Source: Planctomycetota bacterium (GTDB lineage: Bacteria; Planctomycetota; UBA8742; UBA2392). Taken from it: DNA of 64,000 bases. Positions 1-64,000 of the stretch are shown here, in pieces. The stretch covers positions 1 through 64,000 of the forward strand of contig JAHBXZ010000016.1 of NCBI GenBank assembly GCA_019636215.1. Direction: 5' to 3'. Each line of letters opens with the position of its first letter. Within the stretch, counting starts at the first letter, position 1. The notes below the pieces were generated by a model. That model worked only from the letters and a program-made list of their open reading frames with translations, was not told the DNA's origin and ran no database searches. Position numbers and translations under genes: made by a program.

Positions 1-28
1 CGGCGAGGATTGTCATCACTTTGCGCAT
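1..28 (-). CDS. 5' end of a protein gene running off the left edge
   Basis: Reading leftward from the ATG at 28 gives MRKVMTILA and then the window ends. A clear AGGAG ribosome site lies at 39-35 on the minus strand, six bases from the ATG. The short basic start followed by hydrophobic residues could begin a signal peptide or membrane anchor, but nine residues do not allow a family call. It is divergent from the ferredoxin-like gene to its right. Confidence 0.5.
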
Positions 29-152
29 GGAGAGCTCCTGATCGTTGGCTGCTGTGCCACTGACAAAGCAGCCAACGTGCCAAACTTTGGCCTTCGAAAC
101 CGAACCGGCACGTAACGGCGCCAAACCCTTGACCTGTGCGGACTTGGCAGCG

Positions 153-722
153 ATGGTACGATCTCGTAACAATGGATTGCCGTCAGGGGCGACACTGGAC
201 GGCTTCACTGGGTCGCACCATGGCACCTTGCCGCAACATGGCAGCAACGACTGCGTAACGGGAATCAGCTTGGCCTTGGATCTCAAGCACTACTTTGCCG
301 ACGCCGATGACGCCAGCATTGCTGACGCCAACGAGATCCTGCGGCCGTACACCAGCCTGGTGCCGATCAGGGTTGACGGTGCGAGGGTGTTTCTGCCCGA
401 CAACAACAGCCTGTGGCGAGGAATGCAGTTCTGGGGGCTGATGACCGGCGAGATCACGATTGATTTCGGCCTGTTCTGCATTGCCGGCACATGCAAGAAC
501 TGCAAGAGCCGAATCAAACGCCCCGGCAGCGACGATCGCGTCTCCGTTCTGGCCTGCCAGACAAGGGTTGAGCCCGGCCTGGAGATTGTCCGTCTTGCCC
601 CGGGCTTTGTGTTTCGAAAGAAGCAGGGCCGGCCCTGGGACACCATGGAATCGCCCGACACGACAAAATCCGATGCGCAGGCGCCAAGCCTGCCCCCGGT
701 TGCAGAACCGCCGGTTGCTTGA
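153..722 (+). CDS. [2Fe-2S] ferredoxin-like protein
   Basis: The second half carries a plant-type or SdhB-type [2Fe-2S] signature: C-x4-C-x2-C (FCIAGTCKNC, bases 474-503) and a fourth cysteine in VLACQTRV near 555, preceded by the usual beta-strand and 'LW.GMQFWG' lead-in. This suggests an electron carrier or a small subunit of an oxidoreductase. No partner enzyme is adjacent. The C-terminal ~30 residues are proline-rich and probably disordered. The start is uncertain: the frame is open from TTG 45, but that would leave 16 bases between divergent genes, so ATG 153 is preferred. Neither start has a good ribosome site. Its stop (TGA 720-722) abuts the stop of the convergent rhomboid-like gene. 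The cluster type is well supported; the role is unknown. Confidence 0.65.
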   Translation: MVRSRNNGLPSGATLDGFTGSHHGTLPQHGSNDCVTGISLALDLKHYFADADDASIADANEILRPYTSLVPIRVDGARVFLPDNNSLWRGMQFWGLMTGEITIDFGLFCIAGTCKNCKSRIKRPGSDDRVSVLACQTRVEPGLEIVRLAPGFVFRKKQGRPWDTMESPDTTKSDAQAPSLPPVAEPPVA

Positions 723-1610
723 TCAGGCCCGGGTTTCTTCGCTGGGCGAACGCTTCAGGCGCTGGCTGGCGTGTTTCAGAAAACGGCGCTCGTCGATGGT
801 CAGGCTGTCCATGCCTGTGGCCGCAATCTTGCCCAGAAGCTTGTCCATGCGGGTTTCGACTTCGGTGCGGGTCAGCAGGTCAACCTCGTCCACGAAGTAA
901 AGATCCCCGACTTTGCCCTCGCCACGCATGCGTACACGGCGCATCTGCAGTCGGCGGTTCAGCACAAACGCCGTCACGGCACACACGGGGCCCACGCCGG
1001 CCGCGGCCAGCAGGCCGTGATAGGAAGGATGCGGCAGAAACCCGGCGCCCATGGCAGCAATCACCAACCCGCCCAGCACAACCAGTACGCGGTAATCGGA
1101 CTCGGCCTCGCTGTGTTCGTCGCGGCGCTCCATGGTCACCAGCAGCGATGTCACAGCCAGGAACATGGCAAACCCGAGGCTGCTGTACGCCCATCCGCCG
1201 GGAATCGCTGCGGCCACCGCAGCATGGGCCAGGGTACACAGGACAAACGTGGCAACCGTGCGGCGGGTGCCGTAGTAACCCTCCACGACGGGACCACAGT
1301 GCAGCAGCGAGAATCCGCACACTCCGAACAGAAGCAGGCTGAACAGGAAATCCAGCGGTAGAAAGCCGGCCCCGAACGTGTTGCCAGACACTGGCGCGTA
1401 ATGCGTGAACGCAAACAGCAGGCCGCCTACGTTCATTTCGGAAAAGTGCAGCGCAAAGAACCGCCCGAACGGCACACCCGAAATCTCGGTCACGTAAATC
1501 GCAACCTGCACGAGCAGCACAGCAGCACCCAGGGCAAACGAAAACGGGTGCGCCATCAGGCGCTCCACGATCTCGTCACGCTTGCGCAGGGTTGTGGTTG
1601 CCTCTGTCAT
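723..1610 (-). CDS. rhomboid-family membrane protein with C-terminal cytosolic domain
   Basis: About 295 aa with six or seven hydrophobic segments, then a soluble tail containing 'LLGKI..TGMDSLTIDERRFLKHAS', which resembles the short C-terminal domain (DUF6576 type) found on many rhomboid-like proteins. Rhomboids are intramembrane serine proteases with a GxSG serine and a late helix His. Here the serine region reads WAYSSLGFA and the last helices contain PHPSYHG, so protease activity is not assured. The start at 1610 (MTEATTT) is chosen because a GGAG lies six bases upstream; the frame extends to 1655 without support. It lies downstream of hemB on the same strand, 85 bp away, and converges on the ferredoxin-like gene. 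Confidence 0.7.
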   Translation of the reverse strand: MTEATTTLRKRDEIVERLMAHPFSFALGAAVLLVQVAIYVTEISGVPFGRFFALHFSEMNVGGLLFAFTHYAPVSGNTFGAGFLPLDFLFSLLLFGVCGFSLLHCGPVVEGYYGTRRTVATFVLCTLAHAAVAAAIPGGWAYSSLGFAMFLAVTSLLVTMERRDEHSEAESDYRVLVVLGGLVIAAMGAGFLPHPSYHGLLAAAGVGPVCAVTAFVLNRRLQMRRVRMRGEGKVGDLYFVDEVDLLTRTEVETRMDKLLGKIAATGMDSLTIDERRFLKHASQRLKRSPSEETRA

Positions 1611-1695
1611 GCAGACTCCGACCTTCCTGCATTGTATGCCGACAGTCAGCCACACTCAATGTTGGTAAGGCCGCGGATTGAGGAATTGCGACCGG

Positions 1696-2676
1696 TCAGG
1701 TCTTCTCGTGCAACCACTGCGCGGCTACAGGCGCATAGTATGTCAGGATCATATCCGCGCCCGCGCGTGCGATTCCCAACAGGCTCTCCAGCACTGTGGC
1801 GCGTTCGTCAAGCCAGCCGGTTTTGGCCGCGGCCTTCAACATCAGGTACTCACCGCTGACCTGGTATGCCGCAACTGGCAGTCGGGTGGCGGCCCGAACC
1901 GCGGCAACAACATCAAGGTAAGGCCCGGCAGGCTTGACCATTACCATGTCCGCGCCTTCGGCTTCGTCCAGGGCAAGCTCGACAAGCGCCTCGCGCGAGT
2001 TAGCGGGGTCCATCTGGTAGGTCTTTTTGTCGCCGTCGCGCGGCGCGGAATCCAATGCACCGCGAAACGGGCCGTAAAATGCACTGGCGTACTTCGCCGA
2101 GTAGCTGAGAATTCCCACTTGGTCGTGGTCGGCGGCCTCCAGCGCGTTGCGGATTTCGCCCACCCGGCCATCCATCATGTCGCTGGGGGCGACGATGTCC
2201 GCACCGGCGGCGGCGTGAACCAGCGCCTGTCTACACAGCACTGCTACGGTGTCGTCGTTCACAACCTGCCCGTTGCGAACCAGCCCGTCATGGCCGTCGC
2301 TGTTGTAGGGATCCAACGCGACGTCGGTAATCACGCACAGCTCTGGCAGGGCCCTTTTCAGGGCACGCACACAGTTGGGAACCAGGCCTTCCGGGTTCAA
2401 CGCCTCGTCTGCGTCCGGGTTCTTGGACCGGTCTGGTATCTTCGGAAACAGAACTACTGCACCGATACCCAGCTTGTGGGCGCGCTCGGCCTCTCGCAGC
2501 AGGCCGTCCGGCGACCAGCGGGTCACGCCAGGCAGCGACTCCAACGGGTGATCCTTGACGTCGTCGTGCACGAACATCGGGTAAATCAGTTGTTCTGTGC
2601 TGAGCCTGGTCTGCCGCACCAGTCCCCGAATGGCGGCGCTTCTGCGGTTGCGGCGCGGGCGGATAGGAAGTTCCAT
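1696..2676 (-). CDS. hemB: delta-aminolevulinic acid dehydratase (porphobilinogen synthase)
   Basis: 326 aa, normal length for HemB, which condenses two 5-aminolevulinate molecules to porphobilinogen in cytosolic heme synthesis. Both Schiff-base lysines are visible in SYSAKYASAFYGPFR and MVMVKPAGPYLD. The metal site reads DVALDPYNSDGHDG, the aspartate-rich, cysteine-free form, so a Mg-type rather than the Zn-cysteine enzyme is expected. The start at 2676 (MELPIRPRR) matches the family N-terminus; longer versions to 2787 overlap the divergent gene and look non-coding. It shares a 48 bp divergent promoter space with the secreted EF-hand gene. Confidence 0.97.
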   Translation of the reverse strand: MELPIRPRRNRRSAAIRGLVRQTRLSTEQLIYPMFVHDDVKDHPLESLPGVTRWSPDGLLREAERAHKLGIGAVVLFPKIPDRSKNPDADEALNPEGLVPNCVRALKRALPELCVITDVALDPYNSDGHDGLVRNGQVVNDDTVAVLCRQALVHAAAGADIVAPSDMMDGRVGEIRNALEAADHDQVGILSYSAKYASAFYGPFRGALDSAPRDGDKKTYQMDPANSREALVELALDEAEGADMVMVKPAGPYLDVVAAVRAATRLPVAAYQVSGEYLMLKAAAKTGWLDERATVLESLLGIARAGADMILTYYAPVAAQWLHEKT

Positions 2677-2724
2677 GGGGCCATGATTGCGCAGGAAGGC
2701 CGATTCGGCAAGCGGTGCTAAGCT

Positions 2725-3621
2725 ATGGTTGTGAGAAACGTACTGCTGGCCTTGGCCTTCTTTTGTGCCCCCTTGCTGTTCGCCCACCCCCTGGACGACA
2801 AGGCCGACATGGCCAGCAGCATCGCGATACTCGACGACAACATGCTGGAGCTTGCGCTGGAGTTCCGCTATCGCGACGTGCGCGCAAGCTATGCCGAACT
2901 TGCGGCAGGGCTGGATCGCAATCAGGACGGCACTGTGACGCGACAGGAAGTCAAGCTGCGCTTCTTCGACATCATCGATCCACTGGTTCTGGCGATCACA
3001 GTCAACGTCGGCGGACGTCAGGCGACACTGGAACCGGACGCGTCACGATTTGAGTTTCGCGACCTGAACAATGAAGCAGCGAACGTTGATGCGCCCGAGG
3101 GCATCCCAACCCACTCCACCCGCATCTTCTATCGATTCGTGATTGTGGCCAGGGCCAGCCCGGGTACAGGCCTGCATGAGGTCGAGTACTTCTTCAGCGG
3201 CCCGCAGGCCGTTGTGCACAGCCCGGCCACGCAGATGCTTGCGTTCGATGACCGTCGGGGCAGACAGCCGGTACCCGGCGCGCGCTCGGACACCGACACG
3301 GGCGGCATGCCCCGTGTGCGATTTGCGTGGCAGGTTGGCCCGGTGTCGGCCGCAGGCCCGACTGTGTCTCAGGCGGCGGAAGTGGCAGGCGCGGGCGACC
3401 CGGACCTGCCGGCACGCAGTATCGGACTGGGCGAGGTTCCGGCATGGCTCACACTGCTCTCCGGAGTCGGCCTGGCGATCGCAGGCTTCGCACTGGTGGC
3501 ACGACGGGCCCTGGGATCGGCACGACGGGGTCGCCTTTCTAACGCATTGATGCTGCTTGGCGCGGGGGTGGCCATCATCCTTGGGGCACTAATGCGCCTT
3601 GGCTATCTCCGGCCACTTTGA
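2725..3621 (+). CDS. secreted or membrane-anchored EF-hand protein
   Basis: 298 aa. An N-terminal signal sequence (LLALAFFCAPLLFA, then HPLDD) is followed by one EF-hand-like loop, DRNQDGTVTRQE, at about residues 63-74, an extracytoplasmic beta-rich region, and two C-terminal hydrophobic helices (about 235-255 and 272-292). The layout suggests a membrane-anchored, calcium-binding periplasmic protein. The 'HPLDD..D' start recalls periplasmic domains of HupE-like metal transporters, but no transporter domain is present. Function unknown. Divergent from hemB; its stop faces the tRNA gene across a palindromic hairpin. Confidence 0.7.
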   Translation: MVVRNVLLALAFFCAPLLFAHPLDDKADMASSIAILDDNMLELALEFRYRDVRASYAELAAGLDRNQDGTVTRQEVKLRFFDIIDPLVLAITVNVGGRQATLEPDASRFEFRDLNNEAANVDAPEGIPTHSTRIFYRFVIVARASPGTGLHEVEYFFSGPQAVVHSPATQMLAFDDRRGRQPVPGARSDTDTGGMPRVRFAWQVGPVSAAGPTVSQAAEVAGAGDPDLPARSIGLGEVPAWLTLLSGVGLAIAGFALVARRALGSARRGRLSNALMLLGAGVAIILGALMRLGYLRPL

Positions 3622-3663
3622 AGCCTGGCGCGCAATTCCCGATGCCTGCGGGCATTACGCGAC

Positions 3664-3685
3664 GGGCCCGGCCTAGGCCGGGCCC
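3664..3685. terminator. perfect GC hairpin between convergent units
   Basis: Ten bases (GGGCCCGGCC), a TA spacer and the exact reverse complement form a very strong stem. It sits between the stop of the EF-hand gene (3621) and the 3' end of tRNA-Pro (3692), where a terminator for both would be expected. There is no T-run on either side, so this is a hairpin-only or Rho-assisted terminator at best. A smaller hairpin (ATGCC/GGCAT, 3642-3655) lies just before it. Confidence 0.55.
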
Positions 3686-3691
3686 TGAAGC

Positions 3692-3768
3692 TGGTCGGGG
3701 TGACAGGATTTGAACCTGCGGCTTCCACGTCCCAAACGTGGCGCTCTACCAGGCTGAGCTACACCCCG
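3692..3768 (-). tRNA. trnP: tRNA-Pro (anticodon UGG), CCA encoded
   Basis: On the minus strand the sequence folds as a full cloverleaf: acceptor stem CGGGGTG (3768-3762) with CACCCCG (3702-3696), D-arm with TAGCTCAG..TGGTAGAGC, anticodon stem CCACG/CGTGG around the loop TTTGGGA giving anticodon TGG, and T-arm GCAGGTTCAAATCCTGT. The discriminator A is followed by a genomically encoded CCA (3694-3692). It reads all or most proline codons through the wobble U. Confidence 0.97.
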
Positions 3769-3775
3769 TAACATC

Positions 3776-3803
3776 AATATATACGCTGGCGCGGAGTTAT
3801 CAC
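3776..3803 (-). promoter_or_regulatory. candidate sigma70-type promoter of tRNA-Pro
   Basis: TATATT (3781-3776 on the minus strand) lies seven bases before the tRNA 5' end, with GTGATA 16 bases further upstream as a weak -35. The -35 overlaps the stop codon of the SpoIIE-type regulator gene. Position and the AT-rich -10 in a GC-rich region support it. Confidence 0.5.
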
Positions 3804-6800
3804 CCCGGCGCACGCAGTTCTTCCTGCAGCCTGCGAAGATTCTCGACAACCGGCGCGCTCATGGCCGCCCCGCCTTCCAGCGCATCGTGCACACCTTGGG
3901 CCATAGCCTCGGCTTCCTGCTTGCGCCCTTGTCGAAGCAGCGTCCAGCCCAGCTCCATTTCGAAATTCAGCTTGCGTGCTGTTCCCAACTGCGCGTGAGT
4001 GTCGATGCACTCCCTGAGCAGGCGTTCGCTTTCCTTTAACGTGTCCAGGTTGCCATCGCGATGCCACTTGTCGCGAAAGTAGACTCCCAGATTTCCGCTT
4101 TGCACCGCAAGTCCGAGCCGGTCGCCAAGATCACGGTAGATTGCGCGGGCCTTGGTCAGCAGTTCGATCGAGAGTTCAAGTTCGCCCATGTCTCGACGGA
4201 TGTTCGAGATGTTCGACAACCGCATGGCCTGACCGCGTACGTTGTCCAATTCGACATCCAGCGCATAGGCCTGCTCATAGAATCGCAGAGCACCGTCTTT
4301 GTCCCCTCGAGTTGAAGCCAGGTTGCCCAGATTGTTCAGGTGTGCCGCTTCCATCGTTCGGTTGCCCTGCTCGCGACCCAGTGTCAGGGCCCGCTCAATC
4401 ATGACCTTGGCTTCGTCCAGACGCAAAAGGCTCAACGCGGCCAGGCCGCGATTGCCAAGCCAGTTGACCTCGCCAGCTTTGTCGCCGGCAGCCCGCGCGA
4501 CTTCGTAGGCCTCCTGGAAAGCCTTCTCGGCATCGGCGGGCTTTCCCCTGTAGAACTGAAGTACGGCCCGGTGGCCGGCAATGTTGCCCTCGAAATACTT
4601 GTCCCCTTCCTGGCGTGCCACCTCGATGGCGCGCTGATACAGGGTCTCTGCTTCGTCGTAGCGACCCTGAAGCGTAATGCACGTGGCCATCCAGTCTTCC
4701 GCCTCGGCCTTCTCACGCGCCGAAAGGTCTGCCCTGGCCAGCAGTCTTGCGCAATGCTCATGCAGCTGCGGAACCTTGCCGCGCGAGTGCACGCTTCGAA
4801 TCAGGGCAATGTCGGCCTCAAATCGTGCCGGGCTGTCCTCCGGAATCTCCGCCAGCATGGCCTCCGCCGCCACAGGATCCACGCGGAACATGCTGTCGCT
4901 GCGCCGAACCACCAGCCAGTGCCGAAGCGCACCGGCCGCGTCCGGCAATTGCCGGTCAATCAGTTCCAGTGCCACTTTGCCCGCGCCCTGTTGGTCCAGC
5001 GTAGTGGCCGCATAAACCGTGGCCCAGGCGGCGTCCTCTCCGTCCGTGGCGTTGCGCGAAATCTCTGTGAGTCCGTCAACTTCCAGTGCCAGGCGCTTGC
5101 GCGAGACGCGGGCCGTTGCGCCATGCCGACCCATCCACCACTTGCGTGCATACGCCAGAAGCGATTTGCGCCAGCGCTGTTGGGCTACCGCCGCGGCCGC
5201 GGGATCCAGCATTTCCGAGGCAAACGCGCGGATCGACTCATACAGAAAGAACCTGCGCTCGCCCCCGAGCTCCGGGACATCTGCAGAATCCAGGAGGCTC
5301 TTGTCCCTCAGGCTTTCCACGACGTCGATGGCCATTGGCGCATCGGGCCACTGGGCCAGGTCTACCACTTCCTCGGCTTGCTCAAGAAAGAACCCACCCC
5401 GGAACACCGACAACTGCGCCAGTGCGGCTTTCTCGTGCGGCTCCAGCAGATCCCAGCTCCAGGCAATCGCCCCACGCAGCGTGGCGTTGCGGCCGCCGTC
5501 CCGCTGGTCACGGAGAAGCTGAAAGCGCTGTTTGATGCGCTCCAGCATTTTCTGCGGCGACAGCACCCGGGCACGCGCGGCCGCCAGCTCCAGTGCCAAT
5601 GGAATGCCGTCCAGGCGTACGCACAACTGGCCCACCGCGTCAGCATTCTCGGAGTTCAGAGTGAACTCGGGGTCCCTTTCCATCACCCGGGCGACAAACA
5701 GCGCCACACTGGGAACGGCGGCCAACTGGCGCAGTGTCGCCTCGTCCACGGACTGCACCCGCTCGGTCGACTTGCGGGGCGGCACGGCAAGGGGTCGCAA
5801 CGCCAGAATCGACTCTCCAGCCAAACCCAGCGGTTCGCGACTGGTCAGCAGCCACGTGATGCCCTGCGCAGACTCGCCCCAGCGTCGAAGCAGTCCCATC
5901 AAAGCCGACAGGCATTGCTCGCAACCGTCCATGACAACCATCAGGCGACCGCCGCGGCTGACCATGCGTCCATGCAGGGCAAAGCCAAGGCGTTGGGCCG
6001 CGTCGTCTCCGCTGACCTCGACCTGCAGCGCCTTGGCCAGTGCGGCACACACCGCAGACTCATCCCGGGCTTCGCTGAGATCGCAATGCCACGCGCCGCC
6101 AGGATAGTGGGCAAGTGCCAGGCCGGCCGCAGCGATGGCCAGCCTGGTTTTCCCAATGCCGGCTGTGCCGGTTATGGTCACCGTTGCCGATCTGCTGCCG
6201 GTCAGTCGCGAGAGCACATCGGCCAGCTCGATCTCGCGCCCAATCAGCCGTGCCCCGCCAGGAGGCAGGTTTGACTCATGACTGCCCGAACTACCGGCAA
6301 GCGGCGCTGGATCAGCCACGGCCTGAAGCACCCGCAACAGAACCAGGGCTTCGTCATCATGCTGCGCGGCCCCGCGGCGGAACGAATTCAAGCGATGGCG
6401 CAGCGCATCAAGGGCCGCCATCGGGTCGCCTGCGGTGACCGCCAGGGCTTCATGCAGGCGGGCCTCGGTGAACATCTCGCGATCGGGGTTCACGGCCTCC
6501 GTGACACCATCGGTGAACAACAGCAGATCGTCACCGGCCTGCAGCTCCAGCATGTCCTCCTGCAGCGCCGCCGCTAACACTGCGCCTGGCAGCACGCCCA
6601 GCACGGTTCCATCCGGCTTGTAACTCAAGACGTCCCGGCCCCGGCGCAACAAAAGGGGTGCATGGCCGGCGCGCACAAATCGCAGCTGTCGCGTACGAAT
6701 GTTGACCACCGCGTACAGCACCGATACGAACATCCCGCGCGGAATCTCGCGCAGCAGGCTCTCATTCAGTGCCACCATCGCGTCACGCGGGCTGATGTTG

Positions 6801-7072
6801 CCTTTTGCAGCCTGCTGCAGGGACTTCTTGGCCGCGGCCATCACCAGAGCCGCTGCGGTGCCGTGCCCGCTGACGTCTGCAACCGCAATCCCCAGGTGCC
6901 ACGGGTCAACCACAACAAAATCATAGAAGTCCCCACCAACCTGTTCGCAGGCGCGGTAGTCGGCGGCAATGGCAAAGCCCGGCACGATCGGCGCGGACGG
7001 CAACATGGCGGCCTGAACGGCGCGGGCACGGCTGGATACGCTTGTTCCTTGGCGTGTGTCTGCCATCTTCAC
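3800..7072 (-). CDS. SpoIIE/RsbU-type phosphatase fused to a signalling ATPase and TPR repeats
   Basis: 1090 aa. Residues ~20-250 form a PP2C/SpoIIE phosphatase with all metal aspartates visible (GGDFYD at 46-51, ADVSGHG around D66, FTDGVTEA, HDDEAL). Near residue 300 the P-loop GTAGIGKT opens an AfsR/STAND-like ATPase (COG3903 type; 'TSREPLGLAGE', 'DGIPLALELAAAR', 'TLRGAIAWSWDLL'). The remaining ~450 residues are TPR-like helices ('AHLNNLGNLASTRGDKDGAL'). RsbU-type phosphatases usually dephosphorylate anti-sigma-factor antagonists; here the ATPase and TPR part probably gates that activity. No anti-sigma or antagonist gene is adjacent. The GTG at 7072 overlaps the stop of the PTPS-like gene (GTGA); ATG 7066 is an equally good start. 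No transmembrane segment is evident. Confidence 0.9.
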   Translation of the reverse strand: MKMADTRQGTSVSSRARAVQAAMLPSAPIVPGFAIAADYRACEQVGGDFYDFVVVDPWHLGIAVADVSGHGTAAALVMAAAKKSLQQAAKGNISPRDAMVALNESLLREIPRGMFVSVLYAVVNIRTRQLRFVRAGHAPLLLRRGRDVLSYKPDGTVLGVLPGAVLAAALQEDMLELQAGDDLLLFTDGVTEAVNPDREMFTEARLHEALAVTAGDPMAALDALRHRLNSFRRGAAQHDDEALVLLRVLQAVADPAPLAGSSGSHESNLPPGGARLIGREIELADVLSRLTGSRSATVTITGTAGIGKTRLAIAAAGLALAHYPGGAWHCDLSEARDESAVCAALAKALQVEVSGDDAAQRLGFALHGRMVSRGGRLMVVMDGCEQCLSALMGLLRRWGESAQGITWLLTSREPLGLAGESILALRPLAVPPRKSTERVQSVDEATLRQLAAVPSVALFVARVMERDPEFTLNSENADAVGQLCVRLDGIPLALELAAARARVLSPQKMLERIKQRFQLLRDQRDGGRNATLRGAIAWSWDLLEPHEKAALAQLSVFRGGFFLEQAEEVVDLAQWPDAPMAIDVVESLRDKSLLDSADVPELGGERRFFLYESIRAFASEMLDPAAAAVAQQRWRKSLLAYARKWWMGRHGATARVSRKRLALEVDGLTEISRNATDGEDAAWATVYAATTLDQQGAGKVALELIDRQLPDAAGALRHWLVVRRSDSMFRVDPVAAEAMLAEIPEDSPARFEADIALIRSVHSRGKVPQLHEHCARLLARADLSAREKAEAEDWMATCITLQGRYDEAETLYQRAIEVARQEGDKYFEGNIAGHRAVLQFYRGKPADAEKAFQEAYEVARAAGDKAGEVNWLGNRGLAALSLLRLDEAKVMIERALTLGREQGNRTMEAAHLNNLGNLASTRGDKDGALRFYEQAYALDVELDNVRGQAMRLSNISNIRRDMGELELSIELLTKARAIYRDLGDRLGLAVQSGNLGVYFRDKWHRDGNLDTLKESERLLRECIDTHAQLGTARKLNFEMELGWTLLRQGRKQEAEAMAQGVHDALEGGAAMSAPVVENLRRLQEELRAPG

Positions 7073-7395
7073 AGGTCTACAAATGCGCCGATGCCGTCCT
7101 CACGCATCACACTGATGCCCAGCACTTTCAGGCCCGACTTTGGCTTGTGCCAGCGCTTGCGCGCCAGGCCGATCCACCAGTCTGCAATGTCCTCAACGCC
7201 GCGGTCGCCGTGCTCGCCAAAGTGGGGCGCGGTCTCGTGCATCCACTGTTGCACAACATGGGCATCCAGCTCGCCGGCAATGCGCAAAACAACCTTCCAC
7301 GTATGATAGTGGGGGTTGCTGTGAACGGGGTGATCCAGCCGCGAAACGAAGTGCGACGCCTTGTAGGTGAGTTCAATCAACAGCCCGGTTGCCAT
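7069..7395 (-). CDS. 6-pyruvoyltetrahydropterin synthase/QueD-like protein lacking the usual cysteine
   Basis: 108 aa from the start MATGLLIEL, which matches the family N-terminus; the frame extends to 7440. The zinc-binding histidines of the PTPS/QueD fold are recognisable: YKASHF (family AAH) and NPHYHTWKV (family HGH-x-Y). The C-terminal 'EDIADWWI...LKVLGISVMRE' matches the 'PT.E.LA.W...V.V.ET' region. The catalytic cysteine that normally precedes HGH is absent; that segment reads DHPVHSNPHYH. It may therefore be a non-canonical pterin or 7-deazapurine-type enzyme or a binding protein. Downstream of a radical SAM gene and overlapping the SpoIIE-type gene by GTGA, so probably co-transcribed with both. 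Confidence 0.65.
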   Translation of the reverse strand: MATGLLIELTYKASHFVSRLDHPVHSNPHYHTWKVVLRIAGELDAHVVQQWMHETAPHFGEHGDRGVEDIADWWIGLARKRWHKPKSGLKVLGISVMREDGIGAFVDL

Positions 7396-7485
7396 GGCAG
7401 TTCCCAGAGTTAGCGCAGCATACCAGCGATCCTTGCCCAAGGGATCGAGTTACAAGGCCGCCGTCTGTGTGACTCGGCGCTCTGG

Positions 7486-8358
7486 CTACAAACCGCGCAT
7501 CCATTCCGGACGCAGCGGAATCTGTCCAGCCAGGGCAGCGTCCAGCACTTGCACGATTCGGGCCCGGTCGCGCGGCAGCCGGCCCTCCAGCGGAAGATAG
7601 TTGCTGGCATGGTTGGTGCGGAACACGGAATCCTCAGGTTTGGCCTCGTCGACAAACGTTCGCAACTCCTGCAGCAGACCGCGGGTGTCAGGCAATTGAA
7701 AGCGTCCGGCGTCTTCCTGCCGCGAAAGCGGCGTGCCTGGGACAACAGTAAGCGTAAGGACACTCAGAAAGCGGGGACTCATGGCAGACGCCAGACGGGC
7801 TGAGGCCTGGGCATGCTCCGCGCTGCGCTCGACTCCGCCTGCGCCGAGCAGAAAGATCGCCGACAACCGCATTTGGGCCGCATGGGCCCTGGATGCCGCC
7901 TCCACGTGCTGGTCAAAACTGCCACCCTTGGCTATGCGCTTGAGCGTCACGTCGTCGCCGCTTTCCGGCCCGATGTAAAGCAGGCTCAGGCCCCACTCGC
8001 GCAGCATGCGCAATTCGTCGTCGGACTTCTGGTTCACGTTCATCGCCGTAGCGTAGCAGCTTACTCGGCGCAGGCGCGGAAAGGCCTCCCGGCAGGCGCT
8101 AAGGATGCTCTGCCAGCGTTCCATATCCATGACCAGCGCGTCACCGTCGGCCACGAAGACCTTATCGACCTGACCGGCCCCGGCCATTGCCGCCGCGCGG
8201 ATGTCTTGCAGGGTCTCGCCAAGGTCCCGAACTCGGAACTGCTTGTCCCGGTACATGTCACAATAGGTGCAATGGTTCCAGGAGCAGCCAATCGTGGCCT
8301 GCAGGATGTAGCTGCCTGCCTCACTGGGCGGGCGATAGATGCGGCCCTCGTAGCGCAT
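7486..8358 (-). CDS. radical SAM protein
   Basis: 290 aa. The cluster motif GCSWNHCTYCDMY has spacing C-x4-C-x2-C, a variant seen in a widespread group of uncharacterised B12-independent radical SAM proteins ('CSHNxCTFCxMYxxKxFR' type). It is followed by a TIM-barrel-like region with 'GDALVMD', 'YIGPESGDD' and 'KRIAKGG'. A [4Fe-4S] cluster and S-adenosylmethionine cleavage are expected; the substrate is unknown. The start MRYEGRIYRPP at 8358 fits family alignments; the frame stays open to 8445. It heads a likely operon with the PTPS-like gene (90 bp gap) and the SpoIIE-type regulator, and is divergent from the Hsp100 operon. Confidence 0.85.
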   Translation of the reverse strand: MRYEGRIYRPPSEAGSYILQATIGCSWNHCTYCDMYRDKQFRVRDLGETLQDIRAAAMAGAGQVDKVFVADGDALVMDMERWQSILSACREAFPRLRRVSCYATAMNVNQKSDDELRMLREWGLSLLYIGPESGDDVTLKRIAKGGSFDQHVEAASRAHAAQMRLSAIFLLGAGGVERSAEHAQASARLASAMSPRFLSVLTLTVVPGTPLSRQEDAGRFQLPDTRGLLQELRTFVDEAKPEDSVFRTNHASNYLPLEGRLPRDRARIVQVLDAALAGQIPLRPEWMRGL

Positions 8359-8477
8359 GGCGTGTCCGGGCGGCAAGTGTGGCAGCGGGCAAGAGACGCG
8401 CAACCCCGGGAACCGCGACAGGTTTTCCGATGGCGCAATCCTCAACAGGCGGGATCGGGCTATATTGAGTTCATTGC

Positions 8478-11400
8478 ATGCCGCAACACGAATACAGGCT
8501 GGCCGCGCTTGTCACACCCCTGGAGAACGGACTGTTCTTCGGGGAAAGCCTGTTCTTTCCCGAAGTGTCAAGGCTGGGGGGCAGCGCGCTGCGTGTGCGC
8601 CGCGCGCTGGCGGTCAATGCAGCGGATCTGGCGGCCCGTGTTCCAGCCGCGTTCATGCACCGGCGCGCGGTGCCGGACGAACTCGTGGTGCGCACACTTT
8701 CATTGGATGTGCCGCCGCCACGGGACACTCCACTGTGGAAGGAACCCCTTCGTCTTCAAATTCCGTGGCTTGCGTACAACGCGCCGGGGCATTGCGTGGC
8801 GTTTGTGCCCAGCCTGGCCATGGAAGTCATTGCCCCAAACGAGGCCGAGTTGCTGGGACGATTGCCTGCAGAGACGCTGGCCGCCCTGCGAAGGCGCGAA
8901 TGGGCTGCAAGCCTCTCCGCGCTGGCATGCCATTTGAGGGGCGATGAGCTGATACTTGATGTTTCGCCCCTCGCCATCCGCGTCCCGACGCCTCGCGAAA
9001 GCGCCCGCGAAACCGACCAAGGCAAGCCCGAACGTTCTGTTCTGGCCGAGGTCGCCGATGACCTGATCAAGGCAACGCTGCCGGAGGCCTGGAATGTGAA
9101 CGCCCAGGTTGCCCGGCTGGCTGACTTGCTTGGCGGGCGGACGCCCCAGAGTGTTCTGCTGGTTGGCCCGCCGGGTGTCGGCAAGACGGCAATGTTGCAT
9201 GAACTCGTGCGGCAAAGAACCCTGCATGGCCTTGGCGACACGCCATTCTTTGCCACCTCGGGTTCCAGACTGGTTGCAGGCATGAGCGGCTTCGGCATGT
9301 GGCAGGAACGCTGCGATCGCCTGCGTCTGGAGGCAGCACGCAGGGCCGCGATACTGCACCTGGGGCAGTTGAGCGAGTTGATGGAAGTCGGCAAAGGGAT
9401 GATGATCCAGCAGGGCGTTGCCGGTTTCCTGCGGCCGTACATTGCGCGTGGAGAGCTTCGCGTCGTGGTGGAGTGCACACCCAGCCAGTTGCCATTCATC
9501 GAACGGCAGGATCCCCACCTGCTTGGTTCATTCGCCCGCCTGGACGTTACCGAGCCAACGGCCGCCGATGGCGCGGACATTCTACGGCGAGCCGCTGCCG
9601 GCGCCGCCAACGAGCCGGCGCTGGATACTGTGGCGCGCCTGCATCGTCGGTATGCGACTTACTCAGCCTGGCCCGGCCGTCCTTTGCGTTTTCTGCGCAA
9701 CCTCATCGCCGACAAGGCTGGAAGTCAGTCAACGCCGGCAGACGTCTATGCGGCATTTTCGCAGGAAACCGGCATGCCGCTGGACATTCTGGATGACTCC
9801 CGACCGCTGCCGCTGGACCAAGTTCAGGCCTTTTTCGACCAGCGCATCGCCGGCCAGAAGAACGCCATCAGCCTGGTGATTGACCTTCTGGCAACAGTGA
9901 AGTCCGGCCTGGCACGGCCTCACAGGCCATTGGCGAGTTTTCTGTTTGTCGGCCCCACCGGCGTCGGCAAGACCGAGACTGCGAAGGCCCTTGCCGAGTT
10001 CCTGTTCTCTGACCGGCGCCGCGTTGTACGTTTCGACATGACCGAGTTTGCCTCGCCTGGCGCGGTACAACGTCTGATTGGAGGCGCCCATGGTGAGGGC
10101 CTGCTTACCGCCAAGGTGCGCGAACAGCCGTTTTCGGTGCTGCTTTTCGACGAGTTTGAAAAGGCTGACCCATCTTTCTTTGACCTGATGTTGCAGGTGC
10201 TTGGCGAAGCGCGACTGACTGACGCGCGCGGCAGGCTGGCCGACTTCGGCAACACCGTCGTCATCATGACCAGCAACCTTGGCGCCGAGACGTTTCTGCG
10301 CGGCCGCGTGGGCTTTGGCACCGGGGGCCTGCAGCCCGAGGATCACTTCACCGGCGCCTTGCAGCGCTTTGCACGGCCGGAACTCACCAACCGCATAGAC
10401 CGCGTGGTGCCGTTCCTGCCGCTGCCGCCAGAGGCAGTCGCGCGGGTTCTGGATAAGGAACTTGAACTGATCCGCAGACGGCCTGGCATTCGCGCTTCCG
10501 GCGCCAGTCTGGATGCTTCGCCAGAGGCACGGGCTGCACTGGTGGCCGCTGGATGGCAACCAGAGTTGGGAGCCCGGCCGCTGAAACGAGAGATTGAACG
10601 CCAGCTGTTGGTGCCGATTGCCGAGGCATTGAACACAGGTGCCAGCGCCGGCACGGAGTTTTGCTTCACTGCGCGGCACGGCAAGATTGCCCTTGAACAG
10701 CGCACGGGCGGCCAGTCGGCCCATGTCGCCGACGCGCCAGCCATGGCCGTTCTTGCCGCTGAGTGCGCCACGCTGCGGCGAAAATCCCAGTCAGCACAGC
10801 GTGCACCTGCCATTCAGGAAGTGCGCAACGAGGCCTATCGCATACGTCGCGCGCTGGAGTTTGCCGAGCAGGCCGCGCGCAAACGCGGCAAAGCCTGGAT
10901 ACCAGTTAGTGCCGAGCGTGACCGCAAACGGCTGCCGCAACTGGAGTCGATCGTTCGCAACTTCGATGAAGTGCTTGCTCGTGCGTCCGCGCTGGAAGAC
11001 AGCATGGTTCTGGCCGCATGCGGGCGGGAGCTCGCTGTCGAGGACGCTTTGCGCGCAGGCATGGATGAGTTGCGAATCCTCTGGCGAGACGCGCTTCTAG
11101 ACTTGATGCGCCTGAAGGTGCCGACGGCAGACCTCGCAACTCTGGCGCTTGCGGGTGGCAATCACGACCACGTTTTTGAACTGGGACGCGGCTATGCAGG
11201 CTGGGCCCATACGCGCGGCTTCGATCCGCGAGTTGTCTGGCACTCCCAGTCGCCCACCGATGCAGACATTGCTGACATGCGCCGGCGGGCCGAAAACGAC
11301 GCCGAGTGTCGTGCGGCCGTTGACGCTTGGCAGGCCAAGGGCAACCGGGGGTTGCTTGCCATCTTCGCGGCCAACCCGATGAAGTTTCTTGTCGAACCGC

Positions 11401-11741
11401 GCGAGGAACCGGGCACGTTGGCACTTCAGTTCTCTGGCCGCGACATCGCCCTGCACCTGGCCCCAGAGGCCGGCCGCCACGTGTTTTCGACAGGCCACGA
11501 CCAGCCTGCAAGCGAAGTCCTTGTGTCGGTGCACCCCGGTGCCGCCATGAAGCCCGACACCGCCAACTCCGGTGACGCGCCGCGGAATCTGCGTCGCGGC
11601 TACAACCTGTCTGCGCGTCTGGCCCGCGACGAACTGTTGCAGGAGACAATCGCCTGGACAGGCTCGCGCCTGGACACGGTTGTGCAACGCGGCCTGGAAG
11701 GGACCTTTGAGCGGCTGCTTGAAAGGCAGGTGGACTCATGA
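8478..11741 (+). CDS. Hsp100/ClpB-like double AAA+ ATPase, first of three (A)
   Basis: 1087 aa. A unique ~220-residue N-terminal region replaces the Clp N domain. AAA D1 has Walker A GPPGVGKT (230-237), but the Walker B position reads ILHLGQL (292-298) where ClpB has a hydrophobic-D-E motif, so D1 probably binds but does not hydrolyse ATP. D2 is intact: GPTGVGKT (492-499), LLFDEFEK (D558, E559), IIMTSNLGAE, an arginine-finger region and the ClpB D2-small 'ELGARPLKR'. About 370 extra residues follow D2, including a helical stretch rich in Arg/Glu (~775-850). A likely role is unfolding or remodelling a protein complex. No ClpP gene and no obvious tripod loop were recognised. Starts 119 bp from the divergent radical SAM gene with no Shine-Dalgarno; TATATT at 8461-8466 would give a nearly leaderless message. 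Its stop overlaps gene B by ATGA. Confidence 0.85.
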   Translation: MPQHEYRLAALVTPLENGLFFGESLFFPEVSRLGGSALRVRRALAVNAADLAARVPAAFMHRRAVPDELVVRTLSLDVPPPRDTPLWKEPLRLQIPWLAYNAPGHCVAFVPSLAMEVIAPNEAELLGRLPAETLAALRRREWAASLSALACHLRGDELILDVSPLAIRVPTPRESARETDQGKPERSVLAEVADDLIKATLPEAWNVNAQVARLADLLGGRTPQSVLLVGPPGVGKTAMLHELVRQRTLHGLGDTPFFATSGSRLVAGMSGFGMWQERCDRLRLEAARRAAILHLGQLSELMEVGKGMMIQQGVAGFLRPYIARGELRVVVECTPSQLPFIERQDPHLLGSFARLDVTEPTAADGADILRRAAAGAANEPALDTVARLHRRYATYSAWPGRPLRFLRNLIADKAGSQSTPADVYAAFSQETGMPLDILDDSRPLPLDQVQAFFDQRIAGQKNAISLVIDLLATVKSGLARPHRPLASFLFVGPTGVGKTETAKALAEFLFSDRRRVVRFDMTEFASPGAVQRLIGGAHGEGLLTAKVREQPFSVLLFDEFEKADPSFFDLMLQVLGEARLTDARGRLADFGNTVVIMTSNLGAETFLRGRVGFGTGGLQPEDHFTGALQRFARPELTNRIDRVVPFLPLPPEAVARVLDKELELIRRRPGIRASGASLDASPEARAALVAAGWQPELGARPLKREIERQLLVPIAEALNTGASAGTEFCFTARHGKIALEQRTGGQSAHVADAPAMAVLAAECATLRRKSQSAQRAPAIQEVRNEAYRIRRALEFAEQAARKRGKAWIPVSAERDRKRLPQLESIVRNFDEVLARASALEDSMVLAACGRELAVEDALRAGMDELRILWRDALLDLMRLKVPTADLATLALAGGNHDHVFELGRGYAGWAHTRGFDPRVVWHSQSPTDADIADMRRRAENDAECRAAVDAWQAKGNRGLLAIFAANPMKFLVEPREEPGTLALQFSGRDIALHLAPEAGRHVFSTGHDQPASEVLVSVHPGAAMKPDTANSGDAPRNLRRGYNLSARLARDELLQETIAWTGSRLDTVVQRGLEGTFERLLERQVDS

Positions 11742-14700
11742 AGTCCGTCGTGCCGCTTTACGTCGAGAGGTTCACGGCCGATGCCGGGGTCCAGTACTAC
11801 GTTCGCCCGCTGTTTTTTGGAATGGCGGACGCCTCGCGCGACGACCTGAAGAAAGCCACCGATTCCGTCGCCGGGCAGCTTCGCAAGCGCGCCATGGCAC
11901 TGGCCGCAGAGCCGCGTCACGATGAGATATCGGCCCTTCTGTACTCTCCGCGCGTCACCGAAGAGCACGTCCGCGTCCATATCAACCTCAAGCGCCGCAC
12001 ATTCCAGGGCCAGTATCTGTTTGCACTGTACGAGGCGCATGGACGACGCATCGCGTTTACACCTCGCCTGCCCGAGCTGCACTTCACGCTGGAGGCCGGC
12101 GATCGGTTGGAAGCACGGGCCGCGGAGGTTCTGGCCGCCTACTACAGGAATCTGGAACGTGAAGAAGTCGAGTTCCAGCCCGAATGGCACACCACTCGCG
12201 GCCAAAGCTGGCTTGCGCACCTGGAACTGAACCTGGACCTGGACAAGCTGGCACGCAGGTCCGAGAAACAACAGCAGGAGGCGGTCGAGTCCTACAAGGC
12301 CGAGGCGGGTGGCGCCGAGCTTCTGCGTGTCGGACGCAACTTGTGCGAAGCGTGGCCGGACGACCTTGATCGCGCCGTACTGCGCGAATCCTCTGTCGCG
12401 GAGCTTTCACGGCTGTTGTGGTCCAACGACAAGCGACCGCTTGCATTGGTCGGCAAGTCCGGAGTTGGCAAGACAGCATTGCTGCATGAAAGCCTGCGGC
12501 GTGCCATGGACGGTGGTCGCGTTGCGAAGGGCGGCGCGCGGCAGATCTGGCTGGTTTCGCCCCAGCGGCTGATCTCCGGCATGAGTTTTGTCGGCCAATG
12601 GGAAAACCGGCTGAACTCGATCCTGGCTGAGTGCCGGCGCCAGCGACACATCCTGTACTTCGATGACTTCCTGGGACTGTTCCGAGCCGGGCAAAGCGCA
12701 AGTTCGCGCCTGAGCGTGGCCAACGTGCTGCGACCCTATATCGAGCGCCGTGAAGTTCGGCTGCTGGCAGAGTTCACCCCTGAGGCGTTGCGGGTCTTGA
12801 GCGACCTTGATCGCGGCTGGTCTGACCTGTTTCACCAGGTGCCTGTGCCAGAGCCATCGGAGCCTGAAGTGTGGCGCATCCTGTTGCAGGTCCAGCGCGA
12901 TCTGGAGGCCCGCCACTCCGTGAGGTTTGATCTCGATGCCCTGCCTACCGTGCTGGACCTGATGCTGCGCTATCGCCGCGACGTCGCCTTGCCTGGCAAA
13001 GCAGCATCCTTCCTGGCGCAATTGGCAGGAAAGCATCGCCATGGTGCCGTGAACCGTACCGCCGTTCTTCGGGAGTTCGAGGCCGGTACCGGACTCTCGG
13101 TGACATTCCTGGACGAACGCGCCGGACTTGGCAGGGCCGAAATCGTCAAGGGTCTTCGGGCCCGCCTCATTGGGCAGGATCAGGCTGTCGACGCGATTGC
13201 CAGTGTGGTCAGCGTAGCCAAGGCCAGGCTGAACGACCCCGAGAGGCCGCTGGGCACCCTGCTGTTCCTTGGTCCCACCGGCACCGGCAAGACGCAGTGC
13301 GCCAAGGCGCTGGCAGCATGGTTGTATGGCAGTGAGTCCAGTCTGTTGCGATTTGACATGAACGAGTTCGTGGATGGCTATGCCGTTTCGAGACTGGCTG
13401 GCACCATGGACGACCCCGAGGGCCTGCTTACTTCCGCAGTTCGCCGCAGGCCATTTGCGACCATCCTATTTGATGAAATCGAAAAGGCCCACCCGGCAGC
13501 CTTCGACCTGTTGTTGCAGGTGCTGGGAGAGGGCCGGCTGACCGATGCGATCGGCCGCACTGTCGACTTTACGAACTGCGTGATCATCCTAACCAGCAAC
13601 CTTGGAACCCGGCAGGCAGGCGGCGGGCTGGGGTTCTCCGGCCACGACGTACAGGGCGAGCAGGCATACGTGAATGCCGCACGCGCGTTCTTCCGGCCGG
13701 AGTTCTTTAACCGGCTTGATTACGTTGTGCCGTTCACGGCGTTGCCCCGCGAACATGTAGAAGAGATTGCCCGTGGTTTGTTGCGTGGCGTCATGTCACG
13801 GGAAGGACTTTCGCGGCGATTGTGCGTGCTGGAAGTAGAACCTGAGGCGATGGATGCCGTGGTTGAACAGGGCTATCACCCCACACTGGGTGCCCGGGCC
13901 ATCAAACGCGCCATCGAGTCCCGATTGACTGGCCCGGTGGCGGAACAGCTGGCGGCACTGGCACCTGACGCACCGACAGTGCTTCGGCTGGGCGGTCGTG
14001 CTGGCCAGCTTCAGGTAGAGGTTTCCACACTGGTAGCCGCGGCTTCCGAGCCCGGGACCTGCGCCGCTGTCAGTTACAAGGCGTTTGACAACGTTGTGGC
14101 CCGCATAGACGCAATACTGAACCGCGCGGAGCAATGGCTTGATGAAACACGACCCACCGGCGCGCTGTCAGGCCGCGAAATCAATCCTGCCCAGCGCCGG
14201 CACTTTGCCGTAAGGCAGTTGTACACCTGGCTGGACGAGTCCGTAGAACGGCTGGTGTCCGGGGTTCAGTCGCAGTCTGAACGCAAGCCGCATCTGCGGG
14301 AAGACGGTGCCACCCAGCGCCTTCGTGACCGTGCCGGGCCGACTGCCGATATTGAATGGGACACCCTGCCCCCGGAAAGCTGGAAGTCAATCCGCGCCGA
14401 TTCTGACCTCCGGGCTCTTGCACTCGCCGCCGCGCCCGATGCCGGAAGCTGGTGGCGAGACAACAGGCTGCGGTTGCTGGCCGCCGAAGCCGCCAGGCTG
14501 AAGCTGATGCTTGATTCGCCGCCCCAGGAGCAACGCGCGCTGATTGCCTTCCGCACCCTTGATGGCCGGGGACACCCGCTGGTACAGATGCACGTCGGAT
14601 CACTGGAAGCCATGGCGCGCCGGCGGCTGGATCTTGAGGTTCGGCGCGTCGATGACCCCGCCACAAACACATACGGTCTTCTGGCGACAGGCGACCTGGC

Positions 14701-14965
14701 GTTCTCCCTGCTGCGGGGCGAGTCTGCGACGGCCCTGTTGTGGGCTGGCGGGGAACTCGGCCTGCTTAGCACGGCAGTTTCGCAGCTTGAGCCGGCCCAG
14801 AAACCTGACTTGCCCCAACCAGGACCGCTGCAAGCCGTCAGCCGGGTCTGGGTCGAGACTCGCTGCCTGGATGTTCGAACCGGAATCCTTTCACGTCAGC
14901 GACCATCGCTGGCGATGCTGCAGGTCTGGGCGGCGGGGTCGCTGATGCTGGAGGAACCGGCATGA
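11738..14965 (+). CDS. Hsp100/ClpB-like double AAA+ ATPase, second of three (B)
   Basis: 1075 aa, paralogous to its upstream neighbour. The N-terminal ~230 residues are unlike Clp N domains. D1: Walker A GKSGVGKT (239-246), Walker B ILYFDDF (D309, D310; Asp in place of Glu). D2: GPTGTGKT (512-519), ILFDEIEK (D579, E580), 'VIILTSNLGTR', 'PEFFNRLDYVVPF' and 'TLGARAIKR'. After D2 comes a ~330-residue extension with a helical segment and a C-terminal alpha/beta region ('LIAFRTLDGRGHPLVQMHVGS', 'YGLLATGDLAFSLLRGES'). That region distantly recalls peptide-chain release-factor (PCRF) folds, but this is a guess. ATGA overlaps with both neighbours indicate one translationally coupled operon, as expected for subunits of a shared complex or mixed ring. 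Confidence 0.85.
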   Translation: MKSVVPLYVERFTADAGVQYYVRPLFFGMADASRDDLKKATDSVAGQLRKRAMALAAEPRHDEISALLYSPRVTEEHVRVHINLKRRTFQGQYLFALYEAHGRRIAFTPRLPELHFTLEAGDRLEARAAEVLAAYYRNLEREEVEFQPEWHTTRGQSWLAHLELNLDLDKLARRSEKQQQEAVESYKAEAGGAELLRVGRNLCEAWPDDLDRAVLRESSVAELSRLLWSNDKRPLALVGKSGVGKTALLHESLRRAMDGGRVAKGGARQIWLVSPQRLISGMSFVGQWENRLNSILAECRRQRHILYFDDFLGLFRAGQSASSRLSVANVLRPYIERREVRLLAEFTPEALRVLSDLDRGWSDLFHQVPVPEPSEPEVWRILLQVQRDLEARHSVRFDLDALPTVLDLMLRYRRDVALPGKAASFLAQLAGKHRHGAVNRTAVLREFEAGTGLSVTFLDERAGLGRAEIVKGLRARLIGQDQAVDAIASVVSVAKARLNDPERPLGTLLFLGPTGTGKTQCAKALAAWLYGSESSLLRFDMNEFVDGYAVSRLAGTMDDPEGLLTSAVRRRPFATILFDEIEKAHPAAFDLLLQVLGEGRLTDAIGRTVDFTNCVIILTSNLGTRQAGGGLGFSGHDVQGEQAYVNAARAFFRPEFFNRLDYVVPFTALPREHVEEIARGLLRGVMSREGLSRRLCVLEVEPEAMDAVVEQGYHPTLGARAIKRAIESRLTGPVAEQLAALAPDAPTVLRLGGRAGQLQVEVSTLVAAASEPGTCAAVSYKAFDNVVARIDAILNRAEQWLDETRPTGALSGREINPAQRRHFAVRQLYTWLDESVERLVSGVQSQSERKPHLREDGATQRLRDRAGPTADIEWDTLPPESWKSIRADSDLRALALAAAPDAGSWWRDNRLRLLAAEAARLKLMLDSPPQEQRALIAFRTLDGRGHPLVQMHVGSLEAMARRRLDLEVRRVDDPATNTYGLLATGDLAFSLLRGESATALLWAGGELGLLSTAVSQLEPAQKPDLPQPGPLQAVSRVWVETRCLDVRTGILSRQRPSLAMLQVWAAGSLMLEEPA

Positions 14966-17208
14966 GCACAACACGCCTCAGCGCGCTGGTATGGGTGGAC
15001 GATTGCGGTCTGGCAAACGGCCTGCTGGTCGAGCAGCCGGAAGTCGGCGCTGTTGGCCGCGACGAGAGTGACGTCCTGGCCCAGATTAAAGAACACCTTC
15101 ACTATCTGTTGCGTGAGGCAGAGTGGGAGTTCCCGGACGACCCGATGATCGATCCGCAGTTGCTTCGCGTGCCCGTGGACATCCGGCCTGAATATCAATC
15201 CAAAGTCAGGCGATTTCCGGTCGAGCACCCCGTTCGCGTAAACATGCCGGTAGTGTTCGGGCGCTATGACGGAGGACTGCAGGGCTGCGTAGTTCCAACG
15301 CTGGGCCTTTGGTTCAGCGTGGACGATAAATCGCGCATGCACGAATTGGCCCAACACTACATCACCGAAGCACTGCGTGGCAGCACGCCACAACGCCTGA
15401 GCCGCTCTCTGCCGCCACCCGGCGTAGAACTTCGTTCACTGGCCATTACAGGCCGTGCCCCACGCAACCGCGCGCAAAGGCGACAGTTTGAGGCCCTGGA
15501 GTCGGTGGCCGAACCCCTGGGCGAAAGGGCCTCGCGTCGACGCTACTCGCGCGCCTACCAGCGTGACGCGGAACTGGCCGAGCTTGTTCGCCGCCTGTCC
15601 AAGGATCGCGCCAGCGTGCTGCTTTTAGGCGAGCCTGGCTGTGGCAAGACATCCCTTCTGGCCAGCGCCGTGCGTGAGATAGAGCGCAGCCAGCCCAGGC
15701 CCGACGAAGGCAGCCGACCTCATCAATTGTGGCAGACCACAGCAGCGCGCCTGATTGCGGGCATGCAGTTCCTGGGCCAATGGGAGCAACGACTGGAAGC
15801 CGTTCTGGCTGAGCTGGCAGAGCTTGATGGCATTCTTTGCGTTGAAAACCTGCTGGATCTCGTCCGGGTTGGCGGCGCGGGCTCGCAGGACTCCGTTGGC
15901 GCGTTTCTGGTGCCGTACCTGCGCGCGCGTGAGCTGCGAATGGTGGCCGAGTGCACGCCCGCCGAGCTTGACGCCTGCCGCAGGCTGTTGCCGGCCCTCG
16001 TCGACGCCATGCAGGTGTTACCGCTGGCAACCATGGATGCAACGGCCGCTGAACTCGCGCTGGCCGCTCTGGCTGAGTCCAGTGCCCGTAACCTGCGCGT
16101 GACTGTCGATGCCGATGTGCCTGCAACGCTTGTTCGGCTCTTCCGGCGCTTTGCACCCTATGAGGCCATGCCCGGCAAGGCCGCCGCCCTGCTGCAAAAG
16201 CTGATGCTGAGGTCCGCGACCGAAGGCCGCCCATTGAAAGCCGAGGATGCGACCGCCGAGTTCACGCGCCTGACAGGCCTGCCGGACATGCTTCTGCACG
16301 ACGACATTACGCTTAGCGCCCAAGACGTTAGGGCCAGATTGGCCTCGCAGGTAATCGGTCAGAGTGCAGCTGCCCACACCTGTGCCGGGGTGCTGACCAC
16401 GTTCAAGGCTGGCCTGAACGACCCAGGCCGTCCACTAGGAGTGCTGCTGTTTGCGGGCCCCACGGGCGTCGGCAAGACGGAAATGGCCAAGGCAGTAGCG
16501 CGGGAGCTGTTCAGCCAGGGCCATGGCAATGACCGGCTTGTCAGGCTCGACATGAGCGAATACAGCGGCCATGGCAGTGCCGAGCGCCTGGTGACCGGCC
16601 CCCAGGGCGAGCCCAGTGAACTGATCCGCCGGGTACGCGAGCAACCGTTTTGTGTGCTGTTGCTGGACGAAATTGAAAAGGCCGCCCCGGAGGTTTTTGA
16701 CGTGCTGTTGGGCATGTTCGACGAGGGCCGATTGACCGATCGTTTCGGCAGGGAAACCAACTTTCGAAGCAGTGTGATCGTGATGACCAGCAACCTGGGT
16801 GCCGGCGCGGAGAAGTCCATGGGTTTCGGCCAGGCGACCCAGCCGGACTACTCCGCCGAAGTGATGCGCTACTTCAGGCCGGAGTTCTTCAACAGGCTTG
16901 ATGCGGTAGTTGCTTTTGCGCCGCTGGATCACGGCACCATCATGCGCATCGCCGAGAAAGAACTGCATGCACTTGCCCGTCGCGAGGGCCTGTTGCGTTC
17001 CGGTGCCAGCCTGGCATGGACTCCCGCTGTAGCAGAACTCCTGGCCCGCAACGGATACGACCGAAGGTTCGGTGCGCGGCCGCTGCAGCGCGCACTGGAA
17101 GCGCTGGTAGTAGCCCCCATCGCACGGGCCATGGCGGAATCACCAACCAGCGGTGGAGTCATTCGACTGGACGTTGATGCAGAAGGCCGGGTCGTGGTGG
17201 CATCCTGA
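14962..17208 (+). CDS. Hsp100/ClpB-like double AAA+ ATPase, third of three (C)
   Basis: 748 aa; shorter because it ends right after the D2-small domain and lacks the extensions of A and B. The N-terminal ~200 residues again have no Clp N repeats. D1: Walker A GEPGCGKT (223-230), degenerate Walker B ILCVENLL (Val-Glu-Asn at 294-296, no Asp). D2: GPTGVGKT (499-506), VLLLDEIEK (D569, E570), 'VIVMTSNLGAG', 'PEFFNRLDAVVAF' and 'RFGARPLQR'. It is last in the coupled operon (ATGA with B). The same D1 position is altered differently in all three proteins, so the D2 rings are probably the motors and the D1 domains structural or regulatory. Confidence 0.85.
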   Translation: MSTTRLSALVWVDDCGLANGLLVEQPEVGAVGRDESDVLAQIKEHLHYLLREAEWEFPDDPMIDPQLLRVPVDIRPEYQSKVRRFPVEHPVRVNMPVVFGRYDGGLQGCVVPTLGLWFSVDDKSRMHELAQHYITEALRGSTPQRLSRSLPPPGVELRSLAITGRAPRNRAQRRQFEALESVAEPLGERASRRRYSRAYQRDAELAELVRRLSKDRASVLLLGEPGCGKTSLLASAVREIERSQPRPDEGSRPHQLWQTTAARLIAGMQFLGQWEQRLEAVLAELAELDGILCVENLLDLVRVGGAGSQDSVGAFLVPYLRARELRMVAECTPAELDACRRLLPALVDAMQVLPLATMDATAAELALAALAESSARNLRVTVDADVPATLVRLFRRFAPYEAMPGKAAALLQKLMLRSATEGRPLKAEDATAEFTRLTGLPDMLLHDDITLSAQDVRARLASQVIGQSAAAHTCAGVLTTFKAGLNDPGRPLGVLLFAGPTGVGKTEMAKAVARELFSQGHGNDRLVRLDMSEYSGHGSAERLVTGPQGEPSELIRRVREQPFCVLLLDEIEKAAPEVFDVLLGMFDEGRLTDRFGRETNFRSSVIVMTSNLGAGAEKSMGFGQATQPDYSAEVMRYFRPEFFNRLDAVVAFAPLDHGTIMRIAEKELHALARREGLLRSGASLAWTPAVAELLARNGYDRRFGARPLQRALEALVVAPIARAMAESPTSGGVIRLDVDAEGRVVVAS

Positions 17209-17265
17209 TTCAACTTTCATACCGGCTTCACGGGTGTCTTGCATGGAGGGGTTACACTTCCCGGC

Positions 17266-17469
17266 ATGAGCGACATCCGCGAAGAACCGACAACTCAAGT
17301 CTTCAGCCATGTGTGTAACGCCCTGAAGGCGCTGGGACTGGCAGCGCTGGGTGCGGCAGTCATGGTTGGAATGCTGCCGCTGCTGGCGGGGCGTTCCGCC
17401 AAGCCGGTGCACGAAACCTCGCAGGAACCGGCCCGGCACGTCCCGCCGCAGGCCACGGCCTCGCGGTAA
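17266..17469 (+). CDS. small single-pass membrane protein
   Basis: 67 aa. Short charged N-terminus (MSDIREEPTTQ), one hydrophobic helix at about 21-40 (LKALGLAALGAAVMVGMLPL) and a Pro/Glu/His-rich tail. No family recognised. A GGAGGGG lies at 17243-17249, which is far (about 16 bases) from ATG 17266. It follows the Hsp100 trio by 57 bp on the same strand and could be a membrane accessory of that operon, or an independent gene. It ends only 3 bp from the convergent secreted-protein gene. Confidence 0.45.
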   Translation: MSDIREEPTTQVFSHVCNALKALGLAALGAAVMVGMLPLLAGRSAKPVHETSQEPARHVPPQATASR

Positions 17470-17472
17470 CGC

Positions 17473-19110
17473 CTATCTGCGCGACAATGGGACATCCAGC
17501 GGCGCTGGCAGGCGCGATCCGTTCACGCCAAGGCGGGCTCGATCGATCTCGTTCTCGGCCGCGATCTTCAGTTTCGCGCTAGCCTCCCACACGGCCAGAG
17601 GCTCACTCATGCCGCTGTGCATCAGCTCAAAACGGTACTCCCAGGCGTCATCCAGTGGCAGGGCTTTGGCCGTCAGGCTCAGCACGTGCCGAAAGCTGAG
17701 CGTCACGAAAGACTCTTCCACAACGGTGCGCTCGAGCCCCGGGATGCCCGGGTTTATCAGCGGTCCTCGCCCGACCTCGTGCCAGCCCGCAGATGGACGT
17801 TCTTTCTCGATCACGCGGCGAACTTCCGGCGACAGGCCGTCCAGCCGCAGATCCCGCTTTCCGCGCTTGACCACGCGAAGGGAACAGTCCTGAGCCTTCA
17901 ACCCGTGGTGCAGCACGAAAGAGGCATCCCATCGCACATCGGCCTGCAGCAGGGTGGTACCGCCGGCTTTGCGCGCTGTTGCCGTCGCGGTGGCAGTGTG
18001 CGTGAACTCGAACATCGGTGGTGCCTGTACGATCACCCAGTGCGAGAATCCACGATAGGTTGTCGTTTCCTTCTGCGCGTTGGTATAGCTGACCACCAGC
18101 CTGTACCGGTTCACACCAGGGCGGGCGCCCCTTAAGCGCATGTCGTTCCAGGGGTCGCCGGCATCGGGCACAGGGACATCAAAGGCCGTCAATACAGTCT
18201 CGGTATCTCCCTGCACGTGGGAATGTTCAACCTTCACCTTCATGCCGGCCAGCTTGGCCGGCAGTGTTTTTATCTGGAACGCCAGGTCTACATACCTGCC
18301 CGGCCGGGCCGAGTAGTCGCCATAGGCCAAGACCTTGTCGCAGCGTTCGCCCAGGAACGCCGCAAAGATCACCGGCACCTCGGTGTGCATGTCCTCGAAC
18401 TCGAGCGATGCACCATCCTGGGTGCTGCCCTCGCTGAAGTACACCCGCAGACGCGTGATCGCGACGGCCTGGTCCTCCATTTCCTTCTTGATCCTGGCCG
18501 GCACGTCCAGCGCAATCGCGTCGCCGTACTCGCGCGTGACGAGTTTTGGCGGGTGGTCGGGCCGCAGCTCGGGTTCAGGCTTTTCGGGCTTTGCCGAATC
18601 GCGGCCGAAGCCGGTCAGCCACATCGTGTCCTTGCCATCGGTAACCTGTTTGACCAGGCCACCACATGGCACCTGGGCTGAAGTCCAGACTTCGCCCTTG
18701 CTTGTCTCGTTGCCGCCGCCTGCCGTCCAGCTCGACACTTCGCAATTCAAGCTTTGGCCCGCAATCTCTATGCTGGCTTCGCGCCTTGTAATGGCCGCGC
18801 CAGGCGCTGCTGAAAAAACCGGGCGAATCTCCTCAGGCTTGCGGGTATGCACCCGCACCAGTGGCTCGCCACCGGCCCGCGGGATGATGTGGCGATAAGT
18901 GACCTGGCCTTCCTTGACCGCAACTACCTCCAGGCGAAGGCCGGGGCCGTCGGCCATGGCGTATTCGACCCAGTCGCCGGCCTTGGCTTGAGCCCAGGTG
19001 CCTGACGCAACCGGGGCTTCCTGCGCGCCTGTCGTTACGCCGGAGGCACCGAAAGTAACTGCCAAAAACAGCAAGATTGAGGGCAAAAGGCGGGTCACGG
19101 CTTTGCGCAT
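17473..19110 (-). CDS. secreted protein of unknown function
   Basis: 545 aa from MRKAVTRLLPSILLFLAVTFG, a clear signal peptide with AAAAGG before the ATG; the frame is open further upstream but overlaps the divergent gene. The mature protein is mostly beta-structure by composition: an N-terminal 'GDWVEYAM..G..L..EV' module, an acidic Pro/Glu linker near residue 170 and a larger C-terminal half with immunoglobulin-like strand spacing ('NRYRLVVSYTNAQKETTTYRGF'). Only a few cysteines. No catalytic motif recognised. It is probably exported and may sense or bind something at the envelope. Divergent from the ATP-grasp gene with ~97 bp between starts. Confidence 0.7.
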   Translation of the reverse strand: MRKAVTRLLPSILLFLAVTFGASGVTTGAQEAPVASGTWAQAKAGDWVEYAMADGPGLRLEVVAVKEGQVTYRHIIPRAGGEPLVRVHTRKPEEIRPVFSAAPGAAITRREASIEIAGQSLNCEVSSWTAGGGNETSKGEVWTSAQVPCGGLVKQVTDGKDTMWLTGFGRDSAKPEKPEPELRPDHPPKLVTREYGDAIALDVPARIKKEMEDQAVAITRLRVYFSEGSTQDGASLEFEDMHTEVPVIFAAFLGERCDKVLAYGDYSARPGRYVDLAFQIKTLPAKLAGMKVKVEHSHVQGDTETVLTAFDVPVPDAGDPWNDMRLRGARPGVNRYRLVVSYTNAQKETTTYRGFSHWVIVQAPPMFEFTHTATATATARKAGGTTLLQADVRWDASFVLHHGLKAQDCSLRVVKRGKRDLRLDGLSPEVRRVIEKERPSAGWHEVGRGPLINPGIPGLERTVVEESFVTLSFRHVLSLTAKALPLDDAWEYRFELMHSGMSEPLAVWEASAKLKIAAENEIDRARLGVNGSRLPAPLDVPLSRR

Positions 19111-19207
19111 GTGCGGCCTTTTCGTTCCAAGTCCAAGGGCTTCAGAATGTTGAAACGTTTCATCGCTGAACTTGCCGACAGAAAATGCGGCCGTAAAGTC
19201 CATTTCC

Positions 19208-20668
19208 ATGTCAAGTTCCGATGGATCGATCAAGCCAACACGGAAGATCGACCTCGCGGCCCAGATGCGGGACGACTTTCGCGCTGTGTTAAGGCGCAAC
19301 CCGATCCGCGCCCGCGAGGAAGACGTGCGTCTGGGCGACTTGCTTGCCCAGCGGGGGTTTCGGCTTGACGACCGCAAACTGCGCGGCATTCAGGCGCCTT
19401 GGCTGATTGACCCGACAGCCGTTCGCGCCTTGACGCGCGACGTCCGCGCGATCAGTTCACTGCTCGAGCAGGTGATTGAGCTGGCCCTGAGCAACGTCAC
19501 CTTGATGGCACAGATCGGCGTAACGCCGAACATCGAAGAACTTGTGCTGAACGACTCGCCCGGGCGGCTGGCCATTGAGTTTGCTCGCTACGACTTCATT
19601 CCTTCGCCCGGCGGCCCGCGCATCCTTGAGTTCAACGTGGACAGCCCGGCCGGGGCAGCCTTTTCCAACGTGCTGGACACCGCATTTCAGGGCACCGAGT
19701 CCGCGCGCGAGTGCGGTTTTCACAGCCTGTTTCCGAGTGCGCCCACGGTCGACCTTTACTGCGACGCCTTGCTGGCAGCATATTCCGAACACGCGCGAGC
19801 CACCGTCGAGAAGCCCAACGTTGCAATCGTGGACTTCGCGGGTGTGCCCACAACACCAGAACAGGAACTTGTGGCACAGTGCCTGCGCCAGCGCGGCTAC
19901 GTGGCCGACCTGGTGGACCCCCGAGAGTTCGAGTTTCACAAGGAAGACCGTGGCCTGTACCACAAGAACACGCGCTACCACCTTGTCTGCCGCCGCGCGC
20001 TGGTGCCCGAACTGGCCCGGCGCAGAGTGCTGGTTTCGCAGCTGATTCATGCCTTCCGGCATGGCGATGTCGTTGTCGTTAACCCGGTGCGGGCGCGCAT
20101 TGCCAGCAACAAGGGTGTCATGGAGCTGCTGACGTCGGCCGCCTTTGAAAGGTTCTTCACACCCGCCGAGAACCAGATCAAAGCCAGGTTGCTGCCCTGG
20201 ACGCGCAAGATGGTTGCCCGCAAGACTGACTTCCTGGGGCGCGAGATTGACCTGCTGGAGTTTGTCGCCCGGCACCCGGAGCGATTCGTGCTCAAGCCGG
20301 GCGGCGCCTATGGCGGCGAAAGTGTTGTGTTGGGACCTTTTGTAACGCGTGAAACCTGGCAGAAGGCCGTGGACGAAACCGTGCGCCAGGATGGAGTGGT
20401 GCAGGAGTATGTCACGGTGGCACGTCACTCGGTGCCCGTGCTTGAGGGCAGCACCTTCGCGGAACAGGACAAGTACTTGATCCTTGGCGCGTTCGCGGTG
20501 CGCGGCGAGTACGCTGGCTGCATCGGCCGCGTTAGTGACGACCCTGTTGTGAACGTCAGGCGCGGCGGCGGCGTGGTACCAGTGCTGGAGCTCGGCGGTC
20601 GCAGCAAGACCGGGCCGATTGAAGCCGCGCGCCCAAGGCGCAGGCGCACGACAGGGCAAGATCAGTAA
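19208..20668 (+). CDS. circularly permuted ATP-grasp protein (glutathionylspermidine synthase-like)
   Basis: 486 aa. Signature segments of the circularly permuted ATP-grasp family are visible: 'ILEFNVDSPAGAAFSNV' near residue 142, 'RIASNKGVMELL', the nucleotide-binding glycine loop 'LKPGGAYGGESVVLG' near 365 and the final 'RRGGGVVPVLEL'. Such enzymes make amide or ester bonds with ATP and an acyl-phosphate intermediate. There is no amidase domain as in GspA/GspS, and the substrate cannot be told. ATG 19208 is preferred; the frame is open from TTG 19172. It is followed after a 150 bp repeat-containing gap by a UbiA-type prenyltransferase gene on the same strand. The C-terminus is very basic. 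Confidence 0.75.
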   Translation: MSSSDGSIKPTRKIDLAAQMRDDFRAVLRRNPIRAREEDVRLGDLLAQRGFRLDDRKLRGIQAPWLIDPTAVRALTRDVRAISSLLEQVIELALSNVTLMAQIGVTPNIEELVLNDSPGRLAIEFARYDFIPSPGGPRILEFNVDSPAGAAFSNVLDTAFQGTESARECGFHSLFPSAPTVDLYCDALLAAYSEHARATVEKPNVAIVDFAGVPTTPEQELVAQCLRQRGYVADLVDPREFEFHKEDRGLYHKNTRYHLVCRRALVPELARRRVLVSQLIHAFRHGDVVVVNPVRARIASNKGVMELLTSAAFERFFTPAENQIKARLLPWTRKMVARKTDFLGREIDLLEFVARHPERFVLKPGGAYGGESVVLGPFVTRETWQKAVDETVRQDGVVQEYVTVARHSVPVLEGSTFAEQDKYLILGAFAVRGEYAGCIGRVSDDPVVNVRRGGGVVPVLELGGRSKTGPIEAARPRRRRTTGQDQ

Positions 20669-20715
20669 AAGCGGCAAGTCTGTGATCGACAGGCCGCAAG
20701 AACGGCAAATGACCA

Positions 20716-20780
20716 GTGACCAACACCCAATGACCAGTGCCCGGCCAAACAAGGAACATTGGCCATTGGTTGCTTGTCAC
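20716..20780. repeat. imperfect inverted repeat with internal direct repeats
   Basis: A 24-base arm at 20716-20739 and its imperfect reverse complement at 20757-20780 match at 18 of 24 positions around a 17-base loop. The left side also contains AATGACCAGTG twice (20708-20718 and 20729-20739), 21 bases apart. Composition is much more AT-rich than the flanking genes. It fills most of the gap between the ATP-grasp and UbiA genes and looks like a small REP/MITE-type intergenic element or an RNA hairpin. Confidence 0.6.
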
Positions 20781-20818
20781 TTGCTTTTAAGGATGCCGCG
20801 ACCCAGCGCTCTGCGGAC

Positions 20819-21799
20819 ATGTCGGTGAAACTCCTGCCCCTGTTGAAGCTCGTGCGACTTTCGGCCCTGCCTTCGGCGCTGGCCGATGTGTTCGGCGGCA
20901 TGGCGCTGGTGGTCGCGCTGGGCCCCTCCATGAGCCTGTGGAATGTCGGCGCGGCCAAGCTGCCGTGGCTGCTGCTGGCTACCTGCGGCATCTACCTGGG
21001 CGGCATGGCAAGCAACGACCTGTTGCACGCGCGCAAAGACGCACTGCTTGGCAAGAAGCGTCCGATTGTTACGGGCGAAGTGAGTTTCAAAGCGGCCTGG
21101 ACGGCTACCTGTCTGTTGTATGCCGCCGGCCTTGCAGGAGCGATCCTTGCCGGGTGCGCGGGCCCGGCGCTGCTGCTGATTGCCCTGACGCTGCTTTACA
21201 ACTGGCTTGCGCGCGGGCGCGTTGTCGGCGTAACCGTCAGGCAGCCCATCGGGATGTCGATTGCCGCTGTGGCTGTAATCGCGCTTTGCCGCGCCGTCCA
21301 CGTGCTGTTGCCGCTTATTGCGCACATGCCGCCGAGTTCCTCCCCTGACCGGCTGGTTGGGACAATTGCCGTGCTGTTTGCCGCCAGCGTGTTTGTCTAC
21401 TTCGCGCTGGTGACAATCATTTCGCTGTTCGAAGACACTGGCGGTGGTCGCGCGGCGTTGCATGCGGTGCAGATTCTGCTGATGCCGGTGCCACTTGCCT
21501 TGCCGATTGTGATTCTGGCCCGGCCGGGAACAGCAGCCAGTTATGTGCTTGGCGTTCTCTCGCCACTGCTGATCGCCGCGGCCCTGTTGTTGGGCCTGTG
21601 GAAGGCGCTGGATGTCGCGCGGGAATCCCCCACGCCGCCCAACCTGGGCAAGGCCGTGGGCGCGGGCATTCGCGGCGAATGCTTGCTCATGGCTGCGTTT
21701 GCGCTGGCGCTGGTGCCAATCCAGCCCTGGTGGGGCTTTAGTGCCCTGGCCATGTACCCGGCAGGCCGGATTATGGCCCGCTGGATCAGCCCGACGTAA
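20819..21799 (+). CDS. UbiA-family prenyltransferase, EboC-like
   Basis: 326 aa, about nine hydrophobic helices. The N-terminal 'LVRLSALPSALADVFGGMAL' and the first acidic motif 'NDLLHARKDALLGKKRPIVTGEVS' (N-D...D...RP) match UbiA-type aromatic prenyltransferases and most resemble EboC of the eustigmatophyte/bacterial ebo clusters. The second acidic motif is weak (FEDTGGG), which is common in this subgroup. Its lipid and acceptor substrates are unknown. Other ebo genes (TatD-like, EboD, EboE) were not found here. ATG 20819 is chosen; the frame extends to 20759 into the repeat. Convergent with argB across 84 bp. Confidence 0.75.
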   Translation: MSVKLLPLLKLVRLSALPSALADVFGGMALVVALGPSMSLWNVGAAKLPWLLLATCGIYLGGMASNDLLHARKDALLGKKRPIVTGEVSFKAAWTATCLLYAAGLAGAILAGCAGPALLLIALTLLYNWLARGRVVGVTVRQPIGMSIAAVAVIALCRAVHVLLPLIAHMPPSSSPDRLVGTIAVLFAASVFVYFALVTIISLFEDTGGGRAALHAVQILLMPVPLALPIVILARPGTAASYVLGVLSPLLIAAALLLGLWKALDVARESPTPPNLGKAVGAGIRGECLLMAAFALALVPIQPWWGFSALAMYPAGRIMARWISPT

Positions 21800-21883
21800 C
21801 CAAGGCAAGGCGAGGGAAAGCTGGAAGGGGATGGAAAGAGAAAATCACAGCGAGCCTGCCGCACTTTCCACTCCGGCCTTGGG

Positions 21884-22798
21884 CTAGCCGCGTTCCAGGT
21901 ATTCCTTCTCGGCGGCGGCGTCGATGATCATGGTGCCTTTGCCCTTGAGCGTGAATACTTCCGTCAGCAGTGAATGGGGCGTCAGGCCGTTGATCAGGTG
22001 CGCGCGTTTCACGCCGCCGCGGATGGCCTCAATCACCCCCTGCAGCTTGGGGATCATCCCCTTGGTGATGGTTCCTGACTTCATGAGGTCTTCGGCCTGC
22101 GGCACGGTCATGTAGATGTACCGGCTTTCGGGGTCTTTCACATCGCGCAGCACGCCGTTGGTGTTGCTGAGCACAATCAGCTTTTCGGCCTGCATTTCGG
22201 CGGCCAGCGTGCAGGCCACAGTGTCGGCGTTGATGTTCAGGATGTGCCCGTCGTCGTCGCAGGCCAGCGGGCTGAGCACCGGCACATAGCGGTTCTCGAC
22301 CAGCGTGCGCACCAGCGCCGGGTTGCAGTCGCGGATGTCGCCCACATTCTTGAAGTCAACAATCGACTTTTCGCCGGTCTCGGGGTCGGTCATCTCCCTG
22401 GGCGGGCGCTTGGATGCTGTCAGCACTTCGCCATCCAGGCCGCTGAGGCCCACCGGCAGCACGCCGTGGCGCCGGATCGCGGCAAGGATGTCGGTATTGA
22501 TGCTGCCGGCAAACACCATCTTTGCCATCTCGAGTGTTGCGTCGTCGGTGATGCGTCGCCCGGCGACCTTTTCGGGCTTCACGCCCATTTTGTCGCTGAC
22601 TTCGTCAAGCTGAGGCCCGCCGCCGTGAACCACAACAACGCGAATGCCAAGCTGCGAAAGCATCGCGATGTCCTGGGCGAAGACATCAAGTGCATCGGGC
22701 GTCTTGGCGATCTCGCCGCCGACCTTGACGACAAAGACCTTCTCGCGATAGCGCCGCAGATAAGGCAGCGCCTGCAACAAAAGTGCTACGTCTTCCAT
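21884..22798 (-). CDS. argB: acetylglutamate kinase
   Basis: 304 aa. Phosphorylates N-acetyl-L-glutamate, step two of arginine synthesis, in the cytosol. Amino acid kinase motifs are intact: 'VVKVGGEIAK', 'VVVHGGGPQ', 'GLSGLDGEV', 'NINADTVA' and 'GGVKRAHLING'. An insert relative to short ArgB proteins contains 'PPREMTDPETGEKSIVDFKNVGDI', which is common in cyclic ArgB variants. The start MEDVALLLQALPYL matches the family; longer frames run into the divergent transketolase promoter. No other arg genes are adjacent. Confidence 0.95.
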   Translation of the reverse strand: MEDVALLLQALPYLRRYREKVFVVKVGGEIAKTPDALDVFAQDIAMLSQLGIRVVVVHGGGPQLDEVSDKMGVKPEKVAGRRITDDATLEMAKMVFAGSINTDILAAIRRHGVLPVGLSGLDGEVLTASKRPPREMTDPETGEKSIVDFKNVGDIRDCNPALVRTLVENRYVPVLSPLACDDDGHILNINADTVACTLAAEMQAEKLIVLSNTNGVLRDVKDPESRYIYMTVPQAEDLMKSGTITKGMIPKLQGVIEAIRGGVKRAHLINGLTPHSLLTEVFTLKGKGTMIIDAAAEKEYLERG

Positions 22799-22948
22799 TT
22801 CACGCACCGCGGGGAAAAGTGGGCCGTGGATTGTCGATTCCTGCGTACAGAAGGGAAGGGAGTCGGTTGCGGGACTGCCAACTCTCCACAAAGTTGCCGC
22901 GACCGGCAACGACCACTATACCCTTGCGCATCTGCCCGGGGTGACCCT

Positions 22949-23806
22949 ATGACAGCCGCCGCGATGACTACTCCAACGTTGAACTCTGATCTGCACCAGT
23001 CACTGGCCGAAACCGCCCGCCGTTTGCGAGTTTCCGTGGTCAAGATGCTGGCGAGGGCGGGGTCCGGGCACCCGGGCGGCAGCCTGGGAATGGCCGACAT
23101 TTTCACCGCGCTTTACTTCGGCGGCTTTGTCAGGCACGACCCGAAGGACCCGCTGTGGGCAGGGCGTGACCGGGTGGTGCTTTCCAACGGCCACATCTGC
23201 CCCATTCTGTATGCAGTGCTTGCCGAGCGCGGCTTTTTTCCACCACAGTGGCTGGACGACCTGCGCAAAATCGACGCCCATCTGCAAGGCCACCCGGCCA
23301 TGAACAAGACCCCCGGCGTGGAACTATCCACCGGCAGCCTTGGCCACGGGGTGTGCGGTGCGTTGGGCATGGCGCTGGCACTGCATGCCGATGGCAAGTC
23401 AAACCGCGTGTATGCGCTGCTGGGCGACGGCGAGTTGCAGGAAGGTTTGCCGTGGGAAGCCTTCATGGCCAGTGCCCATTACAAGGCCGACAACTTCTGT
23501 ATCATCATTGACCGCAACGATGCCCAGATTGATGGCCGCACCGTTGACGTCATGAACATTGACCCGCTGGATGCCAAGCTTCGGGCCTTCGGATTTCACA
23601 CTCTGACCATTGACGGCCACGACTTCGGCCAGATCTTTTCGGCCTTGAACGAAGCCGCGGCCACAAGGGGCAAGCCTACCGCCATCATCGCCAACACAGT
23701 GATGGGCAAGGGCGTCGGGTTCATGGAAAAAGACGGATACAAGTGGCACGGCAAAACGCCCAATGCCGAACAGGCCGCCGTGGCCCTGAAAGACCTTGGC
23801 GCGTAA
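22949..23806 (+). CDS. transketolase N-terminal subunit (split form)
   Basis: 285 aa; corresponds to the thiamine-diphosphate-binding half of transketolase. Motifs: 'AGSGHPGGSLGMADI', 'LSNGHICPILYA', 'ELSTGSLGHG' and the ThDP/Mg site 'LLGDGELQEG' followed by 'IIDRND'. Split transketolases need a separate C-terminal (pyrimidine-binding) subunit, normally the next gene. Here the next gene is a convergent kinase, so the partner must lie elsewhere. The start at 22949 (MTAAAMTTPTL) is chosen; the long open frame leftward to 22244 is antisense to argB and not coding. Divergent from argB with 150 bp between starts. Confidence 0.92.
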   Translation: MTAAAMTTPTLNSDLHQSLAETARRLRVSVVKMLARAGSGHPGGSLGMADIFTALYFGGFVRHDPKDPLWAGRDRVVLSNGHICPILYAVLAERGFFPPQWLDDLRKIDAHLQGHPAMNKTPGVELSTGSLGHGVCGALGMALALHADGKSNRVYALLGDGELQEGLPWEAFMASAHYKADNFCIIIDRNDAQIDGRTVDVMNIDPLDAKLRAFGFHTLTIDGHDFGQIFSALNEAAATRGKPTAIIANTVMGKGVGFMEKDGYKWHGKTPNAEQAAVALKDLGA

Positions 23807-23815
23807 CAACCGTTG

Positions 23816-26800
23816 CTAGCGCACGTCAAAATACTTGGCCAGCTGGGGGTCGGTGATCAATGGTGCAAGGAACTCGTCACCCAGCACCCGCGGCCGGTTG
23901 AGATAGCCGTCGTCAAAGGCCTGCTTCAGGCACAGCACGGCAAGCGTTCGTTTGCCCATCGACCGGTTTGGCGGAAGATCCCGGGCCTGGCGAGCATAAC
24001 CGATTGCACGCAGCACCTGGTCCGCCGGAGAGGCGTAGTCAAGAATCTCCTGCCTTCGCATCTTGTCCGTATCCAGCAGAGAGATGAAGCGCTCGGGTTC
24101 CGCACCCGCCACGGCCAGAATCCGCCCCAGGTCAAAGCGGTGGCGGGCCGGCGGGAAACTGTTGCCGGCCAGCAGAACCGGGTAACGACGAGCGTCATCG
24201 GCCCAGTCTCGCAGGGTGGGCCGATAGTCTTCCGATATCAGCAGTGGTGACTCTTCCAATGCGCGCAGCAGCGCCAGCGCGTCCTCAAAGCGTGCCAGCA
24301 TGGTCAACGCGCGCCCCTTGAACAACAAGACCACCGGAGGCGTTGCCGGTCCGGACTGCGCGGCAATGGTGTCACACAGCAGTTCCAGCTGGCGATACTC
24401 ATGATCGCGCAACAGCACACCTGCAGCATTGACGAACGTGCGCACCCCATGCGGCGTGCTTTCATGCAGTGCCGCCAGCACCAGTGCAGTCATGCGCGTG
24501 TACTCGCCCGTACTCGCCGTCAACTCAACTTCAATCAGGTCAATCGCGTGGTTGTCCAGGCCGCTTTGTGACTTGCGCATGGCGTCCAGGTGGCGCATTG
24601 CCGCCACAGTCTGACCTTCGCGCACATGAATGCGCAGCATCAGCTTGTGTGCGTCGGCATAGCCCGGGTTGAGACGAACCGCGGCTTCAAGATCCGCGAT
24701 TTCGGCGGCGGCATTGCGTTCACTCTCACTGCTGAAGCGCAAAGTCGCCCTCGAGAAGTAGCCGCGAGGGTCATAGGGAAACTGTGATGTGAACCGGTCC
24801 CACAGCGCAATGCCTGCGCGTTCACGCCCGGACTCACGGCGGCCGATCTCGCGCACCTCCAGCCATGTAAGCAGCGGCAGGTTGGGCTTCAGCTCGCGCG
24901 CGCGCTGAAGGTAACTGCGGCCCATCACGCGCGGCGATGCGCCGGCATCTTCATCCACGATCGCCAGCAGCGTGTAAACCTCCCACAGCGGCACACCTTC
25001 GCCTTCGATGGCGGCAAGCTTCTCGCTGGCCTCGCGGCTGGCCTTGATGAATTCCTGCAGCGTTGCCGTGCGGTAGCTCTCGCCAAGATCCAGCAGCACC
25101 TGGGCAATCCGCGCGTAGTTGCTGCCGGGCTCGGCGGCATCACGCACCGGCGCGAAGCGACGGAATACTTCGTCAAAGTTTGCGCTCAGTCCCTCGCGCA
25201 GAACCTTGCGCTGGAAGTCGTACATGGCAAACGCCATCAGCGCCTCAACGTGTCCGCGGCCGGTCTGGGCTGCCGTCAGCGCATCGCCGCGCGCGTAGTG
25301 GTACAGCGCCTCGTCGTCAAAGCCCAAGTCCGCCAGAATGCCCGCAAGTTCCAGGTGTGCCTCCACGAAACTGGGGTCAAGGCGAATGGCGCGCTGGTAA
25401 AGCCCGACCGAAAGCCGCCACGTTTCCGCCCGGATGCCCCAGTCCTGAAACGTTGCGCTTCTGGCCCGTAAGTCGGAAGCCTGGCTGTAAGGGCCGAACG
25501 CGGCCTTTCGGGCGTTGAGTGCCTCTGCCTCTTTGGCGTCGCGCTCGCGTTTTTCAGCCTCCAGTGTTGCCACGCGCTCGGCCTCTATGCGGGCCTTCAC
25601 TGCCTGGTCACGGGCTTCGGCCTCGGCGCGCAGCCGGCGCTGGGCCTCGTTTCGCGCGCCGGCTTCGGCCTCGGCGGTTTCCTCGGCCAGCCGTGCACGG
25701 TCTTCGGCGAACTTGGCGCGGGCAACCGCGGCCACCGCCCCGCCCAGCAGCACAAACACGATGGCCAAGGTCATGACGGCGGCGCGTGTCGGGTTGCGCC
25801 TGGCCCACTTGCTGAGAGACGTCCAGGGCGAATCCCTGTGCGCCGAGATTGGGCTGGCAGACAGATAGCCCTCAATGTCGCGCTTGAAGTCCGCCACACT
25901 GTTGTAGCGCAGCTCGCGCCGCTCCTTCATGGCTCGCATGGCAATGCTGACCAGTTCGCGGGGGTGTTTTCGGCCGCGCGCGATACCTTGCTCGCCAAAC
26001 GCGCGGCGCAGCTGGTCGTTGCGAAGCACAGCTTCCAGTTTTTCGCGTGGGGCCAGCAGCCTGTGTTCGCGGGCGTTGTCCAGGGCCTCGGTGATCGTGG
26101 CAGCCAGGAACGGCGGCACCAGGCACAGCATCTCGTACAGGATGCCGCCCAGGCAGAAGATGTCGGTCCGCTGGGTGATTTCCGCCACCAGTCCGCGCGC
26201 CTGTTCCGGAGACATATAGGCCGGTGTGCCGCTGATCGTGCCTTCGCGTGTGCCGCCGGTGTCGCCGTCGGTGCTGCCCAGGCTTACCGCCAGCTCGTAT
26301 TGCGGGGTGTCCTGTTTGGGGATTGCATCGGTTTTCTTGCCCGGTCGAATCTGTTTGGCCAGGCCCCAGTCCATGACCAGCACTTCGCCGAACTGCCCGA
26401 CCATGATGTTCTCGGGCTTCAGGTCGCGATGAACGATGCCCCGCGAGTGCGCGAACTCAATGGCGTCACAGATCTTCAGCAGAATCGACAACAGTCTCCC
26501 AGGCCCGAACTCCGCCAGGGTTGCGGCATGCCCCTGCCGCAGCTTGTCCATGATGTGTCGCAGGCTGCGGCCCTTTACGCGCTTCATCGTGAAGTAAACA
26601 CGACCCTGCGCATCCAGGCCAAGTTCATGCACGGGCACGATGTTCGGGTGTTCCAGCGAACCGGTCAGCTGGGCTTCGGCGATGAAGCGATTCACCGGCC
26701 CGGTGTCCATGGGCGAGCCGCTGTCGGTTTCGGCGCGGCGCGTGTCGCGCAAAAGCACCTTCATGGCGACGTTGCGGTCAAGATCGCTGTCCTGGACCTC

Positions 26801-27076
26801 CAGCACCGCGCCCATGCCGCCGCGGGCAATCTCGCCCAGCACCTTGTAGCGCTCAGACACATGGTGGCCGTGGGCCATTTCCTGCCGGTGTTCTTCGGCG
26901 GCCTTGCGTGCAAGCTTCTCGGAAAGGCCATCGAGGTCCAGCAGGGTACTGCCGCCTTCGTTGAAGGCCGTGCCGTCGCCGTCTGCACCCACGCGTTGCA
27001 TGGACGCCATGGACTCGAGCTCTAGAAAGCCCGTATCCAGTTTGAGGTCGTTGGTGATGGTCGACTGATCGTTCAT
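23816..27076 (-). CDS. receptor-type Ser/Thr protein kinase with TPR tail
   Basis: 1086 aa. Kinase domain at about 70-400: glycine loop GEIARGGMGAV, VAMKVL lysine, HRDLKPENI, a DWG in place of DFG (VMDWGLAK) and GTPAYMSPEQARG. A juxtamembrane stretch precedes one membrane helix (TRAAVMTLAIVFVLLGGAVAA, ~430-450), then an Arg/Glu/Ala-rich coiled coil (~455-520) and ~550 residues of TPR-like repeats. The TPRs would lie outside the membrane if the kinase is cytosolic. It probably senses and phosphorylates envelope-linked partners; no target is evident. Ten bases separate its stop from the convergent transketolase gene. The DWG kinase with TPR tail is typical of Planctomycetota-like genomes. Confidence 0.92.
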   Translation of the reverse strand: MNDQSTITNDLKLDTGFLELESMASMQRVGADGDGTAFNEGGSTLLDLDGLSEKLARKAAEEHRQEMAHGHHVSERYKVLGEIARGGMGAVLEVQDSDLDRNVAMKVLLRDTRRAETDSGSPMDTGPVNRFIAEAQLTGSLEHPNIVPVHELGLDAQGRVYFTMKRVKGRSLRHIMDKLRQGHAATLAEFGPGRLLSILLKICDAIEFAHSRGIVHRDLKPENIMVGQFGEVLVMDWGLAKQIRPGKKTDAIPKQDTPQYELAVSLGSTDGDTGGTREGTISGTPAYMSPEQARGLVAEITQRTDIFCLGGILYEMLCLVPPFLAATITEALDNAREHRLLAPREKLEAVLRNDQLRRAFGEQGIARGRKHPRELVSIAMRAMKERRELRYNSVADFKRDIEGYLSASPISAHRDSPWTSLSKWARRNPTRAAVMTLAIVFVLLGGAVAAVARAKFAEDRARLAEETAEAEAGARNEAQRRLRAEAEARDQAVKARIEAERVATLEAEKRERDAKEAEALNARKAAFGPYSQASDLRARSATFQDWGIRAETWRLSVGLYQRAIRLDPSFVEAHLELAGILADLGFDDEALYHYARGDALTAAQTGRGHVEALMAFAMYDFQRKVLREGLSANFDEVFRRFAPVRDAAEPGSNYARIAQVLLDLGESYRTATLQEFIKASREASEKLAAIEGEGVPLWEVYTLLAIVDEDAGASPRVMGRSYLQRARELKPNLPLLTWLEVREIGRRESGRERAGIALWDRFTSQFPYDPRGYFSRATLRFSSESERNAAAEIADLEAAVRLNPGYADAHKLMLRIHVREGQTVAAMRHLDAMRKSQSGLDNHAIDLIEVELTASTGEYTRMTALVLAALHESTPHGVRTFVNAAGVLLRDHEYRQLELLCDTIAAQSGPATPPVVLLFKGRALTMLARFEDALALLRALEESPLLISEDYRPTLRDWADDARRYPVLLAGNSFPPARHRFDLGRILAVAGAEPERFISLLDTDKMRRQEILDYASPADQVLRAIGYARQARDLPPNRSMGKRTLAVLCLKQAFDDGYLNRPRVLGDEFLAPLITDPQLAKYFDVR

Positions 27077-27210
27077 GCAAGGCCGGAATTGGTGCCCTGA
27101 AAGCCTGAAACCTCACCGGCATTTAACTACCAGCCCGGCCAATAGTTGCATTGCACTTGCCGCCGTCGATTGTAGCGGCTCGCAGGCCGCATTTCAGGGC
27201 GTGGTGCCTG

Positions 27211-31608
<4,398 letters not shown>

Positions 31609-31738
31609 GGCGGACTCCGGAGCGAAGCGGAGTCTAGCCGCACACTATGGAAGCCGCGAGAACGGGTTTCGGGTTCGAAACTCCAAGTTGGGCCGAAGGC
31701 AGAATCGCCGGTTGCGCGGCGGACCTTGAGCTATCGTC

Positions 31739-32848
31739 ATGACCATGCAACCCAAGGCCGCCAGCCGATTCCCCCACCGGGCCAAACGCGCCACCAGCGC
31801 CGTTTCGCTGTGGCTTGGCCTGCTTGGGTTGCCCGCGACACTATGCTTTATCTTTCCGGGGCCGCTTAGCACACCCGACCTGCGCGTGCATTACCCGATG
31901 GAACTCCTGCGCGGCCTGACGCAAGGCGGGCTGTTTGTGGGGCTGGCGCTGGGGCTGGTCGGCTTGCTGTTTGCAGGCCAGCGACTGCGTGCTTGCGCGG
32001 GCATCGTCTTGGCGGCGCTCGCTCTGGCCCTGGGCGGCGGGTACGCGCAACCATCAGAACTCTCGCTGGACGCACCAGTGATCGGGCTGGACTTTCTGGT
32101 GCTGGATCTGTTTGTGCTGTGCCTGCTGTTTGTGCCACTCGAACGCGCGCTGGGCAAACCCCAGCCGGTGCTGCGCCGGGGCTGGAAGGTGGACCTGCTG
32201 CACTTTGCCCTGTGCCACGCGCTGGTGGGTTTGATTGCCGCGGCCTCGGTGCTACCGGCGCGGCTGTTGTTTTCATGGCTGCTGGATTTTGAGTTCCGGC
32301 GCGTGATCGCTGCCTGGCCGCTGTGGTTGCAGTTCGTGCTGGTGGTAATGGTGGTGGACCTTACCTGTTACTGGGTGCATCGGGCGTTTCACGCCGTGCC
32401 GGTGCTGTGGCGCTTTCACGCCGTGCATCATTCGGTGGAACAGATGGACTGGCTGGCGGGTTCGCGCCAGCACCTGGGCGACATCATTTTCACGCGCGCG
32501 GCGGGCTTTGTGCCGGTGTTCGTGCTGGGGTTTGCCGATGTGGCGGTGTACGCGTACATCCTGTTGATCAGCTTTCATGCCGTGTTCATCCACGCCAACG
32601 CGCGCGTTGAGTTTGGCTGGTTCGGGCGGCTGCTGGCCTCGCCGAAGTTCCACCACTGGCACCACACCGCCGACCCCAGCGCGATTGACAAGAACTTTGC
32701 CGTGCTGCTGCCCATCTGGGACATGCTGTTCGGCACCGCACTATGGCGCAAAGAGTGGCCCCAGGACTACGGGCTGGCAGGCGGTCAGATGCCAGAGACA
32801 TGGCTGGGCCAACTGGCCTACCCGTTTCGGAAAGAGCGCCACGCATGA
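31739..32848 (+). CDS. fatty acid hydroxylase/sterol desaturase family membrane enzyme
   Basis: 369 aa with about seven hydrophobic segments. The histidine box set for a di-iron centre is visible: HRAFH (H-x3-H), HAVHH (H-x2-HH) and HHWHH, with additional His in 'SFHAVFIHANAR'. These integral membrane oxygenases hydroxylate or desaturate lipids such as fatty acids, sterols or carotenoids; the substrate is not predictable. The N-terminal ~110 residues hold three extra hydrophobic helices not typical of the core family. Start at ATG 31739 (a second ATG follows two codons later); no clear ribosome site. Divergent from the giant kinase; followed by a nested palindrome. Confidence 0.9.
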   Translation: MTMQPKAASRFPHRAKRATSAVSLWLGLLGLPATLCFIFPGPLSTPDLRVHYPMELLRGLTQGGLFVGLALGLVGLLFAGQRLRACAGIVLAALALALGGGYAQPSELSLDAPVIGLDFLVLDLFVLCLLFVPLERALGKPQPVLRRGWKVDLLHFALCHALVGLIAAASVLPARLLFSWLLDFEFRRVIAAWPLWLQFVLVVMVVDLTCYWVHRAFHAVPVLWRFHAVHHSVEQMDWLAGSRQHLGDIIFTRAAGFVPVFVLGFADVAVYAYILLISFHAVFIHANARVEFGWFGRLLASPKFHHWHHTADPSAIDKNFAVLLPIWDMLFGTALWRKEWPQDYGLAGGQMPETWLGQLAYPFRKERHA

Positions 32849-33103
32849 CCGCAGTTGCAGGTCCGCCGTGATGGCCACCGTCAGCCCGGGGTGCAAACCC
32901 CGGGCCTCCGTCACGGTGAACCTGCGACCGCCATTGTCGGACCCCGCGATGCTTGTTGAGCGGATGGATTTGTTCGGCCGACCCAGCAGCATGACTCGAC
33001 GTCGGGCGTCCCGAAGGCCGGGCCTTGGCAGGCCGGGCTGACGCGCATGTGGCGGGCCCTGGTTGGCGCAACCAATCGCGCCCCCCCCCAGTCTGTCGCC
33101 CCG
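32849..33103. other. 255 bp intergenic region with nested palindrome and C-tract
   Basis: No credible gene. It holds the palindrome at 32857-32925, several GGCCGGG-type GC repeats around 33015-33040 and a run of nine C at 33081-33089. It separates the hydroxylase gene from the 3' end of the convergent beta-propeller gene. Confidence 0.6.
32857..32925. terminator. nested palindrome after the hydroxylase gene
   Basis: Starting eight bases after the hydroxylase stop, GCAGGT-n3-CCGTGA (32857-32871) pairs with TCACGG-n3-ACCTGC (32911-32925) in perfect register, and an inner 8 bp stem CCCGGGGT/ACCCCGGG (32885-32904) closes on a GCAA loop. It is likely a transcript-end or mRNA-stabilising structure for one or both convergent genes; there is no T-run. 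A REP-like repeat is the alternative. Confidence 0.5.
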
Positions 33104-34495
33104 CTACCGGCCGTAGCTGCCGATGCTTTGCACGTTGTTGCTGTCGGTCAGTTGCGTGGTTTCGTCGGTCTTGCGGTTCCAGGCCCACAGGTTGCCGATA
33201 ACGCCCTGGTCCACAAGCTGGGTGAACACAAGGTAAATCACCTCGCCCTTGGCGTCGGCGGTCAGGCTTGTGATCTGCCCTTTGCCCGCAGCCTGGGGCC
33301 AGGATTTCAGGATGCCGTACTCGCCGCCCGGCTTGGCATAGAACAGGCACGGGGCCATGATGATCGGAGCGTTCAGGTCGTAGCTGGTGTAGCTGCCGGG
33401 CACGATCACCGCACTTGAATCCGGCAGCCAGGCGCCGTTGTTGTTGCTGTACACGTGCAGCACGTCGGGGCTGCCCAGGTCCACACGCCGGTGCCGCTTG
33501 CCCTTGTTGTCGAAGAACACTATGCATCGGCTGATCTGGAAATTCTGCACGTCGTTGTTGGACCACTTGTCGGCACCGGCCAGATACTTGCCGTCGGGGC
33601 TGGCCATGACGCCGCTGGGGTCCAGAAACATCCAGTCGGTCAGGCTTTTCTCCCAACCCTTCTTTTCAACCTTCGGGTATGGCGTGTACTGCGTGTAGCC
33701 CAGGCCGAGGCCGCTGACGTACAGGCCTTCCTTGCCCCAGCTTGGGTAGGCGAAGCCCAGGTCCACGCGTGGCGGCTTCACCATCAACTCGCCGACGTCC
33801 GTGGTTCCGCCGGGCGTAAGCGTCGTGGTCATCGAACCCTGCGCAAGCTTGTTTTCGTAGTTGGCAGACATGGGCAGCATCACGTGGGCAAACAAGAAGT
33901 AAGTCGAGATCGGTTCCATGCACGGCACGTTCTCGATCACGAAGCTTCCGTCACCCTTGACCAACCCGAACACTTCCAGCCCGTCCAGCCGCACATTGCC
34001 CGAGGTGAACTGGTGGCTCTTGCCGCCCTGGGGGTGCAGCCAGGCCAGCTTGCCCTTGATCGTGCCGCGGCCCTGTGCGGTGTAAGGCTTGGCAAGGCCG
34101 GTGCCCGTGGCCTGGTCGGGCGTGATCTGGTTCAGTGCGCCGGTTTCAAGTTCGATGACAAACACGTTCCAGGCATAAAGCGACATGAAGTTGTTGAGTT
34201 GCGACGTAAACGCCACGCGTTTGCGATCGGGCGAAAGCACCACGTGGTCAATGCCCACCCCGGCCGGAAACGTGGCAATGTTGCGCACGACTTTCTTCTG
34301 AACGGGGTCATACACATCCAGCGTGTTGCCCTTGGGGTTAACCAGCGCGACCACAAGGTTGCCGGGCTCAATCGCCGCGCCCTTGTTGATTCTGGCGCCC
34401 TTGGTGTCCGGCGCGGATTCCTGCGCTATCGCGGGGCTGACGGCAATCTGCCCCAGGGCAACGACGGCCAGAACCAGCAGGGCAAATCGTCGCAT
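33104..34495 (-). CDS. secreted beta-propeller protein (WD40/TolB-like)
   Basis: 463 aa with a clear signal peptide (MRRFALLVLAVVALGQIAVSPAIA) and GGAG six bases before the ATG. Blade-like repeats of the PD40/TolB type recur: 'HVVLSPDRKRVAFTSQ', 'GVMASPDGKYLAGAD', 'LTADAKGEVIYLVF'. Residues ~145-215 look like an inserted beta-sandwich ('GTIKGKLAWLHPQGG....GDGSFVIENVP'), similar to carboxypeptidase-regulatory-like domains. Probably a periplasmic or extracellular binding or scaffold protein; no enzymatic motif. It is downstream, on the same strand, of the Rieske/cytochrome b genes (77 bp gap) and might be an accessory of that module, but this is only positional. Confidence 0.75.
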   Translation of the reverse strand: MRRFALLVLAVVALGQIAVSPAIAQESAPDTKGARINKGAAIEPGNLVVALVNPKGNTLDVYDPVQKKVVRNIATFPAGVGIDHVVLSPDRKRVAFTSQLNNFMSLYAWNVFVIELETGALNQITPDQATGTGLAKPYTAQGRGTIKGKLAWLHPQGGKSHQFTSGNVRLDGLEVFGLVKGDGSFVIENVPCMEPISTYFLFAHVMLPMSANYENKLAQGSMTTTLTPGGTTDVGELMVKPPRVDLGFAYPSWGKEGLYVSGLGLGYTQYTPYPKVEKKGWEKSLTDWMFLDPSGVMASPDGKYLAGADKWSNNDVQNFQISRCIVFFDNKGKRHRRVDLGSPDVLHVYSNNNGAWLPDSSAVIVPGSYTSYDLNAPIIMAPCLFYAKPGGEYGILKSWPQAAGKGQITSLTADAKGEVIYLVFTQLVDQGVIGNLWAWNRKTDETTQLTDSNNVQSIGSYGR

Positions 34496-34572
34496 GCAAT
34501 CTCCGTGTGTCGGGCTGCTGGTCTGCTGACCCGGTCAATCAACCCCATTGCTGTTGCACTGGGGTGAACGTG

Positions 34573-36432
34573 CTAACGCTTCAAATCACTGTACTGCCAC
34601 TCAAATGGCTCGTCCCAGTCCCCGGCGCTGTGGCAGTCGTCGCAGGCCTTGCCAATGGCGTTGAACCGGGCCCGGGCGTCTTCGCCGGTACGGGCATCCT
34701 TTAATGCGTCCACGTTGCGCTGCAGGTCGGACATGAACTTTTCCCACTTCGACTTGTCGGCGTGACTGGACTGGTTGGCCTCCCAGTGGGTACCGAAGAG
34801 CTTTACGGCTTCGCGCAGGTCCAAGTAGTTCTGCTCTGGTGTTCCCTCTGGCGTGCCCTCGCCCTCGCCGGCAGCGCGCAGCAGGTCACGCAGGCGAAAC
34901 TTGGACCGGTTCATCATGCGCCGGGTGGACTTCAGGTCTCGGGCTTCAATTGCAGAAGGCGACAGCATTGCCAACTTTGCAGTGTCAAACAGTGGTGCCG
35001 AAGGCGGCGCAGTCGTCTGCCTGGTCGGCAACTGGGCAACAGGGACGGCCAGTTTGGGTTCCAGCGCAATCTCGTCGTCAGCGTGCAGCTTGTGGCAGTC
35101 CGCGCACACCTGGCGCAGCTTGGCGCGCACGATGCGGCGCTCGGCATCGTTTGTGGTAGTGATGATCTCGTCGGCAAGCGACTCCATTTCTGAAATCCAC
35201 TTGTCCCACTGGGCCTTCTGTGCTTCTTCAATGTCATTTACGTACAGGCCGCGCAGGCGTATCGACAGCAACCGGATATCCCGCGCCGGCCCGTGCGCAT
35301 TGGCGGGCAGCGGATGCGTGGAATGACCCAGGGCCTCATTGCGCCGCCCGACCTGAGCCATCAACTTGTCCATTTCATCGGTGGCGAACCAGCCGGCCTT
35401 GGCCTTGTGGTCCTCCCAGACCGCCAGCAGCGTCAAGCCCGAAAGCATCACGACACCGACAATCGCGGCCATGCGCATGGGTTTGTGGAGCCTCGCCGGC
35501 TGGTCAGCCGCCGCTTCGACAAACGGCAGGCCGCCAATGGTCAGCAGGGCCAACAAGGGTGGTCCAAACAGGGCAAGTTGCTGTGCCAGACCTGATGGCA
35601 GCGCCTTCAGCAGCACGTACAACGACAGTGCAAACCACTCCGGGCGCGCCTGCGGGAAAGGCTCCCCGGGATTGCCCTGCAATCCAAGCGGGGCGCCAAA
35701 CAGCAACGAGACTACAGACAACAGCACAACAACCACTGCTGACACCCCAGCCATGGGCAGCCAGCCTCCGCTGTACCGTGCATCCCCCCACAGACCCCGC
35801 AACAGAAGCAGCAGCATGGCGGGAAGGATGATCACGTGAACGGAAAAGAATCGCGCCAGCGCCGCTGACCCGGACTCCCCGCCGCCAGTCGCCAATCGGC
35901 GAAGCCAATCCCCCACCAGGGGCGCCTCCGCCAGGTAACCCAGCCGGATGACCGTGCCGTGCAGCGCGTTCTGGTCGTAGGGCAAGAACTGGCCCGTAAG
36001 GCTGAATCCAACCACCAGCACCAGCAGCAGGCCCGCCCTCCACCAGCGTGCCTGCCCTGGTTTGCGATACAGTCCGCGCCAGACCAGCCAGAACACGTAG
36101 GCGCCGCAAAGCAGCACCATCAGATTCGCGCCGTGCCAATGCAGAGCCCGTGCAAACGCGCCCGCCGAACCGCGCTGCAACCAGTCCAGCGAGGCCGCCG
36201 CGTCATCAGGTGAGGCCCCATACCCCAGGGAGAGTCCAACACCTGTTCCTGCCAGAATCGCCAGGCAAGCCAGCAGGGCAGATGCCACCAGGGGCGATAC
36301 AGAATCCTGCTCGGGCTCCGGTGGTGGCGGCTTGCGGGTGACCTGCGAAGTGTTGCGCCGCGCAAGCTCTGCCTGCACCTCGGCCAGCAGTTCGTTCTGA
36401 ATCTGTGAAGTGGTCTGGGCCGGGTCACTCAT
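34573..36432 (-). CDS. cytochrome b fused to a di-heme cytochrome c domain
   Basis: 619 aa. After a ~45-residue Pro-rich N-terminus come about eight or nine membrane helices of the cytochrome b/b6 plus subunit IV type: 'LHWHGANLMVLL' (helix B), 'GQFLPYDQ', 'PLVGDWLRRL', 'ARFFSVHVIILPA' (helix D) and a Qo-type PEWF (264-267, variant of PEWY). H98 and H199 align with the heme bL ligands. The bH ligand positions are Tyr112 and Gly213/Leu214, so one b heme appears to be missing. The soluble C-terminus (from ~345) has two CxxCH sites, CADCH (443-447) and CDDCH (597-601), each near the end of a helical segment as in cytochrome c'-like domains. ATGA overlap with the Rieske gene indicates a quinol-oxidising complex. 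Confidence 0.88.
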   Translation of the reverse strand: MSDPAQTTSQIQNELLAEVQAELARRNTSQVTRKPPPPEPEQDSVSPLVASALLACLAILAGTGVGLSLGYGASPDDAAASLDWLQRGSAGAFARALHWHGANLMVLLCGAYVFWLVWRGLYRKPGQARWWRAGLLLVLVVGFSLTGQFLPYDQNALHGTVIRLGYLAEAPLVGDWLRRLATGGGESGSAALARFFSVHVIILPAMLLLLLRGLWGDARYSGGWLPMAGVSAVVVVLLSVVSLLFGAPLGLQGNPGEPFPQARPEWFALSLYVLLKALPSGLAQQLALFGPPLLALLTIGGLPFVEAAADQPARLHKPMRMAAIVGVVMLSGLTLLAVWEDHKAKAGWFATDEMDKLMAQVGRRNEALGHSTHPLPANAHGPARDIRLLSIRLRGLYVNDIEEAQKAQWDKWISEMESLADEIITTTNDAERRIVRAKLRQVCADCHKLHADDEIALEPKLAVPVAQLPTRQTTAPPSAPLFDTAKLAMLSPSAIEARDLKSTRRMMNRSKFRLRDLLRAAGEGEGTPEGTPEQNYLDLREAVKLFGTHWEANQSSHADKSKWEKFMSDLQRNVDALKDARTGEDARARFNAIGKACDDCHSAGDWDEPFEWQYSDLKR

Positions 36433-36995
36433 GTGGTGCGGGCCGTGCGTTCTTCCGTGCCGATAACATAGTCCTGCCACGCGACATGCAGCCAGGGCTG
36501 GCCGTCGCGGTCCTGTACTGTCAAGACCAGCGGGTCCAGGCCGCGAGGAGCGGGACCCGCAGTAACAGCACCGGCCTCGTCGAACTTGGCCTGATGGCAG
36601 GGGCAGACATACTGCTTGCCGGCAAGCTCAACCTCGCAGCCTGCGTGCGGGCAAATCGCGCTGAATGCGGCAAATGACTCGGGCGTTTCGCCACCCGCAA
36701 CCCGGGTGACGTACACGCGACGGCTGCGGTTCACGACGCGCCAGCCATCGCGCCGGGCCAGTGTAACCTCAAAGCGGGCGGGCGCACCGCGCTCCAGTTT
36801 CGACAATGAAGCCATCGCAGCCAGCGGCAACACAGCCTGCACGATGGACTCGCCGCCGGATTGCTGCCAGACAGCGACGCCACCCACGGCAGTGGCACCC
36901 AGCAGCACCCCCCCATGCACGACCACGCGCAGGAACTCGCGCCGGTCAGGCTGTTCAGGCACTGGTTGCTGCGGCTGCGTGCGGGCTTTGGGCAT
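36429..36995 (-). CDS. Rieske [2Fe-2S] protein
   Basis: 188 aa. The Rieske ligand boxes are intact: CPHAGC and CPCHQAKFD, with the disulfide-forming cysteines present. The N-terminus has a twin-arginine-like anchor (RREFLRVVVHGGVLLGATAVGG), so Tat export with a retained membrane anchor is expected. It would accept the first electron from quinol and pass it toward a cytochrome c. The start MPKARTQPQQ at 36995 lies four bases after the fur stop; the frame is open further upstream only because it is antisense-free coding shadow. Its TGA overlaps the cytochrome b ATG. The order fur-Rieske-cytochrome b/c suggests co-regulation by iron or redox. Confidence 0.93.
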   Translation of the reverse strand: MPKARTQPQQPVPEQPDRREFLRVVVHGGVLLGATAVGGVAVWQQSGGESIVQAVLPLAAMASLSKLERGAPARFEVTLARRDGWRVVNRSRRVYVTRVAGGETPESFAAFSAICPHAGCEVELAGKQYVCPCHQAKFDEAGAVTAGPAPRGLDPLVLTVQDRDGQPWLHVAWQDYVIGTEERTARTT

Positions 36996-36999
36996 GCGG

Positions 37000-37467
37000 T
37001 CAGCGCTGGCCCTGCTTCCAGCAATCCCGGCAGATGCCGAATATCTTCTGGCTGTGGTGCGTGGGATGAAACCCAAGGGAAGCCGCCACTTTATCCTGCA
37101 GGTTCTCCATCTCCTGGCTGTGGAACTCGATGATCTTGCCGCAACGTGTGCACATGCAGTGATCGTGGTGGTCGCGACCCTCGGAAAGCTCAAACACCCG
37201 GTGCGCGTCGCCAAAGTCATGCTGTTCAAGGATCCCCGCCTCTACCAGCACGCCCAGCGCGCGATAAATCGTGGCCTTGCTGACGCGCGGGCGCTCGTCG
37301 CGGAACTGGTCAACCAGGTCGTCAGCGCCAAAGTGAGTTTTCTCCATGCCCAGAATCTGCTCGACAATGCGCCGACGCTGGGCGGTCAGCTTGAGAGATT
37401 TACGCTGGAGATACGTGTCGAACTTGTCCAGCAGCACGGTTGTGTCGGATTTGGCTGCTCGCGGCAT
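37000..37467 (-). CDS. fur: Fur-family metalloregulator
   Basis: 155 aa. Winged-helix N-terminus ('LTAQRRRIVEQIL', 'VSKATIYRALGVLVEAGIL') and a metal-binding dimerisation domain with 'EGRDHHDHCMCTRCGKIIEF' and a second pair CRDC near the C-terminus. The paired CxxC and HHDH are typical of ferric uptake regulator or closely related proteins; PerR or Zur specificity cannot be excluded. It likely represses iron genes when loaded. It sits 4 bp upstream of the Rieske gene and 23 bp downstream of rbfA on the same strand, making it part of the respiratory operon and a candidate regulator of it. Confidence 0.92.
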   Translation of the reverse strand: MPRAAKSDTTVLLDKFDTYLQRKSLKLTAQRRRIVEQILGMEKTHFGADDLVDQFRDERPRVSKATIYRALGVLVEAGILEQHDFGDAHRVFELSEGRDHHDHCMCTRCGKIIEFHSQEMENLQDKVAASLGFHPTHHSQKIFGICRDCWKQGQR

Positions 37468-37490
37468 GGCTGATCGGCCCTGTGGCCGCC

Positions 37491-37877
37491 CTATTCGTCG
37501 TCTTGCCCGGGTTTGCTGTCCCTGCGGTCGGATGCCAGTGCGCTGTCAATCAGCTTAGACACTGAGTCCTGCTTTTCAATTCCGTCATCGTAAGTAAACG
37601 ACACTTTTGGCGCGACCCGGATCTTCAGGCCCTCAACCACATGACGCTGGACCATAGGCGTGACGGACTCGATGAACCGCGCCACGCTGCGCCGATCTGC
37701 CGCCGAACCCAGAACAGAATAGAAAACCCGCGCGTTTGTCAGGTCCTTACTGACCTTGACGCGCGTAATGGATATAAGGCCCTTCATTCGAGGATCTTTA
37801 AGTTCTGCTAGAAACAACTCGGCAACGTCTTGCCGGATGCGGCTCTGGATTCGTTGAATACGGCGGTCATCAGCCAT
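37491..37877 (-). CDS. rbfA: ribosome-binding factor A
   Basis: 128 aa, normal for RbfA, a KH-domain protein that assists 16S rRNA 5'-end maturation on the 30S subunit. Family hallmarks: 'RRIQRIQSRIRQDVAELFLAELKDPRM', 'ISITRVKVSKDLTNARVFYSV' and 'RVAPKVSFTYDDGIE'. The usual neighbours infB, truB and nusA are absent. First gene of a minus-strand series rbfA-fur-Rieske-cytochrome b. Divergent from the ABC importer operon across about 90 bp. Confidence 0.95.
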   Translation of the reverse strand: MADDRRIQRIQSRIRQDVAELFLAELKDPRMKGLISITRVKVSKDLTNARVFYSVLGSAADRRSVARFIESVTPMVQRHVVEGLKIRVAPKVSFTYDDGIEKQDSVSKLIDSALASDRRDSKPGQDDE

Positions 37878-37967
37878 AAGTTAGTTTGCCGTCGCAGGGG
37901 CAAAGTTCTTTCGTGAAGGCGTGGTTGTCCCATAATGGGAAATCCGGCGCCAGAGGTGGAAGCCCTA

Positions 37968-40496
37968 ATGTGGATCAAGCGTTCGCTGGTCGTACTTCCC
38001 GTGCTGCTGCTGCTGTTTCTGCTGCAGAGCATCTTCTGGGTACCGGGTACTCAGCAGGCCGCCGATAACGAAGGCCGGCTCGACCGGCTGGTGTGGTACC
38101 TCGGGGCTAACCCCGAGGACATGAACATCTACCAGTCCACATCGGCCAACGACAGCGACATATCCGCCCACCTGAACGAAGGACTTCTGCAGTACGATGA
38201 GATGTACCAGATTGTCCCGCACATGGCCGACACCGCCGTGGTGAACCACGAAGTCACCATGCTGGCGGGAGCCTCGGTCAGTAATGCCGAGCTGCTGCGC
38301 GCCCTGGAAGACATTTATGGACTGGGCTCTGCCAGCATCGAGACGGTCAAAGACTGGAAGCTCAAGGGTGGCCCGGCCTGGGAGGCCGCTGCCGCCGACC
38401 CCGCTCTGGCCGCAACACGCAGCTTTGCCGAGGGCGCCCGCCAGGTGCGCGTTTACCTGATGTCCAAGCCCCGCAAGGACCGCGTGGCCAGCGCTGTGGA
38501 TCCCTCTATGGCCACCAAGGTCGGCCAAAAGCTGGGGGCTGGCCTGCATGACGCGGTTGACGCAGGGGCACTGCTTGCGAAGCTGGACCAGGCAGACAAA
38601 GAACGCCTGGCTGGTGTGCTGAAGACTGATGTCGGCGGCCTGCCGGCGGCATTGGGCAAAATGCTGACCGACGCGGGGTTCACGCCGCTGGTTCACAACC
38701 CCATTGTCGAAATGAACATCCGCAAAGGCATTCACTGGGTAGACGGGCCTTTCTGGGGCCCGGTCAAGAACACCTGGCTGGTCACCGTAGACGGCAACGA
38801 GGCAGATTTTGTTACCGCCGACAGCGAACTGGACGCCATCAAACTTGTCACGGATCGGCTGGGGCTTGCCACCAAGCCTGTGGTAACTGCACGCAACTAC
38901 GTCGAGTCCAATGACGCAGCCACGAACGAGGTGTTTGGTGAAAAAGGCGGCCCCTGGTGGGGCCGGGGACCCCAGTTCACCAGCCGTGACATCAAGCGCA
39001 CGGTTGAGCTGTTGAAAGACAACGACTTCGCCAGCCCGCGCATGTCCACCTGGGCCGACGTGAAAGAAGTTCGCACGTTTGCCGACCCTCACCGCGTACA
39101 GGTCGTTTACGGGCGGTTGTTCTCACCCGCGCTGTCAGCCCTGACCGGCGCCTATCTGCCCTACCATCACTGGAACGACACGGCCTGGACACTGGAAGCC
39201 ATCCGCAAGGGTCGCGGCCCCAAAGACGTCGGCGTAAAACCGGAGGACTACAAACCGGCAGGGTACCTGCGTGCCAAGAGCCGCGATTACTCACGCAAGC
39301 CCAGCAGCATGGGCCCGATGGTGCTTTACCCGTTGAACGGCACCGACCTTCCGCTTTGGCAGAACGGCAAGCTGGTTCGACTGATGCGCAACGAGTTCTA
39401 CGTTGACCGCAAACCCGAGTACAAGTGGATCGACTACTACATCTTCAGCCCGAACATGGGCCGCGAAACAGCCGAGATGGTCTTCAACACCGGCGGCATT
39501 GACCTGTACGGCTGCGACCCCCACCAGGTGCGCCGCTATGAGCAGTACGGCGATCGCTACTATGTGATCAAGCGCCAGACCACGACATACGCCTACCTGG
39601 GTTTCAACACAGAGCGCGAGCCCGTCAGCAGCCCGCTGGTGCGGCGCGCGCTGGCCATGGCGCTGGATGTCGACAAAATCATCGACAAGATTGCCTGGGG
39701 ACAGGGCGAGCGCATTTCCGGCCCGGGCTACCCGGTGCTGCCGTGGTATGACCACAACTACAGGTTCGACCACAAGTGGCGTTCGGGTGACAAGACCGGC
39801 CAGACGGAATCCCTGAAGTTCGTGCCGTTCAACGTGGCAGAGGCCAAAGCGCTGCTGGTTGAGGACGGCTATGACTACAGTTCGGGCATTCCGACCAAGG
39901 GCGGCAAGGCCCTTGAGCTGACTATCACCATGCACCCCGAAAACCCCATTCGCAAAGACATCGTTCTGTACGCGCAGCAGCGCTGGCAGGAATTGGGGAT
40001 CAAGGTGAAGATTGAAGAACACGAGTGGAACGTGTACCTGTCACAGTTCATCCGCCCGCGCAACTTCACGGTTTGCGTGCTTGGCTGGTCCGGTGGCCTT
40101 GACTTTGACAAACGCCAGTTGTGGCACGGCAAGTTTCTGGCGCCGCGTGGTCTGAACTTTGCCGGCTTCAAGAACGCCGAGGCTGACAAGGTGATGGACG
40201 ACATTCTGCTGGAGTATGACTTTGACAAACAAGTGCAGATGTCGCATCGCATGTTCAAGCTGATTGCCGACGAACTGCCGTACATCTTCCTTTACTCGGG
40301 TATCGGCACGACGGTAGTTGATCCACGGGTAGTGTGGCGCCGCGAAGTAGAGAAAGACGGCAAGAAGATGTTTGTGGACAGCCCGCTGACGCACGACAAG
40401 ATCCGCACGGCCCGTGCGCCGTTCGGGTTCTGGATGCACGAACTGAAGCGAGTGCCCGAGAAGCCCCAGTGGAAGGACGAGGACTACCGCAACTAG
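37968..40496 (+). CDS. oligopeptide-type ABC substrate-binding protein with insertions
   Basis: 842 aa; family 5 binding proteins are usually 500-600. N-terminal membrane anchor or uncleaved signal (WIKRSLVVLPVLLLLFLLQSIFW). Family 5 segments: 'LNEGLLQYDE', 'IRKGIHWVDG', 'FTSRDIKRTVELLKD', 'AYLGFNTEREPVSSPLVRRALAMALDVDKII' and 'LELTITMHPENP.RKDIVLYAQQRWQELGIKVKIE'. The extra length lies mainly between residues ~85 and ~250, an Ala/Lys/Asp-rich helical stretch, plus a second insert after 'WVDG'. It probably captures peptides or similar ligands outside the membrane for the two permeases that follow (12 bp gap). ATG 37968 is preferred because of GAGGTGGAAG upstream; ATG 37935 is the alternative. 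Confidence 0.88.
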   Translation: MWIKRSLVVLPVLLLLFLLQSIFWVPGTQQAADNEGRLDRLVWYLGANPEDMNIYQSTSANDSDISAHLNEGLLQYDEMYQIVPHMADTAVVNHEVTMLAGASVSNAELLRALEDIYGLGSASIETVKDWKLKGGPAWEAAAADPALAATRSFAEGARQVRVYLMSKPRKDRVASAVDPSMATKVGQKLGAGLHDAVDAGALLAKLDQADKERLAGVLKTDVGGLPAALGKMLTDAGFTPLVHNPIVEMNIRKGIHWVDGPFWGPVKNTWLVTVDGNEADFVTADSELDAIKLVTDRLGLATKPVVTARNYVESNDAATNEVFGEKGGPWWGRGPQFTSRDIKRTVELLKDNDFASPRMSTWADVKEVRTFADPHRVQVVYGRLFSPALSALTGAYLPYHHWNDTAWTLEAIRKGRGPKDVGVKPEDYKPAGYLRAKSRDYSRKPSSMGPMVLYPLNGTDLPLWQNGKLVRLMRNEFYVDRKPEYKWIDYYIFSPNMGRETAEMVFNTGGIDLYGCDPHQVRRYEQYGDRYYVIKRQTTTYAYLGFNTEREPVSSPLVRRALAMALDVDKIIDKIAWGQGERISGPGYPVLPWYDHNYRFDHKWRSGDKTGQTESLKFVPFNVAEAKALLVEDGYDYSSGIPTKGGKALELTITMHPENPIRKDIVLYAQQRWQELGIKVKIEEHEWNVYLSQFIRPRNFTVCVLGWSGGLDFDKRQLWHGKFLAPRGLNFAGFKNAEADKVMDDILLEYDFDKQVQMSHRMFKLIADELPYIFLYSGIGTTVVDPRVVWRREVEKDGKKMFVDSPLTHDKIRTARAPFGFWMHELKRVPEKPQWKDEDYRN

Positions 40497-40508
40497 GCCC
40501 AATACCCG

Positions 40509-41504
40509 ATGATTTCCTACATTATCCGGCGTTTGCTTCAGATGGGGATCACGCTGTTTGTGGTCAGCATTCTCAGTTTTCTGCTGGTTGTGCTGGCACC
40601 TGGCGACCCGTTTGCAGGGCACCTGGACCCCAACGCCCTGCCCGCAGACATCGAACGCCAGCGCGATACGGGTGGCTACGATGATCCTGTGGTCACCAAA
40701 TACCTGACGTTTTACGGCAACTTTTTTTCAGACCTTGGCGCGGCATTTTCGCCCTCCGCCGGATACGAGTGGAAGCTGGTCAGCAACATCACCAAAGAGC
40801 CCGTGCTGCCGACCATGTGGCGCAAGATGCTGGTGACACTGCCGCTGGTGATACTGACGACCATCATTGTCTGGACCTTGTCGTTCCCCATCGGCATTTT
40901 CTCGGCGCTACGGCGCGGCACGTTCAAGGATCAGACCATTACCGTGCTGTCCTATACGCTGATTGCCTTTCCCGGGTTCTGGCTGGCATTGCTGGTGATC
41001 AACTTCTTCACCGTGCAGCTTGGCATACCCGTCATCTCGCCGGAAACGCTAGGCGTGGAACTTGAAGGCCCAAGAGCCTTCTTTGACCGCACCTGGCACG
41101 TCGCCGTGCCCGGCATCGTCGGCTCGTTCGGCGGCATTGCGGTGATGACCCGCTATGTGAAGGGTCAGATGCTTGAAGTTCAAGGGCAGGACTACATCCG
41201 CACCGCCAAGGCAAAAGGCCTAGATCGGGACACCGTGAACTACAAGCACGCCCTGCGCAATGCCAGCCTGCCGTTCATCACGATGCTGGCAGGCCTTCTG
41301 CCCAGCCTGTTCGGCGGGTCAGTGATCTTTGAAAGCATCTATTCCTGGCCGGGGCTTGGGCGCTGGTTTCTGGAAGCGGTGTTCACCCGCGACGCTTTCA
41401 TCGTCATGGCGAACCTGTTTGTGGGGTCAGGCCTGACCCTGATGGGCATTCTGGTTTCGGATCTTCTGTACAGCGTGGCGGACCCGCGCATCAAGCTGGG
41501 ATAG
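40509..41504 (+). CDS. DppB/OppB-type ABC permease
   Basis: 331 aa. First permease of an oligopeptide-type importer, six membrane helices. Starts with the family signature 'MISYIIRRLLQMGITLFVVSILSFLL' and 'LAPGDPF'. The EAA-like coupling loop is 'GQDYIRTAKAKGLDRDTVNYKHALRNASLPFITML'. About 60 extra residues sit between the first helix and the second ('LTFYGNFFSDLGAAFSPSAGYEWKLV'), normal for this family. Located between the binding protein (12 bp) and the second permease (17 bp) on the same strand. No ATP-binding genes (dppD/dppF) follow. Confidence 0.94.
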   Translation: MISYIIRRLLQMGITLFVVSILSFLLVVLAPGDPFAGHLDPNALPADIERQRDTGGYDDPVVTKYLTFYGNFFSDLGAAFSPSAGYEWKLVSNITKEPVLPTMWRKMLVTLPLVILTTIIVWTLSFPIGIFSALRRGTFKDQTITVLSYTLIAFPGFWLALLVINFFTVQLGIPVISPETLGVELEGPRAFFDRTWHVAVPGIVGSFGGIAVMTRYVKGQMLEVQGQDYIRTAKAKGLDRDTVNYKHALRNASLPFITMLAGLLPSLFGGSVIFESIYSWPGLGRWFLEAVFTRDAFIVMANLFVGSGLTLMGILVSDLLYSVADPRIKLG

Positions 41505-41521
41505 ACAGAACGAATACTCCG

Positions 41522-43864
41522 ATGAGCGAGCAACGCAAACCAACTTCACCGCTGCGCGACGCATTGCGCCTGTTCTTCCGTAACAAGCCAGCGGTCGCCG
41601 CCGCGATTGCAATTTTTGTCCTGGCCTGCGTGGCCGTGTCGGGCGAAATCCTGACCGGCAAGCCGCCCACCGAAGAAGACCGCCAGCAGATTAAGGAAAG
41701 CATCTACGTCGGCGACAAGGTCGAGATCAAGCGCAACGAACTGGCCAGGAGTGACCCGCTGGAAACGGTGCTTGACGAAAAGCTGCTGCCCCCGTTCAGC
41801 CGGGGCGACGGCACCGGCAAGTTCTACCTCCTGGGCACTGACCACCTGGGCCGCAACGTTGCTTCGCGGCTTTGGGCCGGCAGCACGATCAGCCTGACTA
41901 TCGGGTTCCTTGCCGTGGGCATCATGGCGCTCCTGGGCATCACTCTGGGCGGCATTGCCGGCTTCTGGGGCCGCGAGCGGGTGCGGCTGCCGTTCTTTGC
42001 GATGCTGCTGCTGGCGCTGGGCGGCGCGATCGCATACGGGGCGGACTTTGACTGGCTGGCCTGGCTTCTGCTTGCGCTTTCCTGCGCTGCATTTGTCCTG
42101 CAGTTGGCCGTTGTGGCCATGGGACGTCGCTGGCGGCCGCTGGCCATCTTCGGGGTGATCTTGGCCATGTTTCTGGCCGTCAACGGGTACAACCAGTACA
42201 TCGAGCGCACAGACCCCAATGGCCGACTGATGCGGCAGGCCCGCGTGATCGAGTCCCACGCTCGCGAAACCATGGTGCACACACGAGCCTTTGGCGTTGA
42301 TGTCAAGGACATCGACGACCGCGTGGCCACCGCCCGCAGCAGGGCATGGCGTATCCGCGGCCAGGCCGATGTCGAGGTCATGTTCAGCAAGCTTGACGTC
42401 GAAGTCGCCCGCTTTGCTTTCATGGAGAACGAGGCCGGCATCGAACTTCTGGAACGAACCATCGTCGAACGCGAGGCCCGGGCCGAGCACATGGACCGCA
42501 TTGACCGTCCTGCGCGCGCCAAGACAGAGCGCGAAAGCGTCGCCCGGGAGAAGGAGTCCCTGGCTGAGCTCAAGCGCGCCACCCAGGGGCTCAAGGACGC
42601 CCTTGTGCTTGCCGAGCTTGAACTTGCCGAGCAGCAGGCCCGACGCGAGCTGGCCCAACACGATGCCCGCATTGCCGAGGTCCATGACGCGACCGAACCG
42701 CCGGGATCCAACACAGAAAAACTCAAACCCCTGCAGGACGAACGCGCCAAGTTCTTGTGGCCCGTGCATGTGGCGAAACTGGAGATTACATCCGCCAAGG
42801 CGTCCCATGCCGCCGCCGCGCGTGAACGCGAAATCGCCACGCAAGAGGAGAAGATCAAGACCCTGACAGAAAAGGACGACACGAAGCCGGCAGCCTTGGA
42901 TGCCGAGCGCAAGAAGCTGGCCAGTCTCAAGGAAGGCCTTGTCGCATTGAAGACCGCTGCCAAGTCGGCTGAATCAGCGCTTGAGGAAGGCCGCAAGGGC
43001 GCCGAAGCCGGCAAGGAACTTTCGGCTGAGCAGACCAAGGAGATTGGCGAACTCACCCTGCAGAAGCACAGCGAGATGCTGGAGCGCAGGGCAACCATGC
43101 GTCGGGACATCCTCGACAGCTTCAAGGCCCGGGCCGATACACTGTTTTCAAGCGAGCTGAACGGCGCCAAGTTGCTGTCCGGCCACTGGCGCTATGGCAC
43201 GTACCGTGTGACGCGTCACTTCATTGCGGCAACCTTGATGTGGCTTGGCCTGCTGGTCGCCGTGCTGATGATTGCGGGCACCGCCCAGGGCGCGATCCAG
43301 GACGTAAAGGGGCCGCTGCAGAAGCTGTTCCTGCCCACCATGACCGTGGACGACCTGGTGATGCGCTTTACCGAAATCATGATCACCATCCCCACGCTGT
43401 TCCTGATCCTGGCGGTGCTGGCCCTGTTCGAGCGCGACGTGTACATCGTGATGGCAGTGATCGGCCTGACCGGCTGGATGGGCATGACGCGCTTTGTACG
43501 CGCCGAGATTCTGTCGTTGCGCGAGCAGGACTTTGTGCAGGCGGCGCGCGCTCTTGGAGTGTCGGACTACCGCATCATCTGGCGTCACCTGGTTCCCAAT
43601 GCCATCAGCCCGGTGCTGGTGGCCGCGACCATCGGCGTTGCTGGCGCGGTCCTGGCCGAAAGTACACTCAGCTTCCTGGGGATCGGCGCCAAGGCTGACC
43701 AGCCCACCTGGGGCCAGATTCTGAACGACGGGCGCGCGTACATGACCGACGCCTGGTGGCTGATGGTAATTCCGGGCTTTGCCATTCTGGTCACGGTGCT
43801 GTCCTTCAACCTCCTGGGCGAAGGCCTGCGCGAGGCATTCAATCCGAAGCTGCGCGGTCGATAA
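41522..43864 (+). CDS. DppC/OppC-type ABC permease with a ~455-residue insertion
   Basis: 780 aa; normal DppC is about 300. The N-terminal third is standard up to 'GTDHLGRNVASRLWAGSTISLTIGFLAVGIMALLGITLGGIAGFWG' (ends ~147). The standard protein resumes at 'VDDLVMRFTEIMITIPTLFLILAVLALF' (from V609), through the EAA loop 'REQDFVQAARALGVSDYRIIWRHLVPNA' and 'AESTLSFLGIG'. In between are two or three extra membrane helices (~153-225), a long charged coiled coil (~270-545, Lys/Glu/Ala-rich) and one more helix (~565-590). The insertion point is exactly the loop between permease helices 2 and 3. The frame is unbroken, so this is not a sequencing artefact of simple frameshift type. Confidence 0.9.
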   Translation: MSEQRKPTSPLRDALRLFFRNKPAVAAAIAIFVLACVAVSGEILTGKPPTEEDRQQIKESIYVGDKVEIKRNELARSDPLETVLDEKLLPPFSRGDGTGKFYLLGTDHLGRNVASRLWAGSTISLTIGFLAVGIMALLGITLGGIAGFWGRERVRLPFFAMLLLALGGAIAYGADFDWLAWLLLALSCAAFVLQLAVVAMGRRWRPLAIFGVILAMFLAVNGYNQYIERTDPNGRLMRQARVIESHARETMVHTRAFGVDVKDIDDRVATARSRAWRIRGQADVEVMFSKLDVEVARFAFMENEAGIELLERTIVEREARAEHMDRIDRPARAKTERESVAREKESLAELKRATQGLKDALVLAELELAEQQARRELAQHDARIAEVHDATEPPGSNTEKLKPLQDERAKFLWPVHVAKLEITSAKASHAAAAREREIATQEEKIKTLTEKDDTKPAALDAERKKLASLKEGLVALKTAAKSAESALEEGRKGAEAGKELSAEQTKEIGELTLQKHSEMLERRATMRRDILDSFKARADTLFSSELNGAKLLSGHWRYGTYRVTRHFIAATLMWLGLLVAVLMIAGTAQGAIQDVKGPLQKLFLPTMTVDDLVMRFTEIMITIPTLFLILAVLALFERDVYIVMAVIGLTGWMGMTRFVRAEILSLREQDFVQAARALGVSDYRIIWRHLVPNAISPVLVAATIGVAGAVLAESTLSFLGIGAKADQPTWGQILNDGRAYMTDAWWLMVIPGFAILVTVLSFNLLGEGLREAFNPKLRGR

Positions 43865-43883
43865 CCGCGGCGGCCGACACCCT

Positions 43884-45254
43884 ATGAAAATCCTGCTTGC
43901 CGACGACGAACGCGGTATCCGACTGACCCTTGCCGAGGACCTGGAGGACGCAGGGCATGAAGTGGTTGCCGTCGAAGACGGCGAACTGGCGATCCGGGAG
44001 CTCAAGAAGCAGAAGTTTGATTGCCTGATCAGCGATGTCGTGATGCCAAAGGTAGATGGCATGAGCCTGTTGCGTTTTGCGCGCGAACAGGTGCCCGACA
44101 TCATCAGCATCATGATCACCGGCAACGCGACGGTTGAGCGCGCGCTGGAAGCCATGAAGCTGGGCGCGAAGGACTTCGTGGAGAAGCCCTTCAACAATGA
44201 AAAAATTGTGCTGCTGCTCAACGGCTATGGCGAGAGCCAGCAGACCGGCCGCAAGTACCAGAAGCTGGTTGAGGAAGTAAAGACTGAGTTCAAGGTCAAC
44301 CAGATGGTCGGCAACAGCCCGCAGATGAAGCGGCTGTACGACGACATCAAGACCGTGGCAGAGTCAGAATTTTCGGTGCTGATCCGTGGTGAAAACGGCA
44401 CCGGCAAAGAGGTCATCGCGACAACGCTGCACCAGCTTTCGCCGCGCCAGAAGGGGCCCTTGATCAAGGTGGCCTGCCACATCAGCAACGTGAACCTTCT
44501 GGAAGACGAGCTGTTCGGGCATGAACCGGGCGCCTTCACTGGCGCCACAAGCCGCCGCATTGGCCGCTTCGAGCAGGCCCAGGGCGGAACCATTTACCTG
44601 GACGACATTGACGACATGCCCGTGGATACCCAGGCAAAACTGCTGCGTGTGCTGCAGGAGCGCGAGATTGAGCGCCTTGGCGGCGATCACCCGGTGAAGG
44701 TGGACATCCGCGTGATTGCCTCGACCAAAGTTGACCTGCGCGAGCGAGTACGCGACGGAAAGTTCCGGGAAGACCTGTACCATCGCATCAACGTGATTGA
44801 CCTGAACGTGCCGCCGCTGCGCGAGCGCGAGGGCGACATCCCCGCGCTGGTGGATCACTTTCTGTCTCGCTACGCCACCGGCAAGCTGCTTGCCGTGGAG
44901 CCGGAGGCAATGGCCGCACTGGTTTCGTACCGCTGGCCGGGCAACGTGCGCGAACTTCAGCACGCCGTGCAGCGTGCGATTGCATTCGGCGGGCACACCG
45001 GCGCTTTAAAGCGCGAACACTTCCTGCGCGACTTCAAGGATGCACTGCCCGAGGGCACTTCGGGCGCGACTCCCGGCGATGACCGGCGTGCGCTGAAGGA
45101 AGTGGTGGCTGCCGCCGAGAAAGCCCACATCCAGAACGTGATGCGCATGACCAAGGGCAAGATTGAGGAAGCAGCGAACATCCTTGGCATCTCACGCAAG
45201 AACCTGTGGGAGAAGCGCAAGCAGTACGGGCTGCTGGACGGAGATGACGAGTGA
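43884..45254 (+). CDS. NtrC-family sigma54-dependent response regulator
   Basis: 456 aa. Receiver domain with D7/D8, phospho-acceptor D51 (LISDVVMP), the conserved Thr and Lys ([12 protein letters not shown]). AAA+ central domain: Walker A GENGTGKE, intact sigma54-contact loop GAFTGA, Walker B IYLDDIDD (Asp in place of the usual Glu of LDEI) and '[21 protein letters not shown]'. C-terminal Fis-type helix-turn-helix '[25 protein letters not shown]'. It should activate sigma54 promoters when phosphorylated, but no histidine kinase is adjacent. ATG 43884 is 19 bp after the permease stop and its own stop overlaps ccmB by GTGA, so it heads the cytochrome maturation operon or continues the transporter operon. 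Confidence 0.95.
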
Positions 45255-45922
45255 GCGCCCTGGGCGCGCTGCTCAGGCGTGAGCTCATCGTCGAGCTGCG
45301 CACAAAGTCCCTGCTCTCTTCCATGGCGCTGTTTGCGGCGCTTTGCGTCATGATCGTCGGCCTTGGTGTCCGTGGGCTCAATGGCGACGAGACGTTTCAT
45401 CGCTTTGTGCTGGCCATGCTCTGGGTCTGCAGCCTGTTTGCCTGCGTTGTGGGCCTGAATCGCGCCGCGGTTTCTGATCATCGGCGTGCCTTCTTCAGCG
45501 CGCTGCTGCTTGCCCCGCACGATGCCGCCAACATCTACGCATCACGCCTTGTCGCTGTGCTGGCCGTACTGCTGGCCACACAGGCGCTAATGGTCGCGAT
45601 GGCCGTGCCCATGCTCAAGCTTGCGTTCTTTGACCAGCCGTTGATGCTGCTGGTAGTGCCCATGGCCGACATTGGAATCCTGGCGCCGGGCGTGCTGTTG
45701 GCCTCCGTGACTGGCCGCATCCGGGGCGGCGAGGCGCTGCTGACCATCCTGCTGGTGCCCGTGATTGTGCCGGTGTTTCTTGGGGCGGCCGGCGCGACTG
45801 ACGCTCTGCAGGCCGGGCTTGGCTTTCGCGGGGCGATGCCGTACCTGTTGCTGCTGGGAATTTGCGACACTATGTTCGCGGCGCTGGGTGTGATGCTGTT
45901 CGGGAAGCTCAACGAGACATGA
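45251..45922 (+). CDS. ccmB: heme exporter protein B
   Basis: 223 aa, six membrane helices. CcmB is the membrane subunit of the CcmABC heme-handling transporter used in System I cytochrome c maturation. Family features: N-terminal 'ALLRRELIVELRTKSLLSSMALFAAL', 'LLAPHDAANIYASRL' and 'LGILAPG'-like 'DIGILAPGVLLASVTGRIRGGEALLTILLVPVIVPVFLGA'. GTG start overlaps the regulator stop (GTGA); stop overlaps ccmC (ATGA). The ATPase gene ccmA is not in the window. Confidence 0.93.
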   Translation: MSALGALLRRELIVELRTKSLLSSMALFAALCVMIVGLGVRGLNGDETFHRFVLAMLWVCSLFACVVGLNRAAVSDHRRAFFSALLLAPHDAANIYASRLVAVLAVLLATQALMVAMAVPMLKLAFFDQPLMLLVVPMADIGILAPGVLLASVTGRIRGGEALLTILLVPVIVPVFLGAAGATDALQAGLGFRGAMPYLLLLGICDTMFAALGVMLFGKLNET

Positions 45923-46659
45923 AAGCAGATTCATCCAAGGCGTGGGTGGTTGCCATTGTGCTGGCGATCCTCGGATTTGCCGGGGTTCAGGTCACCCTGT
46001 ACCTGTCGTACTTCTATACGCCAACCCAGGTCACGCCTGGAACGCTGTGGGTGGTCACGCCCGATGGCGGGGCCCCGATCAGCCTGTACGAGAGCTACCG
46101 TATCTTCTTCATCCACCTGCCCAGCGCCTATGCGACGGCGTCCTGCTGTGCCCTGACAGCGCTGGGCGGCGTGCTGCTCTTGCTCACCAGAAAGCCGGTC
46201 TGGGAGTCGCTGGTCGTCAGTGCCGCTGAAGTTGGCCTTTGCGTGGGTGCGCTTGTGCTGCTTACCGGCACCCTGTGGGCCGATTATGCCTGGGGCAGCG
46301 GCCGCCTGGGCAGCGGCTGGAACTGGGAGCCCCGGCTCACCACGATGCTGATCCTGTGGCTGGCGTTTGCCGCGCTGGTGGTCGTGAGGCGCGCCGTCGA
46401 GATTCAGCAGTTACGAACCCAGGTCACAGCCGTTTACGGCATCCTGCTCGGGCCTCTGTACCCGCTGGTCAGCAAGGCCATCGAAATCAACCAGACCAGC
46501 CATCCGCGCAATTTCAGCGACCTGATGAGCGCCCCGGAAATCGCCCTGACCAAGCAGATCGCAAGCGTTGGTGTGCTTGTCGCACTGCTGGCATTGGTCG
46601 CGTTGCGTGTTCAATGGAATGAACTGGCCCGGCAGATCCGCATGGAGCGTTCCGCGTGA
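45919..46659 (+). CDS. ccmC: heme exporter protein C
   Basis: 246 aa, six membrane helices. CcmC binds heme through two histidines and the tryptophan-rich WWD loop and hands it to CcmE. Histidines are in 'FIHLPSAYAT' and 'INQTSHPRNF'. The WWD loop reads 'WADYAWGSGRLGSGWNWEPRLTTML', with Glu where most CcmC have Asp (WxWDxRLT). Coupled by ATGA to ccmB and by GTGA to the ccmD-like gene. ccmE and ccmF are not in the window. Confidence 0.93.
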   Translation: MKADSSKAWVVAIVLAILGFAGVQVTLYLSYFYTPTQVTPGTLWVVTPDGGAPISLYESYRIFFIHLPSAYATASCCALTALGGVLLLLTRKPVWESLVVSAAEVGLCVGALVLLTGTLWADYAWGSGRLGSGWNWEPRLTTMLILWLAFAALVVVRRAVEIQQLRTQVTAVYGILLGPLYPLVSKAIEINQTSHPRNFSDLMSAPEIALTKQIASVGVLVALLALVALRVQWNELARQIRMERSA

Positions 46660-47024
46660 AGAAACCTGGTTGTCGGACTATGCTCTGGTTGGCAGCGACT
46701 CTGTCGGTGATTGCGATTGCCTCACCGATTTTTGCCGACTCCAAGAGCGAGACGCTGCGGCAGCCCGAGCCCGCGGGGCCTGTTCTCTCCAGCGAATTGG
46801 AAGCGCGCCGCGCGCTGGAAAAGGAGTACCGCGCAGAGCTGGAAAAACGCGTGGCCGCCGAAAAGTCCAGCATGCAAGCGTCGCTGACCAGCCTGTGGAT
46901 GGCAAATGCTGCCGTGTGGGCGGTGCTGCTGGGATTTGTGGTCTATCAGGCATTGGGCGTTCGCAAGCTTGCCGCCGAGCTTCAGCGACTGAAAGCACGG
47001 CACCCCGGTGAAGGCGGGGCATGA
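46656..47024 (+). CDS. CcmD-like membrane protein with signal peptide
   Basis: 122 aa. An N-terminal hydrophobic signal (MLWLAATLSVIAIASPIFA), a short Glu/Arg-rich coiled coil (SELEARRALEKEYRAELEKRV) and a C-terminal membrane helix followed by basic residues (SLWMANAAVWAVLLGFVVYQALGVRKLAAELQRLK). The final part matches the pattern of CcmD, which stabilises the CcmABC/CcmE complex; CcmD is usually only 40-70 aa, so the exported N-terminal half is an addition. GTG start overlaps the ccmC stop. Confidence 0.75.
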   Translation: MKKPGCRTMLWLAATLSVIAIASPIFADSKSETLRQPEPAGPVLSSELEARRALEKEYRAELEKRVAAEKSSMQASLTSLWMANAAVWAVLLGFVVYQALGVRKLAAELQRLKARHPGEGGA

Positions 47025-47055
47025 CCTCATCGAGCTGGCCCCTTTCAAGAAACCC

Positions 47056-47931
47056 ATGGCTGAACCGCTGCTGACGGATCGCGAGATCACGCGCCTGCAC
47101 CGGCTGCGGCTTGCCGGCGCGCGAGTCGTGCGGGCAGCAGCACGGGGCGAGCGACTGTCGCGCCAGCTTGGCGCGGGTCAGGAATTCGCGGCCCACCGCG
47201 CCTACGCCCGGGGCGACGACCTGCGCCGCGTGGACTGGAACGTTTACGGTCGATTGGGGCAGCTGTTCGTCAAACTGTTTGAGGCACCTGGTCGCCTGCG
47301 GGTTCTGGTGGCCATCGACAACGCCCCCACCATGGACTTCGGCGCTTCCTCCAAGTGGCTGGCGGCCCGCCGTGCCGCGGCCGCCGCAGCGATCATCGCC
47401 CTTGGAGGTGCGGATCGCATCTGGTTGGGCACCCTGGACAGCGAGCCCCGGGCGTTTGAGGGCAGTGCGGAATCCCGCATCCTCTCCGCACTGGCGGAAC
47501 TGCAAGTTTCCGCGCGGCCAGCCAGGGCCGCGCCAGCATGGATGCCGCTGCTGGCATCCGGGGGTACGGACACTGTACTGCTGCTTTTCAGCGACCTGCA
47601 GCAGGTCGATGTGCCGCTGGGTCTCTTGCGCGAGTGTGCCCGACAGGGCGCGCGGGCCATGTGCCTTTGCGTACACGCCCCCGAAGAACTGAGCCCGAAG
47701 ATGGGCGGCTATGCGCGACTGAATGCGCCCGGCCACGAGTCGCTGAAGCTGCGCATCGATGCCAGGGTAATCGATGCTTACAAGGCCGAAGTCGCGCGCT
47801 ATCGCGAAGCCGCGGCCCATGCTGCTGCGGCAACTGGCGCGACTTATCTGGACATCTCCAGCGATGCCCCGCTGGACCCCTTTCTGGCTGCACTTTCGCG
47901 AAGGGGCCTGTTGGCCTCGCGTCACGGATAG
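47056..47931 (+). CDS. DUF58 (vWA-like) protein
   Basis: 291 aa. DUF58 signature 'GQEFAAHRAYARGDDLRRVDWNVYGRLGQLFVKLFEAP' near residue 45. The following vWA-like segment reads AIDNAPTMDFG, so the DxSxS metal site is altered (D-N-A-P-T). DUF58 proteins usually work with a MoxR-type AAA+ ATPase in assembling or maturing envelope complexes; no MoxR gene is present here. ATG 47056 is used; GTG 47008, overlapping the ccmD-like gene, is possible. Followed after 20 bp by the BatA-like gene. Confidence 0.85.
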   Translation: MAEPLLTDREITRLHRLRLAGARVVRAAARGERLSRQLGAGQEFAAHRAYARGDDLRRVDWNVYGRLGQLFVKLFEAPGRLRVLVAIDNAPTMDFGASSKWLAARRAAAAAAIIALGGADRIWLGTLDSEPRAFEGSAESRILSALAELQVSARPARAAPAWMPLLASGGTDTVLLLFSDLQQVDVPLGLLRECARQGARAMCLCVHAPEELSPKMGGYARLNAPGHESLKLRIDARVIDAYKAEVARYREAAAHAAAATGATYLDISSDAPLDPFLAALSRRGLLASRHG

Positions 47932-47951
47932 CAGTCGGGTAACCTTCTCGC

Positions 47952-49838
47952 ATGCTGGAGTTTGCCCACGCACACTGGTTGTGGCTGCTTGCCTTCGCCG
48001 TTGCACTTTACGCGGCGTACCTGCTGGCCCGCAGATTCCGCCCCCTCCGCGTGACATACGGCCATGTCTGGCACTCGGTAGCCCGCAAGCTGCGGCCACC
48101 GGGCTGGAAGCGGCTGCTGCGCACGCTGCTCACGTGGCTGGTTGCCGCATTGATTCTGTCCTGCACGGTGTTGTTTGCATCCGGCCTTCAGCGCAGCACG
48201 AACGACCTGCCCGCGCCGCTGCTGGTTGCCATCGCACTGGACTGCACCCCAAGCATGGCCGCCACAGGCCCCGACGGGATTTCCCGCCTTGAACACGGTC
48301 ACAACCGCGCCCAGCAGATCGTGGACGCACTCGGCCCGGCCGACCGCGCCATTTTCTATCACTTTGAACAAGGCCGCCCCGCGGGCACGGGTTGGCTGAG
48401 TGTCGGGGATCGACTGCCAGCGTTGCCCGCCCTGGATTTCTATCAACCGGATTTGGATTCGCTTGAAGGTGCCGTGCGCGCCTGGACTAAGCCACAGGCG
48501 ATAAGTGCGACTGCAGAGCCGGTACGCTTCATCTGGTGGCTCAGTGACCAGCGACCTGCACGATCCGAGATCCCGGCTCCGGCCAGACTCTCGGCGGTCG
48601 GGGGCACTTGGTGCCAGACAGGCGGTACTCCGTTGCTTGTTGAAACCTTTGGGCACCCTGCCGCCAATGACGGAATCAGCTCGGTTCGGCTTGTGCCGGG
48701 CACAGACGGGTCCGGGCCGGTGCTGGAGGTCAGCACACGCAACGGTGGACAATTGGTTCACCATCCGCCCCTCCCAAACAGCAACGCACCGGCAGCAGAT
48801 GGATCGAAGGGTCGCTTCAGGCTTCCCCTCAAACACGCTCGCGAAGTCGGCGTGGTGCGCATGGCAAAGCCGGACGCGCTGGCACTGGATGACAGCGTAG
48901 AGTATCGGCTTGCCGATTCCCGGTTGGGCGGGCTTACCTTCTGGCACCCGCCCGACGCGACCGAGGTTAACCCTTACCTGGTTGCGGCGATTGGCGCGCT
49001 TTTGCCGGGTGTGCCTGAACTTGCTCGGCCAAGCGAGAACGGCATCGTGGTGATGGATCGCGTTGCGCCGGCCACTCCAGTCTGTCGTGCCGCCGTCTGT
49101 TTTGGAGCGATACCGGCCACATGGGGCAGGCTGGGTGAGCCAGTTGCCATTCGCGCAGGGTTTCAGCAGGCCGCAAAGGCTGCCGATTTTGACCTGCCGG
49201 ATCTGTCCCTGCTGAGCGCCGCGCAGGTTTGGCCGCTGGTTGATTCTGCGTTGACCCCGCTGCTTCGCGACCCGGCCGGGAATGTGCTGCTGGCCGACGG
49301 CATGCTGAACAACGTACGAGTGCTGTACTGCGGATTTGTTCCGCACCTGAGCACGTTCTTGAATGATCAGGGCGAAGTCAGCGGTCTGCTTCTGCTGATG
49401 CGCTGGCTGCAAGCCGTGCAGGCGCCGCGCGACTTCGGCATCCCGCCGTTTCTGGGGCCGGGCCAGCATGTCACTTTGAGACTGCCAACCCCCGGGCCCT
49501 ACCTGGCTGAGAGGGCCGGGTCGGCGACACCGGCGACCACAGGGCCGAGGGCCTTTCGCTTGCCCGCAGGCACAGCGCAGCTGGGACCGTTCGCGCAGCC
49601 AGACACCTGGAACATCTTTGATCCCGCTGGCACAAGATTGGGCACTGTGGCGGCACTGTGGTCTGATGACCAGGAACAAGCCATTGCGTTCACACCTTTG
49701 TCGAAGGCGGATTTGCAGGGCTTGAACCCCGCCAGCAGCCATGACTGGCGTGACACCCTGCCGCACGGACTGCTTTACCTGCTGCTGGGGCTGGTGCTGC
49801 TGGAATGGCTGCTGTGGCTGGCCGGAGTCACGGAATAG
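47952..49838 (+). CDS. BatA-like membrane protein with vWA-type domain
   Basis: 628 aa. Two N-terminal membrane helices (WLWLLAFAVALYAAYLLA and LLTWLVAALILSCTVLFASG) precede a vWA-type fold starting 'LLVAIALDCTPSMAATG', where the metal motif is D-C-T-P-S, a weakened MIDAS. The middle ~400 residues are periplasmic beta-rich ('PALDFYQPDLDSLEGAVRAW' onward), and a final helix (GLLYLLLGLVLLEWLLWLAGV) anchors the C-terminus. The order BatA N-domain, vWA, C-terminal helix is that of proteins in MoxR/DUF58/Bat operons. It is the last gene of the regulator-ccm-DUF58 series, 57 bp before the cyclase gene. Confidence 0.78.
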   Translation: MLEFAHAHWLWLLAFAVALYAAYLLARRFRPLRVTYGHVWHSVARKLRPPGWKRLLRTLLTWLVAALILSCTVLFASGLQRSTNDLPAPLLVAIALDCTPSMAATGPDGISRLEHGHNRAQQIVDALGPADRAIFYHFEQGRPAGTGWLSVGDRLPALPALDFYQPDLDSLEGAVRAWTKPQAISATAEPVRFIWWLSDQRPARSEIPAPARLSAVGGTWCQTGGTPLLVETFGHPAANDGISSVRLVPGTDGSGPVLEVSTRNGGQLVHHPPLPNSNAPAADGSKGRFRLPLKHAREVGVVRMAKPDALALDDSVEYRLADSRLGGLTFWHPPDATEVNPYLVAAIGALLPGVPELARPSENGIVVMDRVAPATPVCRAAVCFGAIPATWGRLGEPVAIRAGFQQAAKAADFDLPDLSLLSAAQVWPLVDSALTPLLRDPAGNVLLADGMLNNVRVLYCGFVPHLSTFLNDQGEVSGLLLLMRWLQAVQAPRDFGIPPFLGPGQHVTLRLPTPGPYLAERAGSATPATTGPRAFRLPAGTAQLGPFAQPDTWNIFDPAGTRLGTVAALWSDDQEQAIAFTPLSKADLQGLNPASSHDWRDTLPHGLLYLLLGLVLLEWLLWLAGVTE

Positions 49839-49895
49839 ACACTGGCCCGGCCGCCAACCGAAGCAATAATCACAGGTTCAATCTGAGGGCGAGCC

Positions 49896-52268
49896 ATGCA
49901 GAACTTCGTTCCCGCGTTCGTCGAGCAGCAACGTAAAGAAGGACGCAGCAGCGGCAAACTTTCCGGTACGGTCTTGTTTGTCGACGTCAGTGGTTTCACC
50001 AACCTGACCGAAGTCGCCTTCAAACTGGGTGATGCCGGCGCGGAGCTGATGTCGCGCGAGCTGACGCGGATTTTCGACCCCATGGTCAACGCCGTACACC
50101 AGCGGGGCGGGTTCATCGCGGGCTTTGCAGGCGATGCATTTACGGCCATTTTCCCGGAATCCAAGGGCGCAACCAAGCGCGCACTGGATGCCGCCGACGA
50201 AATCGTGAAGTTCTTTGCGGCACATGGCACAAGCAAAACCCGACATGGCGACTTCGCGTTCGGTGTAAAGGTTGGCGCTGAGTCCGGGGAAATCCAGTGG
50301 GGCCTGTGCACCGACCCAGCCACTAAAGCAACTACCTGGTACTTCCGAGGCCCGGCCGTGGAAGGCGCGGCAACGGCCGAACACAGTGCCCAGCGCGGCC
50401 AGGTGTCCAGCGGTTCAACACTTGCGAATCATCCTGACAAGGCCGTAGATGGTCCAGCACCTGCGCCCACAGAGGCAGTCAACGACCGCACCGTATTGAG
50501 CCATTACTTCCGTGACCAATTGCTTGAGGCCGGCGAACGGGCCGAACTGCGCCACGTGGTGCCGGTTTTCCTCACGTTTCGTGGTGTCAATGACCACGCC
50601 GGCATCGAGTACGTGTTCCGGGCACTTTGCGCCGGTTGCATGCGTCACGGAGGCACACTGAACAAGATTGACTTTGGCGACAAGGGCTTCACGGCGCTGG
50701 TGTTTTTCGGCGCGCCGATTGCCACCGAAAACGCCGAGGCCGTTGCCGTAAGCTTTGTGGCGGCCTTGCCGCCGGCCCTTGCCGACCTCAAGGGCGTCAG
50801 CATCAGTGCCGGCATTGATGCCGGCCTGGTGTACTCCGGTATCCTGGGCGGCTCCAGCCGCAACGAGTGGACGTGCATCGGCGATGCGGTCAACACGGCC
50901 GCACGCCTGATGACAGCCGCCGAACCCGGACAAACACTTGTCAGCCAGCGCATCACGGCGGCCAGCGAAAAGCGCTGGGAGTTCGCCAACAAGGGCACCC
51001 GTATTCTCAAGGGCAAAGAGAAAGAAGCCGTCGTGTTTTCGCCCAGCGGCCTGCGCGGGCGCATGCGCGGCTTTGTCTACCGCAACCCGATGCTGGGGCG
51101 CGACGCGGAGCTGGCGGAACTTCAGGCGTTCATTGACCCAATTCTTGCCAAAGAGCCAAAGTTCGTGGGCGTTCTGCGCCTGCTGGGCGAGCCCGGGCTT
51201 GGCAAAACCCGTCTGGTAGCCGCACTGCGCGCCAAGCTGGAAGAGCGCGGCACACCATTTCACTGGATCACGATGCCCTGCGACGGGGTGCATAAGAGCG
51301 GCTGGAACGCCGTAAGCACATGGCTGCGCAGCTTTTTTGCAATCTCGGAGAGCGCCAGCCAGGAAGCCAAGAAGAAGGCACTCGAGGAACGCTACCACGC
51401 CCTTGAGAAAGACTCCCGCGTACCCGAATCCACCCGCAGCGAACTCACCCGAACCATGAGCTTCGCCGCAGACCTTGTTGACTGCCACTGGGATGACTCC
51501 CCGTTTGCCCGACTGGATGACCCAAAACTGCGCCACGAAAACCGCATCATTGCCGTCAAGGAACTCTTGCGCGCACTGGCACACACGGCGCCGGTAGTGC
51601 TGGAAATGGAAGACACCCACTGGATCGACGCCAGCACGGCGGCCTGGCTGACAGCCATGACCCGCAATGTGGCCGCGCTGCCGCTGGCAATATTGGCCAC
51701 CAGCCGCTTTGCAGACGACGGCAGCAAGCCGGAACTGCAGATCGCCCAGGATGCCGCGTTGAAGGACTTTGAACTCAAGCCCATCAGTGGCGAAGAGTTC
51801 ACGCAGCAGATGGCCAAGGTACTGCTGGGCGGCGACTCGGAACTCGACGTAGAGGCCGTACGCCTGATCACCGGCAAAGCCAAGGGCAACCCGTTCTTCA
51901 CCGAGCAACTGATCCTTCACCTGAACGAAACCGGCGAACTTGAGCGCGGCGAACAACCCAAAGGCGACAGCGGCACTACTCGCCGCAGCAAACTGCGCAT
52001 CAAGAACACGGATACGGCACGACTGCCGGGCAGCCTCAGCAGCCTGGTGACGGCGCGAATCGACCGTCTCAGCCCGGAGGTGCGTGAAACCGTCAAGCAT
52101 GCCAGCATTCTTGGTGTGCGCTTTCTGTCGCGGGTCCTGGGCGAATTGCTGAAGCGTTCGGGCAAAGTCAGCCGTTCCCTGGAAGAGTTGCTGATTGAGA
52201 GTGAGAAGGAAGGCGTACTTATCCCGGCTGACCGCGCCGAAGGCACAGAGCAGAAGCCGGCTCAGTAA
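49896..52268 (+). CDS. tandem class III cyclase domains fused to an AAA-type ATPase, short form
   Basis: 790 aa. The first cyclase homology domain (~20-200) has metal aspartates D30 (VLFVDVSGFT) and D80 (GFAGDAF). The second (~225-385) is degenerate at its start (VPVFLTFRGVND) but has 'GDKGFTALVFFGAP', 'SAGIDAGLVYSGILGG..RNEWTCIGDAVNTAARL'. From ~400 a STAND-like ATPase follows with P-loop GEPGLGKT, 'VVLEMEDTHWIDA' (Walker B-like) and 'GNPFFTEQL'. This is the layout of soluble adenylyl cyclase (ADCY10-like). It ends just after 'LSPEVRETVKHASILG', where relatives continue for several hundred TPR residues. It probably makes cyclic nucleotide under control of its ATPase module; bicarbonate response is only by analogy. 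Confidence 0.9.
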   Translation: MQNFVPAFVEQQRKEGRSSGKLSGTVLFVDVSGFTNLTEVAFKLGDAGAELMSRELTRIFDPMVNAVHQRGGFIAGFAGDAFTAIFPESKGATKRALDAADEIVKFFAAHGTSKTRHGDFAFGVKVGAESGEIQWGLCTDPATKATTWYFRGPAVEGAATAEHSAQRGQVSSGSTLANHPDKAVDGPAPAPTEAVNDRTVLSHYFRDQLLEAGERAELRHVVPVFLTFRGVNDHAGIEYVFRALCAGCMRHGGTLNKIDFGDKGFTALVFFGAPIATENAEAVAVSFVAALPPALADLKGVSISAGIDAGLVYSGILGGSSRNEWTCIGDAVNTAARLMTAAEPGQTLVSQRITAASEKRWEFANKGTRILKGKEKEAVVFSPSGLRGRMRGFVYRNPMLGRDAELAELQAFIDPILAKEPKFVGVLRLLGEPGLGKTRLVAALRAKLEERGTPFHWITMPCDGVHKSGWNAVSTWLRSFFAISESASQEAKKKALEERYHALEKDSRVPESTRSELTRTMSFAADLVDCHWDDSPFARLDDPKLRHENRIIAVKELLRALAHTAPVVLEMEDTHWIDASTAAWLTAMTRNVAALPLAILATSRFADDGSKPELQIAQDAALKDFELKPISGEEFTQQMAKVLLGGDSELDVEAVRLITGKAKGNPFFTEQLILHLNETGELERGEQPKGDSGTTRRSKLRIKNTDTARLPGSLSSLVTARIDRLSPEVRETVKHASILGVRFLSRVLGELLKRSGKVSRSLEELLIESEKEGVLIPADRAEGTEQKPAQ

Positions 52269-52307
52269 GGGGTTAGTGGGCCCGGGCGCTCTGCCTGTGC
52301 GCTTGGC

Positions 52308-53198
52308 ATGAACAAACCGTCACCATTCCAGCGCGTCAAGACCGCGCCCGTACTGGGTGTTGGTCTGGGCATTGATGTGTTCGACACTCGACCGGACTTT
52401 CGCAAGCTGATCAAGCAACAACGCACAGGTTTTGACTTTCTGGAGGTCTACACCCGCGGCAACTGGAGAGACGTCCGGCAGTTGTTCGCACAGATTCCGG
52501 CCGACGTTCCGCGCACCTACCATCATGAAGGACTCGACCCGGTCGGCCCGCACATCTGCCCCGACGACCCGATTGAAGGCTGCATCCAGAACCAGCGGCT
52601 GCTCCAGCCGCCCTGGACGGTCGAGGAACTTGCCGTACGCCACATCGACGGGCGGTACACTGACTTCTTCTTTCCGGCCATCCTGAGCACGGATTCGCTG
52701 AAAGCCAGCGTTGACAACATCAATGCCCTACACGCACGCCTGGACGGCCCGCTGTTGCCCGAAAACGCGCCCTATGAGTTCGTCGTGGGCGACATGCACC
52801 TTTGCGAGTTCCTGACCGAGCTCTCCCACCGTGCCGATTGCGGCCTGGTGCTGGACCTTGGGCACTTGTGGTCCTACCAGCTTTGCGTCGGCCGCGGTGA
52901 TGACGTCCTGCATGGCATCGACAAACTGGATCTAACCCGCGTCATCGAACTGCATCTGGCCGGTGCGCGTGTCGAGAAATACTCGGGGGGGCGCATCTAT
53001 CGCGACCTGCATGGCGCCGGGCCCATCCCGCCACAGTCGCTGCTGCTGCTGCGCGAGCTGCTGCCGAAGTTGCCCAACCTCAAGGCCGTAACGATCGAAG
53101 TTGAGGACGCCACCGAACAGCGCGCCCTTGACCAGTGTCAGCAGGTGCGCGATGAAGTTCGCAAGCACCAGCCCCAGTGGCTGGCGGAGAAGTCATGA
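52308..53198 (+). CDS. DUF692/MNIO-family iron enzyme (MbnB-like)
   Basis: 296 aa. TIM-barrel metalloenzyme family (multinuclear non-heme iron oxidases) that modifies cysteine or other residues of small peptides or proteins. Ligand-bearing segments are visible: 'DFLEVYTRG', 'TYHHEGL', 'LLPENAPYEFVVGDMHLCEFL', 'GLVLDLGHLWSYQL', 'VIELHLAGAR', 'YRDLHGAGPIPP' and 'AVTIEVED'. Relatives act with a partner that binds the substrate; the next gene, overlapping by ATGA, fits that role. No cysteine-rich precursor gene lies between or next to them. Start MNKPSPFQRVK, no Shine-Dalgarno. 39 bp after the cyclase gene. Confidence 0.85.
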   Translation: MNKPSPFQRVKTAPVLGVGLGIDVFDTRPDFRKLIKQQRTGFDFLEVYTRGNWRDVRQLFAQIPADVPRTYHHEGLDPVGPHICPDDPIEGCIQNQRLLQPPWTVEELAVRHIDGRYTDFFFPAILSTDSLKASVDNINALHARLDGPLLPENAPYEFVVGDMHLCEFLTELSHRADCGLVLDLGHLWSYQLCVGRGDDVLHGIDKLDLTRVIELHLAGARVEKYSGGRIYRDLHGAGPIPPQSLLLLRELLPKLPNLKAVTIEVEDATEQRALDQCQQVRDEVRKHQPQWLAEKS

Positions 53199-53890
53199 CT
53201 CTGCAGGCCCAGTTTTCGGCACTGTACCGCCTTTACTACAAACGCTCCGAGCGCGAGGCCTTTCTGCGCGATGGCAAGCCGCCAGTCGCTGGCCTTACGG
53301 CAACCGAGCTGGCTCAGTTACGGGCACTTGAACCCGCGCGCCTCCGCCGCATCGTCGACCTGCACGCGATTGACCTGGGCCCTGCTTGGTACCGTCCGCG
53401 TGTGCCGGCCACATGGCTGGCTTTGCAGGCCGCACTGGAAGTTCCCGAGGCCGAACTGGTGCAGCGCCTGACAGAAAGCCCGGCGTTCGAGAGCCGCCTG
53501 AACGACGACGCCGATGCGCGAGCGCTGGCCTCGTTTGTGGACTCGCAGCAGGCTGTGCTGCGCGACTTTCCCTGGCTGCCTGAACTGCTGAGGTATGAGC
53601 GCCTGCTGGCCTGCCCCTGGGAAGACGGCCCCAACCCTCGCGTCGTCGAGTTTGCCTTCGATGTCTCCGGGATCGCCGAAGCGCTGCTGCAAGACGGCCT
53701 GTGCCCCATGGGCGAACCCCGGCGCGCCGTCAGCCTGCTGCTGTTTCGCGGCAAGCGTGAAGTGAACGAGTTGCCGCTCAAGCGCCACGACGCAAAGGCC
53801 ATTGCCGAACTGCTGGCTGGTCGCGACCCAGGTGTTGGAACCAAGGCCCTACGCAGGCTTGAACACATGCTGCGCGACATCCGTTCGTGA
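53195..53890 (+). CDS. probable partner protein of the DUF692 enzyme
   Basis: 231 aa, soluble. ATG overlaps the DUF692 stop (ATGA). The N-terminus 'MTLQAQFSALYRLYYKRSEREAFL' and the overall size recall the DUF2063 and MbnC-type partners that present substrates to MNIO enzymes, but the sequence is divergent and the call rests mostly on context. Contains 'LLRYERLLACPWEDG' and a C-terminal 'GVGTKALRRLEHMLRDIRS' helix. No enzymatic motif and only two cysteines. Confidence 0.6.
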   Translation: MTLQAQFSALYRLYYKRSEREAFLRDGKPPVAGLTATELAQLRALEPARLRRIVDLHAIDLGPAWYRPRVPATWLALQAALEVPEAELVQRLTESPAFESRLNDDADARALASFVDSQQAVLRDFPWLPELLRYERLLACPWEDGPNPRVVEFAFDVSGIAEALLQDGLCPMGEPRRAVSLLLFRGKREVNELPLKRHDAKAIAELLAGRDPGVGTKALRRLEHMLRDIRS

Positions 53891-53921
53891 CTGTACGCCA
53901 CAGCCGTGGCATAAAGTGCCC

Positions 53922-54284
53922 ATGATCCTGCGCAAGGTGAGCGGACACTGGCTGCACGAACTGCCCAACGCTGCAGGGTTGTGCCTGGTGCTTCCCGGCG
54001 CGCTGCTGCTGCGCCCGGAGGACATGGCGCTGCCGCTCGAATGGACGTCCTCCGCGCCCCGGTTCATCCTGTGCAGCGGCTGCGATCCGTACCTGGAACG
54101 CGTGCTCAATGAACGGGGGGTTGCTGTCCTGACCCCGCTGGATCCTTTGGACGTAGTGCCAAACGAAGCGGAAGTAGACCTCGACCCGGCTGCCGGGGCC
54201 CTCATAGAGGTATCCAGCGGCCGTCGGTTTGCCTTGCGGCCCCTGAAGCCATCGCACCTCGCGGTGATCCAAAGCCATGACTGA
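53922..54284 (+). CDS. small protein resembling the aconitase/LeuD swivel C-terminus
   Basis: 120 aa from ATG 53922. The second half, 'VVPNEAEVDLDPAAGALIEVSSGRRFALRPL', resembles the end of 3-isopropylmalate dehydratase small subunits ('VDLE.G.I.N..TG..F...PLP'). The earlier part lacks the expected GxGSSRE-type loop. It may be a degenerate swivel domain or a chance resemblance. It sits between the MNIO partner gene and an SDR gene it overlaps by 8 bp, so it is probably expressed with them. No cysteine clusters that would mark a peptide precursor. Confidence 0.5.
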   Translation: MILRKVSGHWLHELPNAAGLCLVLPGALLLRPEDMALPLEWTSSAPRFILCSGCDPYLERVLNERGVAVLTPLDPLDVVPNEAEVDLDPAAGALIEVSSGRRFALRPLKPSHLAVIQSHD

Positions 54285-55272
54285 CCGCGTGCTGGTGCTT
54301 GGTGCGGCCGGAACTGTCGGCAGCCGCGTTGCCCTGGCATTTGCGCAAGCTGGTTACCTGGTTCGCTGCCTGGCGCGTTCGCGCGGGCATCGCAACCTTC
54401 TGGCAGCAAGGGCCGCCGGCTGCGAAGTCGTTTTCGGCGACATGAATGACGAACTCGCACTGAAGGCCGCAATGCAGGACTGCCGGTACTTCGTGCACAG
54501 CGCCGCGCCCTACCCCGACAGTGGGCTGTCTTTCCGCCGGTCCGGCATGCTGGACGCATGGATACCACAAATCAGAAAGCACTTTCGTATCGCCCGGGAG
54601 TGCGGCATAGAACGTGCCGTCTTCACCAGCAGCCTTTCCACCATCGGACTGGCCCCGGCCGGCGAGCTGGCCAATGAAGACCTGCCCTACGACCATTCGC
54701 GCCAGGGCGGCGGGAACTACTATCCCGTAAAGCACGCGCTGGAGCAGACCGTTCAGGCCGAGGCTGCACAAGGGCCTCCGACCGTCATCGTCAACCCCAC
54801 TGGTCTTTGCGGCGAAGGCAGCCGGAACCCGCAACTGTCTGCGGCTTGCGTGTTCTTTGCCGGATTGACTCCGTTCATGGTCAACGCCCGGCTGAACTTT
54901 GTGGATACCCGTGACTGCGCATTGGGGCACGTTCTGGCCCTGAGTAATGGTGTGCCGGGGCGGCGCTACATTCTGGGTGGAGTCAACACGACGCTCAAGG
55001 ACTTCGCCACACAGGTTACCAACATGGCCGGGATCAGCCGGCCGATCATCGTGCCGCGAGCATTGGCGAAGTTGGGCGCGTACTTCAGCGAACTGCTTGG
55101 GCTGCTTACCGGCAAGACCGGCGCCCTCAGCCTGACCAGCTACTATCACCTAAAGTACGGCCAGCACTATTCAAGCGCACGGGCACAGACCGAGCTTGGG
55201 TACGCACCCACAAGCGACCTTGCCGGCGCCATCCAGCGCGAATTGGCGTGGCACGCCGCAGGCGCGAGTTGA
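54277..55272 (+). CDS. extended short-chain dehydrogenase/NAD-dependent epimerase
   Basis: 331 aa. Rossmann start 'VLVLGAAGTVGSRVALAFAQAGY' (GxxGxxG), 'GDMNDELAL', the catalytic 'TSSLSTIG' and Y-x3-K in 'NYYPVKHALE', then 'VNPTGLCGEGS'. Sequence style is that of dihydroflavonol-reductase/HpnA-like extended SDRs acting on sugar nucleotides, sterols or isoprenoid alcohols; the substrate is unknown. It begins 8 bp inside the upstream small gene. The C-terminus overlaps the possible GTG start of the sigma factor gene. Confidence 0.88.
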   Translation: MTDRVLVLGAAGTVGSRVALAFAQAGYLVRCLARSRGHRNLLAARAAGCEVVFGDMNDELALKAAMQDCRYFVHSAAPYPDSGLSFRRSGMLDAWIPQIRKHFRIARECGIERAVFTSSLSTIGLAPAGELANEDLPYDHSRQGGGNYYPVKHALEQTVQAEAAQGPPTVIVNPTGLCGEGSRNPQLSAACVFFAGLTPFMVNARLNFVDTRDCALGHVLALSNGVPGRRYILGGVNTTLKDFATQVTNMAGISRPIIVPRALAKLGAYFSELLGLLTGKTGALSLTSYYHLKYGQHYSSARAQTELGYAPTSDLAGAIQRELAWHAAGAS

Positions 55273-55826
55273 CCGCGCCTGTCTGTTTGCCTGATACTTC
55301 ACCCGTGCCCGAAGACCTGGAACTGGTTCGCGCCCTTGCCCGCGGCGAAAGCGCCGCACTGGATGCGCTGATGCAGGCGCACCTGGATGCGCTGGTGCGC
55401 ATTACGCGCCTGGTGGCAGGCGACCACGCCGCGGCGCTGGATGCCGCCCAGGAAGCATTCATCCGGCTTTGGCGCAACCCCGGGGCCTTCACCGGCGGTT
55501 CGCTGCGCGCCTGGCTGGTCACGGTGGCCCGCAACATCGCGCTGAATGAACACCGCGGGGAACGTCGGCGCAGCGGGCGACACGAGACAGCCCGCATTCG
55601 CGTACCCAGTGATCCTGAAATCCGGGCTGCCAACAGCGATGAGCTGGCACTTGTGATCGCATTTCTTGACCAGTTGCCAGAGCAAGAGCGCACGGCGCTG
55701 ACACTGTTTGCCGTAGAGGGCATGGCCCAGGCCGAGATTGCCCGCGTTCTTGGCACCAGCGAAGCTGCCGTAAAGCAGGCGGTATTGAGCGCGAGACGCA
55801 AGCTTCGGGAGCGTTTTGACGCATAA
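55248..55826 (+). CDS. ECF-type sigma-70 factor
   Basis: 192 aa as drawn from GTG 55248; GTG 55305 (173 aa, beginning just before 'EDLELVRALARGE') is at least as likely because the conserved region starts there. Region 2: 'LVAGDHAAALDAAQEAFIRLWRNPGAF' and 'AWLVTVARNIALNEHR'. Region 4: 'LPEQERTALTLFAVEGMAQAEIARVLGTSEAAVKQAVLSARRKLRE'. It directs RNA polymerase to a specific promoter set and is probably held by the anti-sigma protein encoded 82 bp downstream. Confidence 0.93.
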   Translation: MARRRRELTAPVCLPDTSPVPEDLELVRALARGESAALDALMQAHLDALVRITRLVAGDHAAALDAAQEAFIRLWRNPGAFTGGSLRAWLVTVARNIALNEHRGERRRSGRHETARIRVPSDPEIRAANSDELALVIAFLDQLPEQERTALTLFAVEGMAQAEIARVLGTSEAAVKQAVLSARRKLRERFDA

Positions 55827-55908
55827 CTTGCGTGTATGACAAGCTTTACGAGCGTCCGATTGTCCCTTACCTGCACCGCCCCGGCGGGGTTACTCAGTTG
55901 GAGATGTC

Positions 55909-57381
55909 ATGCAACGGCCCACTGCCCCGATCGGCCCTGATCCCCTTGATGCCCAAGTCCGGCGAGCCGTGGGATCGTTGCCCGGTGCATTGGCCGCAAC
56001 CCGCACCAGATTGCAGCAACAGTTCGCCGCAGAAGTGGCGCTGGCGCGACGCGCGAGGCGGATACGCATTCAGGCCGTCGCGGGACTTGGCGTTGCGGCA
56101 GCGCTGATGTTGGGCGTCTTTCTGAACCTGGACTGGCTGCGCGCAACCCTCAACCCGCCTGCTCCGCAGGCGTCGAGCGAAGCCTCGCCTGTGCCCTCGC
56201 GACATCCCCAGCCTGTTGATCTGCCCGCGGCGACGCCAAGCCCGACACAGCCCACGCCCAACCAGACTCCAGCGCCAGCGCCACAGATGCCGCCCGAAGA
56301 GATCGTGCGGCCGAGCAAACCACCCCATGGCACCGAACCGCAGCCCGTTCTGCCACAAGACCCGACACCCGAGCCAGGGCCGGTGATTGACGAGCCGAAG
56401 GCCGAACCAGAGTCTCCCAAGCCCCCCGAGGGCACCGAAGTACGCCCCGAAACACCAAGGGTCACGATTGCGCACCTGGCGGCTGGAGGCCCGAAAATCA
56501 GGGTTCGATATGGGCAAGGTGAATGGGCTGACGCCGCGCCCAAGCTGCCGCTCAGCAGCGGAGCCAGTCTCAGTGTGGCACGCGGGCAAGCCGACCTGTG
56601 GCTGTCCGGCGGGACGCTGCTGCGCTTTGACGGCGAGATACAGCTTTCAAGAGTCGGCAACCTGACCACCATCGGCATCGAGTCGCGATCCATCTACGCC
56701 GACAACATCGGCCTTGGTGAACCGCTGGCGTTCTCCGTGGGTGACCTCAGCGGTGCCATGCAATCCGGTGTCGCGATAGCCAGTCGCGACCAGTCCGCAC
56801 TGGAGCTTGCCTGCGTTCATGGCGCAGCCACCCTGTGCGGCGAGTCGATCGCGCCAGGCCAGCAACGGCGCGCCACGGCCCGCACCGTTGGTGCCGCCAA
56901 GAAGTTTGCCGGCTCAAGGCTTACACGCGACCTGCCACCCCGCGTTGTGTACCGCGAAGACTTCGATACCGCCCCCGAAGGCGGCCTGTACGGAGACGGC
57001 GAGAAGCTCGATAACGGGCTTCTGGTGCGGCGCGGCGGCGGCAACTACGCGGCATTCCGGTACAACCCCACGGTCACTGTTCAGCCGGGCATGGTGCTGC
57101 GTTTCAGGGCACGCACACGGGCAGTGACTCAGCTGCAGCTGGAAGTCTTTCTGGACAAGCCCCACGACACCACATGCTTCAACATGCGCTTTCGCCCTGC
57201 CAAGGACGGAGAATGGCAGGTGTTTGAGATCCGCCTGGCTGACTTCCCCGACAAGCAGAACCCCGACGCAAAGATGCAGCCGGGCCAGGCCCTGCGCAAC
57301 TTCAAGCTGCACATCGAAGGCAGCGACGAAGCGCTGCTGGAAGTCGATTGGGTGGAGTACGTCCGTATCCAGGAGGGCTAG
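55909..57381 (+). CDS. membrane anti-sigma/FecR-like sensor with a C-terminal jelly-roll-like domain
   Basis: 490 aa; ATG has GGAG five bases upstream. A cytosolic N-terminus of ~57 residues with basic helices, one membrane helix (AVAGLGVAAALMLGVFLNL, ~56-74), a Pro/Glu-rich spacer (~80-180), then a FecR-like beta region ('RVRYGQGEWADAAPKLPLSSGASLSVARGQADLWLSGGTLLRFDG'), and from ~335 a separate domain opening 'VVYREDFDTAPEGG' with strands typical of carbohydrate-binding jelly rolls ('MVLRFRARTRAV', 'WQVFEIRLADF', 'LEVDWVEYVRI'). It likely binds the ECF factor inside and a ligand outside. Its stop touches the start of the beta-helix gene. Confidence 0.8.
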   Translation: MQRPTAPIGPDPLDAQVRRAVGSLPGALAATRTRLQQQFAAEVALARRARRIRIQAVAGLGVAAALMLGVFLNLDWLRATLNPPAPQASSEASPVPSRHPQPVDLPAATPSPTQPTPNQTPAPAPQMPPEEIVRPSKPPHGTEPQPVLPQDPTPEPGPVIDEPKAEPESPKPPEGTEVRPETPRVTIAHLAAGGPKIRVRYGQGEWADAAPKLPLSSGASLSVARGQADLWLSGGTLLRFDGEIQLSRVGNLTTIGIESRSIYADNIGLGEPLAFSVGDLSGAMQSGVAIASRDQSALELACVHGAATLCGESIAPGQQRRATARTVGAAKKFAGSRLTRDLPPRVVYREDFDTAPEGGLYGDGEKLDNGLLVRRGGGNYAAFRYNPTVTVQPGMVLRFRARTRAVTQLQLEVFLDKPHDTTCFNMRFRPAKDGEWQVFEIRLADFPDKQNPDAKMQPGQALRNFKLHIEGSDEALLEVDWVEYVRIQEG

Positions 57382-59223
57382 ATGAAACTCGCGCTGTTGC
57401 TGCTGGTCCTTTGCGCGTCGCCGCTTGCGGCAACCGTTTACGAAGTCGGCCCGGGCCAGGCATATACCAGCATTGGCGCGGTGCCCTGGGCCACACTGGC
57501 AGCGGGCGACGTTGTGCGCATCCACTGGCGGTCTACCCCCTACGCCGAAAAGTGGGTCATCTGCCGACAGGGCGCTTCGGGCAACCCGATTACCGTGCAG
57601 GGTGTTCCCAACGGGACGACCGGGGCACTGCCCATCATCACCGGCTCCGGGGCAACCACAGCCGCCGGGCTGAACTATTGGGGCGAAAACCGCGGCGTGA
57701 TCAAGATCGGCGGAGCCAACACGCCTGCCGACACCATGCCCCAGTACATCGTGATCGAGAACCTGGAAATCCGCAGTGCCCACCCCAGCTACACATTCAC
57801 GGATGATGTGGGTACTTCCGGCCTTGCATACGCGGGTAACGCCGCCGCCATTTACGTGGAGAAGGGCCGGCACCTGACCTTCCGGAACTGCACGCTGCAC
57901 GATTGCGGCAACGGCCTGTTTGTAGGCCCGGGCGGCGGCGCAGGCAGCGGCACGTTGACCGAGAGCATCACCGTCAGCCGCTGCTACATTCACGGCAACG
58001 GCATCAGCGCCAGCGTCTATGAACACAACAGCTACTGCGAGGCCTTCAACATCCTTTACGAATACAACCGCTACGGCCCCCTGCGCAGCGGCGCCAATGG
58101 AAACGCCCTGAAAGACCGCAGCGCCGGCTGCGTGGTTCGCTACAACTGGATTGAGAGCGGCAACCGCCAGCTTGACCTGGTCGAGGCCGACGGAAGCGGC
58201 ATCAATACATTGTCGGGATATGACACGACCTATGCCTATGGCAACGTGCTGATCGAACCCGATGGCGCGGGCAACAGCCAGATCATCCACTATGGCGGCG
58301 ACAACGGCACCACCAGCACATATCGCAAGGGTACGCTGCATCTTTACAACAACACAATTGTCAGCACCCGCAGCGGCAACACGACCCTGGTGCGGCTTTC
58401 CACCAACAGCGAAACCTGCGATTGCCGCAACAACGTCATCTATGTAACCGCAAACGGCAGCAATCTCGGGCTGATTGACAACACGGGCGTACTGAACATC
58501 CGCAACTGCTGGCTGAAAGCCGGCTTCGCCAACAGCCACAGCGGCGGTTCGATGCAGGGCACTGTGAACAATGGCGGCGGCAACGTGAACGGAACCTCGC
58601 CGGGGTTTCTCAATGAAGGCGGGCAGGACTTCCGGTTGGCAACCACCAGCGGCTGCCGCGACACCGGCACAGTGCAGCATGCTTCAACGTCCGGCCACCC
58701 TCTCAATCGCGAGTACGTCAAACACCAGGCTGACCAGGCGCGCTTCACTGACGCAACCGTGGACATCGGCGCGTTCGAGTTTGATACAGGCGTCCCGGCC
58801 ACACCTCCTGCTGCACCCAGTGGCGCAAGCGCAGTCGCCAACACGACGCTTGGTGCGACGGTCACCTGGAATGATCTCAGCAACAACGAAAGCGGTTTCC
58901 GCATCGAACGCCAACTTGGCGCAGGTGCATTTGCCACTGTCGGGACGGTCGCGGCCAACGTGACCACGTTTCAAGACACCGGCCTGGTAAACGGCCAGCA
59001 GTACACCTATCGGGTGTGTGCCTACAACACCGCCGGTGACAGCGCCTTCAGCACGTCCGCAGCCATCACCGCCAGCAACTCTGGCGGGGGCGGGGGTGGC
59101 GGTGGCGGTGGCAGCGGCGGCTCGGGAAGCAGTTCAGGTGGTGGCGGAGGCTGCGCCGCGGGTGCCGGCATGGCCTGGCCCTGCCTGGTGCTGATGGCGG
59201 TCTGGCGCCGCAAACGAAGCTGA
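57382..59223 (+). CDS. secreted right-handed beta-helix protein with FN3 domain and C-terminal anchor
   Basis: 613 aa. Signal peptide (MKLALLLLVLCASPLAAT), then ~400 residues of parallel beta-helix type ('IVIENLEIRSAHPS', 'LTFRNCTLHDCGNGLFV', 'LHLYNNTIVSTRSG', 'CRNNVIYVTANGS'), as in pectate-lyase-like and other polysaccharide-active proteins. No clear catalytic Asp cluster was identified. A fibronectin III domain follows (~470-560, 'GATVTWNDLSNNESGFRIER'), then a Gly/Ser run and a tail with Cys, short hydrophobic helix and RRKR, a sorting-type C-terminus. ATG lies directly after the anti-sigma stop, so production is coupled to the sensor. Confidence 0.85.
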   Translation: MKLALLLLVLCASPLAATVYEVGPGQAYTSIGAVPWATLAAGDVVRIHWRSTPYAEKWVICRQGASGNPITVQGVPNGTTGALPIITGSGATTAAGLNYWGENRGVIKIGGANTPADTMPQYIVIENLEIRSAHPSYTFTDDVGTSGLAYAGNAAAIYVEKGRHLTFRNCTLHDCGNGLFVGPGGGAGSGTLTESITVSRCYIHGNGISASVYEHNSYCEAFNILYEYNRYGPLRSGANGNALKDRSAGCVVRYNWIESGNRQLDLVEADGSGINTLSGYDTTYAYGNVLIEPDGAGNSQIIHYGGDNGTTSTYRKGTLHLYNNTIVSTRSGNTTLVRLSTNSETCDCRNNVIYVTANGSNLGLIDNTGVLNIRNCWLKAGFANSHSGGSMQGTVNNGGGNVNGTSPGFLNEGGQDFRLATTSGCRDTGTVQHASTSGHPLNREYVKHQADQARFTDATVDIGAFEFDTGVPATPPAAPSGASAVANTTLGATVTWNDLSNNESGFRIERQLGAGAFATVGTVAANVTTFQDTGLVNGQQYTYRVCAYNTAGDSAFSTSAAITASNSGGGGGGGGGGSGGSGSSSGGGGGCAAGAGMAWPCLVLMAVWRRKRS

Positions 59224-59231
59224 ATTTATGG

Positions 59232-59276
59232 AACAACCGGGCGTGCTGGGCTGTTTTGCCCTGAGCCCCGGTTGTT
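59232..59276 (+). terminator. stem-loop after the beta-helix gene
   Basis: AACAACCGGG (59232-59241) and CCCGGTTGTT (59267-59276) pair perfectly over ten bases and enclose a nested GGGC/GCCC stem with TGTTTT loop. It starts nine bases after the stop codon. No T-run follows, but position and strength make a transcription end for the sigma-factor operon likely. Confidence 0.55.
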
Positions 59277-59298
59277 GCCCCCAATCGGGGCTGATAAT

Positions 59299-59328
59299 GA
59301 GGGATCGCGGCCGACGCTGCGATCCCTC
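59299..59328 (+). terminator. second stem-loop, GAGGGATCGC inverted repeat
   Basis: GAGGGATCGC (59299-59308) and GCGATCCCTC (59319-59328) form a perfect 10 bp stem with a 10-base loop, followed by TGCATTT. It stands in tandem with the hairpin at 59232-59276 and upstream of the FMN reductase gene. Probably a backup terminator; an operator-like palindrome for the next gene is also possible. Confidence 0.5.
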
Positions 59329-59391
59329 TGCATTTCCCGGATTGCCTTCGTACCGATTGTTGTTCGATGTAAAACTACCCGGGAGGCACCG

Positions 59392-59973
59392 ATGGCATCC
59401 GCTCGAATCCTGGCTTTTTCCGGCAGCCTGCGCCGCGATTCCTGGAACGGTAAATTGGTGCGCGTTGCGGCCAGGGGTGCCGAGGCCGCGGGCGCGATGG
59501 TCACGCTGATTTCATTGCGCGACTACCCTTTGCCAGCCTTCAACGCAGACGATGAGGAGGCCACAGGCGTGCCCGAAAGCGCGCGGCGTCTGGCCACGGT
59601 GTTCAAGGAACACACCGGGCTGCTGCTTGCCAGTCCTGAGTACAACGGCGGCTTTCCAGGCCACCTGAAGAACGTGTTTGATTGGCTCTCGCGCCCTGTT
59701 CCTGGCGAGAAGCCCTTTGGCATTTTCGCCAACAAGCCAGCCGCGATCATGGCCGCCAGCCCCGGCGCGTTCGGCGGCATCCGCATGTTGCCGGCCCTGC
59801 GCCAGATGCTGAGCCACTTTCAATTCCTTGTAATCCCGCAGCAGCAGGCCCTGCCCAAGGCCGCCGAGGCCTTTGATTCCGAAGGCAACCTCAAGGACGA
59901 AAAGGCGGCAACGGCAGTCAAGTCCCTTGGTGAGCGCGTGGCCAGGCTCGCCGCCGCGTTGGCCGACGGCTAA
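59392..59973 (+). CDS. NADPH-dependent FMN reductase
   Basis: 193 aa. Flavodoxin-like fold of the ArsH/ChrR/SsuE group: phosphate-binding start 'ILAFSGSLRRDSWNGKLVR', 'DYPLPAFNADDE', 'LLASPEYNGGFPGHLKNVFDWLSRP' and 'AIMAASPGAFGGIRML'. Expected to reduce FMN, quinones or metal ions with NADPH. ATG 59392 has GGGAGG six bases upstream, one of the best ribosome sites in the window, which overrides the longer open frame from 59272. Free-standing after two hairpins. Confidence 0.93.
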   Translation: MASARILAFSGSLRRDSWNGKLVRVAARGAEAAGAMVTLISLRDYPLPAFNADDEEATGVPESARRLATVFKEHTGLLLASPEYNGGFPGHLKNVFDWLSRPVPGEKPFGIFANKPAAIMAASPGAFGGIRMLPALRQMLSHFQFLVIPQQQALPKAAEAFDSEGNLKDEKAATAVKSLGERVARLAAALADG

Positions 59974-60037
59974 TGCTGCTACAACCTCATGTCTGCGTTG
60001 CAATCGCGGCCATTGTCCAATTCGCTAGCCTTGGGTC

Positions 60038-60355
60038 ATGCGCCGCCCCTGGTACCAGGACTATCGAAAGAAGCCCGCGCCCCCGGGTCCACCGCAACGC
60101 GGCCCCTCGCGCAGAAATCCTGTGGGCACGGCCGCACAGTGCCACAGGGCACTTCGAGCTGCAGGCATAGGCCTTGTGGCTGCCGTTGCAGCATGCGCGT
60201 TGTGGGTCGGAATAGGGGTGTTTGCCGGCCATCCGTGGGGCGCGATTCTCGCGCCAATTGCCACGCTGGCGATGTATCTGCCGGTTGGGCTTGGGCTGCT
60301 GGCTGGATCAGTGCTGGCAGCACCATTCACCCTAACCGATACTGACCCGACATGA
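60038..60355 (+). CDS. small two-helix membrane protein
   Basis: 105 aa. A basic, proline-rich N-terminus of ~40 residues and two hydrophobic segments (LVAAVAACALWVGIGVFAG, ~47-65; AILAPIATLAMYLPVGLGLLAGSVLA, ~69-94). No family recognised. Its stop overlaps the aldo-keto reductase ATG (ATGA), which is the main argument that it is a real gene; the opposite-strand frames over it have no such support. Function unknown. Confidence 0.55.
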   Translation: MRRPWYQDYRKKPAPPGPPQRGPSRRNPVGTAAQCHRALRAAGIGLVAAVAACALWVGIGVFAGHPWGAILAPIATLAMYLPVGLGLLAGSVLAAPFTLTDTDPT

Positions 60356-61257
60356 GAACAGTTCGCGTCTCGCGCATTGCCGCTCCACTGCCGTTGATCG
60401 GCTTGGGCACCTGGACCATGGGAGAGTCCCGGGCCGCCAGGCAGGCCGAGGCAGACGCACTTCGTGCAGGCCTGGACCTTGGCATGAACCTTGTGGACAC
60501 CGCCGAGATGTACGCCAGCGGTGCGGCAGAAGAAGTAGTGGCCGAAGCAATCAAGGGCCGGCGCAAAGAGGTGTTTGTGGTTTCCAAGGTTCTGCCCGGC
60601 AATGCTTCACGCAATGGCACCCTGAAAGCCTGCGACGCCAGCCTGCGACGCATGCAGGTAGAAATGATTGATCTGTACCTGCTGCACTGGCCGGGCTCAC
60701 ACCCACTGGCCGAGACGCTGGCCGCGTTTGAACAGCTGCGCCAGGCGGGCAAGATCCGGTACTGGGGTGTGAGCAACTTCGACCTTGCCGCCATGCGGAA
60801 CGTGGAGCAACTGGTGCCCGGCCGCTGTGCCTGCAACCAGGTGCTGTACAACCTCCAGCGGCGGGGCATCGAGCACGACCTGCTGCCATGGTGTGTCGAG
60901 AACGGGGTGCTGCTGCAGGCGTACTCGCCGCTGGATCAAGGCCGCCTGCGCAAACCCGAGCAGTTGAACGCCGTCGCCAACCGCCACCAGGCGACCCCGG
61001 AGCAAATCGCCCTGGCCTGGTCGGTGCGGCTGCAAGGTGTGCAGGCAATTCCGAAATCCGCCAACCCCCAGCGCGTGAAGCAGAACGCGGACGCCGCCGA
61101 CATGAAACTGACAGGCCGCGACTTGCTCGAACTTGACGCTGCGTTTGCGCCGCCCACCGGGCCTCCGCATTGGAGACCGCATGAGCAAGACACTGGATGG
61201 CAGAGTCGCTTTGGTAACCGGGGCATCACGCGGGGTGGGGCGCGGCATTGCCCATGA
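60352..61257 (+). CDS. aldo-keto reductase
   Basis: 301 aa. NADPH-dependent (alpha/beta)8-barrel carbonyl reductase. Catalytic tetrad visible: Asp and Tyr in 'NLVDTAEMYASG', Lys in 'VFVVSKVLP', His in 'DLYLLHWPGS'. Cofactor-binding end: 'AIPKSANPQRVKQNADA'. The last ~25 residues ('HEQDTGWQSRFGNRGITRGG') look unlike the family and run 77 bp into the next gene. If the frame shifted by one base near 61180, the stop would fall in the ATGA at that gene's start, the usual coupling seen elsewhere here. Confidence 0.9.
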   Translation: MRTVRVSRIAAPLPLIGLGTWTMGESRAARQAEADALRAGLDLGMNLVDTAEMYASGAAEEVVAEAIKGRRKEVFVVSKVLPGNASRNGTLKACDASLRRMQVEMIDLYLLHWPGSHPLAETLAAFEQLRQAGKIRYWGVSNFDLAAMRNVEQLVPGRCACNQVLYNLQRRGIEHDLLPWCVENGVLLQAYSPLDQGRLRKPEQLNAVANRHQATPEQIALAWSVRLQGVQAIPKSANPQRVKQNADAADMKLTGRDLLELDAAFAPPTGPPHWRPHEQDTGWQSRFGNRGITRGGARHCP

Positions 61258-62023
61258 GCTTGGGCTGGCCGGTGCCACGGTATATGTGACGGGCCGGTCC
61301 GTTGCGGGTGCAACCACCGAAGGCCGACTGGAGACCATCGAGTCCACCGCCGAGCTTGTCACGGGCGCCGGCGGAAAGGGCATCGCCTTGGCCTGCGACC
61401 ATGGCGATGACTCGCAGGTCATCGCGTTGTTCGAGAAATTGCCGGACCTCGACCTGCTGGTGAATAACGTCTGGGGCGGGTACGAGAACTACGACCACAC
61501 CACTTTCAGCGACCCGTTCTGGAACCAGCCTATGGAGCGGTTCGAACGCATGTTCCGCACCGGGCCACGCGCGCACTTTGTGGCCGCGCGGCTTGCGGCC
61601 CCGGGCATGATCGCGCGAAAACGCGGGCTGATCGTGAACATTGCCGCGGGCGACCACGGGCGCTTTCTGGGCAATGTGCCCTATGACCTGGCCAAGAGCA
61701 TGTGCTCGCGCATGGCCTTTGGCATGGCCACAAACCTGCGCCCGCACAACGTTGCCGCCGTTTGCGTGCTTCCGGGCTTCACGCGTACAGAACGCGTGAC
61801 GGACGCGTTTTCGGGCAGCCCGCCGCCGAACACGGAAACGCCGCGTTTCACCGGGCGCGTGGTCGCAGCCCTGGCTGCCGATGCGAACATCATGCAGTAC
61901 AGCGGCCGGGTGCAGGCCGCAGCAAGCTGGGCCAAGGTCTATGGCATTGCGGACATTGACGGCCGAGCGCACGAACCGTTCGTGCTGCCGCCGGAATACC
62001 CGGCGCCGCCGGACCGGTTCTAG
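61181..62023 (+). CDS. short-chain dehydrogenase/reductase, DHRS1-like
   Basis: 280 aa. Rossmann start 'VALVTGASRGVGRGIAHELG' (TGxxxGxG), 'DLLVNNVWGG', and Y-x3-K in 'VPYDLAKSM', then 'VLPGFTRTE'. The overall layout, with long 'FW..P...F..MF' segment, is that of DHRS1-type SDRs. The catalytic Ser position, 13 residues before the Tyr, is Ala (VNIAAGDHG), so ordinary SDR chemistry may be weakened. ATG 61181 lies inside the aldo-keto reductase frame. Its TAG stop shares CTAG with the convergent map gene. Confidence 0.9.
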   Translation: MSKTLDGRVALVTGASRGVGRGIAHELGLAGATVYVTGRSVAGATTEGRLETIESTAELVTGAGGKGIALACDHGDDSQVIALFEKLPDLDLLVNNVWGGYENYDHTTFSDPFWNQPMERFERMFRTGPRAHFVAARLAAPGMIARKRGLIVNIAAGDHGRFLGNVPYDLAKSMCSRMAFGMATNLRPHNVAAVCVLPGFTRTERVTDAFSGSPPPNTETPRFTGRVVAALAADANIMQYSGRVQAAASWAKVYGIADIDGRAHEPFVLPPEYPAPPDRF

Positions 62024-62955
62024 GCCACCGTGGCGGGGCTGACAAACTTGTGGCCGCGTTGGGGGCCGCGTTTGGTCACGGTCAGGACCTCGGGCCCGGT
62101 TTCCGTCATCAGGATCGTGTGTTCAAACTGGGCGCTGAGCCGCCCGTCGGCGGTATAGACCGTCCAATGGTCCTTTCGGTCCAGTACCGTCTTCCACGTG
62201 CCGGCGTTGATCATTGGCTCAATCGTGAAGCACAGGCCCGGCGCCAGTATCTGCTGGCCCTGATAGGCATCCGGAAAATGCGGAATGTGCGGCTTCTGGT
62301 GGAACACGCGACCGATGCCGTGCCCCTGGTATTCCTTGACCACCGAAAAACCATACTGCTTTGCCACGGCACTGATGGCCCGGCCGATCTCGATCACCTT
62401 GCTGAACGGCTTGATGGCGTCAATCGCCGCCCACATGGAATCAAAGCTGCATTGTGTAAGTGCCAGCGCTTCTTCACTGACCGGCCCGACAAACAGTGTT
62501 TCGCTTTGATCACCGTGCCAGCCCTCGACGATCGTTGTCAGATCCAGGTTGATGATGTCGCCGTCACGCAGTTTGTAGTCGCCCGGGATACCGTGGCAGA
62601 CCACCTGATTGGGGCTGGTGCACAGGCTGGCCGGGAAGCCACGATAGCCCAGTGTCGCCGGCGTGTGTCCGCGGCTTGTGGTCCACTGGTGAATCAGGCT
62701 GTCGATCTCGCGGGTTGTGATGCCGGGTTGCACGAAGTCGCGGATGTAGTCCATCAACTCGGCGTTGACACGGCAAGCCTTGCGCATGGCGTTGCGCTCG
62801 AACTCGTCCAGGATCAACGGGTCTTTCCTGGCCGCCGGAGTGGATGTCGCGCCGGGTGCTTCAGCACCCTGATGGCACTTCTTGTACTTCTTGCCACTGC
62901 CGCACCAGCATGCGTCATTCGGGCCAAGCTTGCGATTGTTGGACTCGTCTTTCAT
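62020..62955 (-). CDS. map: methionine aminopeptidase with SEC-C zinc motif
   Basis: 311 aa. Removes N-terminal Met from new proteins. N-terminal SEC-C motif 'DACWCGSGKKYKKCHQG', as in type Ic enzymes, may dock to the ribosome. Catalytic domain metal ligands: Asp in 'IINLDLTT', Asp in 'GWHGDQSE', His in 'GHGIG', Glu in 'FTIEPMI' and Glu in 'QFEHTIL'; substrate His in 'VCHGIPG'. ATG 62955 is used; GTG two codons earlier is possible. Divergent from the FAD oxidoreductase with a palindrome between them. Confidence 0.96.
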   Translation of the reverse strand: MKDESNNRKLGPNDACWCGSGKKYKKCHQGAEAPGATSTPAARKDPLILDEFERNAMRKACRVNAELMDYIRDFVQPGITTREIDSLIHQWTTSRGHTPATLGYRGFPASLCTSPNQVVCHGIPGDYKLRDGDIINLDLTTIVEGWHGDQSETLFVGPVSEEALALTQCSFDSMWAAIDAIKPFSKVIEIGRAISAVAKQYGFSVVKEYQGHGIGRVFHQKPHIPHFPDAYQGQQILAPGLCFTIEPMINAGTWKTVLDRKDHWTVYTADGRLSAQFEHTILMTETGPEVLTVTKRGPQRGHKFVSPATVA

Positions 62956-62988
62956 CGGCACTGACTTTACCGCCAGAGTTGCAGTGAT

Positions 62989-63020
62989 TGTAGGGGCCGC
63001 GTGCCGACGCGACCCCTACA
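62989..63020. repeat. palindromic element between divergent genes
   Basis: TGTAGGGG (62989-62996) pairs with CCCCTACA (63013-63020), and an inner CGCG/CGCG (62998-63001, 63008-63011) continues the stem around a six-base loop with a single mismatch. It lies between the starts of map and the FAD oxidoreductase gene. It resembles dispersed intergenic palindromes rather than a terminator, since both flanking genes read away from it; an operator is possible. Confidence 0.55.
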
Positions 63021-63051
63021 CCTGCCATCAGGCAGATGCCAAGCTGCGGCC

Positions 63052-64000
63052 ATGAGACAGGCAAGCTACTGGGAGCAAGCCACAACCCCGCAGGCTGCGC
63101 CGGAAAGTCTTCCCACGAGTGTGGACGTGCTGGTCGTCGGCGCTGGCTTCATGGGTTCCTGGCTGGCGTACTTCCTGCACCGCCGGAACCCGGCCCTGCG
63201 CGTGCTTGTGCTGGAGCGCGACGGTATCGGATATGGCGCCAGCTCGCGCAACGCCGGCTTTCTTACCACGGGCCAGATCACCGAAATGCTGGAGGACTCC
63301 CGAGAGTGCGGCTTTGATACGGTCGTGTCAGTCCTGGCGCGCCGGCGCGCCGGTCTGGCGCTGGTACGCAAAGAGTTTCCAGGGCTGCCGGTGCACACCT
63401 GCGGCAGCACCGACTTTGACCCGATCACGGACGAAAAGCGTGCCTTCGCTGCAAGAGTCAATGCCACCCTGGGCGAGACCACTTTTGTGGAGCGCCAGGT
63501 GAACCTTGGCGGCACGATGCGCCCCGGGTTCTGCCAGGCCGCCGACGCCGGTGTTCACCCGCTGCGGCTGCTGGAACTGATCCGCGCATCGGCTGGCGAT
63601 GGGTTTGCGTTCGCCGTCAATGTGGATCGCATTGGCGCAGGAACCGCCCACTGCACTACCGGCACAGTTCACTCCCAGATCAGATATCGGCGCGCTTTCG
63701 TCTGCACCAATGGTTTTGCCGCCGCGCTTGAACCTGCAAGCCCGGTCCAGCCCGGCCGCGGGCAGGTGATCGTGACATCGCGGGTCTCGACGCCCACTGA
63801 CAACACGCTGGGTTATCTGAATGCGGGCTATGACTACTTCCGGTTTGTGGATGGCCGGCTGCTGCTGGGCGGCGGGCGCAACCGCTTCCGCGCGGAAGAA
63901 GCGACGCAGGAGATTGCGACAACAGCGAACCTGCTGGCGCATCTTCGCCAGACTGCCACAACCATTCTTGGCCATGAACGTTTCACGGTTGACTACCACT
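63052..64000 (+). CDS. FAD-dependent oxidoreductase (DAO family), cut by the right edge
   Basis: 316 residues visible, no stop in the window. After an extension (MRQASYWEQATTP) comes the dinucleotide fold 'VDVLVVGAGFMGSWLAYFL' (GxGxxG), the acidic end 'LVLERDGIGYGASSRNAGFLTTG' and a typical DAO middle ('HPLRLLELIR', 'AFVCTNGFAAAL', 'PVQPGRGQVIVTS', 'RLLLGGGRNRF'). It probably oxidises an amino acid or amine with FAD; the second FAD-binding segment is beyond the edge. ATG 63052; no Shine-Dalgarno. Confidence 0.88.
   Translation, partial: MRQASYWEQATTPQAAPESLPTSVDVLVVGAGFMGSWLAYFLHRRNPALRVLVLERDGIGYGASSRNAGFLTTGQITEMLEDSRECGFDTVVSVLARRRAGLALVRKEFPGLPVHTCGSTDFDPITDEKRAFAARVNATLGETTFVERQVNLGGTMRPGFCQAADAGVHPLRLLELIRASAGDGFAFAVNVDRIGAGTAHCTTGTVHSQIRYRRAFVCTNGFAAALEPASPVQPGRGQVIVTSRVSTPTDNTLGYLNAGYDYFRFVDGRLLLGGGRNRFRAEEATQEIATTANLLAHLRQTATTILGHERFTVDYH

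Follow-up and report, generated by a model that had tools for sequence, protein, structure and literature searches.

A co-retained planctomycete trio of divergent Hsp100-type ATPases, two with putatively degenerate RF2-like tails

Hsp100 motors and release factors are both textbook families, and we know of no case in which the two are physically joined. ClpB/Hsp104 have two AAA+ modules, large and small D2 domains, D2 Walker A and B motifs, an arginine finger and sensor 2, and ClpA/ClpC have a short D1-D2 linker without the long M domain. The window (the whole 64,000-nucleotide stretch of DNA that was analysed) contains three consecutive genes, P1, P2 and P3, whose products share all of these features, but which lack the Clp N and M domains of ClpB/Hsp104 and, as a family, its D1 Walker-B glutamate and D2 GYVG pore loop. 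The genes and their junctions are:

8478..11741, + strand: P1, double-AAA+ Hsp100-type ATPase of 1087 aa with an apparently degenerate RF2-like tail
11738..14965, + strand: P2, double-AAA+ Hsp100-type ATPase of 1075 aa with an apparently strongly degenerate RF2-like tail
14962..17208, + strand: P3, double-AAA+ Hsp100-type ATPase of 748 aa without an RF2-like tail
11738..11741, + strand: ATGA stop/start overlap of P1 and P2
14962..14965, + strand: ATGA stop/start overlap of P2 and P3

The first-pass annotation had described three consecutive ATGA-joined genes encoding double-AAA+ proteins without a Clp N domain, and this stands: the open-reading frames run from 8478 to 17208 on the forward strand with overlaps at 11738 and 14962, and Pfam Clp_N matched none of the three products. 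In Pfam, AAA_2 and ClpB_D2-small both match the second module of each protein, and D1 returns weak generic AAA matches only, the first module being divergent; the two second-module matches, together with intact D2 motifs, place P1, P2 and P3 in the Hsp100 superfamily. The trio, labelled "ClpB/ClpA-type" at first, belongs to a separate family, with scores far below the cut-offs for ClpB (TIGR03346: 290, 344 and 299 bits for P1 to P3 vs. 1232 bits), ClpA (TIGR02639: 258, 323 and 277 bits vs. 993) and ClpV (TIGR03345: 214-268 bits vs. 885). The Walker A motifs of D1 and D2 lie about 261-293 residues apart in P1 to P3, which leaves no M domain of ClpB length. Judged by these sequence comparisons, the trio proteins are a distinct Hsp100 family, apart from ClpB/ClpA. 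At their N-termini the three proteins carry the following domains:

8478..9047, + strand: P1 N-terminal domain, different from Clp_N and homologous to those of P2 and P3
11738..12370, + strand: P2 N-terminal domain, homologous to the P1 N-domain
14962..15525, + strand: P3 N-terminal domain, homologous to the P1 N-domain

The distinct N-termini and C-terminal tails noted earlier are real differences, but the N-domains are divergent rather than unrelated (P1-P2 93%, P1-P3 71%). A predicted N-domain model had a pLDDT of 36.5, too low for a fold search, and a HicB-like double repeat suspected by eye was unsupported by a half-versus-half profile comparison.

The two AAA+ modules of each protein differ in the motifs that they retain:

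9090..9827, + strand: P1 D1, Walker A retained as GPPGVGKT, ILHLGQ at Walker B without the DE
12371..13123, + strand: P2 D1, Walker A retained as GKSGVGKT, YFDD at Walker B with Asp in place of Glu, aromatic pore residue present (GMSFVGQW)
15547..16251, + strand: P3 D1, Walker A retained as GEPGCGKT, CVEN at Walker B without the DE, aromatic pore residue present (GMQFLGQW)
9843..10643, + strand: P1 D2, GPTGVGKT, LLFDEFEK, NRID and GARPL intact, GYVG pore loop absent
13133..13960, + strand: P2 D2, ATPase motifs intact, GYVG pore loop absent
16264..17142, + strand: P3 D2, ATPase motifs intact, GYVG pore loop absent

We tabulated the motifs of 88 family proteins and five Clp references and also aligned 19 members; the family includes single-gene relatives with a full-length RF2 module (G1) and a second single type (G2). 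In D1, Walker A is mostly retained across the table, the Walker-B DE with its catalytic glutamate is lost in 88/88 proteins (P2 retains DD), and the RR finger is lost in P1 to P3. The D1 pore-loop aromatic is retained in most P2, P3 and G1 members and replaced in P1 (GMSGFGMW). In D2, almost all of the 88 have an intact Walker A, Walker B, arginine finger and GAR, sensor 2 is also present in P1 to P3, and the GYVG pore loop is absent from every family protein yet present in all five Clp references. This pattern points to an ATPase confined to D2 and a pore function split between the rings; ATP would be hydrolysed in D2, and any gripping of substrate would fall to D1. The missing D2 pore loop casts doubt on an "unfolding machine" of the ClpB kind.

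Behind D2, two of the proteins extend into long C-terminal tails:

10641..11741, + strand: P1 tail, RF2-like in its helical bundle, its domain 2 with the E.G.H motif and its C-terminal stretch, but lacking the GGQ domain
13961..14965, + strand: P2 tail, putative remnant of an RF2-like module, detected only via the G1 profile

The relationship is clearest in the single-gene relatives, whose tails match prfB (TIGR00020) and Pfam PCRF. A profile built from five of these tails gave 41 matches in the PDB, all to RF2 or RF1 (best 2.2e-41), and in profile-profile comparison 22 G1 tails scored 100% against RF2 with an E-value of 7e-41 over 337 columns (hhalign E-values are those of single comparisons), RF2 scoring better than RF1. 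All 22 G1 tails have lost both GGQ, the peptidyl-hydrolase motif, and SPF, the stop-codon motif, and mostly retain FW[DN], E.G.H and VR.Y..D...VL.G.LD.F; by sequence, the G1 singles keep the whole RF2 fold across many families, with its C-terminal stretch and with domain 3 in degenerate form. Domain 3 (the GGQ domain) is absent in G2, P1 and P2. The G2 tail scored 97.4% to RF2 and 99.9% to G1, and the P1 tail 95.4% to RF2 (E 2e-8) and 97.8% to G1 tails, the P1 score against RF2 depending on alignment depth (5.8% in the first profile test, 95% with deeper alignments); a P1 profile from the window's family alone reached 44% to RF2 and 96.9% to G1. The P2 tail scored 96.0% to G1 tails and 3% to RF2 directly, and reversed and unrelated controls gave at most 2.5%. 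Of 19 P1 tails, 17 have E.G.H at the RF2-equivalent place, and residues 33-157 of the P1 tail are predicted as a helical bundle (pLDDT about 70-92). The P1 tail had no direct match in the PDB, and the model of the whole tail, with a pLDDT of 49.6, was too low for a fold search. These comparisons show the tail of the single-gene relatives to be of RF2 origin and the P1 and P2 tails to be apparently degenerate RF2-like modules; the simplest reading of the tails would be a series leading from RF2 through G1, G2, P1 and P2 to none in P3. The first-pass annotation's reading of the trio had overlooked the main point, namely the putatively inactivated RF2 tails together with the family-wide loss of D1 catalysis and of the D2 pore loop.

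In a family tree of 97 rows, G1, G2 and P3 come out as single clades and P1 and P2 nearly so, the only misplaced rows being two divergent genes that lie on one short contig, L159. The P1, P2 and P3 clusters each span the families f1, f14, f58 and f61 and lie apart from the singles. Gene order had been put forward as a check, and P1-P2-P3 is retained in f1, f14, f58 (G136) and f61, and in one Acidobacteriota genome. Relatives occurring singly, which the first-pass annotation held would speak against its reading, do exist, but they are separate subfamilies (G1 and G2) rather than stray copies of P1, P2 or P3. A search with P3 retrieved relatives from the window's family as well as singles elsewhere. 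Among the sampled planctomycete genomes, 23 carry a P3 orthologue: 15 of the 16 from the window's family and eight from seven other families. G102 and G151 have each of the three genes on a contig of its own, and in G457 the three share one contig with P3 apart and on the opposite strand; all three are absent from G003, a member of the window's family. The fragmented assemblies G097, G233 and G236 reveal only some of the trio genes. Family members of the Hsp100 type were found in 5/199 Acidobacteriota and 1/249 Pseudomonadota genomes, and a plasmid search gave no match covering 80% of the query. All three frames are kept across genera and two phyla, which excludes chance as their origin. From the tree, P1, P2 and P3 are separate and evidently ancient clades, and their association is old. 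The ATGA coupling, the shared order, the age and separateness of the clades, the retention of all three genes where they are unlinked and their common absence from one genome argue for a joint function of the three; co-retention and common order do not by themselves indicate a mixed ring. Of the "three-part unfolding machine" first proposed, the three-part half fits the data and the ClpB-type unfolding half is in doubt.

The neighbours of the trio in the window are a radical-SAM gene, a SpoIIE phosphatase-TPR gene, ALAD, an amino-acid kinase and two Ser/Thr kinases with TPR; as previously reported, no T6SS, ClpP, DnaK or defence gene is among the annotated neighbours. A search for a conserved partner gene across families found none recurring, so the trio seems self-contained, and no translation-related gene context recurs either, the sole exception being tsaD, which adjoins the trio in one genome. 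Among PADLOC defence families the trio proteins had no whole-protein match, only generic AAA-domain overlap. The window's own genome has ClpB/ClpA-like genes at other places, and it also carries two ordinary release-factor genes. Its phylum is Planctomycetota, as a search of the phylum to which a named Planctomycetota record belongs hit the very places that the own-phylum search had hit.

We propose that P1, P2 and P3 may be paralogous subunits of one hetero-oligomeric Hsp100-type remodelling ATPase. The D2 ring alone would hydrolyse ATP, whereas the D1 ring would bind nucleotide with its catalysis dead and draw its aromatic pore residues from P2 and P3. The RF2-derived tails of P1 and P2, without the peptidyl-hydrolase domain, would dock the complex, with the translation machinery (empty-A-site ribosomes or factors bound there) as the likeliest site, and the ring would then pull or displace a ribosome-bound client. 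Taken whole, as a D2-powered hetero-oligomeric remodeler with RF2-derived docking tails and a ribosome-linked client, this is a tentative proposal which we rate as plausible though somewhat short of probable. Co-assembly of the three proteins and their remodelling activity are steps that we infer. The ribosomal target is the weakest step, as it follows solely from the tail's descent from RF2, and with the SPF and GGQ contact motifs lost, binding to the ribosome in the manner of RF2 is not assured. Counting against the proposal, the P2 tail needs the G1 profile to be linked to RF2, P3 has no RF2 part, and apart from the one tsaD the gene neighbourhood does not point to translation. A role in translation quality control, in which the three-subunit ring would dock via its inactive RF2 modules and the D2 ATPase would remodel or clear stalled or idle ribosomes, is possible but on the doubtful side. 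A family of Hsp100-release factor fusions would tie protein remodelling to translation in bacteria; the notable steps would be the loss of release-factor catalysis, the splitting of ATPase and pore between rings and the triplication into a co-inherited trio, which would be a rare candidate for a hetero-oligomeric Hsp100.

Part of the proposal is shared by a second possible reading, to which we give a minority share of belief, in which the three proteins likewise form a single hetero-oligomer, whose RF2-like tail now acts as a lid or scaffold at the D2 face or offers a platform to a client outside translation. The loss of SPF and GGQ, the strong divergence of the P1 and P2 tails, the tailless P3 and the non-recurrence of translation genes nearby all suit such a tail; the G1 singles, however, keep the whole RF2 fold across many families, which is more than a bare scaffold needs. 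It is unlikely that the operon encodes three separate homohexamers with a client each: every protein does have a full D2 ATPase with arginine finger and sensor 2, single-gene relatives must work without paralogues, and G102 and G151 carry the three genes on separate contigs, but the trio is co-retained even when unlinked, one genome lacks all three, the genes are ATGA-coupled and P1 alone lacks the D1 pore aromatic. A duplicated ordinary ClpB-like disaggregase or ClpA-like protease partner would account for the detectable similarity to ClpB and ClpA profiles, but is very improbable given scores far below the NCBIfam cut-offs, the missing M domain, the loss of the D1 catalytic glutamate and D2 pore loop in 88/88 and the genome's own ClpB/ClpA-like genes elsewhere. 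We give equally little credence to the idea that the P1 and P2 tails are unrelated helical domains tied to RF2 by a profile artefact, as the missing PDB match of P1 and the 3% of P2 might imply, against 95.4% for P1 vs. RF2, 96-98% for P1 and P2 vs. G1, controls at or below 2.5% and the correctly placed E.G.H in 17/19 P1 tails.

The first-pass annotation had called the system undescribed, and text searches of open-licence papers indeed found no Clp/Hsp100-release factor fusion, hetero-Hsp100 or such trio; an earlier description elsewhere is possible. ClpI of Actinomycetota likewise stands alongside ClpB and ClpC as a divergent Clp class with two rings, but it has intact ATPase and unfolding motifs and an M domain, and the paper describing it mentions neither a release factor nor an operon (PMC10149685). 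Dom34/Pelota and MRPS35 also reuse a release-factor fold without the catalytic glutamine, but fusion to AAA+ motors is not described for them in the 2019 release-factor survey, a text search of which found no mention of Clp or PCRF (PMC6514570). RF2 itself is nearer than RF1 and is matched over its full length by the G1 tails and more weakly by P1; the family differs from it in being fused to an Hsp100, in having lost GGQ and SPF and in the deletion of domain 3 in G2, P1 and P2. Compared with ClpA/ClpC, the trio scores far under the ClpA cut-off, has no ClpP gene visible nearby and shows the D1 and D2 motif losses described above; compared with ClpB/Hsp104, it has a different N-domain, an apparently RF2-like tail and three paralogues in one operon.

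Several members of the family to which the window belongs have relatives of the SpoIIE-type phosphatase gene upstream of the trio, the ATGA-coupled Hsp100-type double-AAA+ genes P1, P2 and P3. At L155, a locus in a complete planctomycete genome, tsaD is immediately upstream of the trio, and it was seen beside no other trio among those whose neighbours were compared. Two large kinase genes are also present in the window. The genes named here have these coordinates:

Window 3800-7072, minus strand: SpoIIE-type phosphatase with an AAA/NB-ARC-like stretch and TPRs
Window 23816-27076, minus strand: large Ser/Thr protein kinase
Window 27211-31608, minus strand: large Ser/Thr protein kinase with a long TPR array
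L155:7912-8976, plus strand: tsaD (tRNA modification)

In one Acidobacteriota genome, P2 and P1 have between them a repeat array (L214:11204-11821, minus strand), which reads GICWTH, GVFAGP or GYLLDP depending on frame. Two divergent trio-like genes occur on a 7.2 kb contig (L159, G236:C81), and both were placed outside the P1 and P2 clades in the tree.

Single-gene Hsp100 relatives were of two types. The first, G1 (L025, L026, L027, L028, L029 and relatives), carries a dead RF2-like tail, and several of its proteins have N-terminal HEAT repeats; the second, G2 (L030, L031, L164, L184 and others), has lost domain 3, the GGQ domain, from this tail, and the L031 N-terminus appears, from its sequence, to contain membrane segments. 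The G1 singles, treated here as relatives, merit separate study.

Follow-up and report, generated by a model that had tools for sequence, protein, structure and literature searches.

The closest described relatives of the permease considered here are the DppC/OppC proteins of peptide importers, such as those of E. coli DppABCDF (PDB 8z1v-8z1z) and M. tuberculosis OppABCD/DppABCD, which have six transmembrane (TM) helices and a short loop between TM2 and TM3. In E. coli DppC the TM1-TM2 and TM3-TM4 loops are periplasmic, and the coupling helix between TM4 and TM5 lies at the ATPases (PMC12136057); because of the sidedness of the two former loops, the TM2-TM3 loop must be cytoplasmic. Elaborations of transporter permeases are known from other systems. 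In the maltose importer, which is of type I, the P2 domain of the permease MalF lies in the periplasm and contacts MalE (PMC3150292), the accessible text on GlnPQ and OpuA describes binding domains fused to the permease (PMC8025302, PMC11065425), and the accessible portions of two reports on MmpL proteins assign a role in oligomerization to their coiled-coil inserts (PMC12183618, PMC12501195).

We analyzed a 64,000-nucleotide stretch of planctomycete DNA (hereafter the window), taken from a draft genome of 34 contigs that is 91% complete, in which an initial annotation had pointed to a DppC-type permease interrupted by a long insertion. The gene (41522-43864, forward strand) runs for 780 codons in one frame without internal stop, and is the last of three transport genes whose order, binding protein, then DppB, then DppC, is kept in 14 relatives. 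The operon and the parts of its DppC are as follows.

37935..40496, + strand: peptide-type substrate-binding protein (SBP_bac_5, PF00496), 853 aa
40509..41504, + strand: DppB-type permease of ordinary layout, 331 aa (PF19300 and PF00528)
41522..43864, + strand: DppC-type permease with insertion, 780 aa (Pfam, alignment, model)
41522..41974, + strand: permease core part 1, with N-terminus, TM1, periplasmic loop and TM2, residues 1-151 (PF12911, alignment to 8z1v_B)
41975..43345, + strand: whole insertion between permease helices 2 and 3, residues 152-608 (alignment, hydropathy)
41987..42121, + strand: two-helix hairpin TMa-TMb, residues 156-200 (AlphaFold2; common to DppC of Nitrospirota and Desulfobacterota)
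42131..42211, + strand: TMc, first helix of the nested unit, residues 204-230 (hydropathy, AlphaFold2)
42203..43213, + strand: predicted periplasmic helical bundle, residues 228-564 (AlphaFold2, conservation profile)
43220..43294, + strand: TMd, last helix of the nested unit, residues 567-591 (hydropathy, AlphaFold2)
43346..43861, + strand: permease core part 2, TM3-TM6 with the EAA-type coupling motif, residues 609-780 (PF00528, match to 8z1y_B)

Assignment of the protein to the DppC type, as first proposed, is borne out by Pfam matches over cut-off to OppC_N (PF12911; residues 9-55, 26.8 bits against 23.9) and BPD_transp_1 (PF00528; residues 608-778, 98.5 bits against 26.4), and by the AlphaFold2 model, which superimposes on the DppC chain 8z1y_B with Z 22.5, rmsd 3.7 and 35% identity over 286 of 289 residues; in the model, the DppC fold is intact on both sides of the insertion. 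None of the NCBIfam equivalogs Opp4C, Opp3C, DppC and NikC is matched over its curated cut-off, the top score being that of Opp4C (255 vs 350 bits). Alignment with E. coli DppC (8z1v_B) pairs residues 71-150 with chain positions 49-127 and residues 609-778 with positions 130-299, leaving some 451-458 extra residues between near-adjacent DppC positions. The insertion therefore does lie between helices 2 and 3 with normal permease on either side, as the initial annotation had it, at 41975-43345 rather than 41965-43345. Neighbors kept in relatives are a cytochrome b gene, Fur, the binding protein, DppB, DppC, a sigma-54 response regulator, CcmB, CcmC and DUF58, where the names given to these neighbors, CcmB above all, are our own reading of the sequences. 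Two DppC orthologues (L021 and L022, genomes G047 and G256) also have an extra insertion of about 50 residues in the periplasmic TM1-TM2 loop. Elsewhere in the window, positions 27211-31608 of the reverse strand encode a 1465-aa protein that, as judged by eye, starts with a Ser/Thr kinase-like region and also has a TM helix and many TPR-like repeats in a row.

Within the insertion, hydropathy gives three peaks upstream and one downstream of a charged region, and AlphaFold2 places membrane helices at residues 156-173, 177-200 and 204-230 on the upstream side and at 567-591 on the downstream side. The DppC permease is accordingly predicted to cross the membrane ten times, as against the usual six. 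Extra helices had been expected from the outset, as two or three before the charged part and one after it; the count settles at exactly three and one. The charged part had been described as a coiled coil of about 275 residues. It is indeed long, helical and charged, yet it extends over some 340 residues (228-564, with 62 K+R and 63 D+E) and is predicted to form a bundle of four to six helices joined by short turns, the packing of which we infer from helix lengths and turns. In the window protein the modeled bundle helices span residues 232-265, 274-326, 330-389, 396-450, 456-496 and 516-546, with block pLDDT mostly 85-97, a lowest block of 74 near residues 391-400 and a whole-model pTM of 0.74, and a short orthologue of 651 aa is modeled with the same frame but four bundle helices, at block pLDDT mostly >85. 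As both models consist of consecutive helices (six or four) with short turns, the far-projecting coiled coil originally envisaged is not upheld, and the topology and structure prediction that had been recommended for the insertion yields a helical bundle framed by three plus one TM helices. GC content of the insertion resembles that of its flanks.

Conservation is unevenly spread over the bundle. Helices 1, 2 and 6 together with residues 547-566 have majority residues in 47-62% of sequences at near-full occupancy, compared with 26-32% at an occupancy of 0.63-0.75 for helices 3-5, and residues G234, R312, R320, R527, Y561 and Q589 are invariant; as judged from these alignments, the bundle has a conserved base and a tip that is variable in length. 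The whole insertion measures about 318 to 594 residues across relatives, and long and short bundles coexist within one genus. Codons of the bundle are, by the usual comparative measures, under purifying selection: pN/pS is 0.22-0.57, and the closest pair has a dN/dS of about 0.17 (0.08/0.48), other pairs, in which dS is near saturation, giving about 0.15-0.4.

Three TM helices precede the bundle and one returns the chain to the level of the cytoplasmic TM2-TM3 loop, and hence the bundle should be periplasmic. The charges of the connecting loops agree with this placement and follow the positive-inside rule: in all 16 proteins there are 2-3 K/R in each of the loops TM2-TMa and TMb-TMc, and none in the TMa-TMb loop. 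Of 15 bundle proteins amenable to scoring, 14 have three helices before the bundle and one after it; the exception is L020, whose third upstream peak lies below threshold, and L021 was left out of the scoring as a motif was not found. The hydrophobicity of TMc is no more than moderate, and the topology would flip if the count were off by a single helix. As predicted from sequence, the bundle should lie in the periplasm beside the mouth of the permease, beyond the reach of the ATPases. We consider it highly probable that the DppC architecture is as described, and are similarly confident in the helix count, bundle fold and sidedness as predicted.

When the insertion alone was used as query it was found in 15 of 294 planctomycete genomes, all within the GTDB family of the window, and a profile of the nested unit (TMc, bundle and TMd) recovered 15 of the 16 genomes of that family as well as the sole other genome of the order that was searched, which belongs to another family. 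The profile found no such unit in the three other families of the class, and elsewhere in a sample of 392 planctomycete genomes the profile returned nothing convincing and no stand-alone copies, a weak match in G303 (E 9e-5) extending over 63 columns. Site and order of parts are the same in the 15 family genomes, carriers including Planctomycetota MAGs such as JABTUE01, JAHBYA01 and QEVF01, and in the one order-level relative. Conservation in related genomes, which the initial annotation had named as a check, is thus found, the carriers being this relative and 14 further MAGs from the family. The insertion-bearing DppC is a real, conserved variant of a known transporter.

The search with the insertion alone that had also been suggested points to no described family in Pfam or the PDB, and matches only related planctomycetes. 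The nested unit has no Pfam match over cut-off, a PDB profile search with the insert returned only a designed binder (E 0.091), and Foldseek with the model gave nothing better than E 0.18 outside permeases of the DppC/OppC type. We took a lone match to Hanta_nucleocap (E 0.0072, in one of 16 members) as coiled-coil noise, and treated likeness to F-BAR and SH3BP5 (VIA-align Z ~10, rmsd 15-32) as generic helix matches. Literature searches, to which most subscription journals lay outside coverage, found no paper that combines DppC with a coiled-coil insertion and, for insertions in planctomycete oligopeptide permeases, a lone match to an unrelated phytoplasma paper. The original remark that no described oligopeptide permease of this layout was known is accordingly upheld in that these searches matched the insert to no described family, but must be tempered, as DppC proteins of Nitrospirota and Desulfobacterota widely carry a smaller insertion, a two-helix hairpin, at this position.

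The nearest DppC proteins from outside the planctomycetes fall into two classes, which at the site in question have either a gap of about 0-3 residues or an insertion of 58-65 residues that forms a two-helix hairpin. Planctomycete DppC stripped of the nested unit aligns with the hairpin form over 69 of 69 columns including the tail adjoining TM3 (hhalign probability 94.9%, E 4.8e-8); for the hairpin without this tail, the probability is 44% and the score 20.2, compared with at most 10.9 in 30 column shuffles. A tree of permease cores unites the bundle-bearing proteins in one clade with support of 100/100; its deeper branching is weak, and the rows of L126 and of some planctomycetes are long. 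Hairpin and no-hairpin forms are intermixed in it with 8 changes, a pattern that could reflect either a single gain followed by several losses or more than one gain. The operons of Nitrospirota and Desulfobacterota encode an anchored binding protein (QSxFWVP motif), DppB, DppC, DppD and DppF. As the relatives' operons thus encode a matching anchored binding protein along with DppBCDF, it is the whole transporter that is related, and not the permease alone. On this evidence, the insertion arose in two steps, of which the older placed the membrane hairpin TMa-TMb, common to Nitrospirota and Desulfobacterota, in the cytoplasmic TM2-TM3 loop, and the younger, in one planctomycete order, inserted a TM-bundle-TM unit with a bundle of about 340 residues behind the hairpin.

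There is no ATPase gene in the operon. The sole ATPase with an oligo_HPY domain found in the window's genome is a 644-aa fusion of DppD and DppF (L141:4864-6798 on the reverse strand; G000 contig C30, about 172863-174797) that lies on a different contig from the operon and away from every permease locus, and a single fused DppDF locus occurs in nearly all of the 16 family genomes, each of which has 2-3 permeases of the OppC_N type. Because it is the only candidate found in a genome that is 91% complete, we infer that the fused DppDF powers the insertion-bearing permease. The two other DppC-type permeases of this genome are devoid of the insertion, and its six SBP_bac_5 proteins are distributed over three loci. 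In one stretch (G000 contig C3, 50862-60633) four SBP_bac_5 genes stand in a row upstream of a Dpp-type permease pair, and PF00528 domains also occur in unusually long frames of 749, 816 and 1088 aa (G000 contigs C30, 2873-4624, and C34, 16035-18648).

The binding protein of the operon has an N-terminal TM anchor, MWIKRSLVVLPVLLLLFLLQSIFWVP, with a motif common to the binding proteins of about 715 aa in Nitrospirota and Desulfobacterota. It was found in 15 of the 16 family genomes, in open frames mostly of 839-874 aa, and in the window it is some 100-130 residues longer than its relatives in other phyla, with extra segments relative to those of about 715 aa at residues 222-236, 276-322 and 330-349 or thereabouts. 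An anchored binding protein occurs in bundle-less relatives too, and thus anchoring needs no bundle. Distances in the bundle base correlate with those in binding-protein residues 90-345 at r 0.95, with those in other transporter parts at r 0.85-0.94, and with those in five flanking genes at 0.41-0.65, in a test that took in the transporter genes and neighbors only. By this measure, the insertion shows itself to have evolved together with its transporter. We do not take the correlation as proof of contact, as high values are shared by the entire transporter and the cassette may have been exchanged as a block. Across positions 34573-47931 of the window and loci L031-L044, the binding protein, DppB and DppC share a distance pattern unlike that of five syntenic neighbors. 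Together with the long and short bundles within one genus, this pattern hints that the transporter cassette may have been exchanged in place.

Taken as a whole, the reading that best accommodates these observations, and to which we would give about even chances, is that of a C permease remodeled from six to ten helices by two nested insertions, with the bundle as a docking platform. The conserved base of the bundle would help to keep in place or position the binding protein, itself enlarged and anchored in the membrane, in the manner of MalF P2 with the maltose-binding protein; by this analogy, docking or retention of the operon's own binding protein at the base is a tentative proposal that falls somewhat short of even. 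It draws support from a binding protein that is both anchored and larger than in bundle-less relatives, and from bundle distances that track the binding protein and the transporter far better than the flanking genes. Counting against it, on the sequences compared, are the variation in insertion length (about 318-594) unmatched by any change in the binding protein, as no relation between the two lengths was seen among relatives, and the order-level relative G166, for which we found no close match to the binding protein and whose DppC sits at a contig end. The bundle might instead act as a periplasmic scaffold unconnected with the binding protein, through which the transporter oligomerizes or is tethered to peptidoglycan or to some other protein of the envelope. 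This fits a conserved base with a variable tip, as in a stalk, and finds a parallel in the MmpL coiled coils, large helical extracytoplasmic inserts that oligomerize according to the accessible portions of those reports (PMC12183618, PMC12501195); yet strong length variation among close relatives argues against a strut of fixed distance, and among the neighboring genes tested, none beyond the transporter tracks the bundle distances. We regard a scaffold of this kind as unlikely. Rather less credit is due to the view that the insertion is a tolerated decoration, folded and stable, with no specific role in transport. Such a decoration would account for large changes in length between relatives and for fast change in sequence, as most near pairs are 52-66% identical in the bundle but 97-98% identical in the C core. 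However, 15 of the 16 family genomes and a sister family have the insertion, and the lone family genome without it is also without the operon's binding protein; moreover, purifying selection, invariant residues and a conserved base speak of constraint, although folding alone could be its cause.

Two further explanations fare worse. That the insertion is a cytoplasmic coiled coil which reaches the ATPases, as the initial annotation suggested, or another cytosolic protein, was considered in light of its start and end in a cytoplasmic loop, and of an unusual ATPase, the single fused DppD-DppF encoded elsewhere. It is nevertheless very improbable: with three TM helices before the helical part and one after it, the loop sides established for DppC (PMC12136057), and charges that fit a periplasmic bundle in 16/16 proteins, the topology argues for the opposite side of the membrane. 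An assembly chimera or annotation artefact, to which the draft state of the genome in 34 contigs might have lent weight, is excluded for practical purposes by the same architecture in 15 other genomes, the single open frame and selection at the codon level. Returning to the docking platform, it may, as a more doubtful extension, be built into the permease in order to capture its own anchored binding protein and so keep it apart from the other permeases that share the sole fused DppD-DppF.

Type I importers evidently have a six-helix core that can take up four more TM helices and a large, predicted periplasmic domain at a normally cytoplasmic loop, with no visible damage to the permease. Because the hairpin-only intermediate and the end state are both extant, the course of domain gain is open to direct reading. 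If it is true that the bundle holds the binding protein, this locus would also be a test case for how binding proteins are kept apart among importers that possibly rely on a common ATPase.

Compared with known DppC/OppC permeases, the window protein has the same fold, OppC_N and BPD_transp_1 domains, coupling motif and operon partners, but ten helices, a predicted periplasmic bundle and no ATPase genes in its operon. DppC proteins with the hairpin, from MAGs of Nitrospirota, Desulfobacterota and Deferribacterota (for example L046, L053 and L072), agree with it in operon type, insertion site and a homologous hairpin, and differ in having 58-65 extra residues with no bundle, DppD and DppF adjoining, and a binding protein of about 715 aa. 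GlnPQ and OpuA likewise keep a binding protein near the permease; as far as their accessible descriptions extend, theirs is fused, whereas the window encodes its anchored binding protein separately, and the insert is no binding domain. The coiled-coil domains of MmpL4/5/10 are, in the portions available, similarly long helical extracytoplasmic inserts in a transporter, but belong to unrelated RND-type exporters and oligomerize or form a tube. MalF P2 resembles the bundle in being a large domain inserted in the permease of a type I importer and standing in the periplasm, a position that is predicted for the window protein; the permease family and the insertion site are different, P2 contains beta sheets whereas the bundle is modeled as all helical, and no homology was seen between them at the level of sequence, the nested unit being without match in Pfam or the PDB. 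Should the bundle indeed hold the binding protein, it would constitute an independent, all-helical solution to the task performed by MalF P2.
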